This document shows, piece by piece, positions 1-64,000 of a DNA stretch of 64,000 bases. The notes beneath the pieces are model-generated. The model made no database searches. It saw nothing but the letters and a program-made list of their open reading frames with translations, and was not told where the DNA came from. Origin of the DNA: Acidobacteriota bacterium (lineage in GTDB: Bacteria; Acidobacteriota; Terriglobia; Bryobacterales; Bryobacteraceae); assembly GCA_017307505.1 (NCBI GenBank), contig JAFKEE010000027.1, forward strand, positions 62,001 through 126,000, in the 5' to 3' direction. A program made the translations under genes and the position numbers. The first letter of the stretch is position 1, and every line of letters starts with the position of its first letter.

Positions 1-2
1 CC

Positions 3-668
3 GAGGGATCGCAGGCTCCTCCGGACTCGGTGGTGACTGGGGTCGTCGAGAATGCCAAGTATCTGAGCGTCCGCGAGACGCCCAAGGCGCAGGTGTTCTG
101 GCCTTACCAACGGTTTTTGGCAATGACCGGCGGGTTGCATGTGATGGTGCGCACGCAGCATGATCCGGGCCTGGCCATGCCGGTTCTGCGGCAGGCGGTC
201 GCAAGGTTGGATGCGGGCCTGCCCGTCTTCGACATGCGCACGCTGGAGGAGCAGCGCGAAGAATCACTGGCGCAGGAGCGGCTACTGGCTGCTCTCGCCC
301 TGGCGTTCAGTGCCCTGGCGGCTTCACTGGCCGCACTCGGGCTCTACGGGATCCTGGCCTACATGGTGCAGGCGCGGACGAATGAAATCGGCATCCGGAT
401 GGCGTTGGGGGCGAGGCAGGGCAGCATCGTGTGGATGGTCGCAAAACAGCTGCTACTGATGCTTGGCGCGGGAGCGGTGATGGGAACGGTGGCAGCCTCT
501 GGACTGCTGCGGCTGGTGGCTTCCCAGTTGTATGGGCTGGAAGGTGCCGACCCGGTGAGCTTCGCGATTGCCCTGGGGCTGCTGGCGGCAGTGGGCGTCC
601 TGGCGGGCCTGATTCCGTCGATGCGGGCGGCTCGTGTGGATCCAATCCAGGCCCTTAAGTACGAATGA
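3..668 (+). CDS. ADOP/MacB-type ABC transporter permease, C-terminal part (gene cut by window start)
   Basis: The frame is open from the left edge, so the N-terminus lies outside the window. The visible 221 residues are the second half of a MacB/FtsX-like permease. A periplasmic segment is followed by a first transmembrane helix (ALALAFSALAASLAALGLYG), then the cytoplasmic loop ARTNEIGIRMALGA that is diagnostic of FtsX-family permeases, then two more helices. The chain ends with the conserved tail RAARVDPIQALKYE. Acidobacteria carry many duplicated permeases of this family (ADOP), thought to work with an ATPase in efflux or envelope remodelling; the substrate is unknown. It converges on the peroxiredoxin gene with only 6 bp between stop codons. 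Family call is secure; exact role is not. Confidence 0.9.
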   Translation, partial: EGSQAPPDSVVTGVVENAKYLSVRETPKAQVFWPYQRFLAMTGGLHVMVRTQHDPGLAMPVLRQAVARLDAGLPVFDMRTLEEQREESLAQERLLAALALAFSALAASLAALGLYGILAYMVQARTNEIGIRMALGARQGSIVWMVAKQLLLMLGAGAVMGTVAASGLLRLVASQLYGLEGADPVSFAIALGLLAAVGVLAGLIPSMRAARVDPIQALKYE

Positions 669-674
669 GGCCGG

Positions 675-1121
675 CTAGCTTATCTTGAGAGCCTCGAAAA
701 CGCACTCCGGCGTGGGTTTGCCGCGCTCGGCGAATTCGATGCGGCCGTCTGTCCCGATTACGTAGACCGTGCGGCGCACCAGCAGCCAGAAGCCACAGTT
801 GTAGATCTTGGCGACGCGGCCGCCGCGATCCACCAGCAACGGAAATGGCAGGCAGAGCTTGCGGATGAACTTCTGGTGGCTGATCTCACTGGCCGGGTTG
901 ACGCCAAACATCTGGATACCATGAGCTTCCAGTTCGTCGTTCACATCGCGCAGCTCGCTCAATTGCAGGCTACAGGTGGGGGTGTCGTCTCCGGGATAGA
1001 AGACGAGCATGACGCGCCGGCCGCGCAGGGCCGAGAGCCGGACGTCGCGGCCCTCGTGGTCTTTGAGGGTGAAGTCGGGGGCCGGACTACCCACCGGTAG
1101 CGGCGCACCGAGAATGCTCAT
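675..1121 (-). CDS. Peroxiredoxin (AhpC/TSA, Bcp-like thiol peroxidase)
   Basis: A 148-residue thioredoxin-fold peroxidase predicted to reduce hydrogen peroxide or organic hydroperoxides in the cytosol. The peroxidatic site PGDDTPTCS places Cys50 in the family position. The resolving cysteine usual five residues later in E. coli Bcp is absent (sequence is LQLSEL). Cys90, in the helix before LPFPLLVD, could act as an atypical resolving cysteine, as in some Bcp proteins; Cys109 and Cys140 are also present. The ATG at 1121 was chosen because the protein then begins with the family-typical PVGSPAPDFTLKD. It lies 7 bp after the argR stop codon, so it is probably the last gene of the arginine operon. 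Confidence 0.88.
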   Translation of the reverse strand: MSILGAPLPVGSPAPDFTLKDHEGRDVRLSALRGRRVMLVFYPGDDTPTCSLQLSELRDVNDELEAHGIQMFGVNPASEISHQKFIRKLCLPFPLLVDRGGRVAKIYNCGFWLLVRRTVYVIGTDGRIEFAERGKPTPECVFEALKIS

Positions 1122-1128
1122 GGCTGTC

Positions 1129-1563
1129 TCACTGGTTGACGTAGCCGAGCAGGCGCTCCTGCACGGTCTTGGCGCGCTGGTTGTCCCAGCAAACCACCAG
1201 CACAGTGTCGTCGCCGGCGACCGTTCCGGCCACTTCGGCCCAGTCTTCCTGGTCCAGGGCCACTGCCAGCGAGTTCGCACTGCCGGTGGAGGTCTTCAGG
1301 ATCACCATGTTCTGGGCGAGGCGGACGTCGAGCAGGTATTCGGCCATCACCTGGGCCAGGCTTGGGCCGGTGGGGTCGGGCAGGATCTCGCGGTAGCCGT
1401 CGGCGGTCTTGGCCAGGCCGAGTTCGCGGATGTCGCGGGACAGCGTCACCTGCGTGGTCTCGATGCCTTCTTCCTTCAGCTCACGGGCAAGCTCTTCCTG
1501 CGTACCGATCCTTTTCGTCCGAATCAGTTTGAGGATCTGTCCTTGACGGTAGTTCTTGGTCAT
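1129..1563 (-). CDS. argR: Arginine repressor ArgR
   Basis: A 144-residue ArgR/AhrC-family regulator. The N-terminal winged helix (TQEELARELKEEGIETTQVTLSRDIRELGL, quoted in parts: TQEELARELKEEGIE, then TQVTLSRDIRELGL) is the classic ArgR DNA-binding domain. The C-terminal domain contains GSANSLAVALDQ and AGDDTVLVVC, the hexamerisation and arginine-binding region. The start codon overlaps the argH stop as ATGA, which implies translational coupling. The product should bind the tandem ARG boxes in front of argF, so the operon is likely autoregulated by arginine. An upstream in-frame extension reads only argH shadow sequence and was rejected. Confidence 0.95.
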   Translation of the reverse strand: MTKNYRQGQILKLIRTKRIGTQEELARELKEEGIETTQVTLSRDIRELGLAKTADGYREILPDPTGPSLAQVMAEYLLDVRLAQNMVILKTSTGSANSLAVALDQEDWAEVAGTVAGDDTVLVVCWDNQRAKTVQERLLGYVNQ

Positions 1564-2924
1564 GACGACATGGACTCCAGCCTCTGGCGCGCTTCGGCCA
1601 GGGCGTTCTTGACAGTCGAGGGCGCCGTGCCCCCTTTGGAAGTGCGGGTTTTCATGCCTTCGGCCGGGTTCATCAGCGCCGCCATCTCGGGTTGGAAGCG
1701 CGGATCGAAAGCGGTGAGGGCCTCGGCGGTCCATTCACTGGGCTTCTTGTTGGCCCGGACGCTTTCCAGCACCAGGCTGCCCACCAATTGATGTGCCTGG
1801 TGGAACGGCAAGCCGGAGCGGGAAAGAGCCTCGGCCAGATCGGTGGCCACCAGCCAGCCTTCCTCGGCGGCCTGCAGGGCCGGTTCGGGGTTCAGTTTGG
1901 TGGTCTGGACTACGACAGCGGCCATTTCCAGCGACAAGGTGAGCTGATCGACAGCATCGAACAGGGGCTCCTTGTCCTCCTGCATGTCACGATTGTAGGT
2001 CATGGGCAGACCCTTCATCGTCATCATGAGGGAGGTGTAGGAGGCGAAGACGCGGCCGCATTTGCCGCGGATCAGTTCCAGCGAGTCGGGATTCTTCTTC
2101 TGCGGCATCAGAGAGGAACCGCTGGTGACACCATCTCCTAACTGCAGCCAGCCGAACTCGTCGGAGCTGTAGAGGATCCAGTCCTCCGCCAGGCGCGAGA
2201 GGTGCAGCATGCAGGTGCTGGCCGAGGAGAGGTAGTCGATGAGGAAGTCACGGTCGGCGCTGACGTCCATGCTGTTGTTGGTGACGCCCTGGAAGCCGAG
2301 TTCGGCGGCCAGTTCCTCGCGGTCGATGGGAAAGCCGGAGCCGGCCAGGGCGCCGGAACCGAGCGGCATGCGGTTGACGCGGCCGCGGGCCTGGGTGAAC
2401 CGCTCATGGTCGCGGGCAAAGGCTTCGAAGTAAGCCAGCAGGTAATGGGCCCAGGTCACCGGTTGGGCGCGGCGCATGTGGGTGTAGCCGGCCACGACCG
2501 TGTCCACGTGCTTACCCGCGAAGTCGAGCAGGTCCGACATGAGGGCACGCAGCAGGCCCCGGGTCCGGTCGATCTCTTCGCGCAGCCAGAAGCGCACGTC
2601 GAGCGAGACCTGTTCGTTGCGGCTGCGGCCGGTGTGCATTTTATCCGCCACCGCACCCGCCTTTTCCTTCAGCATGCGGATGACGTAGGTGTGGATGTCC
2701 TCATCCGGCGCGTCGGGCGGAGGCTCGGGAATGGAGGCCAGGGCCTCGCAGAGCGTGGAGCATTCCTCGTCGTTCAGGATGCCGACGCGCGTGAGAGCCC
2801 GCGCATAGGCGATGGAGCCGAGGACATCCACCCGGAAGAGCCGGCTATCGAAGTGCAGAGACCACGAATAGCGTTGAAAGACTTCCGATGGACCGGATTC
2901 GAATCTACCACCCCAGAGCTTCAT
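1560..2924 (-). CDS. argH: Argininosuccinate lyase
   Basis: Catalyses the last step of arginine synthesis, argininosuccinate to arginine plus fumarate, in the cytosol. The 454-residue length is standard for the family. The N-terminus KLWGGRFESGPSE and the fumarase/lyase superfamily signature GSSLMPQKKNPD (which holds the catalytic serine loop) are both intact, as is the TGRSRNEQV block. It follows argF after a 115-bp spacer that shows no gene, and overlaps argR by 4 bp. A start at ATG 2924 is supported by an upstream GGGTAAG purine run on the coding strand. Confidence 0.97.
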   Translation of the reverse strand: MKLWGGRFESGPSEVFQRYSWSLHFDSRLFRVDVLGSIAYARALTRVGILNDEECSTLCEALASIPEPPPDAPDEDIHTYVIRMLKEKAGAVADKMHTGRSRNEQVSLDVRFWLREEIDRTRGLLRALMSDLLDFAGKHVDTVVAGYTHMRRAQPVTWAHYLLAYFEAFARDHERFTQARGRVNRMPLGSGALAGSGFPIDREELAAELGFQGVTNNSMDVSADRDFLIDYLSSASTCMLHLSRLAEDWILYSSDEFGWLQLGDGVTSGSSLMPQKKNPDSLELIRGKCGRVFASYTSLMMTMKGLPMTYNRDMQEDKEPLFDAVDQLTLSLEMAAVVVQTTKLNPEPALQAAEEGWLVATDLAEALSRSGLPFHQAHQLVGSLVLESVRANKKPSEWTAEALTAFDPRFQPEMAALMNPAEGMKTRTSKGGTAPSTVKNALAEARQRLESMSS

Positions 2925-3039
2925 TGGTTCTTACCCATTGGCGTTCCTCTGAATTACTGTAAAACTATTCTCAATCCACGGCTGGCCGGGCAAACTTCTC
3001 GCTTCGGGTTGAACCCGCAGAGGCGGACCGGCGTGTCAG

Positions 3040-3996
3040 CTAGCGGGCGGGCCCATCCAGCAGCATCAGCAACAGTGCCTTCTGTGCGTGCAGCCGGTTT
3101 TCGGCCTCATCAAAGACAACGGAAACGGAAGACTCGATGACCTCGGCGGTGACTTCTTCCTCGCGGTGCGCCGGCAGGCAGTGCAGGAACAGTGCCCCGG
3201 GCGCGGCCTTGGCCATGAGTTCGGTATTCACCTGGAAGGGGGCAAAGACACGCGCTCGTTCGGCGGCCTCGTGCTCCTGGCCCATGGATGCCCACACATC
3301 CGTGTAGACCGCATTGGCGTTCGCCAGGCCTTCGTCGATATCAGTGGTGACCTGAACCGTCGCACCGGTCGCCTGACCAAACTTGCGGGCCTCGGCCACG
3401 ATGGTTTCGTTGGGTTCGTATCCTGCCGGGATGACGCACGCGAAGTTCAAACCCAGCCGGGCGGCATTCAGCATGAGGGAATGCGCGACGTTGTTGCCGT
3501 CGCCGACGAAGGCGAGCTTGCGGCCGGCGACTCCACCCCAATGCTCACGCAGGGTAAGCATGTCGGCGAAGACCTGGCAGGGATGGTACATGTCACTGAG
3601 CGCGTTGATGACCGGGACCCTGGCAAAGCGGGCGAGGTCGTCCACGGTCTTCTGGTCGAAAGTGCGGGCGACAATGAGGTCGGTCCAGCGCTCCAGGTTG
3701 CGAGCCACGTCGGCTACGGGTTCGCGGCCGCCGATGGGCCCGATGTTCAGAATGGCATCGCCGCCCAGTTGTTTGGCGGCCACTTCAAAGGTGATGCGGG
3801 TGCGGAGCGAGGGCTTTTCGAAGAGCAGGCTGATGATCCGCCCGCTGAGGGCTGTGCGGTAATGGCCGGGGTGTCGCTTTACGTCAGCCGCCAGATCGAG
3901 CAGCGTCTGGAGTTCTTCGACGGTGAGGTCGAAGTCGCTGGTCAGGTCGCCAGCGGCGACACTCGGCAGCGAAAAGGCCGGCTGGGGCTTCGTCAT
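3040..3996 (-). CDS. argF: Ornithine carbamoyltransferase
   Basis: Transfers the carbamoyl group to ornithine to give citrulline. The protein has about 318 residues. The carbamoyl-phosphate loop reads FEKPSLRTRITFE (the family's S-x-R-T-R site). The ornithine-binding region includes DVWASMGQE, and the catalytic HCLPAHREEE motif is complete. The ATG at 3996 is preferred over in-frame starts at 4023 and 4035 because GGGAG lies about 8 bases upstream; the extra residues of the longer forms do not look conserved. This is the first gene of the argF-argH-argR operon and lies directly downstream of the ARG-box promoter. An N-acetylornithine transcarbamylase is less likely given the motifs. Confidence 0.94.
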   Translation of the reverse strand: MTKPQPAFSLPSVAAGDLTSDFDLTVEELQTLLDLAADVKRHPGHYRTALSGRIISLLFEKPSLRTRITFEVAAKQLGGDAILNIGPIGGREPVADVARNLERWTDLIVARTFDQKTVDDLARFARVPVINALSDMYHPCQVFADMLTLREHWGGVAGRKLAFVGDGNNVAHSLMLNAARLGLNFACVIPAGYEPNETIVAEARKFGQATGATVQVTTDIDEGLANANAVYTDVWASMGQEHEAAERARVFAPFQVNTELMAKAAPGALFLHCLPAHREEEVTAEVIESSVSVVFDEAENRLHAQKALLLMLLDGPAR

Positions 3997-4036
3997 TTCT
4001 GGACTCCCGGTCGTGGGGTGCATGTCGCGGAACACG

Positions 4037-4074
4037 TATGAATACTTATTCGCTCATGTGAATAATTACACATT
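4037..4074 (-). promoter_or_regulatory. Tandem ARG boxes (predicted ArgR operator)
   Basis: Two 18-bp sites resemble the E. coli ARG box (TGAAT-4-ATTCA core). Box one, 4037-4054, has core TGAATACTTATTCG (9 of 10 core bases). Box two, 4057-4074, has core TGAATAATTACACA (7-8 of 10). The cores start 20 bp apart, so the boxes are separated by 2 bp, the spacing seen in E. coli argR. Box two overlaps the predicted -10 element and box one covers the start-site region, an arrangement suited to repression. Confidence 0.75.
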
Positions 4075-4091
4075 TCTGAGCATTCCGTCAA
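4063..4091 (-). promoter_or_regulatory. Sigma70-like promoter of the argFHR operon
   Basis: On the minus strand, TTGACG (4091-4086) is followed after exactly 17 bp by TAATTA (4068-4063). Transcription would begin near 4056, about 60 bases before the argF start codon. The -35 element abuts the terminator hairpin of the upstream TonB receptor gene. The match in both boxes and the optimal spacing in a GC-rich background make this one of the clearer promoters in the window. Confidence 0.65.
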
Positions 4092-4092
4092 C

Positions 4093-4121
4093 AAAACACC
4101 CCACCCGCGTGGGGTGGGGTG
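4093..4121 (-). terminator. Rho-independent terminator of the TonB receptor gene
   Basis: A perfect 10-bp stem (CACCCCACCC at 4097-4106, GGGTGGGGTG at 4112-4121) encloses a 5-base loop. Read on the minus strand, it is followed by TTTTGTT. It begins about 20 bp after the TonB receptor stop codon, so it insulates that gene from the arginine promoter next to it. Confidence 0.8.
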
Positions 4122-4142
4122 CTGTATTGCAGGCGTTGAGAT

Positions 4143-6725
4143 TCAGAAGCTGAAACCAAGCTCAGCCTGATAGGTGCGCGGGCCGACGAAATGGGTCCCG
4201 CTGAAGGTGGAGAGGAAGTTGTAGAGAGCCACCTGGTTGGTCAGGTTGAGCACGGTGAAACGCAGAGAGGTTTTGAACTTTTCCCGGTGGAAGAGGTCGT
4301 CGGTTCCGGCGCTGATGTCGAAGAGGTGACGCGGGGCGATGCGGGGCGGATTGTGGTCGTCGTTCGCCGTGCCGGCGGCCGGGATATTCAGCCTCGTAGC
4401 GCCGTAGTTCGAGTTGCCGCACGAGGTGATGGGATTGTTGAGCGAGGCGAAGGTGCCGCCACAGTAGAAGCCGATCGCCGATTGTTCCGCCGCGGTCAGG
4501 CCCAGGGCGCTCTCCAGGTCGGGTACCGCGCCCGAAACCATCCCGCTGTCATAGCGCCAGGTGAACGCGACCCAGGGTGCATCCTTCTTCTTCTGATAGC
4601 GCAGGTTCGTGGTCTGTTGCAGTGCCTGGTCGTGATCGATACGAAAGACGCTGGTGGCGAGAGGGGAGTTGAAGATGAGGCCGCCGTTGGATGGGCCGAA
4701 GAAGCGGGCCCGCGTGTGACCCAGGGTGGTGTAGGCCTGGAAGCCGTGAATGTCGACGGTGCTCAACTTGACCGAGACGCCATCGATCGCCGACCGGCGC
4801 CACGAAATGGGGAACTGAATTGGTGTATTGAACAGGGTGTCGAAGTCGTAAGCGTTGCGGGTGTACTTCCAGAAGTAGTCGGCGTCGATGACGGCCCACT
4901 TGCCAACCGCCTGCTGGAGCCCGGCGTTGTACTGATTGCGGTTGCCGGGCCGCAGCGGCTCCTGGCCAAAGGCACCGAAGGCGTTCGCGGCCAGGCCGCC
5001 GGCTCCGGTTGAGCTGGAGATGAGCAGGTTTTCGTTATACGGCGTTTCGAAGGTCCGCGAGAACGAGGTGCGGAAGACGGTGCCGGTCCGTTTGTTGTGA
5101 TAGGAAACACCCGCCCGGGGCTGAACACCGGTAGCCGCACTGAGGCCGTTGTAGCTGTCGATGCGCAGTCCGAGGTTGATGCTCAGATTTCCAAAGGTGA
5201 TCGCATCCTGGCCATAGAAGGCGTATTGGTTGACTTTGCCGCGATTGTTATAGAAGAGCGGCGTGCCTCCGCGGGTAAGGTCGATGCCGACGAGGCCGGG
5301 CAGCAGGTCCGGATTGGGCGTGGCGCCCAACATGGCCCCGGCGCAGGCGTTGGGGTCGGTGACGGTGGGCAGGTCCAGTGGATCGCCGGAAGCGGAGAGG
5401 CAGACCGGATTGAACGACGAGTTCGTAATGCCCAGGTGGAACTCTTCGCTTAAACGGGTCTGCATCACCTGGGTCCCGAACTTCAGGTTGTGGCGGCCTT
5501 TCACGTAAGCGACATCTCCGCGGAAGCCGTAGTTGGTGAGATACCGCTCCTGCTGAACGGTGGCCGGGCTGTCGGCGAACGGGTCGGAGCTGGGGTAGTA
5601 GTTCACGTGATCGCGCCGGACGAAGGGGGTGATGGTGAGCAGCACATTGGTTCCGATGGTGCGCTGATAGCCCCCGGAGATGTTGAACGTATTCACCTTC
5701 TGCCGCTGGTCCTGGCCGGGCTGGTCGTAGGTGATGGGGGTCTGGAACCAGTTGCGGGCGGCGAACAGGTTGACGTGGAAGGAGTCGCGGGCGTTCGGCT
5801 TGTAGTCGATGCGGTCGAACAGGGTGCCGTTGTTGCCAATGGCGTGCATCGGGTGAAATTCCGGTGTGTCGAGGAAGCGGCCGGAACGCAGTGTATTGAA
5901 TGCCAGGAAGTTACCGAACTTTGAGCTGCCCAGGGAAAGATTCGCATCTTCCGAGATCGTGCCGAATGAGCCGTATTGCAGGCGGAGAGCGCCGTGGCCG
6001 TTCTGGTCAAGGCCGGATCGGGTCACCGCGTTCACCACCAGGCTGGTTTTATCGCCGAACTCGGCGGGCGGCGCGCCGGTAATCAGTTCCATACTCTGGA
6101 TCGCATTGACCGGAATCTGGGTGGAGAACTGCTTGCTCTGCTGATCGCTGATCGGCTGGCCGTCGATGGAAAAACTGGTCTGGGCATGGTCGCCGAGCGG
6201 GTGGAAGAAGCCATTCGAATCCGCCACAACGCCCGGGGCGCTCAGGGTGATGGCGTCGCTGAGGCCGGCGCCGGGCGAGCCCGACGGCAGTTTCATGAGG
6301 CTGCTGTGATCGACGTCGCTGTGGGCGAAGGGCACCGTTTCCAGCACATCGGTGCTGTCGGCTTCGACCGTGACGGAGGAGGCGGATCCTTCGAGTTGTA
6401 GGGCGAGGGTCAGGTTGATGGGGACCGAGGTTCGGACCACGATGTCCTGGTCCAACTTCGCGAAGCCAGGGGCTACGGCGCTGAGGTGATAGGAGTTCGG
6501 AGGAACGTTGGAGAACCGGAAGCTGCCCGATGTGTCGGTGAGAACAAGCCGCTTATAGCCAGTGATCGGATTGGAGATTTCCACGTTGGCGCCGGGGACC
6601 GCCTGCTGAGAGGGGTCCTGGAGCGACCCGAGGATCGTGCCGGCGTTGCCCATTGACTGTGCGGCAACTGGGAGCGTAAGGAGAGCCAGGAGTAGAGTGG
6701 GGCACAGCAATGCTCTGCGAGACAT
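4143..6725 (-). CDS. TonB-dependent outer-membrane receptor with carboxypeptidase-regulatory-like domain
   Basis: An 860-residue Oar/SusC-like outer-membrane protein. A Sec signal (RRALLCPTLLLALLTLPVAAQ) is followed by a CarboxypepD_reg-like beta-sandwich (GTILGSLQDPSQQAVPGANVEI to about residue 110). A plug region (AITLSAPGVV, SFSIDGQPI, MELITGAPPAEFGDKTSLVVNAVTRSG) precedes the beta-barrel, which ends in AELGFSF with the terminal Phe typical of outer-membrane barrels. It is shorter than the roughly 1,100-residue acidobacterial average. ATG 6725 is preferred; an in-frame GTG at 6737 would add four residues. The substrate cannot be inferred, and no SusD or TonB gene is adjacent. Confidence 0.9.
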   Translation of the reverse strand: MSRRALLCPTLLLALLTLPVAAQSMGNAGTILGSLQDPSQQAVPGANVEISNPITGYKRLVLTDTSGSFRFSNVPPNSYHLSAVAPGFAKLDQDIVVRTSVPINLTLALQLEGSASSVTVEADSTDVLETVPFAHSDVDHSSLMKLPSGSPGAGLSDAITLSAPGVVADSNGFFHPLGDHAQTSFSIDGQPISDQQSKQFSTQIPVNAIQSMELITGAPPAEFGDKTSLVVNAVTRSGLDQNGHGALRLQYGSFGTISEDANLSLGSSKFGNFLAFNTLRSGRFLDTPEFHPMHAIGNNGTLFDRIDYKPNARDSFHVNLFAARNWFQTPITYDQPGQDQRQKVNTFNISGGYQRTIGTNVLLTITPFVRRDHVNYYPSSDPFADSPATVQQERYLTNYGFRGDVAYVKGRHNLKFGTQVMQTRLSEEFHLGITNSSFNPVCLSASGDPLDLPTVTDPNACAGAMLGATPNPDLLPGLVGIDLTRGGTPLFYNNRGKVNQYAFYGQDAITFGNLSINLGLRIDSYNGLSAATGVQPRAGVSYHNKRTGTVFRTSFSRTFETPYNENLLISSSTGAGGLAANAFGAFGQEPLRPGNRNQYNAGLQQAVGKWAVIDADYFWKYTRNAYDFDTLFNTPIQFPISWRRSAIDGVSVKLSTVDIHGFQAYTTLGHTRARFFGPSNGGLIFNSPLATSVFRIDHDQALQQTTNLRYQKKKDAPWVAFTWRYDSGMVSGAVPDLESALGLTAAEQSAIGFYCGGTFASLNNPITSCGNSNYGATRLNIPAAGTANDDHNPPRIAPRHLFDISAGTDDLFHREKFKTSLRFTVLNLTNQVALYNFLSTFSGTHFVGPRTYQAELGFSF

Positions 6726-8211
6726 GATTAGCTTCACTCGTCAGTATTGGCTGGATAGCGATGAATGTCCGCAAATGAACGGTGAACGGGCCCGGATCGG
6801 CGGCAAGCGGGCCGCGACCGGCCGGCCAGCGGGACCCCGTCCCGGCGGGCTGGCGGCGCAAAACATAGATCCTGGTGCCCCCGGCTTCGGTCCGGTAGCT
6901 GCTTTGGAAGCCCGCCTCAGAGAGCTGTTGCCAAAGGTGAAGGGCTTCCGAAGGTGTCGTGTAGGGGGAGGTGGCGGCAACCACAGTCGACTGGGATGTG
7001 AGGTCGTTGGGACACGTGCGATTTCGGAGTGTGGGTGCGAAAAGGGTGTAGAGCGATAAATGGGCTTGTGGGGCGATCATTGCGCAGGCCTGGCTCTGGG
7101 TAGCCAATTGAAGGACGGACGCGGCCAGCGCCCAGTTTTCTCCCTTTGTTCGGATGTGCCTGTAGTTGTGGGCGGTGGCGGATAAGAGAAGTGTGGCCAG
7201 GACGGCCGTGCCGAGAGTCCGGTGTTGTGCGAGCAGAAGCCGGGCTCCCTCCGCTGTCAGGAGGATGAGGGCTGGCAGGATGAAGACAAGTTGGCGAATG
7301 GCGAAGAAGTAACCGAACCAGGCATCGGCCGCCAGCACGCAGACCAACGGGACCATCACCGAAGAGGCCAGCAGCCATCTGTGGTTTGACGACAGATTCC
7401 CGCGCACCCAGCCATATACTGCCAGGGTGATCAGGGGGATTGAGACGGCGTAGCCGCCCCCGCAGATCTCTCTGAGGATCAGCCGGATGGTTGTGATCTC
7501 GAAATGAGAATGGATGCCTGAAGCCTGGATCGACTGTGCCCAGAGCGTTCTGGCGTAGAGAAACCAAGGAACAAAGGCGGCGGCCGGGACTGCGAGCAGA
7601 GCAACGAGGTGCAGGGTAGGTGAGCGCTTCTCCCTAAGCAGCCAGATGGCATGAGCGGCCAGCAGGAACCCGGAGTATGGCTGAGTGTAGAGCGCGGCGA
7701 TGGCGGAGGTCAGGTAGATCGCAAAGTAGAGCGCACGAGGATGGCGGCAAAGGTGAAGGGCTGCCTCGGTGGCCACGAGGGTGAACAGCAGAGCCAGTGA
7801 GTAGGGCCGGGCTTCGACGGCATAGCGGAGCGGCAACGGGAGAATCAGGAAGAGGATCAACGCGATGGACGGACGGGGCAGGGCAATTTCGTGGCAAATT
7901 CGGAGCAATATCCACGCCGAGAGCACGGCTGCCAGGGCAGAGGGCAATCGCGCGACGAGGGGCGAGTTCCCGAGGCAGTGAAGGAAGCCCCATTGAATGA
8001 GATAACCGAGGGGCACGCCACCGGCGTTCTGCGCGGACCAGGTAATGGCTTGGCGTGGATCCGCTGACGTGGTGCCCAGCAGTTGCAGGATTTCGTCGAG
8101 CCATAAGGGAGTGCGCGCCATCAGAGCACTGAGCAGGGCGCAGTAAGCGAGCACAACCAGGCCGGCGGGCCCAGGGCGGAATAAAGACACTACGGGTGAA
8201 CGCGAATTCAT
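6553..8211 (-). CDS. GT39-like (ArnT/PMT-type) integral membrane glycosyltransferase
   Basis: A polytopic protein of about 552 residues with roughly ten hydrophobic helices. The first periplasmic loop carries RTPLWLDEILQLLG, matching the acidic 'DE' catalytic site of GT-C glycosyltransferases. EARPYSLALLF resembles the conserved ARPY loop of the family. It would use a lipid-linked sugar donor to modify lipid or protein in the periplasm. A GTG at 8232 is an alternative start; neither has a good ribosome-binding site. The reading frame has no stop where the conserved region ends (near 6861) and continues 173 bp into the TonB receptor gene, so the C-terminal 100 residues are doubtful. Confidence 0.72.
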   Translation of the reverse strand: MNSRSPVVSLFRPGPAGLVVLAYCALLSALMARTPLWLDEILQLLGTTSADPRQAITWSAQNAGGVPLGYLIQWGFLHCLGNSPLVARLPSALAAVLSAWILLRICHEIALPRPSIALILFLILPLPLRYAVEARPYSLALLFTLVATEAALHLCRHPRALYFAIYLTSAIAALYTQPYSGFLLAAHAIWLLREKRSPTLHLVALLAVPAAAFVPWFLYARTLWAQSIQASGIHSHFEITTIRLILREICGGGYAVSIPLITLAVYGWVRGNLSSNHRWLLASSVMVPLVCVLAADAWFGYFFAIRQLVFILPALILLTAEGARLLLAQHRTLGTAVLATLLLSATAHNYRHIRTKGENWALAASVLQLATQSQACAMIAPQAHLSLYTLFAPTLRNRTCPNDLTSQSTVVAATSPYTTPSEALHLWQQLSEAGFQSSYRTEAGGTRIYVLRRQPAGTGSRWPAGRGPLAADPGPFTVHLRTFIAIQPILTSEANHVSQSIAVPHSTPGSPYAPSCRTVNGQRRHDPRVAPGPLSAGGPRRQRGNLQSDHWL

Positions 8212-8232
8212 TGAATTGACACACGTCCCCAC

Positions 8233-8469
8233 ACAGGAAGTGCAGGGTTTGGAAAAGAGAGGGGCCGGGCTGCGGAATGCGCGGCCCCCAAATCACGATG
8301 AGCCGAGTGAGCCTCACCGTCTCTACATACAAAGACGCGGAAACCGCCTTTTCAACGACAGCTGGAAAAGGAATTTGTTTCTGCTGTAACTTCCTGATTA
8401 TTTCGGCCGCGGGTGTAGTGAATTTCCGGCGAGGCCACTCCCGCGGGCAAGTGTGTTACGTGTAGAGCA
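8233..8469. other. Divergent intergenic region with one hairpin
   Basis: No credible gene. It separates the minus-strand GT39-like gene from the plus-strand DUF1345 gene. A 7-bp perfect inverted repeat (CCTTTTC at 8347-8353, GAAAAGG at 8365-8371, 11-base loop) is followed by a T-rich AATTTGTTT. It could be an orphan terminator or part of a leader. Promoters for both flanking genes should lie here, but none is clear enough to name. Confidence 0.4.
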
Positions 8470-9138
8470 ATGTCAGATGCCGTCGAGTTAGCCCAGCCCT
8501 CGCTTCCGCAGGAACCACGCTGGCCTTCCGCGCTGGGGTTGATTGCCGTGGGGGCGCTTCAGCTTGCCCTGCCTTCTCATCTGGTCTTCGGTCCGGCCTG
8601 GCTGATCCTGACGATTGTGTGCGTCCTGGCCGCGGCCACCACCACCCTGCACCACACGGGGCGGCACGATGCCAGCCGCATTGGCGGTTACCTGTTGTCC
8701 TCCGTTGTGACCGTGGCGTTGATCTCTTCCCTGAGCCTTCTGGTGGCCGGTCTGCCCTCGCACCGGGACTCGGCCCAGGACCTGCTCACGGCGGCAACTG
8801 GATTGTGGATCAGCAACATCCTGGTGTTCGCTTCGTGGTACTGGCGGTTGGACGGCGGCGGTCCGCATGAGCGGCACTCGCGGGGCACCCACGAACTGGG
8901 TTCGTTCCTGTTTCCCCAGATGACGATGTCTTCCCAGGCTCGGGCGGCGTCGGGGTTGAAGTACTGGCACCCCGGATTCGTCGATTACCTTTTCCTGGCA
9001 TTCAACACGAGCACCGCCCTGTCGCCCACCGACGTTCCAGTGCTGTCCCGCTGGGCGAAAGCCATGATGATGGTACAGGCTCTCATCTCGCTGAGCACCA
9101 TCGTGATCCTGGCCGGCCGAGCGGTCAACGTCCTTTAG
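8470..9138 (+). CDS. DUF1345-family membrane protein
   Basis: A 222-residue protein with about five hydrophobic segments (LGLIAVGALQLALPSHLVFG; AWLILTIVCVLAAATTTL; YLLSSVVTVALISSLSLLV; a fourth around residues 105-122; MMMVQALISLSTIVILAGRAV at the end). The C-terminal block YLFLAFNTSTALSPTDVPVLSRWAK matches the conserved DUF1345 core (quoted parts: YLFLAFNTSTALSPTD and VPVLSRWAK). The function of the family is unknown. It sits alone between two divergent or terminated units, with a terminator just after the stop codon. No ribosome-binding site stands out before the ATG. Confidence 0.8.
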   Translation: MSDAVELAQPSLPQEPRWPSALGLIAVGALQLALPSHLVFGPAWLILTIVCVLAAATTTLHHTGRHDASRIGGYLLSSVVTVALISSLSLLVAGLPSHRDSAQDLLTAATGLWISNILVFASWYWRLDGGGPHERHSRGTHELGSFLFPQMTMSSQARAASGLKYWHPGFVDYLFLAFNTSTALSPTDVPVLSRWAKAMMMVQALISLSTIVILAGRAVNVL

Positions 9139-9144
9139 GCGGCC

Positions 9145-9170
9145 GGCCTGATTCTGGAAACAGGCCTTTT
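9145..9170 (+). terminator. Rho-independent terminator after the DUF1345 gene
   Basis: GGCCTG (9145-9150) pairs with CAGGCC (9161-9166) across a 10-base loop, followed directly by TTTT. It starts 7 bp after the stop codon, which makes the DUF1345 gene a single-gene unit. Confidence 0.65.
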
Positions 9171-9269
9171 CGTCCCATATTTACAAGTGTGTAAGCGGTT
9201 CCACTCTTTTGGGCAGTTGGAGCAAATGAGGCCGCCTGTCGGGCTGGCGACTTGATAGAATCGTCAGCA

Positions 9270-10418
9270 ATGAAATTCCCCAACGCTGGGGCCGTGCTGG
9301 CGTTCACGGCTGTTTCCTGGGCCAGTCTATCTGCGCAAACGCCTCCCAACCGGTCCACCCGAACGCTGCCGGAAGGCGCGGGCAGGGAAGTGACCCAACG
9401 TGTCTGTGGCGCGACATGCCATGGTCCGGACACGATCATGGGCAAAGGACGGTCGCGCGAGCAGTGGACGGCCGTGGTGAACGCCATGGTGGCTCGGGGC
9501 GCGAAGGCGACCGATGCGGAACTCGTCCAGATTGCCGAGTACCTCACGGCCAAGCTGGGACCGAACTCCGGCACGGAGGCGCCGGCAACCCGGGCCGGGC
9601 GCGGCAGTGCGTCGGCTCCGGTGGCAGGACGCGGTCCGGGCCCGTTGGGTGCCGGCGCCGCGAACTCGCATGTTGTTGACGACGCAGGGGCGGAGCGCGG
9701 CAAGGCGGTCTATACAGCCGAATGCATTACCTGCCACGGCCTGAACGGACGAGGCGGGAACGAGACACTGCCGGCCGAGCAGCGCGGTCCGGACCTGGTT
9801 CGTTCCGTCCTGGTGCTGCATGACCGGTACGGCAATGAGATCGGACCCTTTCTGGCGAAGAACCATCCGCTGCGCAGCGGCCGGAAGGGCTCCAGTTTGA
9901 CCCAGGAGCAGGTGGGCGACTTGGCTCATTTCCTGCACCAGACGGTCTACTACACATTGCGTAGCGGGCCCATGCTGAAGGTCCAGAACATCCTGACCGG
10001 GGATCCGAAGGCAGGCGCGGCCTATTTCAACGGCGACGGCAAGTGCAGCACGTGCCACTCACCCAGCGGCGATCTGGCAGGCGTCGGGAAGAAGTATGAT
10101 GCTCCGACGCTGCAGACAAAGTTCCTGTTCCCCCGAAGCGTCGGCTTCGGCCGGGCCGGTGCCCGGACGGCGGCAGCGAAACCAGTGACGGTGACCGTCA
10201 CCCTGGCCGACGGGAGTGTGGCGGAAGGCGTTCTGGACAGGCTGGACGATTTCAACGTGTCGCTGCGTGATGCGCAGGGGCAATACAAGTCGTTCAAAAT
10301 CACCCCGCAGGTGAAGGTGGTGAAGCACGACCCCTACGCCATGCACGTCACCCTGCTGGACCAGTACACGGACAAAAACATCCACGATATCGTTGCCTAC
10401 CTGGAGTCCCTGAAATGA
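9270..10418 (+). CDS. Secreted multi-haem cytochrome c protein, partner of the PQQ dehydrogenase
   Basis: A 382-residue exported protein with a hydrophobic N-terminal signal ending near SAQTPP. Three candidate haem-c sites are present. The first is CGATCH (Cys46-His51), which has three rather than two residues between the cysteines. The second is CITCH (Cys152-His156) and the third is CSTCH (Cys259-His263). The region after residue 280 (VTVTVTLADGSVAEGVLDRL) resembles the beta-domain seen in haem-domain proteins linked to quinoprotein dehydrogenases. The stop codon overlaps the start of the next gene (ATGA), so electron transfer from the PQQ enzyme is the likely job. ATG 9270 is used because the upstream TTG adds only six unsupported residues. 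Confidence 0.85.
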   Translation: MKFPNAGAVLAFTAVSWASLSAQTPPNRSTRTLPEGAGREVTQRVCGATCHGPDTIMGKGRSREQWTAVVNAMVARGAKATDAELVQIAEYLTAKLGPNSGTEAPATRAGRGSASAPVAGRGPGPLGAGAANSHVVDDAGAERGKAVYTAECITCHGLNGRGGNETLPAEQRGPDLVRSVLVLHDRYGNEIGPFLAKNHPLRSGRKGSSLTQEQVGDLAHFLHQTVYYTLRSGPMLKVQNILTGDPKAGAAYFNGDGKCSTCHSPSGDLAGVGKKYDAPTLQTKFLFPRSVGFGRAGARTAAAKPVTVTVTLADGSVAEGVLDRLDDFNVSLRDAQGQYKSFKITPQVKVVKHDPYAMHVTLLDQYTDKNIHDIVAYLESLK

Positions 10419-12007
10419 TGCTGACGAAGTTTGTCACGAAGCCGGTTTTCGGCCTGGTTGTGCTCGGTTCGGGACTCCTGCTGCCGGCGCTGGAACCATC
10501 CAAGGTGTCAGGCCCGCCCAAGGACGCCTGGCCCATGACAATTGGAGACTATTCCGGCCGCAGGTTCAGCCCGCTCTCCAAAATCAACGACTCGAACGTG
10601 AACTCGCTGAGTCTGGCCTGGGTCTACCGGACCAACTCCGGTTCCGGCTTTGCTTCCTCGATCAAGGCGACGCCGGTATTGGTGGACGGGATCCTATACT
10701 TTTCGGTACCTGACAAGGTGTGGGCGGTTGACGCGCGCACCGGGCACGAGGTGTGGCAGTTCTCCTGGACCTCCACGGGCGGTATCCATATCGGCAGCCG
10801 GGGCGTTGCGATTTCTGGGAACTCGTTGTACTTCGAGACGCCGGACTGCCATCTTGTGGCCCTGAACACGAAAGACGGCAAGGAGCGCTGGCGAAGTTCG
10901 ATCTGCGACCTGGACCAGATGTACTTCGGGTCCGCGGCTCCTCTGGTGATTAACAACCATGTGATCGCGGGCGTCAGCGGCGACGATCTGGACGCTCCGG
11001 GCTACATTGAATCGCACGATCCGGAGACCGGGAAGTTGCAGTGGCGATGGTACGCTCATCCGCAGCCCGGTGAACCGGAGGCGAAAACCTGGCCGAACAC
11101 GGAAGCGATGCTGCACGGCGGCGGGATGACCTGGGGCGCCTACGCCTACGACTCGGAATTGAACCTGTTGTATTTCGGGACCGGTAATCCTCAGCCTGTC
11201 ATCGCCGGCAAAGGCCGGGAGGGCGACAACCTTTACACCGAGAGCATCATCGCGCTGAATCCGGACACGGGGAAGCTTGCCTGGTATTTCCAGGTTTCGC
11301 CGCACGACACGCACGATTGGGATGGCGTGGAGGCTCCGGTATTGATTGACGGCGAGATCGACGGGAAGCCGCGCAAGTTGCTGGCGCAGGCCAGCCGCAA
11401 CGGGTACTTCTTCGTACTGGACCGGACCAACGGCAAGAACATCGTCACCAAGACGTTTGCGAAGGCCAACTGGGCGAAGGGCCTGGATGCCAAGGGGCAG
11501 CCGATTCCGAATCCTGCCAAGATGCCGCAGATCGATGGTGTGCTGGTTTCGCCGAACCAGGCGGGCGCTGCGAACTGGCCGCCGCCGAGCTTCAGTCCGC
11601 TGACGGGGCTGTTCTATGTGAATGCGACGGACGCCTACAGCGTCTATTACATCTACGACAACGACATCAAACCCGAGGGCTGGGGTGGAAACGATCATGG
11701 CGGCTGGTCGCAATCCGCGCTGCGTGCGATTGATTACAAGACCGGCCAGATCAAGTGGAGCCATACCTGGGAGGGGACCGGGGGACCGCGCTCGGGTGTT
11801 CTTTCGACGGCGGGCAACCTGGTGTTCGCCGCCGATTCATCCTCCAACTTTGTGGCCCTGGATGCGCAGAAGGGGCAGCCGCTGTGGCACACGAATCTGG
11901 GGACGGGCATGAGCAATGCTCCGATGACGTATGAACTGGACGGCACGCAATACCTGGTGGTGGCAGCGGGCGACACTTTGTTTGGCTTTGCCATGCTGGC
12001 GAAGTAG
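10415..12007 (+). CDS. PQQ-dependent alcohol dehydrogenase-like quinoprotein
   Basis: A 530-residue exported eight-bladed beta-propeller. After a signal/anchor helix (FGLVVLGSGLLLPAL), the start of the mature chain WPMTIGDYSGRRFSPLSKIN is typical of the family. Blade motifs include VWAVDARTGHEVWQFSW, LVALNTKDGKERWR, and FVALDAQKGQPLWHTNLGTG. SPHDTHDWDGVEAPVLID corresponds to the active-site Asp/Ca loop of quinoprotein alcohol dehydrogenases. The adjacent-cysteine disulfide of methanol and ethanol dehydrogenases is not seen; the only cysteine in that area is in SICDLDQ. The periplasmic substrate (alcohol or sugar) is unknown. It is translationally coupled to the cytochrome gene. Confidence 0.88.
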   Translation: MMLTKFVTKPVFGLVVLGSGLLLPALEPSKVSGPPKDAWPMTIGDYSGRRFSPLSKINDSNVNSLSLAWVYRTNSGSGFASSIKATPVLVDGILYFSVPDKVWAVDARTGHEVWQFSWTSTGGIHIGSRGVAISGNSLYFETPDCHLVALNTKDGKERWRSSICDLDQMYFGSAAPLVINNHVIAGVSGDDLDAPGYIESHDPETGKLQWRWYAHPQPGEPEAKTWPNTEAMLHGGGMTWGAYAYDSELNLLYFGTGNPQPVIAGKGREGDNLYTESIIALNPDTGKLAWYFQVSPHDTHDWDGVEAPVLIDGEIDGKPRKLLAQASRNGYFFVLDRTNGKNIVTKTFAKANWAKGLDAKGQPIPNPAKMPQIDGVLVSPNQAGAANWPPPSFSPLTGLFYVNATDAYSVYYIYDNDIKPEGWGGNDHGGWSQSALRAIDYKTGQIKWSHTWEGTGGPRSGVLSTAGNLVFAADSSSNFVALDAQKGQPLWHTNLGTGMSNAPMTYELDGTQYLVVAAGDTLFGFAMLAK

Positions 12008-12065
12008 ATATCCGCTGGGGGTGCCCGGATTGTTCACGCGGCGTTAGAAGTACAATCTACGAAAT

Positions 12066-14042
12066 ATGACACCGCCACCCGACCTATTGAAGGCGATCGC
12101 GGATGACCGCGCGGTCGCTTTTCTCGGGTCGGGTCTTTCGCTTGCGGCGGGATTGCCGGACTGGCCCGGTCTGCTGAAGGAGCTTGCGCAACAGGCGCAC
12201 GCCTCCGGACAGGTAACCGACCTCGAACTGACGCAGCTCATCGAATGGGCTGCGCAGCCCGATTACCTGATGCTGGCCGATGCGCTGGTGAACAAACTGG
12301 GACGCGGGAACTTCGTCCGGTTCATGAAGGAAAAGTTCGGCGGAGTGACGGCGCCGACCGAGGTGCACAAGGAATTGACCCGGGTTCCTTTTGCTGCCTA
12401 TATCACCACAAACTACGACACCCTGTTGGAGGATGCCTGGAGCGAGGTGAATCGCAAGCGCCTGGAAGTCTTCACGCACGAGGATCAGAGCGAGTTGCGC
12501 GATCCGTTCCGCAACCGCCGTCCGTTTCTGGTCAAAGTCCATGGCGATATTCACGGACCGGACACGCTGGTGCTGGGGCTGCAGGACTTCCGCAAAGTGA
12601 TCCATGAGAACCGGGCCTATGCCAGGTTCATGGAGGATGTGCTGAGCCGGTTCTCCCTCGTCTTTCTGGGCTACAGCCTGAGTGATCCGGACGTGCTGAA
12701 TACCCTGGACGAGCTGGTGTCGGTCTTTGACAGTGTGCCTGGGCAGCATTTCGCGCTGGTGGATGAAGCGCGAATGACGAACCTGAGAGCGGGCGTTTTC
12801 CTGCGCAACTATGGAATCCAGGTGGTGACGTACAGGAAGTCGGCGCCGAATCATCCGGAGGTGTTGGAGTTCGTCAAGGCTTTGTCGGCCAAGGCTCCGG
12901 CGGAAAAAGTGAAGCAGTTGGGGACAATGCCGGTGAATGTTTCCAACGATCCGGCGACTTTGCCGTTGTTTCAGGCCTTGAATCCGATGTTCCGGCTGAA
13001 CCTGACGACGTGGGCAACGTCGCCCCTGCCTATCTGCGAGGTGGCGCCTCCGAGGCCCGCGCGAGCTGTGGCCGCACCGCAAGCCGTGCCGGTTCCCCCG
13101 TCCGAGCCGGCGCCGCGTTCGGCGAGCGGGAGTTGGGATCTGTTCGGCCTGCTGCGCGCCCCGGCGCCTGCCGCTCCGGCCTCCGCGGCACCGCCCACCG
13201 CCGCGGGGGCACCGCCGAGACCACCCGCGCCAGCTGCTGTGCTCGAGCCGACGCGGGAGTATTGCATTGCCCAGATCGGGCCGGCGGCCTGGTCGCGGTT
13301 GTCAAAATGGTACGAGGCCTTGAAAGCCACGCCATCCGGGCAGTTGCTGCGGTTGAACCTGGATCGGGAATGCCTGCGGAACGATCTGGAACGCGACCTG
13401 TGGTCGGAGTTCCTGAACCGGCTGTCGGAGGCTGGACCTTCGACGCACGAGCCCTTTGGCGCGCTTACCAAACTCGTGCAATCCGCCGGAGCGAGGTATC
13501 TGCTACGCGGGCGTCGCATCGACACCGATGAGGAGCTTTGCCGGTATCTGCGTCTGAGGCATCTGTTGGCGATGGCGAAGGCTTCCAGCGGGTCACCGGC
13601 CGCCTCCGGGGTGGGGTCTACGTCCGGGCAGTTGGCGGCGGAGGACAGCAATACCTTGCGCATCGGCGAGGTGCTGTTGGGCCGGCCGGGCGGGCCTTCG
13701 TGGTGCACTACGGCGTCTTATGGCGAGCGCCGGAAAGCCGCCGAACTGGCTGGCGATTTGTGGGATGGGGCACCGGGCGAGCCGGTGGTGGAAATCCGAT
13801 ATAAGGCGGAGACGCTGGCTCCGGAGGATTACCTGCGGGTGGCGACCGTGCCCGACATCTACAGCGGCCGGGTGGAGGAAGCGAACATTCTGAAACCGGA
13901 ACCGGGGGCAGGGGACTGGTGCTGGACCATCCACGTTGCTGACGCACCTAACTGGAAGACACTCGCTCCGTGCGGGGTGCATCCTACCTTGAAACTGTCG
14001 GGCGCCGTGGACCAGGCGCTACAGTTGCGGGTGGTGAGCTGA
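12066..14042 (+). CDS. SIR2-domain protein with proline-rich linker and unknown C-terminal domain (possible NADase defence effector)
   Basis: A 658-residue protein in three parts. Residues 1-270 form a SIR2_2-like Rossmann domain: FLGSGLSLAAGLP at the nucleotide-binding glycines, TTNYD (Asn116, Asp118), KVHGDIHG (His159, the catalytic histidine position), and FLGYSLSDPDV. Residues of about 325-405 are a Pro/Ala-rich linker. Residues 405-658 are a domain I do not recognise, ending in a short beta-rich segment (WCWTIHVADAPNWKTLAPCG). The domain occurs in NAD-depleting antiphage proteins such as ThsA, DSR and Avs families; protein deacetylation is less likely because no zinc-finger cysteines are seen. 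It lies beside a toxin-antitoxin pair. Function is inferred, not shown. Confidence 0.82.
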   Translation: MTPPPDLLKAIADDRAVAFLGSGLSLAAGLPDWPGLLKELAQQAHASGQVTDLELTQLIEWAAQPDYLMLADALVNKLGRGNFVRFMKEKFGGVTAPTEVHKELTRVPFAAYITTNYDTLLEDAWSEVNRKRLEVFTHEDQSELRDPFRNRRPFLVKVHGDIHGPDTLVLGLQDFRKVIHENRAYARFMEDVLSRFSLVFLGYSLSDPDVLNTLDELVSVFDSVPGQHFALVDEARMTNLRAGVFLRNYGIQVVTYRKSAPNHPEVLEFVKALSAKAPAEKVKQLGTMPVNVSNDPATLPLFQALNPMFRLNLTTWATSPLPICEVAPPRPARAVAAPQAVPVPPSEPAPRSASGSWDLFGLLRAPAPAAPASAAPPTAAGAPPRPPAPAAVLEPTREYCIAQIGPAAWSRLSKWYEALKATPSGQLLRLNLDRECLRNDLERDLWSEFLNRLSEAGPSTHEPFGALTKLVQSAGARYLLRGRRIDTDEELCRYLRLRHLLAMAKASSGSPAASGVGSTSGQLAAEDSNTLRIGEVLLGRPGGPSWCTTASYGERRKAAELAGDLWDGAPGEPVVEIRYKAETLAPEDYLRVATVPDIYSGRVEEANILKPEPGAGDWCWTIHVADAPNWKTLAPCGVHPTLKLSGAVDQALQLRVVS

Positions 14043-14096
14043 ACAGCCGCCTGATCCTTTACCTGTTGGGATTGAAGGTAGGAGCTCTGAGTCGAA

Positions 14097-14384
14097 TCAA
14101 CGGGCGACGGTGCGCTCAAAGGTGATTTTGAGGCGGGTTCCTGTAGCCGCCGCAAGTTTCTCTAGTGACTGGACAGAGGGCCGGGAACGGCCACTCTCCA
14201 GACGTGCGACGACAGATTGCGTGGTGGCCATGCGTTTGGCGAGTTGTGCCTGGGTGAGGCCGGCCGCCACGCGCGCTGCGATCATGGAACGCGCGAGATC
14301 GAACTCAGGCGCAAGCTCCTCACGGGCCTGACGGTAGCTCTCGTCTTTCATCCATTTCTGGTGGAGGGTGTTGACTTTGGTCAT
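14097..14384 (-). CDS. HigA-like antitoxin (XRE-family helix-turn-helix)
   Basis: A 95-residue protein with an XRE/Cro helix-turn-helix (GLTQAQLAKRMATTQSVVARLESG) at residues 45-70, followed by RPSVQSLEKLAAATGTRLKI. The N-terminal 40 residues would contact the toxin. The ATG at 14384 overlaps the toxin stop codon as ATGA, and GGAG lies a few bases upstream, which decides this start over the longer open frame. Toxin-first order is typical of higBA. It is expected to neutralise the upstream toxin and repress the operon through the palindrome ahead of it. Confidence 0.88.
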   Translation of the reverse strand: MTKVNTLHQKWMKDESYRQAREELAPEFDLARSMIAARVAAGLTQAQLAKRMATTQSVVARLESGRSRPSVQSLEKLAAATGTRLKITFERTVAR

Positions 14385-14707
14385 GCTTGAATCTCCTTTG
14401 CCCTCTTTAGCGCCAACGCGATTTCCCGGGCAGGAGTTGCCTGGGTTTTCTTTATGAATGCACGCAGGACGACTACTCGCTGTCCGACAGTGGTGACGTA
14501 TAGTGCCCGGGATATGCCATCGCGTCCTTTCATGCGCATCTCCCAAAGTGAGCCGCGAAGGTGCTTCACATGGGGTTCCCTCACCTGTTCCAATCCAAAG
14601 TCTTGAATCAACTGGGAGATATAGTAAAACCGCGCACGCATATCAACAGGCAGGGACTCGAGTTCAGAGTCGACAACGGCATTCAGGGTCTCGACAGTCC
14701 ACGGCAT
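14381..14707 (-). CDS. HigB-like toxin, phage-derived Gp49 family (RelE superfamily)
   Basis: A 108-residue protein. The core LPVDMRARFYYISQLIQDFG, then VKHLRGSLWEMRMKGRDGISRALYV and RVVVLRAFIKKTQATPAREIALALKRA, match the Gp49/HigB toxins: a central beta-sheet with basic residues and a C-terminal helix carrying the conserved FxKKTQxTP motif. Family members cut mRNA at the ribosome. It is the first gene of a two-gene operon with the XRE antitoxin. It sits 340 bp from the end of the SIR2 gene in convergent orientation. Confidence 0.88.
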   Translation of the reverse strand: MPWTVETLNAVVDSELESLPVDMRARFYYISQLIQDFGLEQVREPHVKHLRGSLWEMRMKGRDGISRALYVTTVGQRVVVLRAFIKKTQATPAREIALALKRAKEIQA

Positions 14708-14723
14708 CAGTCTACTTCATTTT

Positions 14724-14739
14724 ATAGCATTTTTGCTAT
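14724..14739 (-). promoter_or_regulatory. Palindromic operator of the higBA-type operon
   Basis: ATAGCA-TTTT-TGCTAT is a perfect 6-bp inverted repeat with a 4-base spacer, 17-32 bp upstream of the toxin start codon. It overlaps a minus-strand TATAAA (14726-14721) that could be the -10 element. Binding of the antitoxin helix-turn-helix dimer here would explain autoregulation. Confidence 0.65.
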
Positions 14740-14832
14740 TACAAACTTGAGTGGGCCCCTCGTGGTGAGTTGGCCATGGACTGTGGTCAGAAGAAGAACC
14801 AGGCCAATGAGCCTTGCGTCAGTCGACCATCA

Positions 14833-15990
14833 TCAATCGCCCAGGATCCGGCCGATGCCCCGCAGCGACGGGATGTTCTCGAAGGCCGCCTTCAGGCCCG
14901 CCGTGATCGGGATTGCCAGGATGAGGCCGGCTCCGCCCCAAAGCAGGTACCAGAGCATCAACGCCACGGTTACTACCAGAGGATTCAGGTGCACACGCGC
15001 TCCTACCAGTTTGGGGTAGAGGAGGTTCAAGGCGATGAGATGGAACACTGCCGTGGTGGCCCCGATGATGAGGTAGGCGCTGAGGCCGGAGTAGACAGGC
15101 AGCGCTGCCACGAAGGGCGGAATCACCGCTAGCGGCATGCCGAGGTACGGGACCAGGCTGAGGAAACCGCTCAGGGGGCCGACCACCTGCCAGTAGGGCA
15201 GCTTCACGAACCAGAAAAAGACGGCACTGGCCGCGGCCAGAACCAGGCCGAGCAGGAAGTTGCCGACCAGGTAGGCCCGGGCCACATTGGCGATGCCGTC
15301 CCAGGCGCGTTGAATGTTCTCCCGCTTTCCATCGGTGGCAATGATCTGCAGCACGCTGCGGCGGAAGTGGTCGCGCCAGCTCAACAGAAAGTAGACCAGG
15401 AATGGGACAAACGAGGCCATGAGGGCGGCGTCGTAGAAGTCGCTCAGATGGGAGTAGATGGCCGCGACCAATTGGCTGTCGTCCTGGCGGATGCGCACTT
15501 CCTGGATCGGCGGCGGTTGATCGGGCTGAGGGGGAGTGGTCCTGCGTTTTTTGCTGGTGGTCTTGGGCGGCTCCGGCTGCGGTTGGGGTTGGGCTTCCCG
15601 CAGACGCTTAGGCACCAACAGTTCCTGGGCCGTCTTCTCAACGCCCTCCAGTTGCTTGGCTGCGGCATCCACCAGTTCCGTCACGCGCTTGCTATATGTG
15701 GGCAGGTCTTCCCACAGGCCCACCACCTGGGTCCACAGGCCGAGGCCCATGAGATAGAGGATGCCCAGCATGAAGGTGCAGGCCAGGAAGCTGGAGGCGC
15801 CCCTCGGGATCCGAAAGCGCATGCCGAAATTGACAATGGGTTCCAGCAGGAACGCCAGCAGGATTGCCGAGATCAGCGTAATGAAGAACACACGCCCCAG
15901 GTACAGCAGGACGAGCACCAGCAGCACGGTGGCCAGAACCACCGGGATCTGCATGGACTGCTTTTCGGTCTGTGCGCCGGAATGTGCCAT
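14833..15990 (-). CDS. AI-2E family transporter / permease
   Basis: A 385-residue polytopic membrane protein of the AI-2E (PerM/YdiK) family. Two N-terminal helices (VVLATVLLVLVLLYLGRVFF, TLISAILLAFLLEPIVNF) are followed by a third (LGILYLMGLGLW), a soluble insert, then a five-helix C-terminal half with the conserved PYLGMPLAVIPP and GAGLILAIPITAGLKAAFENI. The soluble insert has an unusual low-complexity stretch rich in Pro, Gln and Lys/Arg (about residues 145-175). ATG 15990 is chosen because the longer open frame adds only non-conserved residues. Substrates vary widely in this family, so no function in quorum sensing is implied. Confidence 0.88.
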   Translation of the reverse strand: MAHSGAQTEKQSMQIPVVLATVLLVLVLLYLGRVFFITLISAILLAFLLEPIVNFGMRFRIPRGASSFLACTFMLGILYLMGLGLWTQVVGLWEDLPTYSKRVTELVDAAAKQLEGVEKTAQELLVPKRLREAQPQPQPEPPKTTSKKRRTTPPQPDQPPPIQEVRIRQDDSQLVAAIYSHLSDFYDAALMASFVPFLVYFLLSWRDHFRRSVLQIIATDGKRENIQRAWDGIANVARAYLVGNFLLGLVLAAASAVFFWFVKLPYWQVVGPLSGFLSLVPYLGMPLAVIPPFVAALPVYSGLSAYLIIGATTAVFHLIALNLLYPKLVGARVHLNPLVVTVALMLWYLLWGGAGLILAIPITAGLKAAFENIPSLRGIGRILGD

Positions 15991-16076
15991 CTTCGGAGCT
16001 GCCCCAAGAACCAGGAACGTGGAAGACCTAAGTGTATCGTGGGAAGGCGCTCCGGAGCGAATATCGCTGGGCTGGT

Positions 16077-16655
16077 TCAGGCGGCGCCGTCGTATGCCTT
16101 GCGAATCCAGGCGATGAGCTCGGCGTCCACCTGGGCGGCGTCCGTCACTTTCACCTTGTGGCTGCACATGCCCTTGGGCGGCTGTACCTCCAGGCGCGCT
16201 GTGCCCGCCTCCTCTTTCATGTTGAGACCGACCTCGACCCGGGTGTTGGTGGCCGGGCCGATCATCGCGAACTGCTTCCTGCGCCGGAGGCTGACATAAC
16301 CCTTCTTGGGTGCGATTTCGAACTCACCGAAGGCGTGGATCTGCGCCATCAGCTTTTCATGGATGGGGCGCAGGGCGGCCTTGGGGCCGGTGTAGATTTC
16401 GTCCAGAACCGGATCGCCGCCTGGCGCGGCCGGTTTTGCCGCAGCGGGCGCAGCGGTGTCCTTCCGCGCATAGTGCGCCACGGCGTTGGCGTCGCCATGG
16501 CCCAGGCCGAGATCCTTTTTCAGCATGGCGAGGATTTCGCCGTGCTTGCTCAGCCCGCTGGCGAGGACCAGTTCCTTGAGTTGGTCCAGGGTCTTGCCTG
16601 TTTTGGTCTGAATATTCCGAAGCTGTGTCTGCTGCGCCTGATCAACGATGCTCAT
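16077..16655 (-). CDS. DUF4287 / DUF5655 domain protein
   Basis: A 192-residue soluble protein. Residues 1-70 (IQTKTGKTLDQLKELV, LSKHGEILAMLKKDLGLGHGDANAVAHYA) match DUF4287. Residues 82-190 (VLDEIYTGPKAALRPIHEKL, FGEFEIAPKKGYVSLRRRKQFAMIGPATNTRVEVGL) match DUF5655. The two domains are often found fused; neither has a known activity, though DUF5655 resembles a small nucleic-acid-associated fold in annotation. It lies 12 bp downstream of the next gene's stop and may be co-transcribed with the two secreted-protein genes above it. Confidence 0.8.
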   Translation of the reverse strand: MSIVDQAQQTQLRNIQTKTGKTLDQLKELVLASGLSKHGEILAMLKKDLGLGHGDANAVAHYARKDTAAPAAAKPAAPGGDPVLDEIYTGPKAALRPIHEKLMAQIHAFGEFEIAPKKGYVSLRRRKQFAMIGPATNTRVEVGLNMKEEAGTARLEVQPPKGMCSHKVKVTDAAQVDAELIAWIRKAYDGAA

Positions 16656-16667
16656 CGGGCTGCCCTT

Positions 16668-17417
16668 TCAGGGTTTCCTGGAGGAAACTCCGTCCAGAGT
16701 ATCATCCCCCTGGCCCAGGGCTTTCAAGAGCTTTTCCTGACGTTTCTGGATCAACACGGGAGGATGCGTGCCGGCGGGGTGCAGCGAAGCATACTGCCGT
16801 TCGGCATTGTTCAGCGCGGCGAGCGCATCGTCCAGGCGGCCGGCAGCCGTGAGCGCGTCCGCCCGGCGAATTCGCGCTGCCAGATTGTCAGGTTGGAGGG
16901 CAATGAGCTCCTCCGCCACTTGGACGGCCTGGTCAAATTGAGCCTCGAGTTCCAGCCAGCGCGACAGCATGAGGCACCGCATGGCCTGGTGGTCGAGATC
17001 GTCGGCGGAGATGGAGGCTTCCACCCGGAACCTGGCGGCGGCAGGCTCCTGGCCCTCCGATTCCAGCCAGGCCAGGTACTCGCCGGGCGGAAGCTTCGCG
17101 GTCACCTCAGGCGACACGGTCCAAAGGCGGAGCACGAGTTCCTGGCCCTCCGCGAGGCTGGTGTTGGTTTCGCGCTCGTGCAAGTCATTCTCAACCTGCG
17201 TGCCATCGGATCTCCACAGGGTGAGGGAAGCAGTGGCGGCACGCTCGCGCGTCTGTCCGCTAGAGAGGAAAGCCGCCGAAGCGATGAGCGCTTCGCCCGG
17301 CTGGAGGACCGCCTGGTCGCGGCCGTTCAGCGAAAGCACGACCTCCAGGGAAGGAGGCTCGGCCGTCTGAGCTTGAAGGGCGTTAGTGGTGAGGAGGAGG
17401 AACAAGAAGAGTTTCAT
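16668..17417 (-). CDS. Secreted TPR-like protein of unknown function
   Basis: A 249-residue exported protein with signal peptide KLFLFLLLTTNALQAQT. Residues 25-140 form a beta-rich region (LEVVLSLNGRDQAVLQPGEAL, ATASLTLWRSDGTQV, YLAWLESEGQEP). Residues 150-225 contain TPR-like helices (AVQVAEELIALQPDNLAARIRRADALTAAGRLDDALAALNNAE). The start at 17417 overlaps the stop codon of the metzincin-like gene (ATGA), which sets the start and implies coupled expression. A role as accessory or inhibitor of the neighbouring peptidase is possible but unsupported. Confidence 0.7.
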   Translation of the reverse strand: MKLFLFLLLTTNALQAQTAEPPSLEVVLSLNGRDQAVLQPGEALIASAAFLSSGQTRERAATASLTLWRSDGTQVENDLHERETNTSLAEGQELVLRLWTVSPEVTAKLPPGEYLAWLESEGQEPAAARFRVEASISADDLDHQAMRCLMLSRWLELEAQFDQAVQVAEELIALQPDNLAARIRRADALTAAGRLDDALAALNNAERQYASLHPAGTHPPVLIQKRQEKLLKALGQGDDTLDGVSSRKP

Positions 17418-19537
17418 CGTACGGGTGCCTTCACAGCATCGTTGACCAGAATCTGACCGGCGCAATTGCCGCGATTGGGCGCGGCGGGACCAAAGCGGGA
17501 CTGCGGCTGCCGGCCCGGATCATTTACGCCCGTGCCATCGGAGCTTTTGCAGAGCTGATGGCCTGGAATCTCGTCGGTGCGATAGCGCAGGTCGGGATCG
17601 GACTGGGCCGGGTAGCCCCTGGCCGCATCGTAGCGCATGATGCAGTTGTCGACGCCGGAATATGGGCTGCCATATGGGCCGAGCAGGATGGGCCGGCCCG
17701 CGCCGAGATCTATGGTGTACGGTGTGCCGTTCTCATACTGAATTCGAACGGGCTTCCTGACGCCATTCCACGTTTCGAAATAGCCGTCCGTGGCATTGCC
17801 GGACCAGGTAACAGTTTGCTCCAGCGCCTCGCCGTGGTGGTAAACATTCACTGTGTGCAGAAGCTCATGCACCATTGAATCGCCGAGGTATTGGACTTCA
17901 TCCGCGCCTTCCGCACCGGTCAAAACCGGCAGGACGACCTTCGTGATGAGGCCGGGCGTACCGGGTCCGCCGAGAGCCTGCGCGTAGCCCTGGACTGAGC
18001 TGTCGGCTTCGAGGATCACGGCGTGCTGGTCCACCTGGTGTGGTGTGGCGGAGTGGTTGGTATTGATGACACGGTTCGCGGGCAGTTCGGAGGGCTGAAG
18101 TCGGCCATGGACTTTTAGGCCGGTGAGCGCACCGAACGTCCTGAGGCCGGCTGTGACCACGCCGCCGGCGCGGTTCAATGCGAAGTAATCCTTGGCCTTG
18201 GGATCGCCCTCGATGTGTTTGCCGTTTTCGACGAAGCCGCGGTACTCCTCATACAGGGTGAGGCCATCGCCCTGGTTGCCGTCCCCGTCCGGCAGGTCTT
18301 CCCTGTCGGACGAGTCGGAAAAGGAGCCGACGCCCATCTGGTCGCGCCAGACCTTGGCGATCAGGTCGCCATCCGCGCGTTTCGGCAGCCGGACTTCGGT
18401 TTGTGACGGGTCCGTCTCCAGGTAGCCGCGGATTTCGCGGCCATCCTCCATGGTGGCTGTCACGGTGAAGCGGCCAAAGCCGCCCCAATCGTAGGATCCG
18501 GCGACGGCGGAGCTCTCTGTATATTCGCCGGGCGGGGTCTGGGCGGAGAGTCCATCGCCGGAGCTCACCACGACATTTCCGCCAGGCTCGAAGCGGAGGT
18601 CGGGATCGGTGCCGGGCTGCTGCAGGGGCGCGTTTAGCGCATATCCGGGCTCGCGCGAAACCTGCGCAAACTGCCAGTGGAACTGCGTGGCTTTCTCTTT
18701 CAGTTCGCCCTTCTTGGCGTGCAGCCGGGCATTGAGCGTGACCGTGCCGCCAAGTCCGCCGCCGGCCGCCGCTGCCGGCCGGAACTGTTCGAAGTTGTCG
18801 CTGATGAGCACCTCCACCACCTCCTCCACGCCGATGGGCTGGAGGTTCCAGGTGACGTCGAACGGAAAGTTGTCGGCGAGTGCCGAGCCGTTGAGCAGTA
18901 TGCCCCAGCCCACGTCGCCCAGATCATCGACGCGGCCACTGTAGCTGAGGTGGCCGGGCTGCGGAGGGATAGGCTGGTGGACGCCGTTGTTGTGGAAGTC
19001 CGGATACCACGACTCGCTGACGCTTCTGACTTCCGTGCCGCTGCCGAAGACGCAGACGCCCACAGTGGTTTCCGTGGCCGGTGACGAGGCGTAGTTGATC
19101 TGGAGATAGTAGGTGCCGTCGTCTTCGAAGAAGAGCAGAACTTCGAGGGGACTGGAGTCAGGCGGGCGGACCAAAGGGCCGGCGCCGTGGATGGTGACGT
19201 CGTTCCGGCAGGCGGTGTCGTCGCGCATCAAAGTATGATCCACGAGGAATGAGCCCGAGACAGTACCGACCCAGGCGTCACGCTGGTTGTCCCATCGCGT
19301 GAAGGAAAGTTTGCCCGAGGCGTCGGTGAGAATGGAATGTTTCGAGGAAAGCTGTCCGGTGGAGCCGGAACCTGTCAACTTCCGATGTGTGTTGAAGGTG
19401 CCCTCGAAGCCTTCCACCTTCTTCCACCACGGCGATGATTGTGCCTGGAGCAGTGCCGGCACCGATTGGGCAAGCACAAGCAGGGCCAATCCTGTTTGAA
19501 CTCGCAGGAAAAGTTTGCGCACACTCTGGACGCGCAA
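17414..19537 (-). CDS. Secreted metzincin-like zinc metallopeptidase, large
   Basis: A 707-residue exported protein (signal region VQTGLALLVLAQSVPALLQAQS). The N-terminal 500 residues are beta-rich with no domain I recognise; residues of about 430-450 (DREDLPDGDGNQGDGLTLYEEYRGF) resemble a Ca-binding EF-hand-like loop. The catalytic region reads HELLHTVNVYH, exactly the metzincin zinc site HExxHxxN/GxxH, and about 70 residues later CIMRYD fits the Met-turn. An extracellular endopeptidase is the best inference. It is coupled to the downstream TPR-like gene. Confidence 0.75.
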   Translation of the reverse strand: MRVQSVRKLFLRVQTGLALLVLAQSVPALLQAQSSPWWKKVEGFEGTFNTHRKLTGSGSTGQLSSKHSILTDASGKLSFTRWDNQRDAWVGTVSGSFLVDHTLMRDDTACRNDVTIHGAGPLVRPPDSSPLEVLLFFEDDGTYYLQINYASSPATETTVGVCVFGSGTEVRSVSESWYPDFHNNGVHQPIPPQPGHLSYSGRVDDLGDVGWGILLNGSALADNFPFDVTWNLQPIGVEEVVEVLISDNFEQFRPAAAAGGGLGGTVTLNARLHAKKGELKEKATQFHWQFAQVSREPGYALNAPLQQPGTDPDLRFEPGGNVVVSSGDGLSAQTPPGEYTESSAVAGSYDWGGFGRFTVTATMEDGREIRGYLETDPSQTEVRLPKRADGDLIAKVWRDQMGVGSFSDSSDREDLPDGDGNQGDGLTLYEEYRGFVENGKHIEGDPKAKDYFALNRAGGVVTAGLRTFGALTGLKVHGRLQPSELPANRVINTNHSATPHQVDQHAVILEADSSVQGYAQALGGPGTPGLITKVVLPVLTGAEGADEVQYLGDSMVHELLHTVNVYHHGEALEQTVTWSGNATDGYFETWNGVRKPVRIQYENGTPYTIDLGAGRPILLGPYGSPYSGVDNCIMRYDAARGYPAQSDPDLRYRTDEIPGHQLCKSSDGTGVNDPGRQPQSRFGPAAPNRGNCAGQILVNDAVKAPVR

Positions 19538-19554
19538 AGCGCCGGCGGGAGGGA

Positions 19555-20499
19555 TCAGTCTCCCGGCTGACCGGCGGCCCGTTTCTTCCAGCGGTAGGCG
19601 GTCTTGGAGTTCTTCCAGAAGTACTTCGCCGCGGCTTCCGGACCTTTCCGGCGGAAGTAGTCATCCGCGATCCGGAAAACCTGCGGGTATTCCGCCCAGT
19701 GGTCGCTGTTGGGCCAGTCGCTGCCATAGACAAGCCGGTCCTCGCCGAACTGTTCCCAGAGTTCGTCGAGACGGGGTTTGTAGAAGGCCGGATCCGTGGG
19801 GACCTTGCCGTCGACGCGCCGCAGGATGCTGGAGACCTTCACGAAGACCTGGGGGCGCTGGATGAGTTGCCGGACCGTGGCTTCATAAGCGCGGCGGGCG
19901 GCCGGATCGGCCGGAATTGTGAGCTGCGGCAGGTGGTCGAGCATCACGCGTAACTCCGGGACTGCGTCGGTCAGCTTGACGACATCGGCCAGCAGAGCAG
20001 GGGTCGGGTTGGCGGTGTCGAGAATCAGGCCGGCGGCGGCCAGACGCCTCATGCCCGAAACGAAGGCCGGCTTGTCGAGGGACGCGCCGAGGTCGCGCGA
20101 CCAGAGGTTGCCGTAGCGAATGCCGAGGAAGAGTGGGTTCTTCAGAAAAGCGTCGAGCTGGCTGGGGAACTCGGGGGCGGCTGGTTCCAGATTCCCGATG
20201 GTGCCCACGAAGAGCGGTTCGTCGCGGATGGTGTCGAGCACCCACTGGTTGTCTTCGAAGCGGGGGCTGGCTTCCACTTCGATCGCTCCGCGGATCCCAA
20301 AGGGAGCGGAAAGGGCCTTGTAGCGTCCGGGCAGGGCTGGTTTGTAGAGAGCCGTATCGTCCTTCGCGGGCCAGGGGATTCCGCCGGGCCGGCGCGGGTC
20401 GAACAGGTGGACGTGTGTGTCGATGACTGGGATGCTCTGGGGCTGCGCGGGCAGGGTCTGCATCACTGCGGCGGCGCCAAGGAACTGCCTGCGGTCCAT
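19555..20499 (-). CDS. Amidohydrolase family protein (Amidohydro_2), probably Tat-exported
   Basis: A 314-residue TIM-barrel metal-dependent hydrolase. The N-terminus MDRRQFLGAAAVMQ is a short Tat-like signal. Metal-binding features are DTHVHLFDP (the HxH at strand 1), a mid-barrel histidine in VMLDHLPQL, and YGSDWPNSD near the C-terminus with the conserved aspartate. The closest functional groups are lactone hydrolases such as L-fucono- or L-rhamnono-lactonase and 2-pyrone-4,6-dicarboxylate lactonase. A sugar-lactonase role would fit the deoxyhexose theme of the BMC operon, but this is inference. Confidence 0.82.
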   Translation of the reverse strand: MDRRQFLGAAAVMQTLPAQPQSIPVIDTHVHLFDPRRPGGIPWPAKDDTALYKPALPGRYKALSAPFGIRGAIEVEASPRFEDNQWVLDTIRDEPLFVGTIGNLEPAAPEFPSQLDAFLKNPLFLGIRYGNLWSRDLGASLDKPAFVSGMRRLAAAGLILDTANPTPALLADVVKLTDAVPELRVMLDHLPQLTIPADPAARRAYEATVRQLIQRPQVFVKVSSILRRVDGKVPTDPAFYKPRLDELWEQFGEDRLVYGSDWPNSDHWAEYPQVFRIADDYFRRKGPEAAAKYFWKNSKTAYRWKKRAAGQPGD

Positions 20500-20523
20500 C
20501 GTCGCATTGTAGCGCGGAGGTGC

Positions 20524-21162
20524 TTAGCGTTTGACGATCACTTCCTGCAGGTTCTCACGCGTCAGGAAGAATTTGACCGAGGCGAACTTGTGGAAGAAGC
20601 GTTCAATCGAACGCGTGGTGTAGAGTTCGATGGTGCGCGGCGATTCGCGGGGCACAAACATCAGATGTTTGGCATCGATGATGCGGCAGGAGTGCGGTTT
20701 GGCCGCTGGGCCGCCCGATTCCGGGTGGAAGAACGCGAGCAGGAAGGACTCCGGCGCGAGGATCCGGTAAAGACGGTCGAGGACGGCTTGCGCGATCGGG
20801 TTCGGCAGGAACTGGAGGACGTCCCAGACCAGAGCCCCGTCCGACGACTGGTCGGGGAAATCGAAGGTCTGGTCGATGAACTGGCCGATGCGGTGGACGT
20901 CGAACTGTTTGTTGGCGAACTCCTGCTTGGTGAAGAACGCGTCGCAGGCTTTGACGATGTCTTCGGCGTAGAGGCGGTGGCCCAGGCCAGTCACGAAGTC
21001 GAGATTGGCCTGGTTCAGTCCGCCGAGATCAAGAATCTGGAGCCCTTCCTGGGTCCGCAGGAGATTGGTGAGGCTCTCCAGGGCATAGGAGCGCCTTGCT
21101 CCTGCGGGTACATTCGATGAGGAGGTAGTGCTGGAAGTTGGCGGCTGGGGGCGCCAGTTCAT
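20524..21162 (-). CDS. SAM-dependent methyltransferase-like protein
   Basis: A 212-residue soluble protein. LQILDLGGLNQANLDFV is a class I methyltransferase motif I. SDGALVWDVLQFLP fits motif IV, and VLDRLYRILAPESFLLAFFHPE fits the motif V/VI region of this fold. Its start overlaps the bactofilin stop codon (ATGA), so the two are co-translated, an arrangement suggesting a shared envelope or cytoskeletal context. The first 25 residues are Ser/Thr/Pro-rich and may be disordered. The substrate is unknown. Confidence 0.75.
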   Translation of the reverse strand: MNWRPQPPTSSTTSSSNVPAGARRSYALESLTNLLRTQEGLQILDLGGLNQANLDFVTGLGHRLYAEDIVKACDAFFTKQEFANKQFDVHRIGQFIDQTFDFPDQSSDGALVWDVLQFLPNPIAQAVLDRLYRILAPESFLLAFFHPESGGPAAKPHSCRIIDAKHLMFVPRESPRTIELYTTRSIERFFHKFASVKFFLTRENLQEVIVKR

Positions 21163-21710
21163 CCGCGCTTGATCTCCGGCTTGGTTTCCGGTGCGGCCTG
21201 CGCGTCGACGATGGGCGGCGCGGGTTGCTGCGGTTTGGGTGCGGGCTTAGGTGTGTCGACGCGGATGGTCTCGACATTGCCCTTGAAGTAGGCTTCGTCC
21301 TCAATGACGGGCCGCTGGGCCTTCAGGTCGCCGATCACACGCGCGCCCTTCTTGATCTCGACGCGTTCGCTGGCTTCCATGTTGCCCTGGACGGTGCCGA
21401 CCACGACGATCTCGCGGGCACGAATGCCGCCCTGGACGTGGCCGGTGGCGCCGACCGTAAGGCGGTTTTCGGGCAGATCGACGTTGCCTTCCAGGCGCCC
21501 GTCGATGACCAGGTCTTCTTTCCCCTGGATGTGTCCGTTGATGACCAGGCTCTTGCCGATGGATGCGGTCACCCGCGCGGAACCGTATTCGGTCTGCCGC
21601 GTCGGATAAGCACTCACCGGGATCGCCTCTCTGCTTTGCTCCGATGCACTGGGCGCCGGCGATGAAGGCCGGTACTGGATGTCGTCTTCCTTTTTATTGC
21701 GGTTCCACAT
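21159..21710 (-). CDS. Bactofilin (polymer-forming cytoskeletal protein)
   Basis: A 183-residue protein with the bactofilin core at about residues 45-145. IGKSLVINGHIQGKEDLVIDG, GRLEGNVDLPENRLTVGATG, HVQGGIRAREIVVVGTVQGN and RVEIKKGARVIGDLKA are successive right-handed beta-helix turns. Flexible polar tails flank it; the C-terminus is Pro/Lys-rich. Bactofilins polymerise without nucleotide and scaffold cell-shape or envelope enzymes. ATG 21710 is preceded by ACAGGAGA. Upstream, CCTTGG-ACCC-CCAAGG (21730-21745) and GCCGC-AAAAA-GCGGC (21751-21765) are inverted repeats in the divergent promoter region shared with the GAF gene. Confidence 0.92.
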   Translation of the reverse strand: MWNRNKKEDDIQYRPSSPAPSASEQSREAIPVSAYPTRQTEYGSARVTASIGKSLVINGHIQGKEDLVIDGRLEGNVDLPENRLTVGATGHVQGGIRAREIVVVGTVQGNMEASERVEIKKGARVIGDLKAQRPVIEDEAYFKGNVETIRVDTPKPAPKPQQPAPPIVDAQAAPETKPEIKRG

Positions 21711-21825
21711 GTCTAACAGTCTCCTGTGTCCTTGGACCCCCAAGGCTGCAGCCGCAAAAAGCGGCATAAATTGCTAAGGCCTGCCGGATTGTTCCTATGG
21801 TAGAGGTCCAAAGGAGGGGAACGCA

Positions 21826-22485
21826 ATGCCCTTCCGGGGGGTGGAAGCATCCGGGAGCGTGAATTGGCATAATGACAGCGTGCCGAAAGCGAAGGATCTG
21901 GAAACGAGACTCGAACGGCTGGAGCAGCAGTTGGGCGTCTACCAGCGGGTAAGCCGCCTGATGGTGCGCGAACTGAGCCTGGCCGACACTCTGCAGGCCA
22001 TCGTCAAGCTGGTCCACGACTTCACCGACTGCGATTCCTGCCTGCTGTATCTTCTGGATCGCGAAGAACTTGTGCTGTGCGCCACGTCCAGCCCGCATCC
22101 CACCCAGATTGGGACCGTCCGTCTGAAACTCAGTGAAGGACTGACCGGGTGGGTGGCCCGCGAGCGGAAGATGCTGGCCCTCGGGATGGAAGCCTACAAA
22201 GACGCCCGGTTCAAGGCGTTCTCGGAGCTGCCGGAAGACACCTACGAAGCGTTTCTTTCTTCTCCGGTGATCGCCCGAAACCGGGTGGTGGGTGTGATCA
22301 ACGTGCAGCATCGCACGCCGCATCGCCATACCGGGGCGGAAATGGAACTGCTTACCACCATTGGGGAACAGGTTGGCTGCCTGCTGGTTCTGGCCCGGAT
22401 GTCGCCCAGTGCGATTGAGGAAGCGAACCACGTGGAACTGGTCCGGTCTCATGGGCATATCGCGCGGCGGGGTGAAGATGAGTAG
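21826..22485 (+). CDS. GAF-domain protein
   Basis: A 219-residue soluble protein. A predicted coiled coil (KDLETRLERLEQQLGVYQRVSRLMV) precedes one GAF domain at about residues 50-195, with DFTDCDSCLLYLLDREELVLCATSS, LKLSEGLTGWVARERKML and VIARNRVVGVINVQHR as typical strands. No output domain is attached, so it may sense a ligand or partner and signal through protein contacts. The start is set by a strong AAAGGAGGGG 6-7 bases upstream; a later GTG at 21880 is possible. It overlaps the next gene by 8 bp. Confidence 0.85.
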   Translation: MPFRGVEASGSVNWHNDSVPKAKDLETRLERLEQQLGVYQRVSRLMVRELSLADTLQAIVKLVHDFTDCDSCLLYLLDREELVLCATSSPHPTQIGTVRLKLSEGLTGWVARERKMLALGMEAYKDARFKAFSELPEDTYEAFLSSPVIARNRVVGVINVQHRTPHRHTGAEMELLTTIGEQVGCLLVLARMSPSAIEEANHVELVRSHGHIARRGEDE

Positions 22486-23749
22486 AAGATACGACGAGCT
22501 GCCGCGATCCAGCCGGCGGGTATTTCTGGCTGGGGCGTGCGGTTTGGGCATTGCATCCGGACAGGATCCCAAAGCTCCGCCGAAGGCTGACGCGAAGAAG
22601 GCGCCAGGCGACGTTGCGGAAGGGATGTATTCTGCCCGCGCCGCGGAACTCCCTCCAGGACATGTCGCCAGAGCGGACGCTTCCACAAAGCCCTACGGCG
22701 GTATGCGCTGGCGCATGCAGTATCAGTTCGATCAGGACGACACCGATGTGATTCTGAACGACCTGCGGTTTGCGTCGCCGGAGCGTGGAATTGCCGTGGG
22801 GGCCATGGTCCGCAAGGGCAGGGACGAAAACTTTGCACTTGTCACACGCGATGGCGGGTTGCATTGGACCCAGGTCAAGATGAAGGACCTGCCGTACTCG
22901 CTGTTCCTGCTGGACGAGTCCCGATACTTCTGCGTCTGCCAGGGATCGCTCTGGTATTCGAATGAAAGCGGCGCCACCTGGGAAAAGCGCAAGCTGCCGA
23001 AGACCAAAAAGGGCGCGGAGATCGCGCGCGTTCACTTTCTCGATGAGAAGAACGGCTGGGCCTACGGGGCCGGGCTTGCCGTCTACCGGACCGTGGACGG
23101 CGGGTTGAGTTGGACCGAGGTACCCGAAGCGAACGAACTCAAGCTCAAGCCGGAGAACACGGAGTGGGCGTGGATGAATTGGATCGGGCCCAAAACCGGC
23201 ATTCTCGTTGGCACCTCGGCGGCGCCTCCGCCGGAGGGCTCGCGCCTGCCGGACTGGATGATTCCTGAGCGGGCGATGCGCCGGAGGGCGGTGCCCGGGT
23301 CGACCATTGTATTGGAAACCAGGGACGGCGGGGCCACCTGGAAGAGTTCGATGGTCTCGTCGTTCGGCCACGTTGTCAGGATGCGCGGCGGGGAACTGGC
23401 CATGACGCTGTTTCAATACGGCGAAAGCATGGAATTCTCCTCCGAGGTCTATGTCGTGAACCTGCGGGGCGGATCGAACCGGCCCTATTTCCGGCGCAAG
23501 GATGTTTTCGTGTACGATGCCGTGCCCTTGGCAGCGGGTGGCGGGCTCGTGGCCGCCATCGAGACGCGAGGACGGATGCGCACCAGTCCGATCCCGGGTA
23601 AACTGCGAATCTTCCAGAACACGGGCGCGGAATGGCGCGAGATGCGGGTGGACTACCATGCCTCGGGGGTGCGCGCGGTGCTGGCCTACGTCGACGACAC
23701 CCATATTTGGGCCGCGACAAGCGAGGGCGTGATTCTGAAGCTCGGCTAG
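22478..23749 (+). CDS. Tat-exported YCF48/Asp-box beta-propeller protein
   Basis: A 423-residue protein with a twin-arginine signal (SSRRVFLAGACGLGIASG). The mature part carries repeated Asp-box motifs of the BNR/YCF48 type: TRDGGLHWTQV, NESGATWEKRK, TVDGGLSWTEV and TRDGGATWKSS. These repeats fold as a sialidase-like or photosystem-assembly-factor-like propeller. No sialidase catalytic residues are evident. Family members in heterotrophs are usually described as assembly or binding proteins of unknown target. It is translationally coupled to the GAF gene, an unusual pairing of cytosolic and exported proteins. Confidence 0.8.
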   Translation: MSRRYDELPRSSRRVFLAGACGLGIASGQDPKAPPKADAKKAPGDVAEGMYSARAAELPPGHVARADASTKPYGGMRWRMQYQFDQDDTDVILNDLRFASPERGIAVGAMVRKGRDENFALVTRDGGLHWTQVKMKDLPYSLFLLDESRYFCVCQGSLWYSNESGATWEKRKLPKTKKGAEIARVHFLDEKNGWAYGAGLAVYRTVDGGLSWTEVPEANELKLKPENTEWAWMNWIGPKTGILVGTSAAPPPEGSRLPDWMIPERAMRRRAVPGSTIVLETRDGGATWKSSMVSSFGHVVRMRGGELAMTLFQYGESMEFSSEVYVVNLRGGSNRPYFRRKDVFVYDAVPLAAGGGLVAAIETRGRMRTSPIPGKLRIFQNTGAEWREMRVDYHASGVRAVLAYVDDTHIWAATSEGVILKLG

Positions 23750-23764
23750 TGGTAGGCTTTCGGA

Positions 23765-24682
23765 ATGTCACTGTCTCGCCGAAGCCTGCTTAGCGCCGGT
23801 GCGGTTGCCCTGGCGGCTGCTCCAGCGCCAGCCGCAGCCCAGCCTAAAGCGCAACGCCGCATCCAGCTCGCGGTTTCCACCTACTCCTACTGGCACTTCA
23901 AACCCACCAAGTATCCGATCGAAGATGTGATCGAGGACGCAGCCCGCCTGGGCTTCGATGGCGTCGAGATTCTTCACCGCCAGATGACTGATGAGTCGCC
24001 GGCCTATGTGAACGGTCTCAAGAAGCGCGCCTTCACCCTGGGGCTGAGCATGCCCCTGCTGTCCATCCACCAGGATTTCGTTTCGCCGGCCGCCGACGAA
24101 CGCGCGAAGATGATCGACCACACTGTGCGCTGTCTGGAACTGGCTGCTCGTCTGGGTATTCCCTGCGTACGGCTGAATTCCGGGCGCTGGAAGACGATTC
24201 CGGACTTCAATGAGCTGATGAAGGTCAAGGGCGATGAACCGCCGCTGCCCGGCTACAAGCTGGATGACGCCATCGGCTGGTGTGTGTCCTCCATTGAGAA
24301 GTGTCTGCCCACGTGTGAGAAGCTTGGCGTCATGCTGGCGCTGGAGAATCACTGGGGTCTGACGACCAGCATCGACAACCTTCTCAATATCCACCAGAAG
24401 GTGAACTCACCCTGGCTTGGCATCAACATGGATACGGGCAACTATCCGGGTGACCCGTACGCGGGCATTGAACGGCTGGCGCCGAAGGCGACGATTGTGC
24501 AGGCCAAGACTTACTACGGCGGCGGCGAGTGGTACACGCTCGATCTCGACTACAAGCGCATTGCAGGCATCCTGCGCAAAGCCAACTACAACGGCTGGGT
24601 CAGCCTGGAAATGGAAGGCAAAGAAAGCCCGCAAACAGCGGTAGCCAAGAGCTACGAAGTGCTGCGGCAGGCGTTTTCCTAA
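23765..24682 (+). CDS. Sugar phosphate isomerase/epimerase-like TIM barrel, Tat-exported
   Basis: A 305-residue protein of the AP-endonuclease-2/xylose-isomerase-like fold. The N-terminus [23 protein letters not shown] is a twin-arginine signal. Core elements are [36 protein letters not shown] (metal-ligand glutamate and histidine region), INMDTGNYP and VSLEMEGKE. Exported members are common in acidobacteria and planctomycetes and may act as sugar epimerases, isomerases or 3-keto-glycoside-processing enzymes; the substrate cannot be assigned. It starts 15 bp after the propeller gene and may be its operon partner. Confidence 0.85.
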
Positions 24683-24688
24683 ACCTGT

Positions 24689-24710
24689 GGCTCGCTCGCG
24701 AGGGCGAGCC
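24689..24710 (+). terminator. Hairpin, possible terminator after the isomerase gene
   Basis: GGCTCGC (24689-24695) pairs perfectly with GCGAGCC (24704-24710) over an 8-base loop, 6 bp after the stop codon. The downstream ATCGTTTCAT is only moderately T-rich, so termination strength is uncertain. The remaining 170 bp up to the transcarboxylase operon hold no gene; the operon's promoter should be here but no -35/-10 pair was convincing. Confidence 0.45.
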
Positions 24711-24884
24711 ATCGTTTCATCGTTGTGTTCCTTCTGGCTAGGGCGCGCTGACGGCCGGTCTGGTTACCCGAATCCTGCATGTGTTGAGAATTCCCACAGG
24801 ACATCAAGGTCTGATATTCTGAAGTGGACAGAGACCGCGCTAAGGTCATTTTGGCGGTAAAACTGTCATAGAAGGTAATCATAC

Positions 24885-26396
24885 ATGCCTAAGACGATCG
24901 AAGTGACCGAGCTCATTCTGAGGGACGCGCATCAGAGCCTGATGGCGACCCGCATGGCGATGGAGGACATGGTTCCGGCGTGCGAAGACATCGACAAGGC
25001 CGGGTACTGGTCAGTTGAGTGTTGGGGCGGGGCCACGTTTGACTCCTGCATTCGTTTTCTTAATGAAGATCCCTGGGAACGCCTCCGCCAATTCCGCAAG
25101 CTTTTACCGAATTCCCGCCTGCAAATGCTGCTGCGCGGTCAGAATCTGTTGGGTTACCGCCATTATGAAGATGGCGTGGTCGACCGCTTTGTAGATAAGG
25201 CTGCCGAGAACGGCATGGACGTCTTCCGCGTGTTTGACGCCCTGAATGACATCCGCAACGTCCGCCAGGCCATCAAGGCCGTCAAAAGATCCGGCAAGCA
25301 CGCGCAGGGCACCATCTGCTACACCGTGAGCCCTCTCCATACCGTGACCGGTTATGTCGAGATGGCCGAGCAGTTGGTCGATCTCGGTTGCGACTCCATC
25401 TGTATTAAGGACATGGCCGCGCTGCTGAAGCCGCAACCGGCCTACGACATCGTCAAGGCGATCAAGGAAGCCTGCGGCGAGGAACTGCGGGTTCACGTGC
25501 ATGTCCATGCAACTACAGGCGTTACGCTGGTCAGCCTGATGAAGGCCATCGAAGCCGGCGCCGATTGTGTCGACACCGCCATTTCGAGCCTCAGCCTGGG
25601 ACCGGGCCACAACCCCACCGAAAGCCTGGTGGAGATGCTGGAAGGCACCCCGTACAACACGAAACTGGACAAGAGCCGCCTGTTGAAGGTGAAAGAGTAC
25701 TTCGCCGGCATCCGGCCGAGGTACAAAGAGTTTCTATCGAATATTACGGGTGTCGAGACCGAGATCTTCGAGAGCCAGATTCCGGGCGGCATGATCTCCA
25801 ATATGGAGAGCCAGTTGAAGCAGCAGGGCGCCGCGAACCGGTTGAAGGAAGTGCTGGCGGAAGTGCCGAATGTCCGCAAGGATGCCGGCTATCCCCCGCT
25901 GGTCACCCCGTCGAGCCAAATCGTTGGCACGCAAGCAGTTTTTAACGTCATGATGGGCCGCTACAAGGTCCTGACCGGCGAATTCGCAGACCTGATGCTG
26001 GGCTATTACGGCTCGACTCTCGGCCAGCGCGACTCCGAAGTGATCAACCTTGCTCACAAGCAGGCCAAGAAGAACCCCATCACCTGCCGGCCGGCCGACC
26101 TGTTGAAGCCGGAATGGGACCAACTCCGTTCTTCCGGGCTCGCCCTGAAGGGCTGCAACGGCTCGGATGAAGATGTCCTGACCTACGCCATGTTTCCCCA
26201 AGTGGCGCCTAAGTTCTTTTCCACCAGACAGGAGGGTCCGAAGAACCTCGGCAAGGACCCCTCGGCCAAGCCTGCCGCCGCTCCGGCGCCCGGCGGCAAT
26301 GCCGAAACCGGCAAAGGGCCGGTGATGTCCACCATCTCCTACGACGTCAAGCTGAACGGCAAGACGCACAAGGTGACGGTGGCGCCGTCCGCGTAG
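24885..26396 (+). CDS. Methylmalonyl-CoA carboxyltransferase 5S subunit (pyruvate carboxyltransferase domain)
   Basis: A 503-residue HMGL-like/PYC_OADA protein that transfers CO2 between carboxybiotin and pyruvate/oxaloacetate. The barrel starts with ELILRDAHQSLMATRM. WGGATFDSCIRFLNEDPWERLR and LLRGQNLLGYRHY are hallmark motifs of pyruvate carboxylase and oxaloacetate decarboxylase alpha. The metal-binding lysine site is DSICIKDMA, followed by VHVHATTG with the HxH ligands. The C-terminal PYC_OADA region is complete and ends in a Pro/Ala-rich tail without a biotin site. It begins the operon. Without a membrane decarboxylase subunit nearby, a soluble transcarboxylase role is more likely than a sodium pump. 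Confidence 0.9.
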   Translation: MPKTIEVTELILRDAHQSLMATRMAMEDMVPACEDIDKAGYWSVECWGGATFDSCIRFLNEDPWERLRQFRKLLPNSRLQMLLRGQNLLGYRHYEDGVVDRFVDKAAENGMDVFRVFDALNDIRNVRQAIKAVKRSGKHAQGTICYTVSPLHTVTGYVEMAEQLVDLGCDSICIKDMAALLKPQPAYDIVKAIKEACGEELRVHVHVHATTGVTLVSLMKAIEAGADCVDTAISSLSLGPGHNPTESLVEMLEGTPYNTKLDKSRLLKVKEYFAGIRPRYKEFLSNITGVETEIFESQIPGGMISNMESQLKQQGAANRLKEVLAEVPNVRKDAGYPPLVTPSSQIVGTQAVFNVMMGRYKVLTGEFADLMLGYYGSTLGQRDSEVINLAHKQAKKNPITCRPADLLKPEWDQLRSSGLALKGCNGSDEDVLTYAMFPQVAPKFFSTRQEGPKNLGKDPSAKPAAAPAPGGNAETGKGPVMSTISYDVKLNGKTHKVTVAPSA

Positions 26397-26495
26397 CGCG
26401 GCGATTGAGGTTCGATGCGGCCCGGGCCGGGCACCGGTAACGGGAGAACTCCGGCCTTGCAGGAATCTGGAATTTAAGAGTTTGAGGTAGGATTC

Positions 26496-28049
26496 ATGTC
26501 GATTAAATCGATGGATATTCGGGTTGAAGAACTTCGCAAGAAACGCGAGCAGGTGATGCTCGGCGGCGGTGCGGACAAGCTCGATAAACACCGCGCCAGT
26601 GGCAAAATGACGGCCCGGGAACGGGTGGACGCGCTGGTGGACAAAGGTTCCTTCATGGAAACCGGTTTGTTCGCACAGCACCGCGCGACCCTGTTCGGAA
26701 TGGCCGGCAAGGAGACGGCGGCCGACGGTGTGGTGACCGGCTCGGCGGCCATCCACGGCCGGCTGGTTCACGTGGCCAGCCAGGACTTCACGGTCCTGGG
26801 CGGCTCGGCGGGCGAACTGCATTCCACGAAGGTGTCCGAGGCGATGATGCAGTCGTTGAAGACTGGTTCACCCTTTGTCTTCATCAACGACTCGGGCGGA
26901 GCGCGCGTGCAGGAAGGCATCGATTCGCTTTCCGGCTACGGCAAGGTGTTCTATACCAATGTCATGCTGAGCGGAGCGGTGCCCCAGGTGTCGATCATCT
27001 GCGGACCCTGCGCGGGCGGCGCGGCCTATTCGCCGGCACTGACCGATTTCATCATCCAGACCCGCAAGGCGCAGATGTTCATCACCGGACCCCAGGTGAT
27101 CAAGCAGGTGACCGGTGAGACGGTCACGGCGGAAGACCTGGGCGGACCTGATGCCCATATGGCGAAATCCGGCGTCATCCACTTCATCGCGGAAGACGAC
27201 AAGGATGCTCTGCTGCTCTGCCAGAAGCTGCTGAGTTTCCTGCCGTCGAACAACCTGGAAGATCCGCCTGAGATCACGGGCGAATACAATTGTGAACCGA
27301 ATCCCGAACTGGCCACGATCGTTCCGGTCGACGGCAAGAAGGGCTACGACGTCCGCGACGTCATCCTGCGGATCATCGACAACGGCGACTTCCTGGAAGT
27401 CCAGGCGGGCCATGCTCCCAACATCGTGATCGGTTTTGCCCGCATTTGCGGCCGCAGCATCGGCATCATCGCCAACCAGCCTGCGGTGCAGGCCGGCGTG
27501 CTCGACCTCGATGCCAGCAGCAAGGGTGCCCGGTTCATCCGCTTCTGCAACGCCTTCAACATTCCGCTGGTGACCCTGGTGGACGTGCCCGGCTTCCTGC
27601 CTGGCGTTCAGCAGGAATACGGCGGCATCATCCGGCACGGCGCCAAGATGCTGTTCGCTTACTCCGCTGCGACGGTGCCCAAGATCACCGTCATCCTGCG
27701 CAAAGCCTACGGTGGCGCTTACCTTGCAATGTGCTGCAAGGATCTGGGCGCGGACCGCAGCTACGCCTGGCCCACCGCCGAAATCGCCGTCATGGGCGCG
27801 GAAGGCGCGGCCGAGATCGTCTTCCGGAAAGAGATCAGCGAAGCGACCGATAAGGCGGCCAAGCGCAAGGAGATGATCGACCAGTACCGCGAAGCCTTCT
27901 CCAATCCGTTCGTCGCCGCCGGCCGCCGGCTGGTGGACGATATCATCGAGCCGGCCGACACCCGCAAGGTGATCGCGCAGGCGCTGGAATACCTGCACAC
28001 GAAGCGCGAACTCAGGCCTGGCAAGAAGCACGGTCTGATGCCGCTGTAG
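26496..28049 (+). CDS. Methylmalonyl-CoA carboxyltransferase 12S subunit (acyl-CoA carboxylase beta)
   Basis: A 517-residue crotonase-fold carboxyltransferase acting on methylmalonyl-CoA/propionyl-CoA. The N-terminus has RVDALVDKGSFMETG. The oxyanion-hole glycines are in SGGARVQEG and CGPCAGGAAYSPAL in the N-domain, and in PGFLPGVQQEYGGIIRHGAKML in the C-domain. KAYGGAYLAMCCKDLGAD completes the family signature. Homologous to propionyl-CoA carboxylase beta (PccB/MmdA). The operon supplies no biotin carboxylase, which favours transcarboxylation. GAGGTAGG precedes the ATG. Confidence 0.93.
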   Translation: MSIKSMDIRVEELRKKREQVMLGGGADKLDKHRASGKMTARERVDALVDKGSFMETGLFAQHRATLFGMAGKETAADGVVTGSAAIHGRLVHVASQDFTVLGGSAGELHSTKVSEAMMQSLKTGSPFVFINDSGGARVQEGIDSLSGYGKVFYTNVMLSGAVPQVSIICGPCAGGAAYSPALTDFIIQTRKAQMFITGPQVIKQVTGETVTAEDLGGPDAHMAKSGVIHFIAEDDKDALLLCQKLLSFLPSNNLEDPPEITGEYNCEPNPELATIVPVDGKKGYDVRDVILRIIDNGDFLEVQAGHAPNIVIGFARICGRSIGIIANQPAVQAGVLDLDASSKGARFIRFCNAFNIPLVTLVDVPGFLPGVQQEYGGIIRHGAKMLFAYSAATVPKITVILRKAYGGAYLAMCCKDLGADRSYAWPTAEIAVMGAEGAAEIVFRKEISEATDKAAKRKEMIDQYREAFSNPFVAAGRRLVDDIIEPADTRKVIAQALEYLHTKRELRPGKKHGLMPL

Positions 28050-28062
28050 AGCGAGGCATTCA

Positions 28063-28410
28063 ATGAGCAAAGTCACACTGAAGAGTCTCAGCGAGGAGTT
28101 GGAAGCGCTGCGCCAGCATCTGGCGGCTCTGACGGCCAAGATCGGCGAACTGGAAGGGGCGGCAGCGGCCGCTCCGTCCGGCAGCGTCGAGGTGGAAGCC
28201 GAAGAGAAGGTGGTGCCCAGGGAACCGGAGGAGATTCCGGACGAGATCATGCTCGCCATCTCCGCGGCCGTAGCCGCCTATCTCGGTACGCGGGCGCCCA
28301 TCCGCACGGTGCGCCTGTTGGGTTCCACCGCCTGGGCCCAGGAAGGCCGCGTCAGCATCCAGGCCTCGCATCGCTTGAACGTACAGCATCACACTCTGAG
28401 GGTCAGGTAA
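28063..28410 (+). CDS. Small accessory subunit of the biotin-dependent carboxyltransferase
   Basis: A 115-residue protein placed between the 12S subunit and the biotin carrier. An N-terminal coiled coil (LKSLSEELEALRQHLAALTAKIGELEGA) leads through an acidic linker to IPDEIMLAISAAVAAYLGTRAPIRTVRLLG. The last segment resembles the short conserved element of OadG/epsilon-type subunits that tether carboxylase components, but it lacks a true transmembrane helix. It may link carrier and catalytic subunits. Assignment rests mainly on operon position and this motif; no catalytic role is proposed. Confidence 0.65.
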   Translation: MSKVTLKSLSEELEALRQHLAALTAKIGELEGAAAAAPSGSVEVEAEEKVVPREPEEIPDEIMLAISAAVAAYLGTRAPIRTVRLLGSTAWAQEGRVSIQASHRLNVQHHTLRVR

Positions 28411-28424
28411 GCAGGAGAGCAGCC

Positions 28425-28811
28425 GTGAAACTGAAGATTACGATTGACCAGAAAGTTTATGAAGTCGAGGTGGAAGCCTCGGCGCCGGAGCAGCCGCAAC
28501 TGCCGCCGGTGGGCTACCTCATGCAGCCTGCCGCCGTGCGTGTTCCCGCCGCTCCGCAGGCGCCTGCCGCATCGAATGGCGGCGCTCCGGTGAACGAAGA
28601 CAAAGTCTGCCGCAGCCCGATCTCCGGTATTGTTGTAAAGATTTCGGCGCAGGAAGGGCAGAACATCCAGACGGGCGACACCATCCTCGTGCTGGAAGCC
28701 ATGAAGATGGAAACCAACATTACCGCGCCCGTGGCGGGCAAGATCTCGAAGATCAATGTGAATCCGGGTGACGGCGTCCAGGCGGGCGCAGTCCTGGTGG
28801 AATTCGAGTAG
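28425..28811 (+). CDS. Biotin carboxyl carrier protein (transcarboxylase 1.3S-like)
   Basis: A 128-residue biotinyl-lipoyl-domain protein. The N-terminal strand KLKITIDQKVYEVEVE is typical of carboxyl carrier proteins of this class. A Pro/Ala-rich flexible linker follows. The C-terminal domain contains SPISGIVVKISAQEGQNI and the biotin attachment site EAMKMETNI (Lys in AMKM). It would shuttle CO2 between the 12S and 5S subunits. The start codon is GTG, preceded by GCAGGAGAGC. Confidence 0.93.
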   Translation: MKLKITIDQKVYEVEVEASAPEQPQLPPVGYLMQPAAVRVPAAPQAPAASNGGAPVNEDKVCRSPISGIVVKISAQEGQNIQTGDTILVLEAMKMETNITAPVAGKISKINVNPGDGVQAGAVLVEFE

Positions 28812-28824
28812 AAGGAGGCACGTC

Positions 28825-29274
28825 ATGGTAAACGAACTGATTGCCGCCGGATTCGAATTTGTTGATCATGTCGCCATCGCCGTGAAGCAGGGCGAGTTGG
28901 ATGCACAGGTGGTGAAGTACAAGGCGCTGGGCTTTACCGAACTGCATCGCGAGGAAGTCTACGGGAAGCACCAGGTGCGGGAAGTCCTGCTTCAGATCGG
29001 CGCGGGGCCGAATCTGATCCAGTTGCTGGAACCGCTGTCGCCGGAATCGCCGGTGGCGAAGCAGATTGAGAAGAGCGGCGGGCGGGGTGGTTTCGCCCAC
29101 CTCGCTTTCCGCGTGAAGGATATCAACGTGGCGTATGCGGTGATGAAGGAGAAGGGTTTTAACCTCACCCAGGAACCCGGCCCCGGCTCCCGCGGCACGA
29201 TGATCTTCTTTGTCCATCCGAAAGATTTCAGCTACCTCATTGAGGTGGTCCAGGAGGGCACACCCCATGCCTGA
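28825..29274 (+). CDS. mce: Methylmalonyl-CoA epimerase
   Basis: A 149-residue vicinal-oxygen-chelate (glyoxalase fold) enzyme that interconverts (S)- and (R)-methylmalonyl-CoA. FVDHVAIAVKQGELD supplies the first metal histidine, GGRGGFAHLAFRVKDI the second, and FVHPKDFSYLIEVVQ the distal glutamate. The ATG at 28825 follows a GAAGGAGGC ribosome-binding site, which overrides the longer open frame. The end overlaps the mutase small-subunit start by 8 bp. Confidence 0.95.
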   Translation: MVNELIAAGFEFVDHVAIAVKQGELDAQVVKYKALGFTELHREEVYGKHQVREVLLQIGAGPNLIQLLEPLSPESPVAKQIEKSGGRGGFAHLAFRVKDINVAYAVMKEKGFNLTQEPGPGSRGTMIFFVHPKDFSYLIEVVQEGTPHA

Positions 29275-30622
29275 TGCGGCACCGGGCACTGATACCTTGC
29301 GCCTGAAGGAAGAGTTCCCGCCGGTTTCCACAGCCGACTGGGAAGCGACGATCATCGCCGACCTGAAGGGCGCGGACTACGAGAAGCGGCTGGTTTGGAA
29401 GACGGAAGAGGGCATTGCCGTACGGCCCTATTACCGGAAGGAAAACCTGCCCGCGCAGACGGCGCGCGCCTTGAACGCCGGCCCGTGGGCGATTGCCCAG
29501 GGGCCCGCCCCCGAGGGGGCCATTCAGGCTGCTGCTCACCACGAAGCGGGCGCCACTGCCGTCCAGGAACTCGCCTATGCGATCGCCGAGGGCGCGGATC
29601 GCCTGGCCGCCGGTGCGGATCCGGCCCAGACGTTCGTCTTCGCCGTTGGCTCCAATTACTTCGTGGAAATCGCCAAGCTCCGCGCGGCCCGTCTGCTTTG
29701 GAAGCAGGTGGTTTCCGCCTTTGGGCGGCCGGAAGCGCCCGTGCGGATCCACACCGTCACTGCGCTCGAGAACAAGAGCATCTACGATCCGTACACGAAC
29801 CTGCTGCGGGTGACCACGGAAGCTCTGTCCGGCGTACTGGGTGGGGCGGATTCTCTGAGCGTGCAGGCGACCGGATTCCCGGAGCGCCTGGCAAAGAACG
29901 TTCAGCTGGTCCTCAAGGAAGAAGCGCACCTGGATAAGGTGGCCGATCCGGCCGGCGGGTCCTATTACATCGAGGCCCTGACGGACGCCCTGGCGCAGGC
30001 TGCCTGGAAGCTCTTCCAGCAGATAGAAGCCGAGGGTGGCTTTGCCGCTGCCCAGGGCACCATCTCGGCGGCGATCGCGGCCTCCCGTGCTGCCAAGGAG
30101 AAGGCCATTGCCTCGCGCCGGCGGGTGCTGGTTGGTGTAAACAACTACCCGGACATTCACGAGAAGGAACTCGATCATGCCGGGATCCTGAGCGGCTGGC
30201 ACCTGGCTGCGCCGATCGAGGCGATCCGTCTGCGCACCGAGCGCTACGCGAAGCAGGCCGGCAAGACGCCCAAGGTCCTGCTGCTGAAGCGCGGCGATCT
30301 CAAGATGAAGATGGCCCGCGGCCAGTTCTGCCAGAACTTCTTCGGCTGCGCCGGCTTCGACATCGAAGAGAGCGAGAGCTACGACGGTACGGATGCGGCA
30401 TTGATCGTTTTGTGCAGTTCCGATCCCGAGTACATCGAGTTCGCGCGCGAAGTTTGTTCCAATGTGAAGGTGCCGGTGGTTGTGGCTGGCAATCCGAAGG
30501 AGCAGATTGAGGAACTGAAGACGCTCGGCGTGGCTGGCTTCGTTCACGTGCTATCGAATATGGTGGACACGTTGAACGAGTGGCAGGACAAGCTGGGTAT
30601 CGGCGGAAAGGAGGAGAAGTAA
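29267..30622 (+). CDS. mutA: Methylmalonyl-CoA mutase small subunit (shortened MutA)
   Basis: A 451-residue non-catalytic partner of the B12-dependent mutase. The N-terminal FPPVSTADWEATIIADLKGADYEKRLVWKTEEGI and VRPYY are typical. The middle of the TIM barrel is largely missing: the sequence passes quickly to FVFAVGSNYFVEIAKLRAARLLW. The later blocks are present: NLLRVTTEALSGVLGGADSL, DPAGGSYYIEALTD and a C-terminal B12-like fold (VLLLKRGDLKMKMARG) lacking the DxHxxG cobalamin ligand. Usual MutA subunits have 550-640 residues, so about 150 are absent. CAGGAGGG precedes the ATG. Confidence 0.88.
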   Translation: MPDAAPGTDTLRLKEEFPPVSTADWEATIIADLKGADYEKRLVWKTEEGIAVRPYYRKENLPAQTARALNAGPWAIAQGPAPEGAIQAAAHHEAGATAVQELAYAIAEGADRLAAGADPAQTFVFAVGSNYFVEIAKLRAARLLWKQVVSAFGRPEAPVRIHTVTALENKSIYDPYTNLLRVTTEALSGVLGGADSLSVQATGFPERLAKNVQLVLKEEAHLDKVADPAGGSYYIEALTDALAQAAWKLFQQIEAEGGFAAAQGTISAAIAASRAAKEKAIASRRRVLVGVNNYPDIHEKELDHAGILSGWHLAAPIEAIRLRTERYAKQAGKTPKVLLLKRGDLKMKMARGQFCQNFFGCAGFDIEESESYDGTDAALIVLCSSDPEYIEFAREVCSNVKVPVVVAGNPKEQIEELKTLGVAGFVHVLSNMVDTLNEWQDKLGIGGKEEK

Positions 30623-30625
30623 GCC

Positions 30626-32767
30626 ATGCGTCCGGATTTCACAAAGATTGACTATGCGGCTCCGGCCCCAGAGGCTGCTCCTGCATCCGCTGCGGCCCAG
30701 AACTGGATCACGAACGAGCAGATCGCGGTGAAGCCTTACTACACCGAGGAGGATCTGGCCGGGCTCGAGCATCTCGAGTACGCCGCCGGCCTGCCGCCGT
30801 ATCTGCGCGGCCCTTACTCCACGATGTACGTCATGCGGCCCTGGACCATCCGGCAGTACGCCGGGTTCTCCACCGCCGAAGAGTCGAACGCTTTCTACCG
30901 CCGCAATCTTGCGGCCGGCCAGAAGGGACTCTCGGTCGCCTTCGACCTGGCAACGCACCGCGGCTACGACAGCGATCACGAGCGGGTGACGGGCGATGTC
31001 GGCAAGGCCGGCGTGGCGATCGACTCTGTCGAGGACATGAAGATCCTCTTCAATCAGATCCCGCTGGACCAGATGTCGGTGTCGATGACTATGAACGGCG
31101 CGGTGCTGCCGATCATGGCGTTCTACATCGTGGCCGCCGAAGAACAGGGCGTGCCGACGCAGAAGCTGAGCGGAACCATTCAGAACGACATTCTGAAGGA
31201 GTTCATGGTCCGCAACACGTACATCTATCCGCCGGCTCCGTCGATGCACATTATTGGCGACATCTTCCGGTACTGCTCCGAGAAGATGCCCAAGTTCAAC
31301 TGCATCTCCATCTCGGGCTATCACATGCAGGAAGCAGGTGCGACGGCCGATATCGAACTGGCCTACACGCTGGCTGACGGCTTGGAGTACCTGCGGACGG
31401 GCATCAAGTCCGGCTTGAGCATCGACGAGTTCGCGCCGCGCCTGAGCTTCTTCTGGGCCATCGGCATGAACCACTTCATGGAGATCGCCAAGATGCGCGC
31501 CGCTCGCGTGCTGTGGGCGAAGATCGTGAAGTCGTTCCACCCGAAGAACCCGAAGTCAATGGCGCTGCGGACGCACTCGCAGACCTCGGGTTGGTCGCTG
31601 ACGGCGCAGGACGTGTTCAACAACGTGGTGCGTACGGCTGTCGAAGCCACTGCTGCCGCATTGGGCCACACACAGTCGCTGCATACGAATGCGCTCGACG
31701 AAGCCATTGCGCTGCCGACCGATTTTTCGGCGCGCATCGCGAGAAACACCCAGATCTACCTGCAGGAAGAGACCGGCATCTGCCGCGTGGTGGATCCCTG
31801 GGCCGGCAGCTATTACGTCGAATCGCTCACCAATGAGCTGATGCAGAAGGCTTGGCATCTCATCCAGGAAGTGGAAACCCTGGGCGGCATGACCAAGGCC
31901 ATCGAAACCGGCCTGCCGAAGATGCGTATTGAAGAGGCGGCGGCCCGCCGTCAGGCGCGCATCGACTCCGGCAAGGAGACGATTGTCGGCATCAACAAGT
32001 ACCGGCTGGAGCAGGAAGAACAGCTCGACGTGCTGATGGTCGACAACCAGGCCGTCCGCGAGAGCCAGGTCCGCCGGCTGAACGAAGTGAAGGCGACGCG
32101 CGACTCCGCCGCGGTCCAGGCCGCTCTTGACGCTCTGACCAGGTGCGCCGAGACCGGGGATGGCAACGTGCTGGAACTCGCGGTGAACGCCGCCCGCCTG
32201 CGGGCGACGCTGGGCGAGATCTCGATGGCGCTCGAGAAGGTGCATGGGAGGTACCAGGCCGTGAACCGCACGATCTCCGGTGTTTACTCCAGCGAGAGCC
32301 AGAGCGATCCGGAGTTCCAGAAGGCCAGCAAGGCCGCCGAGGAGTTCTCCAAACTGGAAGGCCGGCGGCCTCGTCTGCTGGTCGCCAAGATGGGCCAGGA
32401 CGGACACGATCGCGGAGCCAAAGTGGTGGCCACCGCCTTTGCCGACCTGGGCTTCGACGTCGACGTCGGCCCGCTGTTCGCCACCCCCAAGGAAGTGGCG
32501 CGCATGGCGGTCGAAAACGACGTGCATGCCGTGGGCGTCAGCTCGCTCGCTGGCGGTCACAAATCGCTGGTGCCTGAGCTGGTGGCGGAATTGAAACGGC
32601 TGGGCCGTGAAGACATTGTGGTATTCGTGGGTGGCGTGATTCCTCCCCAGGACTACGACGAGCTCAAGGCGGCCGGCGCGATCGATGTGTTTGGACCGGG
32701 TTCGGTGATTCCTGTCTGCGCGCAGAAGGTGCTGGCGGCATTGATGGAGATGCCGAGTGCCGCCTGA
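30626..32767 (+). CDS. mutB: Methylmalonyl-CoA mutase large (catalytic) subunit
   Basis: A 713-residue adenosylcobalamin enzyme that converts succinyl-CoA and (R)-methylmalonyl-CoA. The TIM barrel shows [36 protein letters not shown] and [10 protein letters not shown], with substrate-site Tyr and Arg residues conserved. [24 protein letters not shown] follows. The C-terminal domain has the cobalamin site [10 protein letters not shown] (DxHxxG) and a typical ending [13 protein letters not shown]. The gene follows the small subunit by 3 bp, with AAAGGAGG upstream, and overlaps the chaperone gene by 11 bp. Confidence 0.97.
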
Positions 32768-33809
32768 TCCCACGCCAGGCGCAACATTGGGCGGCGGGCG
32801 GCCTCGACGGGGCCGCCTGTCCGCTGAAGCCTATGTGGACGGCGTCCTGCGCGGCGATCGGGTCGTGCTGGCGCGCGCCATTACCGTCATAGAAAGCGAA
32901 CTCCCCTCGGACGGCGACCTGGCCGAGCGAATCCTCGAAGGCGTTCTCCCGCGGTCCGGCGGTTCTCGCCGTATCGGGATTACGGGAGTGCCCGGAGCAG
33001 GGAAATCGACCTTCATCGACACCCTGGGCTTGCATCTGGTGCGCGAGCACGGCGAGAAGGTGGCCGTGCTGAGTGTGGATCCTTCCAGCCCGATCTCCGG
33101 CGGCAGCATCCTGGGGGACAAAACGCGCATGGAGCGGCTGTCAATGGAGGAGGACGCCTTTATCCGGCCTTCACCGTCGAAGTGCCATCTCGGCGGAGTG
33201 GCCCGCCGCACGCGGGAGACGATCCTGCTGTGCGAGGCAGCCGGCTACCGGAATGTCATTGTCGAAACAGTGGGCGTCGGGCAAAGTGAGACGGCTGTCC
33301 GGTCGATGACGGATTACTTCCTGCTGCTGATGATCTCCGGGGCGGGCGATGAGTTGCAGGGCATCAAGCGCGGCATCATCGAGATGATCGACGGCATGGT
33401 CATCAACAAGGCGGACGGCGACAACAAGCCCCGAGCCGAACGCGCCCGCGTAGAGTATTCAAACGCCTTGCACCTGTTTCCGATGAGTCCTGACGGCTGG
33501 TCGCCCAAGGTACTGACATGCTCCTCGCTGACTGGCGAGGGCGTGCCCGAGGTCTGGGAGTCGGTGCTGGAGCATCGCGCTCAGATGAAGGCGAACGGGC
33601 ATTTCCACGAACGCCGCCGCCGCCAGGCTCTCAACTGGATGCAGGAGTTGATCAGCCTAGGCTTGGAAGCCCAGTTCAAGGCAGACCCGCAGGTAGGCGC
33701 CCGCCTGCCGTTGATGACGGAGGAAGTCCGCCGGGGTCACATCAGTTCATTCAGCGCCGCCCGCGAGCTGCTGGCGCTATTTCATCCGGCCCGCAAGGGC
33801 TCCGAATAG
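32757..33809 (+). CDS. meaB: MeaB/ArgK-family G-protein chaperone of methylmalonyl-CoA mutase
   Basis: A 350-residue G3E GTPase that protects the mutase and gates cobalamin loading. The Walker A motif [18 protein letters not shown], the [21 protein letters not shown] block and [12 protein letters not shown] (the switch-region glutamate) are intact, followed by the base-recognition motif [10 protein letters not shown]. The start is GTG inside the end of mutB, which implies translational coupling. Confidence 0.95.
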
Positions 33810-33824
33810 GAGTTAAGTCTTCGT

Positions 33825-35327
33825 ATGTCACTACCGTTCCCCATTCTAACCGCGGAAGAGGCGGCCGAGCTGATTCATCATGGCTCCACGATCGGGTTTA
33901 GCGGATTCACGCCGGCCGGCGCGGCCAAGGCCATTCCTTTTGCGCTCGCCGAGAAGGCGAAACGGGAACACGCCGCGGGGCGGGAGTTCAAGGTCGGGGT
34001 TCTGACCGGCGCTTCCACCGGCAAGTCGCTCGACGGCGCACTGGCCGAGGCCGAGGCGATCAGCTTCCGTACGCCGTACCAGTCGAACGCTGTCCTGCGC
34101 AAGCAGATCAACTCGGGTCATGTGAAGTTTGTCGACATGCACCTCTCGCTGCTGCCTCAGATCGTGCGGTACGGCTTCCTGGGGCCGGTGCACTGGGCTG
34201 TGGTGGAAGCCTGCGATATCACCCCGGGCGGCGGCATTGTTCTGTCCACTTCCGTGGGCGCGGCCAATACCTACCTGCGCCTGGCGGATAAGGTTCTGAT
34301 CGAGCTGAACGCGAAGCACCCGGCCACGCTGCTGGGCATGCACGACATCTTCGAGCCGTTGGATCCGCCGGCCCGCCAGGAGATTCCCGTCTACGCCTCG
34401 TCCGACCGGATCGGCTCGCCCATCTGTGTCGTGGATCCCAAGAAGATTGCCGGTGTCGTGCTGACGAATCTGGCAGACGAGAGCGGCGGGTTTGACGAAC
34501 CCACGCCGGTCACCGACCAGATCGGGCAGAACGTCGCCGACTTCCTGGTAGCCGAGATGAAGGCCAACCGCATCCCGCCTCAGTTCCTGCCGCTGCAGTC
34601 GGGCGTCGGGAATATCGCCAACGCGGTGCTGGGCGCCCTGGGCCGCAGCAAGGAGATTCCGGCGTTTGAGATGTACACGGAAGTCCTGCAGGACTCCGTC
34701 GTGCCGTTGCTGGAGAACGGCCGCTGCACTTTCGCTTCCACCTGCGCGCTGACGTTATCGCCAGGCGCGATGCAGAACGTCACTTCCAATATCGAGTTCT
34801 TCAAGAGCCGCATTCTCATGCGCCCGCAGGAGATCTCAAACCACCCCGAGATCGTGCGGCGGTTGGGCATCGTGTCGATGAATACGGCGATTGAAGTCGA
34901 TCTCGGCGGCAACGTGAACTCGACCCACGTCATGGGCAAGACGATGATGAACGGCATCGGCGGGTCGGGCGACTTCACCCGCAATGCCTACCTGTCGATC
35001 TTCTCGTGCCCGTCGACGGCGAAGGGCGGCAAGATCTCGGCCATCGTCCCGCTGGCTTCCCATATGGACCACAGCGAGCACTCGGTGCAGATCATCATCA
35101 CGGAGCAGGGCGTAGCCGACCTGCGCGGCAAGGATCCACACGAGCGCGCTGAACTGATCATCAACAACTGCGCGCATCCGGACTACCGGCAGCAGTTGCG
35201 CGATTACCTGGCGTTCACGGCGCCGACGAGCCATGAACCGCTGTCGCTGTCGCTGGGTCTGGCCATGCATCGCCAGTTCACGCGGAGCGGCGATATGCGC
35301 CATATTAACTGGGCGGATTACCGATAA
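33825..35327 (+). CDS. Acetyl-CoA hydrolase/transferase family: succinyl-CoA:propionate (or acetate) CoA-transferase
   Basis: A 500-residue class I-like CoA-transferase. Recognisable elements are GFSGFTPAGAAKAIP, FVDMHLSLLPQ, GFLGPVHWAVVEA, LPLQSGVGNIANAVLGAL and FEMYTEVLQDS, where the glutamate in YTEVLQD is the predicted catalytic residue. IIVTEQGVADLRG appears here as IIITEQGVADLRG. As last gene of the propionate operon it would swap CoA between succinyl-CoA and propionate, closing the Wood-Werkman cycle. An acetate-specific role is possible. A strong hairpin follows. Confidence 0.9.
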   Translation: MSLPFPILTAEEAAELIHHGSTIGFSGFTPAGAAKAIPFALAEKAKREHAAGREFKVGVLTGASTGKSLDGALAEAEAISFRTPYQSNAVLRKQINSGHVKFVDMHLSLLPQIVRYGFLGPVHWAVVEACDITPGGGIVLSTSVGAANTYLRLADKVLIELNAKHPATLLGMHDIFEPLDPPARQEIPVYASSDRIGSPICVVDPKKIAGVVLTNLADESGGFDEPTPVTDQIGQNVADFLVAEMKANRIPPQFLPLQSGVGNIANAVLGALGRSKEIPAFEMYTEVLQDSVVPLLENGRCTFASTCALTLSPGAMQNVTSNIEFFKSRILMRPQEISNHPEIVRRLGIVSMNTAIEVDLGGNVNSTHVMGKTMMNGIGGSGDFTRNAYLSIFSCPSTAKGGKISAIVPLASHMDHSEHSVQIIITEQGVADLRGKDPHERAELIINNCAHPDYRQQLRDYLAFTAPTSHEPLSLSLGLAMHRQFTRSGDMRHINWADYR

Positions 35328-35346
35328 TAGTCGCATGAGTTCGAGG

Positions 35347-35385
35347 AAGCGCGGCACCCCCCAGTTGAATGGGCTTGCCGCGCTT
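35347..35385 (+). terminator. Terminator-like hairpin closing the propionate operon
   Basis: AAGCGCGGCA (35347-35356) pairs perfectly with TGCCGCGCTT (35376-35385) over a 19-base loop, followed by ACGATTTTAAAA. It lies 20 bp after the CoA-transferase stop codon and supports a downstream start for the HEAT-repeat gene. The loop is longer than usual, so this could also be a regulatory hairpin. Confidence 0.6.
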
Positions 35386-35505
35386 ACGATTTTAAAAGGC
35401 ATGCGTCCAAACCGGCGAAGCTGTTCGGTCCGGGAGCGGCACTGGCGCAGGGTTCTCAAAGCGATCCGTCGTGCACAGCATAATTGGCCTGAGCTGGGAT
35501 GTTCA

Positions 35506-36255
35506 ATGGAACACAAGAACAGGCACGGCGCGGCAGTGGAGGCCACGCTACGCGCGGCAATCACAAGCGCCTCGCTCGGCCACTTCGCCCGCGGTACCGC
35601 AGCCAGGATCCTATCTATCGCGAAGCCTGGAGTTGCCGTGGATATCCTTCTGGCTCAGCTTTGGTCCCAGCGGGAAGATGGAGAACTTTTCGAAACGGCA
35701 CTGGCATTGGAGGCGACGCAGGATACCCGAGTGATCCGGCCGCTGATCGCCGCTCTACAGGACCATGAGCCCGGCCGGCAACTTGCGGCGGCCAGAGCCC
35801 TGGGCTGGGTGGATCCCAAAGGGAACGCGCGCGTGGCGAGGGTGCTATCCAAGGTGCTGGCGGACTCCTCGCGAAAACCTGCTGTTCGAGCCGAAGCCGC
35901 CCATTCACTGGCCTATCAACATTCGAATCGCGCGATGCCCGCCCTGTTGGCCGCATTGTCTGATCCGGATGATTTCATTCGCTTCTGGGCCGTGTTGAGC
36001 TTGGGCTTCATCAAGAACCGGCGATCCAGGAGGCAGGGCGATCCCAGGGTGGTGCCTGCACTGGAGTCGATGCTCAACGACCAGGCAGAACCCGAAGGCG
36101 TGTGGACCTCGGTCGGCAGGGAGGCCCTGTGGCAGTTGGCGCACTGGAATCCAAGTCTCCCCGAATACGTCGAGCGACTTCAAGAGGAGTCGGCGCGCAT
36201 ACTCGCCGATCCGGGTTCGACAGAGAAACAACGTGCCTGGGCGCGCAGTGCTTAG
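35506..36255 (+). CDS. HEAT-repeat protein
   Basis: A 249-residue (with this start) alpha-helical repeat protein. Successive helix pairs are visible: DTRVIRPLIAALQDHEPGRQLAAARALGWV, KPAVRAEAAHSLAYQHSNRAMPALLAALSDPDDFIRFWAVLSLGFIKN, and a degenerate final pair ending in EALWQLAHWNP. Each shows the alternating Leu/Ala pattern with a conserved Asp/Arg typical of HEAT or PBS-lyase repeats. No partner domain is attached. The frame is open from further upstream (ATG at 35335 or 35401), but those starts lie in or near the terminator hairpin and the extra residues look non-coding. Confidence 0.65.
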   Translation: MEHKNRHGAAVEATLRAAITSASLGHFARGTAARILSIAKPGVAVDILLAQLWSQREDGELFETALALEATQDTRVIRPLIAALQDHEPGRQLAAARALGWVDPKGNARVARVLSKVLADSSRKPAVRAEAAHSLAYQHSNRAMPALLAALSDPDDFIRFWAVLSLGFIKNRRSRRQGDPRVVPALESMLNDQAEPEGVWTSVGREALWQLAHWNPSLPEYVERLQEESARILADPGSTEKQRAWARSA

Positions 36256-36314
36256 TACGAATCCGTAACGGCCCCAGCCGGCCCCGCCGAATCGAATAGC
36301 ATGGTGGAGGCACC

Positions 36315-37058
36315 ATGAAACTCACACTCCTTCTGTTCGCATCCGCCGCTGTACTTTCCGCCCAAACACCCGCCGCCGAGCCCTCCGAACTTTCGAAGCT
36401 CAAGACCACCGTCGAACGCCAGGAGCGTACTCTCAAGGATTGGCCCAAACTCAATCGCTAACGGGCCGAGAACGCCACTGTCGCCGCGCCCGCAGCCGGC
36501 GAGGAGCGCGTCGTCTTCATGGGCGATTCCATCACCGACGGCTGGGGCCGCCGCTACGGCAAGTTCTTCCCGGGCAAACCGTATATCAATCGCGGCATCA
36601 GCGGCCAGACGACTCCGCAGATGTTGCTGCGCTTTCGCGCCGACGTCATCAACCTGCACCCGAAGGTGGTCGTAATCCTTGCCGGCACCAACGACATCTC
36701 GGGCAACACAGGCCCCATGACCTTGGAGGAGACCGAAGCCAACCTGATGTCGATGGCGGAACTTGCCCGCGCCAACGGCATCCGCGTGGTCTTGTCCGCC
36801 TTGCTGCCCACCTGCGACTACATCCGCCCGCAGACGGAACGGCGCCCCAACGAGAAGATTCGGGAGCTCAATACCTGGATGCGCGGCTATGCAGCCGGTA
36901 CAGGCGCCATTTACCTCGACTACTTCACGCCTTCCCTCGACGAAAAACAGGTTCTCAAGAAGGAACTCACCTACGACGGCCTGCACCCGAACGAAGCCGG
37001 GTATGAAGTGATGGGACCCCTGGCCCAGAAGGCCATTGACGCTGCCCTGGCGAAGTAG
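36315..37058 (+). pseudogene. GDSL/SGNH hydrolase gene interrupted by one in-frame TAA
   Basis: The frame opens with ATG and a signal peptide (KLTLLLFASAAVLSAQTPA), reads to DWPKLNR, meets TAA at 36459-36461, then continues without a frame change into RAENATVAAP and a complete SGNH hydrolase. The hydrolase shows GDSITDGW (catalytic Ser), GTNDISG (block III Asn) and DGLHPNEAGYEVM (block V Asp/His). Related exported GDSL proteins have DW..L.RYR.EN here, so TAA most simply replaces a tyrosine codon. A shorter cytosolic product could start at the ATG of 36519, but it would begin at the catalytic block and lack the signal. It is therefore annotated as broken, pending a check for sequencing error. 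Confidence 0.8.
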
Positions 37059-37065
37059 GCCATCC

Positions 37066-39246
37066 ATGCGGTACGCTCTGCTCGCATTCACCGGCCTTCT
37101 GGCCACGGCCTCCGCTCAACCGCAGCAGGACCTCGACATTCTCCTTCGATCCCTGCCCGCGTCGAACACGAAGATTACCGGCCGCATTAATGCCAGGGAC
37201 AAGAGCTGGGAAGAGTGGCAGCGCCGCACCGGCGAACTGCCGCCTGACTTCTCGAAACTGCCCAAGCGGCCGTTCCTTCCGGATCCTTTTGTCGATGTCA
37301 AAACCGGATCCGCCGTCCGCACACGGGCCGAGTGGGCGGCGCAGCGCGAGCACGTCCGGTCTCTCTATGAACAATGGGTCTTTGGCCGGATCCCACCGAA
37401 ACCCTCCAACCTGAAGGTCACCGTCCAGCGTGAGTCCAAAGACGGTGCGCTGACCATCCGGGAAGTCCTGCTCGAGTTTGGCCCGGAGCACAAAGCCCGG
37501 CTCCACGTGCAGCTCATCCTTCCGCCAGGCAAGGGGCCGTTTCCCGTTTTCCTGACGAACCATCCCCGCACCAGGGCCTGGGTGAGCACTGCTGTGCGCC
37601 GAGGCTATATCGGAGCCGTCTACCAGGCAATGGACCCGGTCTATGGGTTTGAGGATGACAGCGAGACCTTCATCGAAGCGTATCCGGATTACGACTTCTC
37701 CTGCCTCGCCCGCTGGGCCTGGGCCGGCATGCGCGCGGTCGATTTCCTGGAGACCGTCCCCGAAGTCGACAAGGCCCGCATCGCGATCAGTGGACATTCG
37801 CGCAACGGCAAGCAGGCGCTGCTGGCCGCTGCTCTGGACGAACGCATCGGCGCGATCGCTCTCTCCAGCGGCAACACCGGGGAAGGGAATCCGTGGCGTT
37901 TCACTACGGACGCCTTCTTCAACGAGAGCCTGGACGGCATCACCACCAACTTCCCTCATTGGTTCCATCCGCGCCTGCGCTTTTTCTCGGGCCGCGAGAA
38001 TCAATTGCCCATCGATCAGAACCTGCTGATGGCGATGGTGGCTCCGCGCGGACTGCTACTGGCGTCCGCCTACTCGGAAGGGCAGGGCGCTCCCTTCGGC
38101 TTTGAGCAGGCGTACCGCAGCGTGAAGCGCGTTTACGATTGGTTTGGAACGCCCGGCAAGGTCGGTCTCTCGCTGCGCGCCGGCGAGCATCCAACTACCG
38201 CGGAAGACATCGAGAAGTACGTCGACTTCTTCGACCTCGTCTTCGGACGAGCCACCGGCAAACCGCCGGAAACCTGGATCCTAGGCTACGATTTCGACAC
38301 CTGGAAGCGGCTCAGCGGCGAGACCGCGGCCAAGCCAGGCCCGGATCCCATCCGCTATCTGCTCGGTGACGAACCGGCCGGACTGACTTACCCGGCAGCC
38401 TCCGCCATCAAGGCTTCCGCCTTCTCCAGTGATGGCTGGTTGGCCGATCTCTATCACCGGCCGTTGCAGATTCCCGGAGCGAAGTATGCGCCCATCGCAT
38501 TCGGCGACGATCTCAAGGCCGACCTGTACCTGCCCGCTGCCCGAGTCGGCCAGGGCCAGCGTGTCCCGGCCGTCATCTGGTTGCATCCCTACAGTCATTC
38601 CACCGGCTACTCCCGGCAGGGCCGGCGCCCGATTGAAGAGTTGGTGAAGCGCGGCTTTGCTGTGCTGGCCTTCGACCAGATCGGCTTTGGCACCCGCATC
38701 CACCAGCAGAAGGAGTTCTACCGCCGCTATCCCCACTGGTCGCTGCTCGGAAAAATGGTCGCCGACACTCGTGCCGCCGTTGCCGCCATGCGCAGCCTGG
38801 ATGTCATCGATCCTGGAAAGGTCTACCTGGCAGGATTCTCTCTGGGCGCTCGCGTTGCACTCTGGACCGCTGCCCAGGAGCCCAACGTCACCGGTATAGC
38901 CATGGTTGGCGGCTTCCAGCCCTTGAAGCTTTCCCAGCCCGGCGACGGCTCCGAGGGAATCCGCCACTTCTCCCATCTGCACGGCCTGATGCCCCGTATG
39001 GGCTTCTACCTGGGCAGGGAAGCGCAGTTGCCCGCTGACGAGAGCGACGTGCTGGCGCGCCTTGGCTCGCGTCCGGTCCTGCTCATCAGCGGCACGCTCG
39101 ATCATTACGCGCCGGTCGATCAGGTGCGCCGCGGAGTGGCCGGCCGCACAAACGTGAAACTCCTCACCCCGGAGGACTTCCACCGGGACACGCCGGCCAG
39201 CATCACGGCCACAGCCGACTGGCTGGCAGCGCAGGCACAGAAGTAG
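37066..39246 (+). CDS. Bimodular esterase: CE15-like glucuronoyl esterase fused to dienelactone-hydrolase-like domain
   Basis: A 726-residue exported protein (signal YALLAFTGLLATASAQ). The N-terminal module (about residues 60-420) has ISGHSRNGKQALLAAALDERI, with nucleophile Ser245 in the G-x-S-R-x-G-K motif of glucuronoyl esterases, and GEHPTTAED near the expected His. These enzymes cut lignin-glucuronoxylan ester bonds. The C-terminal module (about residues 470-726) is a second alpha/beta hydrolase: VPAVIWLHPYSHSTGYS, AGFSLGARVALW (Ser592) and SGTLDHYAPVD with a late His in EDFHRD. The ATG at 37066 lies 7 bp after the GDSL gene's stop, implying co-transcription. Confidence 0.82.
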   Translation: MRYALLAFTGLLATASAQPQQDLDILLRSLPASNTKITGRINARDKSWEEWQRRTGELPPDFSKLPKRPFLPDPFVDVKTGSAVRTRAEWAAQREHVRSLYEQWVFGRIPPKPSNLKVTVQRESKDGALTIREVLLEFGPEHKARLHVQLILPPGKGPFPVFLTNHPRTRAWVSTAVRRGYIGAVYQAMDPVYGFEDDSETFIEAYPDYDFSCLARWAWAGMRAVDFLETVPEVDKARIAISGHSRNGKQALLAAALDERIGAIALSSGNTGEGNPWRFTTDAFFNESLDGITTNFPHWFHPRLRFFSGRENQLPIDQNLLMAMVAPRGLLLASAYSEGQGAPFGFEQAYRSVKRVYDWFGTPGKVGLSLRAGEHPTTAEDIEKYVDFFDLVFGRATGKPPETWILGYDFDTWKRLSGETAAKPGPDPIRYLLGDEPAGLTYPAASAIKASAFSSDGWLADLYHRPLQIPGAKYAPIAFGDDLKADLYLPAARVGQGQRVPAVIWLHPYSHSTGYSRQGRRPIEELVKRGFAVLAFDQIGFGTRIHQQKEFYRRYPHWSLLGKMVADTRAAVAAMRSLDVIDPGKVYLAGFSLGARVALWTAAQEPNVTGIAMVGGFQPLKLSQPGDGSEGIRHFSHLHGLMPRMGFYLGREAQLPADESDVLARLGSRPVLLISGTLDHYAPVDQVRRGVAGRTNVKLLTPEDFHRDTPASITATADWLAAQAQK

Positions 39247-39248
39247 AT

Positions 39249-40163
39249 CTACGGCAGGTCCATCCCACCGAGAGCTACCGCGATCTGCGCCCCGACGCGG
39301 GCATTGTTCTTGATGAGCGCGATGTTGCTCTCGAGGCTCCGTCCGCCGGTCAGTTCTTTGATTTTGGAAAGCAGAAACGGGGTCAGGGCTTTCCCGCTGA
39401 TGCCTGCGGCCTCCGCCTGTTCCAGCGCCCCTTGAATGGCGGTCCGGGTCACTTCCTCCGGCAGGGCCTGCTCCTCCGGCAGCGGCACGGCCACCAGCAG
39501 TCCGCCGTCCATGCCCAGCCTGCGTTTGGCGGCAAAGACCCGCGCCACCTCTTCCGCGGCCTCCACTCGCCAACCGCTGCGGAAGCCGCTGCGCCTCGAG
39601 TAGAACAGCGGAAACTCGTCGCTGCCCCAGGTCGCCACCGGCACCCGCTGCGTCTCCAGCCACTCCAAGGTCGCGCCGATGTCCATAAACGCCTTGGCGC
39701 CGGCGCAGACCGTGATCACAGGGTATCCGGCGATCGCGGGCAGATCCGCCGAGATGTCGAAGTCCCTGGACGCATGCGGACCCACGGCCCCGATCCCGCC
39801 CGTCACAAACACCCGGATGCCCGCCGCCGCCGCGATGGCAATGCTCGCTCCAGCGGTGACCGCGGCATTCCGCCCCTGTGCCACAGCCATCGGGATGTCT
39901 CGTTCGCACGCCTTCAACACCCCTGGTTCTGAGCCCATGCGCCGTATCTCGGCCTCGCTCATGCCCACGATGATGCGGCCGTCGAGAATCCCCAAAGTCG
40001 CCGGAGTCGCACCGTGCGCCGTGACAATCGACTCGACTTCCAGCGCCGTTTCGACATTCACCGGATACGGCATGCCATGCGCGATGATCGTGGACTCCAG
40101 AGCCACCACCGGGCGTTTCGACCCACGCACACGCGGCGCGATCCAAAACTGATCGGACTTCAT
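39249..40163 (-). CDS. psuG: Pseudouridine-5'-phosphate glycosidase
   Basis: A 304-residue PsuG/YeiN family enzyme that reversibly splits pseudouridine 5'-phosphate into uracil and ribose 5-phosphate. ALESTIIAHGMPYPVNVETA, GIRVFVTGGIGAVG, FDISADLPAIA, and VPVATWGSDEFPLFYSRRSG are all conserved family segments. The C-terminal SKIKELTGGRSLESNIALIKNNARVGAQIAVAL is also typical. The start codon overlaps the gluQ stop as ATGA, fixing the start and linking it to RNA-nucleotide metabolism. No psuK kinase gene is adjacent. It converges on the bimodular esterase with 2 bp between stops. Confidence 0.94.
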   Translation of the reverse strand: MKSDQFWIAPRVRGSKRPVVALESTIIAHGMPYPVNVETALEVESIVTAHGATPATLGILDGRIIVGMSEAEIRRMGSEPGVLKACERDIPMAVAQGRNAAVTAGASIAIAAAAGIRVFVTGGIGAVGPHASRDFDISADLPAIAGYPVITVCAGAKAFMDIGATLEWLETQRVPVATWGSDEFPLFYSRRSGFRSGWRVEAAEEVARVFAAKRRLGMDGGLLVAVPLPEEQALPEEVTRTAIQGALEQAEAAGISGKALTPFLLSKIKELTGGRSLESNIALIKNNARVGAQIAVALGGMDLP

Positions 40164-41005
40164 CTCCTCAGGATGGCCCATTTCAGCAGTTCCGCGTGCG
40201 ATAGACCCTGCGGCGGATCGAATCCCAGAAATCGCAGCGCCGCCGCAACGGCCGGAGCCGGCTGGGACGAGTCGACAGGTGCGGCCCCGGTCTGTTTGCT
40301 CAGCTTCTCGCCCATCGGATTCCGGACCACCGGCACGTGCTGGTAGCGCGGCTCCGGATAGCCCAATAGCCTCTGCAAATAGATCTGCCGTGGGGTGGAT
40401 GCCAGCAGATCCTCACCGCGCACGACATCCGTGATGCCTTGTTCCGCATCGTCGACGACCACCGCCAGTTGATACGCGAAGTAGCCATCGGCGCGGAGCA
40501 GCACGAAGTCGCCTACCTCGGCCAGCAGGTTCTGCTTCTGCCGTCCGAGCCTTCTGTCCGTGAACATGAAGGTCTCCTCCGGAACACGCACCCGCCACGC
40601 CCGCGCTTTGCGTCCGGCCGGCAGTCCGTTCCGGCAAGTGCCCGGATACGGTTTCTCGCCACTGGGTGCGATCACAATCGAGGAGTCCGCAATCTCCTTC
40701 CGCGTACAGCCGCAAGGATAGATCTGCCCCGAAGTCCGCAAACGCTCCAAAGCAGCGCCATACAATTCCTTCCGCTGGCTTTGGTAGACCACCGGGCCGT
40801 CCCAGGTGAGCCCAAAAGCTTCCAGTGTGCGCAGGATCTCGTCCGCCGCCCCGGGCACGCTGCGCGGTTCATCAACGTCTTCCATCCGCACCAGCCACTC
40901 ACCACCGGCGCGCCGCGCGTCGACATAGCTCGCAATAGCCGCAGCCAGGGATCCCTGGTGCAATGGGCCGGTCGGCGATGGGGCGAAGCGTCCTCGATAC
41001 GGCAT
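40160..41005 (-). CDS. gluQ: Glutamyl-Q tRNA(Asp) synthetase
   Basis: A 281-residue GluRS catalytic-domain paralogue without an anticodon-binding domain, which attaches glutamate to queuosine in tRNA-Asp. The HIGH-like motif is FAPSPTGPLHQGSL and the KMSKS-like motif is GEKLSKQTG. Zinc ligands fit YPCGCTRKEI and GTCRNG. WRVRVPE and VVVDDAEQGITDVVRGEDLL complete the family profile. First gene of a two-gene unit with psuG, transcribed away from the aminopeptidase homologue. Confidence 0.94.
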   Translation of the reverse strand: MPYRGRFAPSPTGPLHQGSLAAAIASYVDARRAGGEWLVRMEDVDEPRSVPGAADEILRTLEAFGLTWDGPVVYQSQRKELYGAALERLRTSGQIYPCGCTRKEIADSSIVIAPSGEKPYPGTCRNGLPAGRKARAWRVRVPEETFMFTDRRLGRQKQNLLAEVGDFVLLRADGYFAYQLAVVVDDAEQGITDVVRGEDLLASTPRQIYLQRLLGYPEPRYQHVPVVRNPMGEKLSKQTGAAPVDSSQPAPAVAAALRFLGFDPPQGLSHAELLKWAILRR

Positions 41006-41177
41006 GGTGCGCGGCCCGATATCTGCCGCTCCGTCTATTGTCCCAAAGCAGGCCCCACGGCAGCCGTCTGCGTCGGCGGAACGCTCATTGCCTCATGCTG
41101 TAAACTCGTCGGAAGTGGGTGCTTCAGTCCGTCCATCCGTGCACCCTCCACCCGTGCATCGAAGGGAAGGGTTCGTC

Positions 41178-43832
41178 ATGAAAGTCCGCTCCGCCTGTCT
41201 TGCCGCCATCTGCCTGTTGGGCACACTGCCTGTTGTCAACGCTCAACCGGAGACGGCACCCCCTTCCGGCAACTACAGCGCCGACCGTCCTGTCGATTTC
41301 TTGCACATGAAGCTGGAGTACCACTTCACGGCCAAAGAAATCGCCGAACGAGTGGCCGAAGGACGAGTCACTTTCACCCTCACGCCCATCGCCAATCCCG
41401 TCCGCTCCCTTCGTCTCGATGCCGTCGACATGCGGATCCTCGACACCCAGGTGAACGGGGAGACGGTGACCTTCAGCTACGACGACAAATCCCTGGAGAT
41501 CCCCTTCGCCGCTCCGGTCGAGCCCGGCCGCAACGTCGACGTCACGGTGCACTTCCGCGTCGAACGCCCCGATCGCGGCCTCCACTTCATCCTGCCCAAT
41601 GCCAACGATCCCCAGAAACAGACCGTCGTCTACACGATGGGTGAAGGGATGGATGCGCGCCACTGGCTGCCCGCACACGACTGGCCGAACGAGCGCTGGA
41701 CGTCAGACCTTCTCATCACCGTGCCCAAAGGCTTCTCGGCCGTCTCTGTCGGCAAGCTGGTGGGGGCCACGCCGGCCGGCGACGAAGTCAGCTGGCACTG
41801 GAAGAGCGAGCAGCCCACTGATCCGCACATGCTTGGCTTCGCGGTTGGCCGCTACGTCAAACTGGAGAATACCTGGCGCGGCCGCCCGGTCCTGGCTTTC
41901 GTGCCCGCCGGCAAAGAAGCCGCGGGCCGCTACACGTTCCGCCGGGTGAATCAGATCCTCGACTTCTACTCCTCGCTCACCGGCGTCGACTACCCCTACG
42001 ACTCCTTCGCGCATGCCGCCGTGACTGACCATCATCACCGCGGCATGGAGCACGCCGGCTTCTCCATGATCGATCCGGCCATGTTCAGCACCGGACCCAA
42101 CGACGATGGCCTGGAACCGCTGGAACCTGGCTGGCCCGGCTATACCATCGAGACCAACCTGGTGGCCCATATGCTCGCCCATAGCTGGTTCGGCGGCATC
42201 GCCAGTTACCGCAACGCCTCCCAGGGCTGGTTGAACGAAGGCTTCGGCACCTATCTCCACATGGCCTGGGCTGGCCATGCCGACAATGAAGCCGTCTTCC
42301 AATCCCTCATGCGCGGCGCGGCCCAGAGCCTCTCGGCCACGGACTCCAGTGAAACCGGCCGCCCGATGGTCTGGCGGCAGTTCAATCAGCCGATGGAGGT
42401 TTTCCAGTACGACGGCGGCAAGATCTATTGGAAGGGCGCCTGGATCGTCCACATGCTGCGCAGCCAGCTTGGCGACAAAGTCTTCTGGGGTGGTGTAAAG
42501 AACTACTTGAACGATCATCGCTGGGGAAGTGTAGAAACAGCAGATCTGCGCCGGGCGCTGGAGAAGGAATCGGGCCGCGACCTCGAGCGCTTCTTCGATC
42601 AATGGGTATACGGCAAAGGCATCCCGCGCCTCAAGGCCGCCTACCGCTGGGATCCTGTGAAGAAAACCGCTACGCTCACCCTGCAGCAGACGCAGCGGAT
42701 CGCCGCGGACAGCCCCGCCTTCAACCTGCCCATCGAACTGTACTTCCGCGTGGCCGGAAAGGACGAATGGCGCACGGTCGAACTCGACCGCCCGACTCAG
42801 GATTATCCGTTCTCCTTCGACTCCGCCCCCGAGGCCTTCGCCATCGACGCCCACGGCAAACTGCTCTCCACTCTGACGGTCGAAACCCCACGTGCCATGC
42901 TCGAATGGCTCGCCACCAGTGGACCCACGCCCCTGGCCCAGATCCGTGCCGCTGAGGCGCTCGGCAACCAGACGGCCAGTTCCTCCATCTCGGCCCTCTC
43001 CCGCCTGTTGCTTTCACCGACCGCCCTCTGGCCCGTGCGCCAGGTCGCGGCGACGGCCCTGGGCCGCCTTCAGATGCCCGAGGCCGCGCAGGCGCTCCTC
43101 GACGCGGAGAAGTCCGGCATCGCCGATCCGAGAGTGCTCAGCGCCGTCCTGGCTTCGCTGTCGGCCTATCCCTTCAACGTTCCGGCCCACCAGGTGCTCG
43201 TCCGCTACGCCACGGCCAGCCCCGTCGACAAGCTCCAGGCCATGGCCGCCCGCCAGTTGGGGCGCATGAAGGCCACGCCTGATCTCCAGAAAGCCAGCCT
43301 GACGCTGCTGGTAAACACGGCGAAGTCATCGCCTCGGCCAATGGTCCGCGTCGCCGCTATCCAGTCGCTGGAACAGGCGGACGCTGTCTCCGCCTACGAC
43401 ACTCTCTCGGACCTCGCCACCAAGCCGGGCGATCCCAATATCCGCAGCCGGGCCATCTCCGCCCTGGGCGTATTGGGCCGCGACGAGAAGCTTCGCGAGC
43501 GCACGTTCATCGCGCTCTGCGGGTGGCTCGGCGATCCCGACTACGCGGTCCGTCCTTCGGCCGCCCGTGCCCTCGGCCGGTTGGGCGATGCACGAGCCAT
43601 GGGACAACTCACCATCGCCGCCAGCAGCCCGCGCACCGTGCTGGAGAAGGAAGCACTGGAAGGCGCGCTGCGCAGCTTGCGCAGCGTCCCCGATCCGCGC
43701 GTGCTGCCCGCGGGCGTGGTCGACCGACTGGCCAGTATGGAGAAGGAGAATGCGCAGTTGAAAGAGCGGCTGGCCGATGTCACTAAACGCCTGGGTGCAC
43801 TGGAATCAAAGAAAGAGACGCCCGCGAAATAA
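41178..43832 (+). CDS. M1-family aminopeptidase homologue with inactivated HExxH and C-terminal HEAT repeats
   Basis: An 884-residue exported protein (signal RSACLAAICLLGTLPVVNAQ). Residues 30-550 follow the M1 gluzincin plan: an N-terminal beta domain, then GMEHAGFSMID where active enzymes have GxMEN. The zinc site reads HMLAHSWFG with an E at exactly the X18 spacing (His331, His335, Glu354). Met332 replaces the catalytic Glu. Residues of about 620-830 are HEAT-like repeats, and the chain ends in a coiled coil (MEKENAQLKERLADVTKRLG). The likely role is zinc-dependent binding or scaffolding rather than peptidase activity. GAAGGGAAGGG precedes the ATG. Confidence 0.85.
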   Translation: MKVRSACLAAICLLGTLPVVNAQPETAPPSGNYSADRPVDFLHMKLEYHFTAKEIAERVAEGRVTFTLTPIANPVRSLRLDAVDMRILDTQVNGETVTFSYDDKSLEIPFAAPVEPGRNVDVTVHFRVERPDRGLHFILPNANDPQKQTVVYTMGEGMDARHWLPAHDWPNERWTSDLLITVPKGFSAVSVGKLVGATPAGDEVSWHWKSEQPTDPHMLGFAVGRYVKLENTWRGRPVLAFVPAGKEAAGRYTFRRVNQILDFYSSLTGVDYPYDSFAHAAVTDHHHRGMEHAGFSMIDPAMFSTGPNDDGLEPLEPGWPGYTIETNLVAHMLAHSWFGGIASYRNASQGWLNEGFGTYLHMAWAGHADNEAVFQSLMRGAAQSLSATDSSETGRPMVWRQFNQPMEVFQYDGGKIYWKGAWIVHMLRSQLGDKVFWGGVKNYLNDHRWGSVETADLRRALEKESGRDLERFFDQWVYGKGIPRLKAAYRWDPVKKTATLTLQQTQRIAADSPAFNLPIELYFRVAGKDEWRTVELDRPTQDYPFSFDSAPEAFAIDAHGKLLSTLTVETPRAMLEWLATSGPTPLAQIRAAEALGNQTASSSISALSRLLLSPTALWPVRQVAATALGRLQMPEAAQALLDAEKSGIADPRVLSAVLASLSAYPFNVPAHQVLVRYATASPVDKLQAMAARQLGRMKATPDLQKASLTLLVNTAKSSPRPMVRVAAIQSLEQADAVSAYDTLSDLATKPGDPNIRSRAISALGVLGRDEKLRERTFIALCGWLGDPDYAVRPSAARALGRLGDARAMGQLTIAASSPRTVLEKEALEGALRSLRSVPDPRVLPAGVVDRLASMEKENAQLKERLADVTKRLGALESKKETPAK

Positions 43833-43840
43833 GCGGCGGC

Positions 43841-44596
43841 TTAAGCGAGCAGGACCCGCACGCCCTGCGCTTCCAGCATCTGCCTGTACTCCAGGCTGAG
43901 TTCAGTATCCGAGATCACGATATCGGCGACATCCAAAGGGGCCAGCGGCACCATCGCCGCACGCCCGAATTTCGTGTGATCGGCCACCAGGATGACGCGC
44001 CTCGAGGCCTCGATCATCTTGCGTTCGGAACCCACCAGCAGCGTATTGTTGTTGCTGAATCCGGCCTCGGTCACGCCGCCGATGCCCATGATCAGGACAT
44101 CCGCGCTCACGCTGGCCAGCATCTGCTCGCACAGTTGTCCCAGCATGACGCGCAGCCGTGGATACAGGTAGCCGCCGGTGAGCGTCAGCTCAATCTGCCT
44201 GGACTGTTCGAATACCTCGGCAATCGCCAGCGAGTTCGTCAGCACGTGCAGCGAGCGTGTCACCAGCTCTCGTGCCACAGCGGCCGCCGTTGATCCTCCA
44301 TCGAGAAGAATTGTCTGTCCGTCTTCCACCAGGCCGGCGGTCACGCGGGCGATGCGCCTCTTTTCCTCAGCCATGCGGCCGCTCTGCCAGGTGTAGTCCA
44401 GCAGTTGGTCGTGGGTCTGCAGGGCCAGCGCGCCGCCGTGTACCCTCTTGAGGACGCTGTCTTTTTCCAGCAGGCTGAGGTCCCGTCGCACGGTCGACTC
44501 GGAGGCGTTGAGCAGGCTGCACAACGTCTCCAGGTCGACGAACTCCTGGGATTCAAGGATCTCCCGGATTTTCAGCAGGCGCCCAGCCGCTTTCAT
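43841..44596 (-). CDS. DeoR-family transcriptional regulator of the BMC operon
   Basis: A 251-residue regulator. The N-terminal winged helix has VDLETLCSLLNASESTVRRDLSLLEKDSVLKRVHGGAL. The C-terminal sugar-phosphate sensor (DeoRC) has TILLDGGSTAAAVARELV, LHVLTNSLAIAEVF, ELTLTGGYLYPRL and ILVADHTKFGRAAMVPLAPL. Such regulators respond to phosphorylated sugars or glycolytic intermediates, which suits control of an aldolase-containing microcompartment operon. It is the last gene of that operon, 7 bp after the aldolase stop. Confidence 0.93.
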   Translation of the reverse strand: MKAAGRLLKIREILESQEFVDLETLCSLLNASESTVRRDLSLLEKDSVLKRVHGGALALQTHDQLLDYTWQSGRMAEEKRRIARVTAGLVEDGQTILLDGGSTAAAVARELVTRSLHVLTNSLAIAEVFEQSRQIELTLTGGYLYPRLRVMLGQLCEQMLASVSADVLIMGIGGVTEAGFSNNNTLLVGSERKMIEASRRVILVADHTKFGRAAMVPLAPLDVADIVISDTELSLEYRQMLEAQGVRVLLA

Positions 44597-44603
44597 TGGA
44601 AAA

Positions 44604-45683
44604 TCAGCTGGTCTTCTTGTTCAGTGCGGCGAGCACCGCATCGGCTACGCTCTGCACCAGCGACTCCATATCGTCGCCCTGCGCAGCGGGTGGCTTCAAG
44701 CCGCCCGCGCCGGGCCGCGGAGGCAGGGAGATCGGCGTCTCCGGATTCATGATGTCGCACACCTGGCACTCGTCAAGATCAAACCGGGCATCGGGGATCC
44801 CCAGCTTCTGCTTGATGGCCAGCAGGTCGGTTGCCTTGGCGCCCGGGATCTGCGAAATCGGCGCGCCCAGTTGGCTCGCGATCAACAGCGTGTGGCAGTA
44901 GGTCTCCACGACCTCGGCATACCACTCGGCATGGGTCACCGTATCGGCCCAGCAAACGATGCCGTGATTGCCCAGCAGCACGGTGTTGTGCGTCCGGACA
45001 TACGGAATCACGGTCTCGGCGAACTTCTGCGTACCAGGGGTCTCGTAGGGCGACACCGCAATGCTGCCCACGAACACTTCGTACTCAGGGATCACACAGT
45101 TCGGAGGCACGCGGCCCGTAATCGCATACGCAGTCGCATGCGGCGGATGGCAGTGCACCACACCCTTGGCGGCCGGCACGGCCTTGTAGATCTCCAGGTG
45201 GAGCAGGATCTCACTGGTTCGCGGACGGGCGCCATACAACTGCGTGCCCTTCAGGTCCACGATGCACAGGTCCGCCGGAGTCAGATCGCCTTTGCTCATC
45301 AGCGTGGGCGTACAGATCACCGCGTCTTCGCCGATCCGGTAGCTGATATTGCCGCCGTTGCCGTCGACATACTGCCGGTGCCACAGCTTGTGCCCGGCAT
45401 GCACGATCTCGGCCTTGATTGCTTCCGCTTCCGGCGAGAAAAACAACTTTTCCCACTGTGTACCCGCACCCACAACATTGGCGGCTGCCGGCGTGGCAGG
45501 GGTTGTGGAGGCCGAACCGGACCCGCTGCTGACCTTCATCTGATGGGAGGCCACCAGATCCTGGGCGGACGGGGTAAACACGGCGTTCTCACGGATCAGC
45601 AGTTCCTTCGCGCCACTGCGCGCTGCTGCCTCCACATCTTCGGCGCAGATCACCTTGAGGTCTTTCAGATCCGCACTCTTCAT
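44604..45683 (-). CDS. Class II aldolase (fuculose/rhamnulose-1-phosphate aldolase type), BMC cargo
   Basis: A 359-residue protein in three parts. Residues 1-60 (KSADLKDLKVICAEDVEAAARSG, then IRENAVFTPSAQDLVASHQ) resemble the short N-terminal domain found in BMC-associated aldolases and corrinoid adenosyltransferases. The aldolase domain has GNGGNISYRIGED, KGDLTPADLCIVDL, VVHCHPPHATAYA (zinc histidines) and LLGNHGIVCWADT. The C-terminal amphipathic helix DMESLVQSVADAVLAALNKK looks like a shell-targeting peptide. It would split fuculose-1-P or rhamnulose-1-P to DHAP and L-lactaldehyde. The ATG at 45683 was chosen over an upstream in-frame start inside the preceding gene. Confidence 0.9.
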   Translation of the reverse strand: MKSADLKDLKVICAEDVEAAARSGAKELLIRENAVFTPSAQDLVASHQMKVSSGSGSASTTPATPAAANVVGAGTQWEKLFFSPEAEAIKAEIVHAGHKLWHRQYVDGNGGNISYRIGEDAVICTPTLMSKGDLTPADLCIVDLKGTQLYGARPRTSEILLHLEIYKAVPAAKGVVHCHPPHATAYAITGRVPPNCVIPEYEVFVGSIAVSPYETPGTQKFAETVIPYVRTHNTVLLGNHGIVCWADTVTHAEWYAEVVETYCHTLLIASQLGAPISQIPGAKATDLLAIKQKLGIPDARFDLDECQVCDIMNPETPISLPPRPGAGGLKPPAAQGDDMESLVQSVADAVLAALNKKTS

Positions 45684-45711
45684 GCTCTTACCTCGAATTC
45701 CATATGTCCCG

Positions 45712-47160
45712 TTAGATGACCCGCAACGCCCCGCCGCCAATCGTCAGTTGGCGTTCACGGGTAAACGTCAGCGGCGTCGTCACGCCCTCGCCCGTAGGCG
45801 TCGCAATACTGAAACTCAGATAGCCGGCGCCATCCGTGCCCAGCGCCGCCGTGCAGGGAGCGTTGTGCACAAACAGAGTGGTGTTCATGGCCCGGGCCAT
45901 CTTCGTCACGTTCTCGATGTTTCGCGAATGGATCAGCGCCGTGTGGCGGTAGCCATGCTCGGCCTTCACCGAAGCGGCAATGCCCGCGTTCACGTCCTTC
46001 ACCTTCACCAGCGGCAGGAACGGCATCATCTGCTCTTCCTGCACAAAGGCGTGATCTTCACTCGTCTCGCCGAACAGCAGCGGAGTGCCCGCCGGTACGC
46101 TCACTCCAGCCGCGGCCGCCAGAACTGAGACATCCTTGCCGATGAGCTCCTTGCGCACATGCGCATGGCCGCAGCCCTTGCCCTCGCCGTCCCAGCGGAA
46201 GGCTGCTTCGGTCAGCCGCTCCACCGCCGCTACGTCGAGCTCTACCGCACCGGCGCGCTTCATGGCCGCGATGAACGCATCCCAAACCTGCGCCACCACG
46301 AACACTTCTTTCTCGCCGATGCACAGCAGATTGTTGTCGAACGATGCGCCCGCGATGATCGCCTTCGCCGCCTCGTCCAACTGCGCCGTCTCGTCCACCA
46401 CCACCGGTGGATTGCCCGGACCTGCGGCAATCACGCGCTTGCCGGACTTGCCCGCCGCACGCACCACCGCCGGACCGCCGGTCACGCACAGCAGGGCGAT
46501 GCCCGGATGATGGAACATCTCTTCCGCCGCGCGGATGCTCGGATCCTGCATCGTCACCAGGGCATTCGAAATACCCGTGGCCCTTTCGATCTCCCGGTTA
46601 AATACCTGCAGAGCCCGCGCCGCCACTTTGGCTGCCGCCGGATGCGGGCTGAAAACCGCCGTGTTGCCCGAAGCAATCACGTTGATCGCGTTGCTGGCCA
46701 TGGTCGGCACGGAGTGCGTTGCCGGCAACACCATTCCGATTACGCCCCACGGCGCGCGCTCGATGATGCACAGGCCGGAAGCATCGCTCCGCGACTGGCT
46801 GGTCATCGCTTCCACGCCCAACACGTTCTTCACGATCTCGAGCTTAGCGATCTTGTGGTCCAGCCGGCCCAAGCCGGTCTCTTCCAATTCCAGCCGCGCC
46901 CACTCCTGCTTGTTCTGCTCGCACAGGCGCCGGATGATCGTGATGATCTGCCCGCGCTGCTCCAGGCTCAGCGCCGCAATCTTCACCTGTGCCTCGGCCG
47001 CGGCCTTCACTGCTGCGTCCACTGAGGGCAAAACGCCGTCACCCAGCGGAGCTACTGCCTTGGGCGAGGCCGGTGCAGCCGCGGGCTTTGCCTGTTGCTG
47101 CAATCGGAGCAGGACCTGCTCGGCGATCTCGGCAACCAGTTGATCCCGATTGATTGTCAT
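45712..47160 (-). CDS. CoA-acylating aldehyde dehydrogenase (PduP/EutE type), BMC cargo
   Basis: A 482-residue aldehyde dehydrogenase. The N-terminal helix INRDQLVAEIAEQVLLRLQQ plus a Pro/Ala linker is a canonical encapsulation peptide. The catalytic cysteine lies in DNNLLCIGEKEVFVV. The CoA-binding AAGPGNPPVVVDET region is also as in PduP/EutE. The C-terminus has TGEGVTTPLTFTRERQLTIGG as in BMC enzymes. Lactaldehyde to lactyl-CoA (or another C3 aldehyde to its acyl-CoA) with NAD is the inferred reaction. No PduL or PTAC gene follows to recycle CoA. Confidence 0.93.
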   Translation of the reverse strand: MTINRDQLVAEIAEQVLLRLQQQAKPAAAPASPKAVAPLGDGVLPSVDAAVKAAAEAQVKIAALSLEQRGQIITIIRRLCEQNKQEWARLELEETGLGRLDHKIAKLEIVKNVLGVEAMTSQSRSDASGLCIIERAPWGVIGMVLPATHSVPTMASNAINVIASGNTAVFSPHPAAAKVAARALQVFNREIERATGISNALVTMQDPSIRAAEEMFHHPGIALLCVTGGPAVVRAAGKSGKRVIAAGPGNPPVVVDETAQLDEAAKAIIAGASFDNNLLCIGEKEVFVVAQVWDAFIAAMKRAGAVELDVAAVERLTEAAFRWDGEGKGCGHAHVRKELIGKDVSVLAAAAGVSVPAGTPLLFGETSEDHAFVQEEQMMPFLPLVKVKDVNAGIAASVKAEHGYRHTALIHSRNIENVTKMARAMNTTLFVHNAPCTAALGTDGAGYLSFSIATPTGEGVTTPLTFTRERQLTIGGGALRVI

Positions 47161-47184
47161 GGTGACTTAGCCTGACCCCGGTGC

Positions 47185-47460
47185 CTACTTCGGCAGTACG
47201 TGCTTCACATCACCGTGAGGCCGCGCGATCACGTGGACGCTCACCACTTCGCCCACCGGCCGTGCCGCCGCCGCGCCCGCTTCCACGGCCGCTTTCACCG
47301 ACGCAACATCGCCCGTCACGATCGCCGTGCACAGCCCGCTGCCCACTTTCTTCCAGCCCTTGAATTCAACGGTCGCCGCCTTCAGCATCGCGTCCGTGGC
47401 GTACACCAGGGGTACCAGGCCCTTGGTTTCGATCATTCCAATCGCTGCTGTGATTTCCAT
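47185..47460 (-). CDS. BMC-H shell protein (single BMC domain)
   Basis: A 91-residue Pfam00936 hexamer-forming shell protein. [49 protein letters not shown] and [16 protein letters not shown] are the diagnostic strands and helices; GSG lies at the predicted central pore. It would tile the facets of the microcompartment. It sits between the tandem shell protein and the aldehyde dehydrogenase. Confidence 0.96.
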
Positions 47461-47483
47461 GTGAGTTTCCTTGTCCCCGGCGA

Positions 47484-48059
47484 CTAGCGCAGAATCCCTT
47501 CCACCAGGCCGTCATGCGGCCGCGGAATTACGTGCGAGGCAACCAGTTCTCCCACCCGCCGAGCCGCATGCGCTCCGGCATCCACGGCCGCCCGCACACT
47601 GCCGACATCGCCGCGCACCACGGATGTCACAAAACCGCCGCCGATCTCGATGCTGCGGATCAGTTGTACGCTGGCCGCTTTGCACATCGCATCGGAAGCT
47701 TCAATCAGACCCACCAGGCCGCGCGTTTCAATCAGACCGACGGCCATCTGCCCGTCCGGTTCGGCCGGGGTGCCGTTGCCCTTGCGGGCCGCCTGCTGCA
47801 GGAACAGATCCAGACCGTCGTGCGGACGGGGAATGACCTGGACACAGGAGAGTTCACCAACACGGCGCGCCGCGGCTGCACCCACGTCCGTGGCCGCCTT
47901 CACCGCCGCCACGTCGCCTTCCACAAACGCCGTCACCAGGCCGCTACCCACCGTTTCCCAGCCGGAAAACGTCACGTTCGCTGCCTTCAACATCGCGTCC
48001 GAGGCCTCAAACAGGGCGACCAGGCCTTTGGTCTCGATCATGCCCAACGCTTGTCTCAT
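47484..48059 (-). CDS. BMC-T shell protein (tandem BMC domains)
   Basis: A 191-residue pseudohexamer-forming shell protein with two full BMC domains. Domain one has [20 protein letters not shown] and [20 protein letters not shown]. Domain two, from about residue 103, has [20 protein letters not shown] and [20 protein letters not shown]. Both end in VIPRPHDGL. The pore loops differ (GSG versus GGG). Tandem-domain trimers often form gated or metallocofactor pores; a lone cysteine (SCVQVI) is present. It is the first gene of the operon, with AGGAGAAAGG before the ATG. Confidence 0.96.
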
Positions 48060-48179
48060 CAGTCCCTTTCTCCTGTACCGCCGGCGGCGGGGCCGCCGTC
48101 CGTCTTCCCGAAATCAAACCTTCGACTCATCCTGCGGGCGACTCCGGCTGTCACAGAGTACGCGCACCAGTCTGCGAAT

Positions 48180-48209
48180 ATCCTATCGACCTTTCCTTTT
48201 CAAAGTCAA
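48180..48209 (-). promoter_or_regulatory. Sigma70-like promoter of the BMC operon
   Basis: On the minus strand, TTGACT (48209-48204) is followed after 18 bp by TAGGAT (48185-48180). The spacer is A/G-rich. About 115 bases of leader follow before the BMC-T start, including a GC-rich hairpin near 48076-48098. The -35 box directly abuts the stop codon of the deacetylase gene. Confidence 0.5.
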
Positions 48210-48944
48210 TCAGAAGCGAGCAAAAGGAATCATCGCTCGGATCCGCCGCAGAGCGCGCCTCAGCGCTACATATTGCTGCGCGTTTCCCTCCACCAGCCTC
48301 GCAAAACGGGAGGGCGAATCGAAGTAAAACATGTCGAGCCGCGGCAGCAAGGCCGGATCGGCCGCAGGTCCCACGAAGTCCAGCTCCACGCCGCAGCACC
48401 AGTCAAACCGTTCGGCGGCGATCCGCCGCACCTGGGCGTCCGCCGCTCCGTAGGGGTAGGCGAACGTGCGTACCTTTCGCCCGGTCCGCTGTTCAATCTC
48501 ACACCGGCACTCATCCAGTTCCCCGGCCACGGCACCAGGTGCCAGATTCCGCAGGTCGGCGTGCGTCGCTGTGTGCGCGCCTACACTCACCCGGCGGCTC
48601 CACAGTTGCCGGAGCTGGCCCCAGTCCATCAGCGGCCGTCCCGGACCCGAACCCGCCCAGGCCGATTGCCGCCCGCACAGGCGGCTCACCACAAAGACGG
48701 TCGACGGAAAGCCGAAGTCGTCCAGCACAGGCAGCGCGTGGTCGAAGAAGTTGACATAGCCGTCGTCGAACGTGATCGCCGCGGCATTGGGCGTGGCCGT
48801 GATCAGCTCCAGCGGCACCACTTTCCGCCCGCTGGCGTTGAGCATCGCCATCTGGCGCCGGAACAGTTGTGGTGTCACGGAAATGACAGACCCGGATTCG
48901 TCCAGGGAATGGTAGGTAAGGATGAACGAATCAGCGCTGGCCAT
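48210..48944 (-). CDS. Polysaccharide deacetylase (carbohydrate esterase family 4)
   Basis: A 244-residue NodB-homology protein. AAAITFDDGYVNFFDHALPVL contains the catalytic Asp-Asp, VSVGAHTATHADL the HxxxH-type metal histidines, and VRTFAYPYGAAD the motif with the substrate-site residues. No signal peptide is seen, so it may act on cytosolic or membrane-surface glycans. Its start overlaps the GT2 gene by 14 bp. GTs and deacetylases in tandem are common in synthesis of extracellular polysaccharide or lipopolysaccharide. ATG 48944 is used; the longer open frame only reads the end of the GT gene. Confidence 0.92.
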   Translation of the reverse strand: MASADSFILTYHSLDESGSVISVTPQLFRRQMAMLNASGRKVVPLELITATPNAAAITFDDGYVNFFDHALPVLDDFGFPSTVFVVSRLCGRQSAWAGSGPGRPLMDWGQLRQLWSRRVSVGAHTATHADLRNLAPGAVAGELDECRCEIEQRTGRKVRTFAYPYGAADAQVRRIAAERFDWCCGVELDFVGPAADPALLPRLDMFYFDSPSRFARLVEGNAQQYVALRRALRRIRAMIPFARF

Positions 48945-50274
48945 GGTCCGAAGTTGCCTGCACCGTGGGCCTCTGGAAGGCTTGCCGCCACGTGTGCCGC
49001 ACGAGCCCAACTGCGAACGAGAGGCCATTGTAGAAGTGATAGAGCAGGTGGAAGGGAATCGCCGCCAGGGTGAACCAGCGGCCCCGCTTTTCCGCCAGGA
49101 AAATATAGAACTGCGAATTCAGCACCAGCACCAGCAGCAGGATCAGCGCGGCGGGCAAGGCCAGCGGATGGTGCGGCAGGTACATGCCGATTACGACCAG
49201 GGCCAGGACAAAGTACAGCACCGTCGCGATACTGAGCACCGTTCCGCGAGGACCGTGCTTCAACTCATACCGGTGGCGCAGCAGCAGGGCGGGGAAGGTC
49301 AGCACCACCAGGGGAATAATGCCCATCATGCGGTGCCACCAGGCCAGTGCGACAATCGTCACCCCGGTCCCGAACATCGCCAGCAGGACGCCTTTCGACC
49401 GTTTCGCCGCGCCATCCAGCCAGTAACGGCCCAGCAGGAAGAACACAACTGCGAAAAACGGCGTCAGGAAGTAGCCGCGCCAATACACTGAGCACGCCAT
49501 TCCAAAAAGCGTCAGAACATACACCAGCGCCACGCTCACCCGCTGGCTCAACTGAATGTTGAGGTCGTTGGGCATGTGGTTGTCGCGCAGGATCAGCTCC
49601 GTCCACGGGATTCCGCGGTCGAAGATGTCGGTCTTCAGCAGATTCCAGAAACTCCAGCGCTTCAGGTGCTTCACCTGGACGTTCCGGTCGAGCACGATCC
49701 GCCGGCCGGCCTCCGTCAGCCGGTAGCCCAATTCGATGTCCTCAATCGCGGGCCGGGCGTAGCTCTCGTCAAAGCCGCTGTAGGCCAGGAACACCTCACG
49801 GCGGATGGCGCCGCAACCGCTCCAGAAAGTGCAGGCTTCGCTCCGCGAGTTGTGGTGCACATAACAGTGCATCAGGTTCTTGTATTGCGAGAGGAAGTCC
49901 GGCTCCGCGGGATCGTCGTCATAGGAGCCCATCAGGGCATCCAGTTCCGGATCGGAGAATGCTTCCAGGACCAGTTCGATCGTCTCCGGATGGACGCAGA
50001 CATCCGCATCCAGGAAGAAGAGCACATCGCCCCGGGCCGCCTGAGCGCCCAGATTCCGGGCGCGGGCCGGGCCCGACTGGCTTTCCGTGCGCAGCACCTG
50101 AGCCCCGTATGCCCGGGCCACTGCCGCTGAATCATCGGTCGAGCAATCGTCTACCACCAGCAGTTCGAACGGCTTGACCCGCGAGCCGGACATGGCCTCC
50201 AGCGCCTGCTTCAGCAGGGCGCTGCCATTGAAAACCGGTATGACGACCGTCAATCTTGGAGCAAGATCGCTCAT
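48931..50274 (-). CDS. GT2 family membrane-bound glycosyltransferase
   Basis: A 447-residue protein. The GT-A domain starts with RLTVVIPVFNGSALLKQALEAM, has ELLVVDDCSTDDSA, GPARARNLGAQAARGDVLFFLDADV (the DxD), and AIEDIELGYRLTEAG, the ED motif near the catalytic base. The C-terminal half has about four transmembrane segments (VALVYVLTLFGMACSVYW, FFAVVFFLLGRYWL and others). A dolichol- or undecaprenyl-phosphate or polymerising role is possible. It is coupled to the deacetylase gene. Confidence 0.93.
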   Translation of the reverse strand: MSDLAPRLTVVIPVFNGSALLKQALEAMSGSRVKPFELLVVDDCSTDDSAAVARAYGAQVLRTESQSGPARARNLGAQAARGDVLFFLDADVCVHPETIELVLEAFSDPELDALMGSYDDDPAEPDFLSQYKNLMHCYVHHNSRSEACTFWSGCGAIRREVFLAYSGFDESYARPAIEDIELGYRLTEAGRRIVLDRNVQVKHLKRWSFWNLLKTDIFDRGIPWTELILRDNHMPNDLNIQLSQRVSVALVYVLTLFGMACSVYWRGYFLTPFFAVVFFLLGRYWLDGAAKRSKGVLLAMFGTGVTIVALAWWHRMMGIIPLVVLTFPALLLRHRYELKHGPRGTVLSIATVLYFVLALVVIGMYLPHHPLALPAALILLLVLVLNSQFYIFLAEKRGRWFTLAAIPFHLLYHFYNGLSFAVGLVRHTWRQAFQRPTVQATSDHGQR

Positions 50275-50338
50275 GCTGTGACCGAATGACTATCTTCACA
50301 CACTCTGTCAGGAATCGCGCCCGCCTTGCGGCCCGCAA

Positions 50339-52999
50339 TCAGTTCACGGCATGCCCGGCAACGTTCCAGCCATCCACAATCACCGCCGGTTGCCCGTGCT
50401 TCACGTCCGTGAGTCGGTAGGACGCTGAAACCACCCGCTTTTCCCCGGGCAACAATACAAAATAGTTGTCTTCCCAGAGCACAGGCAGGATCTCCAGTTC
50501 ATGCGCCGGGTCGGTTGGATTGTCGGGATCCAGTTCACTCGTGTTCACCTTCAAGTGGACCGAGAAGGCCAGATTCCGGGAGGGATTCTCCAGGGTCACG
50601 CGGGTCACTCCGCGTTCTCCCTGCTTCTCATTGCGGAACGAATAGTTCACTTGCACCGGAGGCAGCCGGTTCAATCCCGTCAGGTCCGCGAACTCCTTTG
50701 TCGGAGTCACATACCAGGTGGACTTGGCCCAATCCAGCACCTCCAGCTTCGTCGACAGCCAGTAGAAGTTTGTGCTCACGGTCTTGCCTGTCGGGTCCTC
50801 CAGCGCCAGCCGCACGAAGTAGGTTGTGGAGAGCCCCTCCAGCGCAGGCAGGGCAAGAACGGCGGTCGAGCTGTCGGCCTCGGCATCCAAGGACGCCTCC
50901 TTGCTCCACTTCTCGGTCATGTCCAGGTTGTACACCCACGCCTTCGCTTTCAATCCCGGAAATCGCTGGTACAGCGAGTTCACCACCACAATCGACCGGT
51001 CGTCGTAGCTGTACTGGATGTGCAGCGGCTCGCAGCCCTTCTTCGCTCCGAAGTAACTGCCGCCCGGCCGCAGGTACCAGTCGTAGAGGTGCCAGATCAT
51101 CGACGGCCAGGCATTGTTCAGCATCCACTGGATCACGCCTGTCGATCTGTACTTGTTTCTCCCGAACGCTTCGAACATCGCCCTATGGCCCTCATAGGCC
51201 ATGACTTGCGCCTTGCGGGCATACTCCTCGACACCGGCCGAAGGGCCGTAGCGCGCATCCAGCGCTTCGGTGAAGACCCGCACGTCCTTGAAGACGGCGC
51301 CGCCTGAGTGGAAATCCCAGACCTCATTGATGGGCCACAGCTTATTCTCCGGCAGCATCGCGCGCAGGCTGTCGAGGGGCGGTACCGCCGGCCCCGGGCT
51401 GGTCTCGGTATTGAACCCATGGGCCCCGCCGCGGTCCTGATCCAGCAGCCAGTAGCTCGGGGCGATGTATTCATACGGACCCGTCATCTTTATACCGGTC
51501 GGACCCGTCACCTCAGTGGCCTTCGACATAGCCGACGACTGGAACGGATTCGGCCAGTTCAGCTCGTTCAGGATCTTGACGTACATTTTCTCGACCGCCG
51601 GCGGGGGCGGTCCGTCGCTGCCGTTCAGCCAGGTGAACACGGCCGGATGATTCCGCAGCCGCCGGATCTGGTCGCGGAGCGACGCCCCGGCGATGGAATG
51701 ATCCTCTTCCTTCCAGTTCTCCCACTTTTCCCAGTGGTCGCAGCAGCACCAGCCCGCCATCACGAGAATCCCCATCTCGTCGCACATTTCCAGGAAGTGA
51801 TCGTCCTCGATCTTCCCTTCCATGCGGATTGTGTTCAGATTCATGTCGCTGAGATACTCCAGATCGGCGCGCTGCCGTTCCGGAGAACTCCGCAGCAGCA
51901 TGTCGAACGAGTAGCCCGCACCGCGGATCAGGATGTTCTTCCCGTTCACCTGGAAGATCCGGTGATTCTCCTTGTTCAGGATGGAGGTGATTTCGCGAAT
52001 CCCGAACCGGACGGTGCTCGAATCCGACACGGTGCCGCCAGTTTCAAACTCCAGTTTCAGCGGATACAGATTCTGCGGACCGGTCTGCACCGGCCACCAC
52101 AGCCTGGGCTTCTCGATCCGGAGCTGCGCAAAGTCGGCCGGCGCGAACGTGACAACTTTGGTCTCACCCGCGGCCAGCTGCACCTCCCTGGTGAAGGTTG
52201 CCGCTTCAATCTGACCCTTGAGAATGCCTTTCACCGGCCTCGTGGACCCATTCCGCAGTTCAGCGGTCACGGTCAGCTCGGCTTTCGTATTCTCCGGCAG
52301 GTTCAGGCGAGTGATTACCTGCGGGAATCGGATGGATACGGGACCTGTGGCATCCAGGTGAACATTCCGCCATAACCCCATGCCTTTGTCTGCCGGCGTC
52401 GGATTCCAGTCGACAAAGGTGATCCCCAGATCATCGGGTTGGGGCGGGAAGATCTCCACGGCCAGTGCATTCTTGGCGCCGGGTTTCACCAGCCCGCTCA
52501 CATTGAACTCGAACAGGCGCCAGGCTCCGGCGGTCTTGCCGGCATCCGCGACCTGGCGGCCGTTCAACCAGATATTGGCCCGGTAGTTGATTCCGTCGAA
52601 ACGAAGCCAAAGGGTCTTATCCCGGAACCCGGCGGGCGTCTCGAACTCTGTCCGGAACCACCAGGAGCCGCGGAACGGACTCTCCGGGGGCATCGCCAGG
52701 TTCGAAAAATTCCCGGCGATCGGATACGTCGTGCCCGCGATCTGGCGAAGGTTCATGCCGTAGTAGGGATCCGCGTAGACGCCCAGCTGCGCCAGTGCGC
52801 TCACCACCGTGGAGGGCATAGTGGCCTTGTACCAGCCTTTGACACTGAATCCGGCTGTCGAAACGGCCGCGCCGGAGCTGCCGACAACTGCGCTGGGTTG
52901 AATCACCCAGTTTTCTTTCAGGATCAGACTCGGACTGTGAGGGGCCTCGGCGGCTGTGGCGGCCAGGGAAAGTGCGACCAACGTATAGAAAAGCTTCAT
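50339..52999 (-). CDS. Glycoside hydrolase family 2, exo-beta-D-glucosaminidase (CsxA)-like
   Basis: An 886-residue exported protein (KLFYTLVALSLAATAAEA). The GH2 sugar-binding domain shows SPFRGSWWFRTEFETP, LWLRFDGINYRANIWLNG and LWRNVHLDATGPVSI. The TIM barrel shows FQVNGKNILIRGAGYSFD and LNTIRMEGKIEDD. The sequence FTWLNGSDGPPPP places Asp where CsxA has its acid, and GFNTETSPGPAVP holds the candidate nucleophile Glu. The C-terminal domains resemble Ig-like GH2 extensions. Chitosan or glucosamine oligomers, or beta-mannosides, are likely substrates. Confidence 0.9.
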   Translation of the reverse strand: MKLFYTLVALSLAATAAEAPHSPSLILKENWVIQPSAVVGSSGAAVSTAGFSVKGWYKATMPSTVVSALAQLGVYADPYYGMNLRQIAGTTYPIAGNFSNLAMPPESPFRGSWWFRTEFETPAGFRDKTLWLRFDGINYRANIWLNGRQVADAGKTAGAWRLFEFNVSGLVKPGAKNALAVEIFPPQPDDLGITFVDWNPTPADKGMGLWRNVHLDATGPVSIRFPQVITRLNLPENTKAELTVTAELRNGSTRPVKGILKGQIEAATFTREVQLAAGETKVVTFAPADFAQLRIEKPRLWWPVQTGPQNLYPLKLEFETGGTVSDSSTVRFGIREITSILNKENHRIFQVNGKNILIRGAGYSFDMLLRSSPERQRADLEYLSDMNLNTIRMEGKIEDDHFLEMCDEMGILVMAGWCCCDHWEKWENWKEEDHSIAGASLRDQIRRLRNHPAVFTWLNGSDGPPPPAVEKMYVKILNELNWPNPFQSSAMSKATEVTGPTGIKMTGPYEYIAPSYWLLDQDRGGAHGFNTETSPGPAVPPLDSLRAMLPENKLWPINEVWDFHSGGAVFKDVRVFTEALDARYGPSAGVEEYARKAQVMAYEGHRAMFEAFGRNKYRSTGVIQWMLNNAWPSMIWHLYDWYLRPGGSYFGAKKGCEPLHIQYSYDDRSIVVVNSLYQRFPGLKAKAWVYNLDMTEKWSKEASLDAEADSSTAVLALPALEGLSTTYFVRLALEDPTGKTVSTNFYWLSTKLEVLDWAKSTWYVTPTKEFADLTGLNRLPPVQVNYSFRNEKQGERGVTRVTLENPSRNLAFSVHLKVNTSELDPDNPTDPAHELEILPVLWEDNYFVLLPGEKRVVSASYRLTDVKHGQPAVIVDGWNVAGHAVN

Positions 53000-53130
53000 G
53001 GTCCAAACTGGATGTCACCCCATCATAGCCGCCGGGCCTCCTCCCGCAGAAGTTCGAAAACGTTACACTGTTACCTTCGCGCATGGTCCTCTACCGCGGA
53101 CCATGCTGTGGGGAAAGACCTGCTTCCACC

Positions 53131-55128
53131 ATGCACCAGCCGACCAACCGCCGCCCACCCAGCCGCCTGCTCCGCCTCACCGTCCTCGCCGCCTCCCTCG
53201 TCTCCGTGGCGGCGATCGTTTCTCTGATTCCGCCGCACACTTCCGCGCAGAAGAAAGAACCGCCGGATCCCGAGACCGTCGCTGCCCGCAACAAGACGGA
53301 GGCGGAACTGGCCTCGATTGCCGTGATTGACCGCAAGCTGATGGTGCCGATGTCGGACGGCAAGCGCATGGCCACCGACGTCTACCGGCCCAAGGACACC
53401 TCGAAGAATTACCCCACGATCTTCGTCCGCACGCCCTACAATTTCAACTTCTGGGACGTGAAACTCGGTGCGCCCCGCGACATGTCCACCGAACTGGAGG
53501 CTGTGAAGCGCGGCTACGCCTACGTCGTCATGAATGAACGCGGCCACTTCTTCTCAGAAGGCCAGTACGACATTCTGGGTGCGCCGCTCTCGGATGGCAG
53601 CGACGCGATCTCCTGGATCTCCAAGCAGCCATGGTCCAACGGCAAGGTTGGCACCATCGGCTGCTCATCGACAGCGGAATGGCAGCTCGCCGTGGCCGCC
53701 ATGGGCAATCCGGCGTTCACCACGATGATTCCGCAAGGCTTCGGAGCGGGCGTCGGCCGGGTGGCGCCCTACTTCGAACAGGGCAACTGGTATCGCGGCG
53801 GCGCCGTCCAGATGCTGTTCATTGCCTGGCTGTATGGCGAGCAGAATCAACTCCGGCCCATGTTCCCGCCCAATATGTCCCAACAGGACCTGATTAAAGC
53901 GTCCAAGGCGTTCGACCTCGCCGCTCAACTGCCGTATGTCGACTGGTCTGTGGCGCTGCGTCACCTGCCGGAGATGGACATCATTAAGGCTGTCGACGGC
54001 CCCAACGGCATCTTCGCCGACCGCATGGAGGTCTCCACCGGCGGCGCCATGATCAAACGGGAGCCCAACGATCCCGCCTGGTATCGCGGTGGGCTATGGC
54101 ATGATGACAAGCCCATCAACATCCCCGGTTTCTGGTTCATGTCGTGGTACGACGTCTCGGTGGGCCCGAACCTGGCTGCCTACAACTACGTTCGCAAGAC
54201 GGCCCGGCCTGAGATCGCCAACCAGCAGTACGCCATCATTGCCCCAACATTGCATTGCGGATACAAGCGGGCGACCGAGAATACAATCGTCGGCGAACGG
54301 AGCGTCGGCGACGCCCGTCTGGACTACAACAACCTCACCTACGGCTGGTTCGATCACTTCCTGAAGGGCGAGGAGAACGGCGTCCTGGCCAAAATGCCCA
54401 AGGTCCGCTACTACACGATGGGGATCAATAAGTGGCAGTCCTCCGAGACATGGCCTCCTGCCGGGGCACAGGCGATGGAATACTATCTGTCCAGCGCAGG
54501 AGCAGCTAACAGCGCGGCGGGCGACGGCCGGCTCACCGCGGCGCCGCCTGCCCAGGATAAACCTGACCAGTTTGTCTACGATCCCGCCAATCCGGTGCCG
54601 TCCTACGGTGGCAACGTCTGCTGTACCGGCAACGCGGTGGCCGGCGGAGCGTTTGATCAGAGGCGCATGGAAGCGCGCCACGACATCCTCGTCTACTCCA
54701 CAGAGCCCCTGAAAGAGGGTGTGGAAGTGAGCGGACCCATTGAGGTCACACTGTTTGTCGATTCCGACGCAAAAGACACCGACTTCACGGCCAAGCTGAT
54801 CGACGTCTACCCGGACGGCACGGCCTACAATCTGGACGAGACAATCCAGCGCATGCGCTACCGCGAGGGCTACGACCGTCCTCCCGTCTGGATGGAGCGC
54901 GGGAAGGTGTACAAAGTCACCCTCTCGCCAATGAACACCAGCAACTTTTTCGCAGCCGGCCACCGCATCCGGCTGGAAATCTCGAGCAGCAACTTCCCGC
55001 GTTTCGACCGGAATTTGAACACCGGCGGGAAGAATTACGACGAGTCAAAAGGCGTCATCGCACACAACCGGGTGCACCACTCAGCCGAATATCCGGCGAA
55101 AGTGAGTCTGACCGTTGTCAGACGTTAG
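53131..55128 (+). CDS. CocE/NonD-family serine hydrolase, exported
   Basis: A 665-residue protein with an N-terminal signal or anchor ([22 protein letters not shown]). The catalytic domain begins [18 protein letters not shown] and has [12 protein letters not shown] with the nucleophile serine. [17 protein letters not shown] precedes it. A C-terminal jelly-roll ([54 protein letters not shown]) is typical of X-Pro dipeptidyl-peptidases and cocaine esterases. Substrates may be esters, amides or beta-lactams. ATG 53131 lacks a clear ribosome-binding site. Confidence 0.9.
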
Positions 55129-55637
55129 AGCGGCGGCCCATACCGTACTGCCGCTAACTTCATCTGTCGGAACGCATCGCACAACTGTGTCTCGGCATCC
55201 TGGCCGCGCAGTGCGCCCCAGCGCGCAATGTCGGCCTTGGCAATCACCCAATCAGTGAGCGCGCCCAACCGGTACCCGCTGCCAGCCTGCCGGCGGCAGT
55301 AGCGGACCTCACCGAATACCGCCACATCCCCAAACTCCACCCGGATCCACGATCCGGCCGGAATCTCCTCCTCCAGGAGAATGCCCAGTCCCGAGTGACT
55401 GATGTCCAGCAATCGACCCGTCCGCATCTGCGATCGACTCTGGGTTAATACCCACACAGCCGCCGGCTCTTCCCTGACGCTGAATCGCGGCTCCGCCCGA
55501 GCGTCCTTTCCGCTCAGTTTCGCGCGGCGGATGGCAAACCCGATGCGCGTTGCTGCGGATTGACCGGAATGCAGCGATTCGGAATCCAGCCCGACGTCCT
55601 CGCTCACCACAGGCAGTGACTGCTGTTGTGATCCCAT
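55125..55637 (-). CDS. PilZ-domain protein (c-di-GMP receptor)
   Basis: A 170-residue protein whose PilZ domain spans about residues 45-130. The first ligand motif is [10 protein letters not shown] (RxxxR) and the second [13 protein letters not shown] (D/NxSxxG), both intact, so c-di-GMP binding is likely. [19 protein letters not shown] forms the rest of the barrel (first residue of the block is I in the gene). An N-terminal polar tail of 40 residues has no known domain. Its stop codon overlaps that of the hydrolase gene on the other strand by 3 bp. Confidence 0.88.
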
Positions 55638-56059
55638 TCAACACGTTCCTCCCACAGGCGCTGCCGATTGACCGAATTAGCAGCGTTTAATGGACAGCAC
55701 TTAATGGTCCATCGCAAAAGCCATTTAGAATCAACAAACCAGCGTCGAGCGAGCTGCACCATTTTGAATCAAATTCCCAACTTGATACATGATCAATTTC
55801 CACCTAAGTGGATTGGATTCGGTGGGATAGGGGATATCGCCGAGAGAGTTCTCAGTACAATTCTCTCGGTACGTATAGTACTATTACATGTAGACCGAAT
55901 GGGATTGAGGAGGCAGACAGGGTCGATGCACCGTTCATTCGCCGCTTCGAGGTTGTCCAACCTGGCCTCGGTCGCCTGCGACAAGACCTCCACCCCGAGC
56001 CGCACCACCTGTCGTGCCGGGGCTTCCCCTCGTAGCCATTTCGATCAGGCGGCATTCCA
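55638..56059. other. AT-richer intergenic region with palindromes (control region of the sigma54 regulator)
   Basis: No credible gene: two open frames here lack family motifs and ribosome-binding sites. The region is clearly richer in A+T than its surroundings. It holds an 8-bp inverted repeat, CCGAGAGA (55840-55847) with TCTCTCGG (55862-55869), and a perfect 10-bp palindrome ATAGTACTAT (55875-55884). The position fits a divergent promoter region for PilZ and the response regulator. A sigma54 -24/-12 site was not recognised. Confidence 0.5.
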
Positions 56060-57472
56060 ATGAGCTACCCAGCGGAGAGACCACAGGTGAACACGCCCGG
56101 TATTCAAAATGAACAGCGCCCCGGAGATTTGCCGCGCATTCTGGTCGCAGACAAGGATCCTCTGGCGCTGGAAAACATCCATGCCGCCGTGCGCAATCAG
56201 CCGTGGGCCGTATCCTGGGCCTGCGATGCCGCCGATGCGATTGCCCTGGTGAAGAAAAGCAGGCCGCACCTTGTCCTGTTGGACCTGGCGCTGCCGGGTT
56301 ATGACGGGATACAGCTCATCCGGCTGATACACGAACTGAGTCCGGAAACACAGATCCTCGTTCACACTGCCATTCATTCCACTGAGTCGGCGGTCAACGC
56401 CATGCGGGCCGGCGCGGAAGACTACCTGAACAAGCCGGTGGCGGCCAATATCATCCGCGAACGACTCACATACTGGCTGGCGCAACGGGAGATCCAAAAC
56501 CGGGACGTGAAGACTGAGTTGGACCTGCTGGACTCCTTCACGTTTGGAGGGGTTGTGGGCCGCAGTCCGGCCATGCTGCATCTGCTGGCGCGTGTGCGCC
56601 GTGTCGCTCCCCACTTCACAACCGCTCTGGTGAGTGGAGAGACCGGCTCAGGCAAGGAACTCGTCGCCCGGGCGCTCCACACCTGGAGCGGAACCTTGGG
56701 CTCCTTCGTCGCCTGCAACTGCGCTTCCATCGTCGATACCCTCTTCGAGAGCGAGCTTTTCGGACACAAGCGGGGTTCCTTCACGGGCGCGACGGAAGAT
56801 CGCCCGGGGCTCGTTCTGGCGGCTGCGAACGGTACGCTTTTCCTGGACGAAATCGGAGAGATGCCGTTGCCGTTGCAGGCCAAGGTTCTCCGGTTGCTGC
56901 AGAACCGGGAAGTGCGGCCTCTGGGCGACAACAACGCCGTGAAAGTCGACCTGCGCATCGTGGCGGCCACCAATCGCGATCTGCGCAAACAGGTGGCTGA
57001 TGGTACATTTCGCGAAGACCTTTTCTACCGCCTGTCGACCGTGCACTTCAGTGTTCCGCCGCTCCGCGAACGCCACGAAGACCTGCCGCTACTCATCCGC
57101 CATTTCCTGGTGGATTGTGCCGCGAAGTACGGCAAACCGGGATTGAATCTGAGTCGACGGGCGGAACTGGTGCTGACGCGCTACTTCTGGCCCGGCAACA
57201 TCCGCGAGTTGGAGAATGCACTCAACTACGCCTGCATGATGGCCAAGAATTCCGTGATCGACATCAACGATCTGCCGGATTACCTGCTCACCCCGACCGA
57301 GTCCGAACAGAAATCCACCCCCTTGACCATGGCGGAAGTGGAGTATCAGCACGCGCTCCACGTCCTCCAACTCTGCGACGGAAACCGGCTGCGGGCGGCG
57401 GAACTGCTGGGCATCGGCCGGGCCACGCTGTACCGAATGCTGGCTCGCCACGAAACACCGCCGCGAACCTGA
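56060..57472 (+). CDS. Sigma54-dependent response regulator (NtrC family)
   Basis: A 470-residue protein. Receiver: ILVADKDPLALENIHAA, phosphoacceptor in LVLLDLALPGYDG, and conserved Lys in YLNKPVAAN. The AAA+ domain (about residues 165-400) has Walker A GETGSGKE, the sigma54-contact loop GSFTGATE (GAFTGA variant) and Walker B-like GTLFLDEIGEMP. A C-terminal Fis-type helix-turn-helix reads GNRLRAAELLGIGRATLYRML. No histidine kinase gene is adjacent, so it is an orphan regulator. Target genes are unknown; neighbouring TPR and PilZ genes are candidates. Confidence 0.95.
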   Translation: MSYPAERPQVNTPGIQNEQRPGDLPRILVADKDPLALENIHAAVRNQPWAVSWACDAADAIALVKKSRPHLVLLDLALPGYDGIQLIRLIHELSPETQILVHTAIHSTESAVNAMRAGAEDYLNKPVAANIIRERLTYWLAQREIQNRDVKTELDLLDSFTFGGVVGRSPAMLHLLARVRRVAPHFTTALVSGETGSGKELVARALHTWSGTLGSFVACNCASIVDTLFESELFGHKRGSFTGATEDRPGLVLAAANGTLFLDEIGEMPLPLQAKVLRLLQNREVRPLGDNNAVKVDLRIVAATNRDLRKQVADGTFREDLFYRLSTVHFSVPPLRERHEDLPLLIRHFLVDCAAKYGKPGLNLSRRAELVLTRYFWPGNIRELENALNYACMMAKNSVIDINDLPDYLLTPTESEQKSTPLTMAEVEYQHALHVLQLCDGNRLRAAELLGIGRATLYRMLARHETPPRT

Positions 57473-57705
57473 GCCGTGCCCCGCTACCTCCGGCGGCTGC
57501 AAAGCGGACCCCGGGCGTGCGCACCGGAGTTGGAGATTTGCGCGCGTCCATTCATACTGACCTAAAGGCCGGATCGGGCGTTCCTGCTGGGATCTAATCA
57601 GGACGCGCGCCCTTGCACGCCAGCACGGATCCCGGGCTCCAACCCACCGGCCAGGCAGGCTCCGGGCCCGCCGCCCACCGGCGCAGTTCAGAGGAGGACG
57701 AGAAT

Positions 57706-59316
57706 TTGTATCGCAGAGCCGGATCAGTCGTTCTGTTGCTGCTATGGTCGATGACCGCCCAGGCGCAGCACGCACAGCATGCCACGCCCCCGACGGAGAA
57801 GCCGGTCGAACTTCTCGGCCATCTCGGGCCTTACTCGCACCGCATTGCCACCGCCAACCCGGAAGCCCAGAAATTCTTCGACCAGGGCTTGAACCTGATG
57901 TACGGCTTCAACCGCTACGAGTCGTTGCGTTCATTCCGGAAAGCCGCCGAGCTTGATCCCGGCGCGGTAATGCCGCTTTGGGGCATCGCGATGGCGCTGG
58001 GTCCGCACATCAACATGGACATGGATATGGACATGAACCTGATGGAGGGCTGCGCGGCACTCGCTAAGGCGTCCGGTCTTGAGGCGACGCCCTTTGAGCG
58101 CGCCTATCTGGAAGCAGCTTCATCCCGCTGTCCGGATTACCGGCCGGACCAGGCGATTGAGGCCCACCGGCGGTTGCATGAAGCGTATCCGGACGATCCG
58201 GATGCAGCGGCGCTCTATGCCGAGAGCCTCATGGTCAAGGTGCGCTGGAAATGGTGGCACGCCGACGGCAGCCCGGCGGAGGGCACCGCCCAGGCCGTAA
58301 GCGTCCTGGAGCAGGTGCTGCGGCGGAATCCGAACCATCCCGGAGCGAACCATTTCTACATCCATGCGGTGGAGATGTCTCCATCGCCGGAACGGGCTGT
58401 CCCTTCAGCGCAGCGCCTGATGGCGATTATGCCCGCAGCTGGCCACATGGTTCACATGCCGGGCCACATCTGGCTGATCCTGGGCGATTGGGAGACGGCC
58501 GCGTCAGTCAATGAACGCGCGGCCCAGGTCGACCGGGAGTACTTCGCGCGCACCGGCGTGCAGAGCGGATACGTCGGCTACTACATCCACAATGTCCACT
58601 TCATCGCATACGCCCGGTCGATGCAGGGGCGGCCCGCGGAGGCGGTCGCCGCGGCGGACTTGATGGTGAAAGAAGCCGGGAGCGCGGTCGACAGCATGCC
58701 GGAAATGATTGATGCGTTCATGCCCTATGCCGTCTTCACGCGGCTCCGCTTCGGACGCTGGGACGAGTTGCTGAAACTCGATAAGCCAAACGCGAAGCTG
58801 CTGGCGAGCACGGCCCTGTGGCATTGGGGGCGGGCCCAGGCTTTTGCCGCCAAGGGCGACAGGGCTGCCGCAATGCGGGAATCAGCCAGTTTTCAGGAGA
58901 CGCGAGGAAGAGTCCCCGGGACGTGGCCTTGGATGACCAGCAAAGCTGCCGATGTCCTGGCGCTTGCCGATGCGATTCTCCAGGCGCGCCTGGCTGCGGA
59001 TGCCACGTCATCCGTGGCTCACTGGCGCCGCGCCGTCGAACTCCAGGACCGTCTGAACTACGACGAACCTCCGCCGTGGTATATGCCGCTGCGCGAATCG
59101 CTGGGCTCTGCCGTCCTCCGCTCCGGCGACGCCGCGGGCGCCGAGGTGATCTTCCGCGAAGGAATCCGGCGCTCAGTCCGGAATGGACGAATGCTCTTCG
59201 GATTGTGGAAGTCACTGGAGGCGCAACAGAAAAAAGAGGCGGCCGGTTTCGTGCGGGCTGAGTTTGAACGTGAGTGGAAGACGTCGAATCCGCCACTCCA
59301 GCTCGAGCTGATGTAG
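57706..59316 (+). CDS. Exported TPR-repeat protein
   Basis: A 536-residue protein starting with TTG. GAGGAGG lies about 8 bases upstream, and the resulting N-terminus (YRRAGSVVLLLLWSMTAQAQ) is a clean signal peptide; an upstream ATG would bury the signal. TPR-type helices run throughout: FFDQGLNLMYGFNRYESLRSFRKAAELDPGA, then EQVLRRNPNHPGANHFYIHAVEMSPSPERAV and AGAEVIFREGIRR. An unusual Met/Asp repeat (NMDMDMDMNLM) occurs near residue 105. Conserved HxxxH-like clusters (HFYIHAVE, HMVHMPGH) hint at metal binding; function unknown. Confidence 0.82.
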   Translation: MYRRAGSVVLLLLWSMTAQAQHAQHATPPTEKPVELLGHLGPYSHRIATANPEAQKFFDQGLNLMYGFNRYESLRSFRKAAELDPGAVMPLWGIAMALGPHINMDMDMDMNLMEGCAALAKASGLEATPFERAYLEAASSRCPDYRPDQAIEAHRRLHEAYPDDPDAAALYAESLMVKVRWKWWHADGSPAEGTAQAVSVLEQVLRRNPNHPGANHFYIHAVEMSPSPERAVPSAQRLMAIMPAAGHMVHMPGHIWLILGDWETAASVNERAAQVDREYFARTGVQSGYVGYYIHNVHFIAYARSMQGRPAEAVAAADLMVKEAGSAVDSMPEMIDAFMPYAVFTRLRFGRWDELLKLDKPNAKLLASTALWHWGRAQAFAAKGDRAAAMRESASFQETRGRVPGTWPWMTSKAADVLALADAILQARLAADATSSVAHWRRAVELQDRLNYDEPPPWYMPLRESLGSAVLRSGDAAGAEVIFREGIRRSVRNGRMLFGLWKSLEAQQKKEAAGFVRAEFEREWKTSNPPLQLELM

Positions 59317-59451
59317 CGGCCTCGCATCTGGCTGCAGGCGATGGGCGGGCGCGTTCCGTCGATGGATCCTGTCTTCGTGATCCAGGACTGCAACCGCGCC
59401 AGAGAGCGGGCCCGTGCCCGGCGATCCTTCTGGTTCGGATACCAGGCCTAG

Positions 59452-59492
59452 GGTTTCAGGGTGCGGCATTTCAGAGTGGGGGCTCTGAAACC
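59452..59492 (+). repeat. Mutually exclusive hairpin arms upstream of the bicupin gene
   Basis: The arm CTCTGAAACC (59483-59492) can pair either with TTTCAGAG (59469-59476; 8 bp, 6-base loop) or with GGTTTCAG (59452-59459; 8 bp, long loop). The two stems cannot form together. It lies 45 bp before the bicupin start, in a gene-free 220-bp gap, and could be an operator or a leader switch. No U-run follows. Confidence 0.4.
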
Positions 59493-59536
59493 AGGCGCAA
59501 TCCGGCATAGAATGGTCGCCGAGGCTGAGATCCGCT

Positions 59537-60421
59537 ATGCTTCCGCGTTCGCTTCGCCTGATCTGTCCGGCCCTCTTCAGTGCCGCAACGATCCTTTGTG
59601 CCGCCGACCCGACTTTTCTGAGACGATCCCTTGCAGACGCCAAGGCGCAGCCGGACGAGCTCACCGCGGGCTCCGCCGGCGCCACTTATCACCCCTTGTT
59701 CGGGGCAGGCGATCCGCAGGCCAGGCACCTGAAGAGCATCGCACGGTACGGTGAGCTGCGGGTTGCGCCTGCGGGGAAATCCGCGCTGGTCTCCTACCCG
59801 GCCGAGGAGCAGATCTACTTCATCCTCAGCGGCATGGGTTCTGTGATTTGCGATGGCGCTGAACAAGCGGTCAAGCCGAATGACTATCTGTACCTGCCGC
59901 CCGGCAGACGTCACGGTGTCGTCAATAATTCCTCTGAGCCGCTTCGCCTGCTGGTGATGGGTTTCCGACTGCCCGGCGGCAACATCGTCCCGCCGGCCCG
60001 CCAGTGGATGATCGCCAACACGGCCGACGTGCCTTTGCAGCAGTTGGCGAGCCATGGGCCTACCACGCAGTTCAAGCTCCTCATGGGCACCACCGAAAGC
60101 AAGCGCGACAAATTGCCTGCTGCCAGCCAGATGGTGAGCCTCTTCCTCATGGACTTCGCGCCAGGCGGCACGAACATCCCGCATCACCACGAGACGGAAG
60201 AGGAGATCTACTTCATCCTGCAAGGCAGCGGCGAGATGGTGGCCGGCGGCGGGATTGACGGCAACGAAGGGCGCCACCCGACGCGCCAGGGGGATGCCTG
60301 GTTCCTGCGGCTCAACACAACCGTCGGCTTTTACAGCGCCGCCCAGTCTGGCGGAGCCCACGACCTGGTGCTCGCCGTTCGCTCGAGTTTCCCGTTCCCG
60401 CCTTCGCGGCGTCCGCAATAA
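59537..60421 (+). CDS. Exported bicupin protein
   Basis: A 294-residue protein with a signal peptide (RLICPALFSAATILCAAD). Two cupin_2 barrels are visible. In the first, EEQIYFILSGMGSVICDGAEQAVKPNDYLYLPPGRRHGVVN has a weak metal motif. The second, PHHHETEEEIYFILQGSGEMVAGG, has an intact HxHxxxE-type motif. Only the second is likely to bind metal strongly. Family members include dioxygenases, isomerases and lectin-like sugar binders. It lies 26 bp upstream of the enolase-superfamily gene and is probably co-transcribed. Confidence 0.85.
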   Translation: MLPRSLRLICPALFSAATILCAADPTFLRRSLADAKAQPDELTAGSAGATYHPLFGAGDPQARHLKSIARYGELRVAPAGKSALVSYPAEEQIYFILSGMGSVICDGAEQAVKPNDYLYLPPGRRHGVVNNSSEPLRLLVMGFRLPGGNIVPPARQWMIANTADVPLQQLASHGPTTQFKLLMGTTESKRDKLPAASQMVSLFLMDFAPGGTNIPHHHETEEEIYFILQGSGEMVAGGGIDGNEGRHPTRQGDAWFLRLNTTVGFYSAAQSGGAHDLVLAVRSSFPFPPSRRPQ

Positions 60422-60447
60422 CGAAATAGAAAGGACTCCTCCCTACA

Positions 60448-61818
60448 ATGGCTCGCCTCCGTTCCGTCCTCTCCCGCAGGCAGTTGCTCGCCGCCACAGC
60501 CTTGCCCGGACTCTTCCGCATGACCGAGGCTGCGGCTTCGTCTCAAACCTTGAATAAGAACTCCGCGCCCAGCCAGTTGAAGATCACGGATGTCCGCTCC
60601 GTCCTGGTGGCGTCGAACTATGACTACCCCATCATTCGCATCGACACGAATCAGGGCGTCTATGGCCTGGGCGAGGTGCGTGACGCGGGCAGGGAAGGCA
60701 CGGCCTTGGTTCTGAAGCCCCACCTGGTGGGCCGCAATCCCCTCCAGATCGAGCCGATTCTCGACAGCATCCGGAACTTCGCCAACCAGCAGCGCATGGG
60801 CGGCGGCTACAGTGCCATCGACATGGCCCTGCACGACATTGCCGGCAAAGTCTATCGCGTCCCGGCCTGGCGGCTGATCGGATCGAAGTATCGGGACTCC
60901 ATCCGGGTCTACTGCGATACCGACCAGAGCAAGGATCCGAAGATCTTTGCCGAACGCCTGCGCAAGCGGAAGGCGCAGGGGTTCACGTTCTTCAAGATGG
61001 ATCTGGGCACCAGTCTGGTGGCCGACCGGCCAGGCGCCGTCACCAGCTATAACACCGCCACGACCAAGGGATTGCAGTATCTGTGTGAGTACGTCCAGGC
61101 TATCCGTGACCAGATCGGCTGGGATGCGCCGCTGGCGACAGACCACTTCGGCCCGCTCAGTGTCAATGACAGCATCCGTTACGCGCGTGCGTTTGAACCT
61201 TACAATCTCGCCTGGGCGGAAGATATGATCCAGGTCGGGCACCTCGGAGCCGGCGGGGATGCGCCGAAAAACTGGCGCGCTTATCGGGAACTGTCCGAGG
61301 CCACCACCACTCCGATTGCGACAGGCGAGAGCCTTTTCGGCCTGGAGGAAGGCTTCAAGGCTCTGATCGACAATCGCGCCGTTGATATCATCCACCCGGA
61401 TCCGTTGACCTCTGGCGCCATCCGCGAGACCAAACGCATCTGCGACTATGCCTCCATGAACGGTGTGCAGACGGCCATTCACTTCGCCGGATCCCCGGTC
61501 GGCTGCCTGGCCTCGGTCCATATGGCCGCTACGCTGAAGGACATGCTGGCCATGGAGAACCACGCGGTCGACATCCCCTGGTGGGGTGACCTCGTCACGG
61601 GCCCGGCCAAGCCCATCGTGGATCGCGGCTACATCCAGGTACCGGATGCTCCGGGCCTGGGCGTCGAATTGAATGAGGCGGTGGTGAAGCAGCACATCCG
61701 CAAAGGCGGCTACTTCGAACCCACTCCTCAATACGACGACTACATCCTCGACCGCTTCCGCCTGGGTGGGCCCTATCCGCACCTCGACGAGAACGGCAAT
61801 CCTGTCGTTAAGCAGTAG
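60448..61818 (+). CDS. Enolase-superfamily (mandelate racemase/sugar-acid dehydratase) protein, Tat-exported
   Basis: A 456-residue protein with twin-arginine signal LSRRQLLAATALPGLFR. The capping domain starts KITDVRSVLVASNYDYPIIRI. The barrel has a KxD site (FFKMDLG), metal ligands in APLATDHFG (Asp), LAWAEDM (Glu) and TPIATGESLFG (Glu), and a later histidine in AIHFAGSPVG. The pattern fits a dehydratase of aldonic or aldaric acids rather than muconate cycloisomerase. The gene converges on the pectate-lyase-fold gene with 4 bp between stops. An exported enolase-superfamily enzyme is unusual but common in this bacterial group. Confidence 0.87.
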   Translation: MARLRSVLSRRQLLAATALPGLFRMTEAAASSQTLNKNSAPSQLKITDVRSVLVASNYDYPIIRIDTNQGVYGLGEVRDAGREGTALVLKPHLVGRNPLQIEPILDSIRNFANQQRMGGGYSAIDMALHDIAGKVYRVPAWRLIGSKYRDSIRVYCDTDQSKDPKIFAERLRKRKAQGFTFFKMDLGTSLVADRPGAVTSYNTATTKGLQYLCEYVQAIRDQIGWDAPLATDHFGPLSVNDSIRYARAFEPYNLAWAEDMIQVGHLGAGGDAPKNWRAYRELSEATTTPIATGESLFGLEEGFKALIDNRAVDIIHPDPLTSGAIRETKRICDYASMNGVQTAIHFAGSPVGCLASVHMAATLKDMLAMENHAVDIPWWGDLVTGPAKPIVDRGYIQVPDAPGLGVELNEAVVKQHIRKGGYFEPTPQYDDYILDRFRLGGPYPHLDENGNPVVKQ

Positions 61819-61822
61819 ACGC

Positions 61823-64000
61823 TCACTTCGTTCGAACCGAATACAAGCTCGACTGGGTGAGAATGAACAGCGTCTTGCCCAAGGGGCCGCCGAAGACCAG
61901 GTGGATCGGTCTCTCCGGCACCCGGACCACATCGATCAGTTTGCCGGCCGGCGTGTAGACGAAGATGTCTCCGGCCGCCAGATAGATGTTGCCCGCCTTG
62001 TCCTGCGCGACGCTCTCGCCGCCTTGTTCCACGAACGATTCCAGTTCGCTCAGGGTGCCATCCGCCTGAATCTTGCCCCGGTAGGTTCTCTGGTCGGATT
62101 CATTTGTCACGTAGAACGGATGTCCGGCCTCCGCCTTGACCAACCCGTAGGCTTGCAGGATGTAGGCCCATTTGTACCCGAGATAAGCCGGGCCCTGCAC
62201 GATGACATCATTGGACGGAATGAACAGGGTGCCGTCCGGTGAGACATAGTGGTGCTTCGTGCGCGAGGTCACCACTTTGCGGAACATCTGATCCAGCGTG
62301 GTGTACTCCAGCTTCACCGGGTCCAGCGTATTTGTGAAATCGCCGTTGACCCAGTAGTTCACTGGCAGCAAGGCGGTACTGCCTGGACGCTCCTGCGCCG
62401 GTTGAGGAGCCAGCACCGTGACCTCATCCTCAGGCCCGTCCGGCTTGAACGCGTAGACGGCCAGGCCGCTGCCGCCGGAGGATGTCACGATGACGTTGCC
62501 GGCCTTGTCGATGGCGAGATTGACGGGATCCAGCGGGCTGTCGCGCAGGATTCTGAGCTCGCGCGTATCGGGGGAGTATCGATAGATCCGGTGCCAGTGC
62601 GCATCGACGAAATAGAGCCGGCCCTGGGCATCGGCCGTCCCACCCGCGCTGTTGTAGAAGCCGCCGGCGAGTTTTTCCACTTTCGCGCCGGGTGCGATCA
62701 CTGTGGCCGGGTATCCTGCCGGCGGCGTGGGCCGGGCAGTATTCCAATCCAGGTGGGCGAACTCCCGGTCGCGCACTTCCGTCTGGAAGGTCGGATCCCA
62801 GATCGCTGTGCCGTAGGACACCTTGCCCTGCCGCACATACTGCCGGCATCCGTCCTTCTCCGTGCACATCATCAGGGAGCTGTTGTTATCGATATGAATG
62901 TTCCGGAATCGGATGCCCGTCGAGTCCGTCACCTTGATCGCGTACGGAAAGGGGCGATAGCTGCGCACCACCCGGTATCCGTGGAAGTTCGCAATCGTCA
63001 GGTTCTTCGAATAACTGATCTCCAGCGCGGAGGCCGATTCGCTCTCGCCCCTCTCGCCTTCGGTTTGCAGGGCGTAGAAGTCCCAGTTCTCCACGTGGTC
63101 GATCTTCGCCTCGGTCCGCACATGGTGTTCGCTGGATACCTGGTATACTTTGCCCGGGGTGGTCGTATCCGAGATGTACAGGCCGGTCTGTGCGAACGTG
63201 CTGGGCGTCCACAGGTTCGAGAACGTACCGCCTCCTCCGTGCGTTACCCAGAGGCTGGGATACTGGCCGTCCCACCGGCGGCGCGGATCGGGGTCGGCGC
63301 TGAGGTTGCTGTTGTAAGGCTGCTCGCGTTTGCCCGCTGGGCCGCGCGTCCCGTGCCCGCCCAGAAAGCGGACATCGTCCATCTGCGAGTCCTTGCCGGC
63401 CAGCCAGAGCGCGGCCACCGCACGGCTATTCGCTCCGCCTGTGTAAAGGCCGATGCCGGTGACCAGGTTGGTCGCGCCGCGCGGTGCCAGCAAAAGCGCC
63501 TTCGCGCTGCCTGGCCCCTGAAAGGCGGGTGTCCCATCCAGGATGTCGAATTGCGTCTCATCCGGGTGAAGTCCGATGAGAATGCTGTCCGGACGGAGCG
63601 TCAGCGTGTCGCTCACTACGTAGCGGCCCATGGGTATGTATAAAACCGGATTCTCGTTGATGGCCTTCTGCAGGGCCACGGTCTCGTCGGTTGTTCCGTC
63701 CCCTTTCAGGCCTAGCGATTTCAAATTCACCCACTTCTCTGTGGGCGGAGGGTCTTTCAAAGCGTTCGGCAGCGCAGGCGGCAGGGTCTTGAGGGGCTCA
63801 GTCAGAAAATCGGTCCGCAGTTCGGCCACCGCGCCCGCGGAACGGAGCGCATAGCCGTGCGACATCGATTTCACAAGATAGGCCGCACCCGGACTCTTCA
63901 ATTGCCTGCCGCTCTCCCGGAGCCGGGCAAAGACAGGAACATTCCGGCAGTGACTGCTCTCCACGTTGATCTGCGTCAGCCGGCTTTTTTCATTGCTGAT
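61823..64000 (-). CDS. Pectate-lyase-fold / SMP-30-like propeller protein (N-terminus beyond window)
   Basis: The frame stays open to the right edge, so the start is missing. The visible 725 residues have two parts. The first is a right-handed beta-helix beginning VNLKSLGLKGDGTTDETVALQKAI (Pectate_lyase_3) with further turns such as IRFRNIHIDNNSS. The second is a beta-propeller from about 440 residues in: LYFVDAHWHRIYRYSPDTREL, NLAIDKAGNVIVTSSGG, ESVAQDKAGNIYLAAGD, and a C-terminal strand TLFILTQSSLYSVRTK, as in SMP-30/gluconolactonase or NHL proteins. A role in binding or cleaving plant polysaccharide is inferred. A GTG at 63964 could be a start, but the open upstream frame makes truncation more likely. 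Confidence 0.8.
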   Translation of the reverse strand: MSNEKSRLTQINVESSHCRNVPVFARLRESGRQLKSPGAAYLVKSMSHGYALRSAGAVAELRTDFLTEPLKTLPPALPNALKDPPPTEKWVNLKSLGLKGDGTTDETVALQKAINENPVLYIPMGRYVVSDTLTLRPDSILIGLHPDETQFDILDGTPAFQGPGSAKALLLAPRGATNLVTGIGLYTGGANSRAVAALWLAGKDSQMDDVRFLGGHGTRGPAGKREQPYNSNLSADPDPRRRWDGQYPSLWVTHGGGGTFSNLWTPSTFAQTGLYISDTTTPGKVYQVSSEHHVRTEAKIDHVENWDFYALQTEGERGESESASALEISYSKNLTIANFHGYRVVRSYRPFPYAIKVTDSTGIRFRNIHIDNNSSLMMCTEKDGCRQYVRQGKVSYGTAIWDPTFQTEVRDREFAHLDWNTARPTPPAGYPATVIAPGAKVEKLAGGFYNSAGGTADAQGRLYFVDAHWHRIYRYSPDTRELRILRDSPLDPVNLAIDKAGNVIVTSSGGSGLAVYAFKPDGPEDEVTVLAPQPAQERPGSTALLPVNYWVNGDFTNTLDPVKLEYTTLDQMFRKVVTSRTKHHYVSPDGTLFIPSNDVIVQGPAYLGYKWAYILQAYGLVKAEAGHPFYVTNESDQRTYRGKIQADGTLSELESFVEQGGESVAQDKAGNIYLAAGDIFVYTPAGKLIDVVRVPERPIHLVFGGPLGKTLFILTQSSLYSVRTK

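Follow-up and report, generated by a model that had tools for sequence, protein, structure and literature searches.

What becomes of an M1-type zinc pocket when the glutamate that acts as general base in HExxH is gone and the zinc ligands, the catalytic tyrosine and the amine-binding glutamates are still in place? The question is raised by a gene in the 64,000-nucleotide stretch of acidobacterial DNA analyzed here (hereafter the window), located at 41178..43832 on the plus strand, as are all the features below unless stated otherwise. Its translation and domain matches describe an M1-fold protein of 884 amino acids with an HMxxH motif. An alternative, longer frame begins at 41004; the start at 41178 is supported because the frame of a 95% identical orthologue (L088) is open for just five codons further upstream. 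The protein appears to be exported, as judged by eye from an apparent signal peptide on residues 1-22 (41178..41243), which lies within a stretch of low pLDDT (residues 1-31).

Domain searches placed a Peptidase_M1_N match on residues 57-209 (41346..41804) and a Peptidase_M1 match on residues 252-476 (41931..42605), the latter domain scoring 113.3 bits against a curated cut-off of 27.7. A beta-rich third domain follows at about residues 481-570 (42618..42887; secondary structure of the model, with DUF3458 below its cut-off), then a HEAT repeat arm at about residues 572-835 (42891..43682; domain matches and model) and a C-terminal helix on residues 845-878 (43710..43811; model). The AlphaFold2 model, computed from an alignment of the 46 proteins that best match the window protein, has a mean pLDDT of 90.5 and is less sure at residues 401-420 (block means of 75 and 82). 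Its top structural matches are M1 enzymes, with factor F3 (1z1w) at Z 44.4 (rmsd 5.2, 668 residues aligned) and PepN (2dq6) at Z 43.7 (rmsd 4.0, 730 residues aligned). By sequence, the best match is the puromycin-sensitive enzyme PSA.

The zinc motif reads HMLAH at residues 331-335 (42168..42182), with Met332 encoded by ATG at 42171-42173, at least two substitutions away from any Glu codon. The third ligand, Glu354 (42237..42239), stands within NEGF and is separated from His335 by 18 residues, matching HExxHx18E. The initial annotation was thus correct in describing an HExxH changed to HMLAH through an ATG codon, with ligands His331, His335 and Glu354 exactly spaced. Upstream, DHHHRGMEH (residues 284-292, 42027..42053) stands where D-F-x-x-G-G-M-E-N is normally read; Glu291, the GxMEN glutamate that binds the substrate amine, is kept and the motif Asn is His292. 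In the N-terminal domain, a profile alignment matches Met154 and Glu156 (41637..41645) to Gln178 and Glu180 of PSA, and Glu291 to PSA Glu319. PMC10343166 describes Gln178 as an S1 subsite residue and Glu180 and Glu319 as probably binding the substrate N-terminus. PSA Ala315, likewise in S1, aligns with His287. Finally, a short insert containing Asp412 leads, by alignment, to Tyr417 (42411..42428), at the position of the catalytic tyrosine that serves the transition state.

The Met332 group comprises five members: the window protein, L088, L089, L007 and L008. Three of the five are close relatives from one genus, in which the gene is present in 3 of 9 genomes with the window's own counted (G000, G001 at 95% and G007 at 79% identity), always with HMLAH. 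The two members from other phyla, at 39-43% identity to the window protein, are L007, from a Limisphaerales MAG of the Verrucomicrobiota (42%, HMMAH, nearly full length and cut by the contig end), and L008, from a Planctomycetota MAG (39%, HMLGH). In all five, the zinc ligands (H-xxx-H-x18-E), Glu291 and Tyr417 are kept and the general-base Glu is replaced by Met332. Across the 46 aligned proteins, composed of three clade rows and 43 HExxH rows, Glu291, His331, His335, Glu354 and Tyr417 are invariant (46/46), while Glu156 is shared by the clade and 32 of the 43 other rows.

We then considered how singular the substitution is. A scan of genome contigs with exact peptide patterns taken from the window protein gave 249 relatives, of which the best 80 were kept. 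Once nine duplicate loci, including the window's own copies, had been removed, the census comprised 140 tblastn matches spanning the site: 126 HExxH, 4 HMxxH, 9 NQITR and 1 EALAS. Outside the clade, the general-base position is thus Glu in 126/126 of the matches with intact zinc ligands, and the matches with another residue there are also devoid of these ligands (NQITR, 9/9, plus L066). The same census corrects the reading of GMEHAG, which begins at residue 289 and was indeed present as the initial annotation had stated for GxMEN: taken alone it does not indicate inactivity, since 15 of the 126 HExxH matches read GMEH. In a 58-row tree (quick method without bootstrap, rooted at the midpoint and built on the full alignment, active-site columns included), the five members are split from all other rows by a branch with an SH-aLRT of 100, requiring a single label change, and their stem measures 0.91 changes per column. 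Nearest to them in the tree (97) is a set of eight HExxH rows, from Verrucomicrobiota or Planctomycetota where the origin is named. A strain-specific mutation or sequencing error is excluded by the five members, the three phyla and the at least two base changes needed; in the homologue alignment, Met is fixed in the clade (5/5) and close relatives with Glu were not found.

Two other cases of a lost site were encountered along the way. A second, separate pseudo-M1 family, in which HExxH reads NQITR and the third ligand is Asn, occurs in 9/9 genomes searched of the genus (L106:1102-3057 on the minus strand, with a match at G000:C24:63661-64395, and L092, L094, L095, L099, L100, L101, L107 and L114); L106, the one member scanned, also has TPR repeats. 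The other, L066:7983-10604 (+), is a Gemmatimonadetes M1-HEAT protein whose zinc site is lost, with EALAS for HExxH and Arg for the third ligand.

Genome surveys, run with strict cut-offs and at most five candidates scored per genome, such that distant members may escape, indicate that the HMxxH group is rare among the genomes surveyed. Within the family, clade-level scores (at least 1687 bits, the next being 531.6) were obtained in 3 of 237 genomes (E ≤ 1e-60), and the 27 lower-scoring matches that were read at the site (L117-L143) are all HExxH. The orders of L007 and L008 hold one member each, in 1/320 and 1/161 genomes, respectively (E ≤ 1e-200), and samples of 396, 392 and 387 genomes from the three phyla gave no further member (E ≤ 1e-165). 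Plasmids gave two matches, at 25.6% and 28.4% identity. The clade looks small and old, spanning three phyla, and a description of an HMxxH M1 clade was not found in the open-access literature searched.

The loss of Glu bears directly on activity. In aminopeptidase B, Table 3 of PMC2241622 lists 0% activity for Ala, Gln, Asp or His at this position. The proposal of the initial annotation that the protein binds zinc without hydrolysis agrees with this table as far as loss of hydrolysis is concerned; binding of zinc we infer. That the protein is still a normal aminopeptidase, only slow, with its water activated by some other residue, might be imagined from the retention of Tyr417, Glu291 and Glu156. 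We regard it as very improbable, however, given the Glu in all 126 other ligand-keeping matches and the dead aminopeptidase B mutants of that table.

Met332 does not stand alone, and the clade differs from its relatives well beyond the Met332 and GMEHAG singled out by the initial annotation. Comparing the three clade rows with the 43 HExxH rows, we found 24 positions where the clade is invariant and at least 50% of the outside rows share a different residue. Position 154 is Met in the clade and Gln in 37/43 outgroup rows; position 285 is His, against Phe in 39 and Tyr in 4; position 292 is His, against Asn in 40/43; position 332 is Met, against Glu in 43/43; and position 340 is Gly, against Asp in 38 and Asn in 5. 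Likewise, His217 (41826..41828) faces Tyr in 42 of the 43 rows with a gap in the remaining one, and His279 (42012..42014) faces Gln in 42/43. His167 is a weaker case, the outgroup having Tyr in 22, Phe in 14 and His in 3 of 43 rows. Among these new residues are Met at two positions (154 and 332) and His at five (167, 217, 279, 285 and 292). In addition, His286 and His287 are invariant across the five members, the latter position being varied in the outgroup. Asp412, five residues before Tyr417 and facing a gap in 37/43 other rows, is also invariant in the five. From their alignment, Met154, His217, His279, His285, His292, Met332 and Gly340 would lie in or near active-site motifs. Note that the 24 positions also include some without known catalytic role, such as Val257 (Thr in 43/43) and two in the HEAT part, and therefore not all concern the pocket; moreover, the stem being long, some of the fixed changes may be drift.

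One candidate explanation of such concerted change is a re-purposed zinc enzyme, with zinc acting as a Lewis acid in another reaction, or with a new base (Asp412 or one of the new His) replacing Glu, and with a changed substrate. The 24 fixed positions, the insert with its invariant Asp412 and the low dN/dS of the M1 part (see below) argue for it. There is also a precedent in leukotriene A4 hydrolase (LTA4H), where, as stated in PMC3405069, mutating E296 or Y383 selectively blocks peptidase activity, so that this Glu is dispensable for other reactions at an M1 zinc site. Counterarguments are the inactivity of aminopeptidase B with Asp or His at the Glu position itself, the lower certainty of the model around Asp412 (residues 401-420) and a gene neighborhood that is not shared across the clade. 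We hold this explanation to be possible, if on the unlikely side. The same residues might serve differently, with the Met and His around the pocket binding copper or some other non-zinc metal in redox chemistry or metal handling; this idea could draw on the two fixed Met, the five fixed new His and the invariant His286 and His287. The classical zinc triad is nevertheless unchanged, copper families are absent from the Pfam matches of the 14 window neighbors scanned, and this option seems to us highly doubtful.

To evaluate which parts of the protein are maintained, we computed dN/dS by the Nei-Gojobori method between the window gene and L088 or L089. Whole-gene ratios are 0.057 and 0.11, those of residues 231-480 are 0.034 and 0.040, and those of the HEAT part 0.12 and 0.15, for L088 and L089, respectively; the L089 ratios are rough because synonymous divergence exceeds 1 in each domain from residue 31 onward. 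In the L088 comparison, the N-terminal domain (0.030) and the third domain (0.026) have similarly low ratios, and residues 841-884 are without nonsynonymous change. The M1 part therefore has the lowest ratio only against L089, and in the L007-L008 pair it is level with the N-terminal domain. Between phyla, identity reaches 49-54% in the M1 part (231-480), 41-55% in the N-terminal domain and 32-38% in the HEAT part, and seven HExxH rows compared pairwise follow broadly the same order of domain conservation. The protein is under purifying selection, and its M1 part is held at least as firmly as its HEAT arm.

This ordering matters for the idea, put forward in the initial annotation, of an inactive fold in the manner of TAF2, with HEAT repeats and a coiled coil suited to scaffolding. 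TAF2, a subunit of TFIID, has an M1 fold that is not known to have peptidase function or to keep the zinc ligands. As far as the fold goes, the likeness is a fair one: a sequence match to TAF2 was obtained (E = 5e-30), and 7edx_B, which we take to be TAF2, has the highest query-normalized TM-score (0.77; 26th by E-value) among the 50 Foldseek matches listed. The window protein, however, retains the whole zinc and amine-binding set, as do all five members. The architectural signs are weak as well. HEAT repeats are unpersuasive as an indication of scaffolding since 38 of the 46 aligned proteins carry HEAT_2, nearly all of them HExxH (43 are HExxH relatives), bearing in mind that this set, chosen from the best matches of the window protein, is biased toward the same architecture. 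The C-terminal helix is present in the three same-genus members and not in L008, and in L007 the sequence runs off the contig in this region. A pure scaffold, in which the M1 domain would be structural only and the HEAT arm and C-terminal helix would carry the function, does account for the presence of these elements and for the TAF2 matches; with all zinc and amine-binding residues kept and the HEAT part under less constraint than the M1 part, we consider it improbable.

The explanation that we favor, though tentatively, is that of a non-canonical aminopeptidase homologue whose zinc pocket would bind peptide N-termini without cutting them. Canonical aminopeptidase catalysis would have been given up while the pocket was kept with zinc bound, and Glu156 and Glu291 would still bind the ligand through its free amine, be it the N-terminus of a peptide or another amine. 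With no general base, the zinc water would not be activated and the ligand would be held instead of being cut. As it does in active M1 enzymes, the HEAT arm would wall the cleft on one side, and the choice of first residue would depend on the new Met and His; the protein would act in the periplasm or outside the cell as a receptor or trap for peptide N-termini. This proposal relies on Met332 in 5/5 members against Glu in 126/126 other matches, together with invariant ligands, Tyr417, Glu156 and Glu291; it also relies on the dead Glu mutants of aminopeptidase B (PMC2241622) and on general-base mutants of M1 enzymes that, according to the titles of their PDB entries, hold a peptide (6ifg, E323A; 3b7s, E296Q). 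As the S1 Gln is replaced by Met, the ligand need not be a peptide. Moreover, the fixed new His and the invariant Asp may mean a different chemistry, which counts against mere binding, and new zinc chemistry is a close rival of the peptide-binding explanation. In its broadest form, a clade in three phyla would have remade the M1 zinc site, with two Met, five His and an inserted Asp, into a class of metalloprotein whose chemistry is new for M1 and possibly involves a second metal; this we view as speculative and rather unlikely.

The gene neighborhood indicates no ligand, as none is conserved. In the three same-genus genomes, the gene lies tail to tail with genes for a DeoR regulator, a class II aldolase, an aldehyde dehydrogenase and BMC shell proteins, while the genes upstream differ in G007. 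Homologues of these genes were not found around L007 (14.1 kb) or L008 (9.6 kb), where the gene content was assessed by eye, and a functional link was rejected on account of the convergent arrangement and of a neighborhood not seen around L007 and L008. In the window, this cluster occupies 43841-48059 on the minus strand and includes two BMC shell proteins, one with a single and one with two BMC matches; it resembles the sugar-degrading microcompartment loci of Planctomycetes and Verrucomicrobia. On the other side, at 37036-39246 (+), a 736-residue frame has an N-terminal half matching a glucuronyl-esterase family and a C-terminal half matching alpha/beta-hydrolase families, and is possibly a two-domain esterase.

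Should the protein prove to trap peptides in nature, bacteria would possess a peptide receptor derived from M1; should it carry new chemistry, more adaptability would have to be granted to the M1 zinc site. The closest systems for comparison are the HExxH proteins with HEAT repeats of the nearest branch (L078, L009, L010, L011, L021, L023, L148 and L149), at about 28-32% identity to the window protein, which have Glu at 332 and GMEN, unlike the clade. Taken together, the outgroup rows of the alignment carry Gln154, Tyr217, Gln279, Phe/Tyr285 and Asp/Asn340 and mostly lack the Asp412 insert. L148 and L149, sharing the M1_N, M1 and HEAT domains with the window protein, are sister-group proteins encoded in the genomes of L007 and L008, and let the changes be examined singly. 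PSA, tricorn factor F3, E. coli PepN, ERAP and IRAP have the same fold, zinc triad, Tyr and amine-binding glutamates, whereas the window protein has Met for the base Glu and for the S1 Gln. LTA4H has the M1 fold and zinc site in common with it (3ftu, Z 43.1), and E296 mutants of LTA4H are reported to keep epoxide hydrolase activity; the window protein, in contrast, has a HEAT_2 arm and scores 80.7 bits for the LTA4H family (NCBIfam TIGR02411), below the cut-off of 761.7. With the base removed naturally and the zinc ligands and amine-binding glutamates kept, the clade resembles the general-base mutants engineered for holding substrates and named in the titles of 6ifg and 3b7s.
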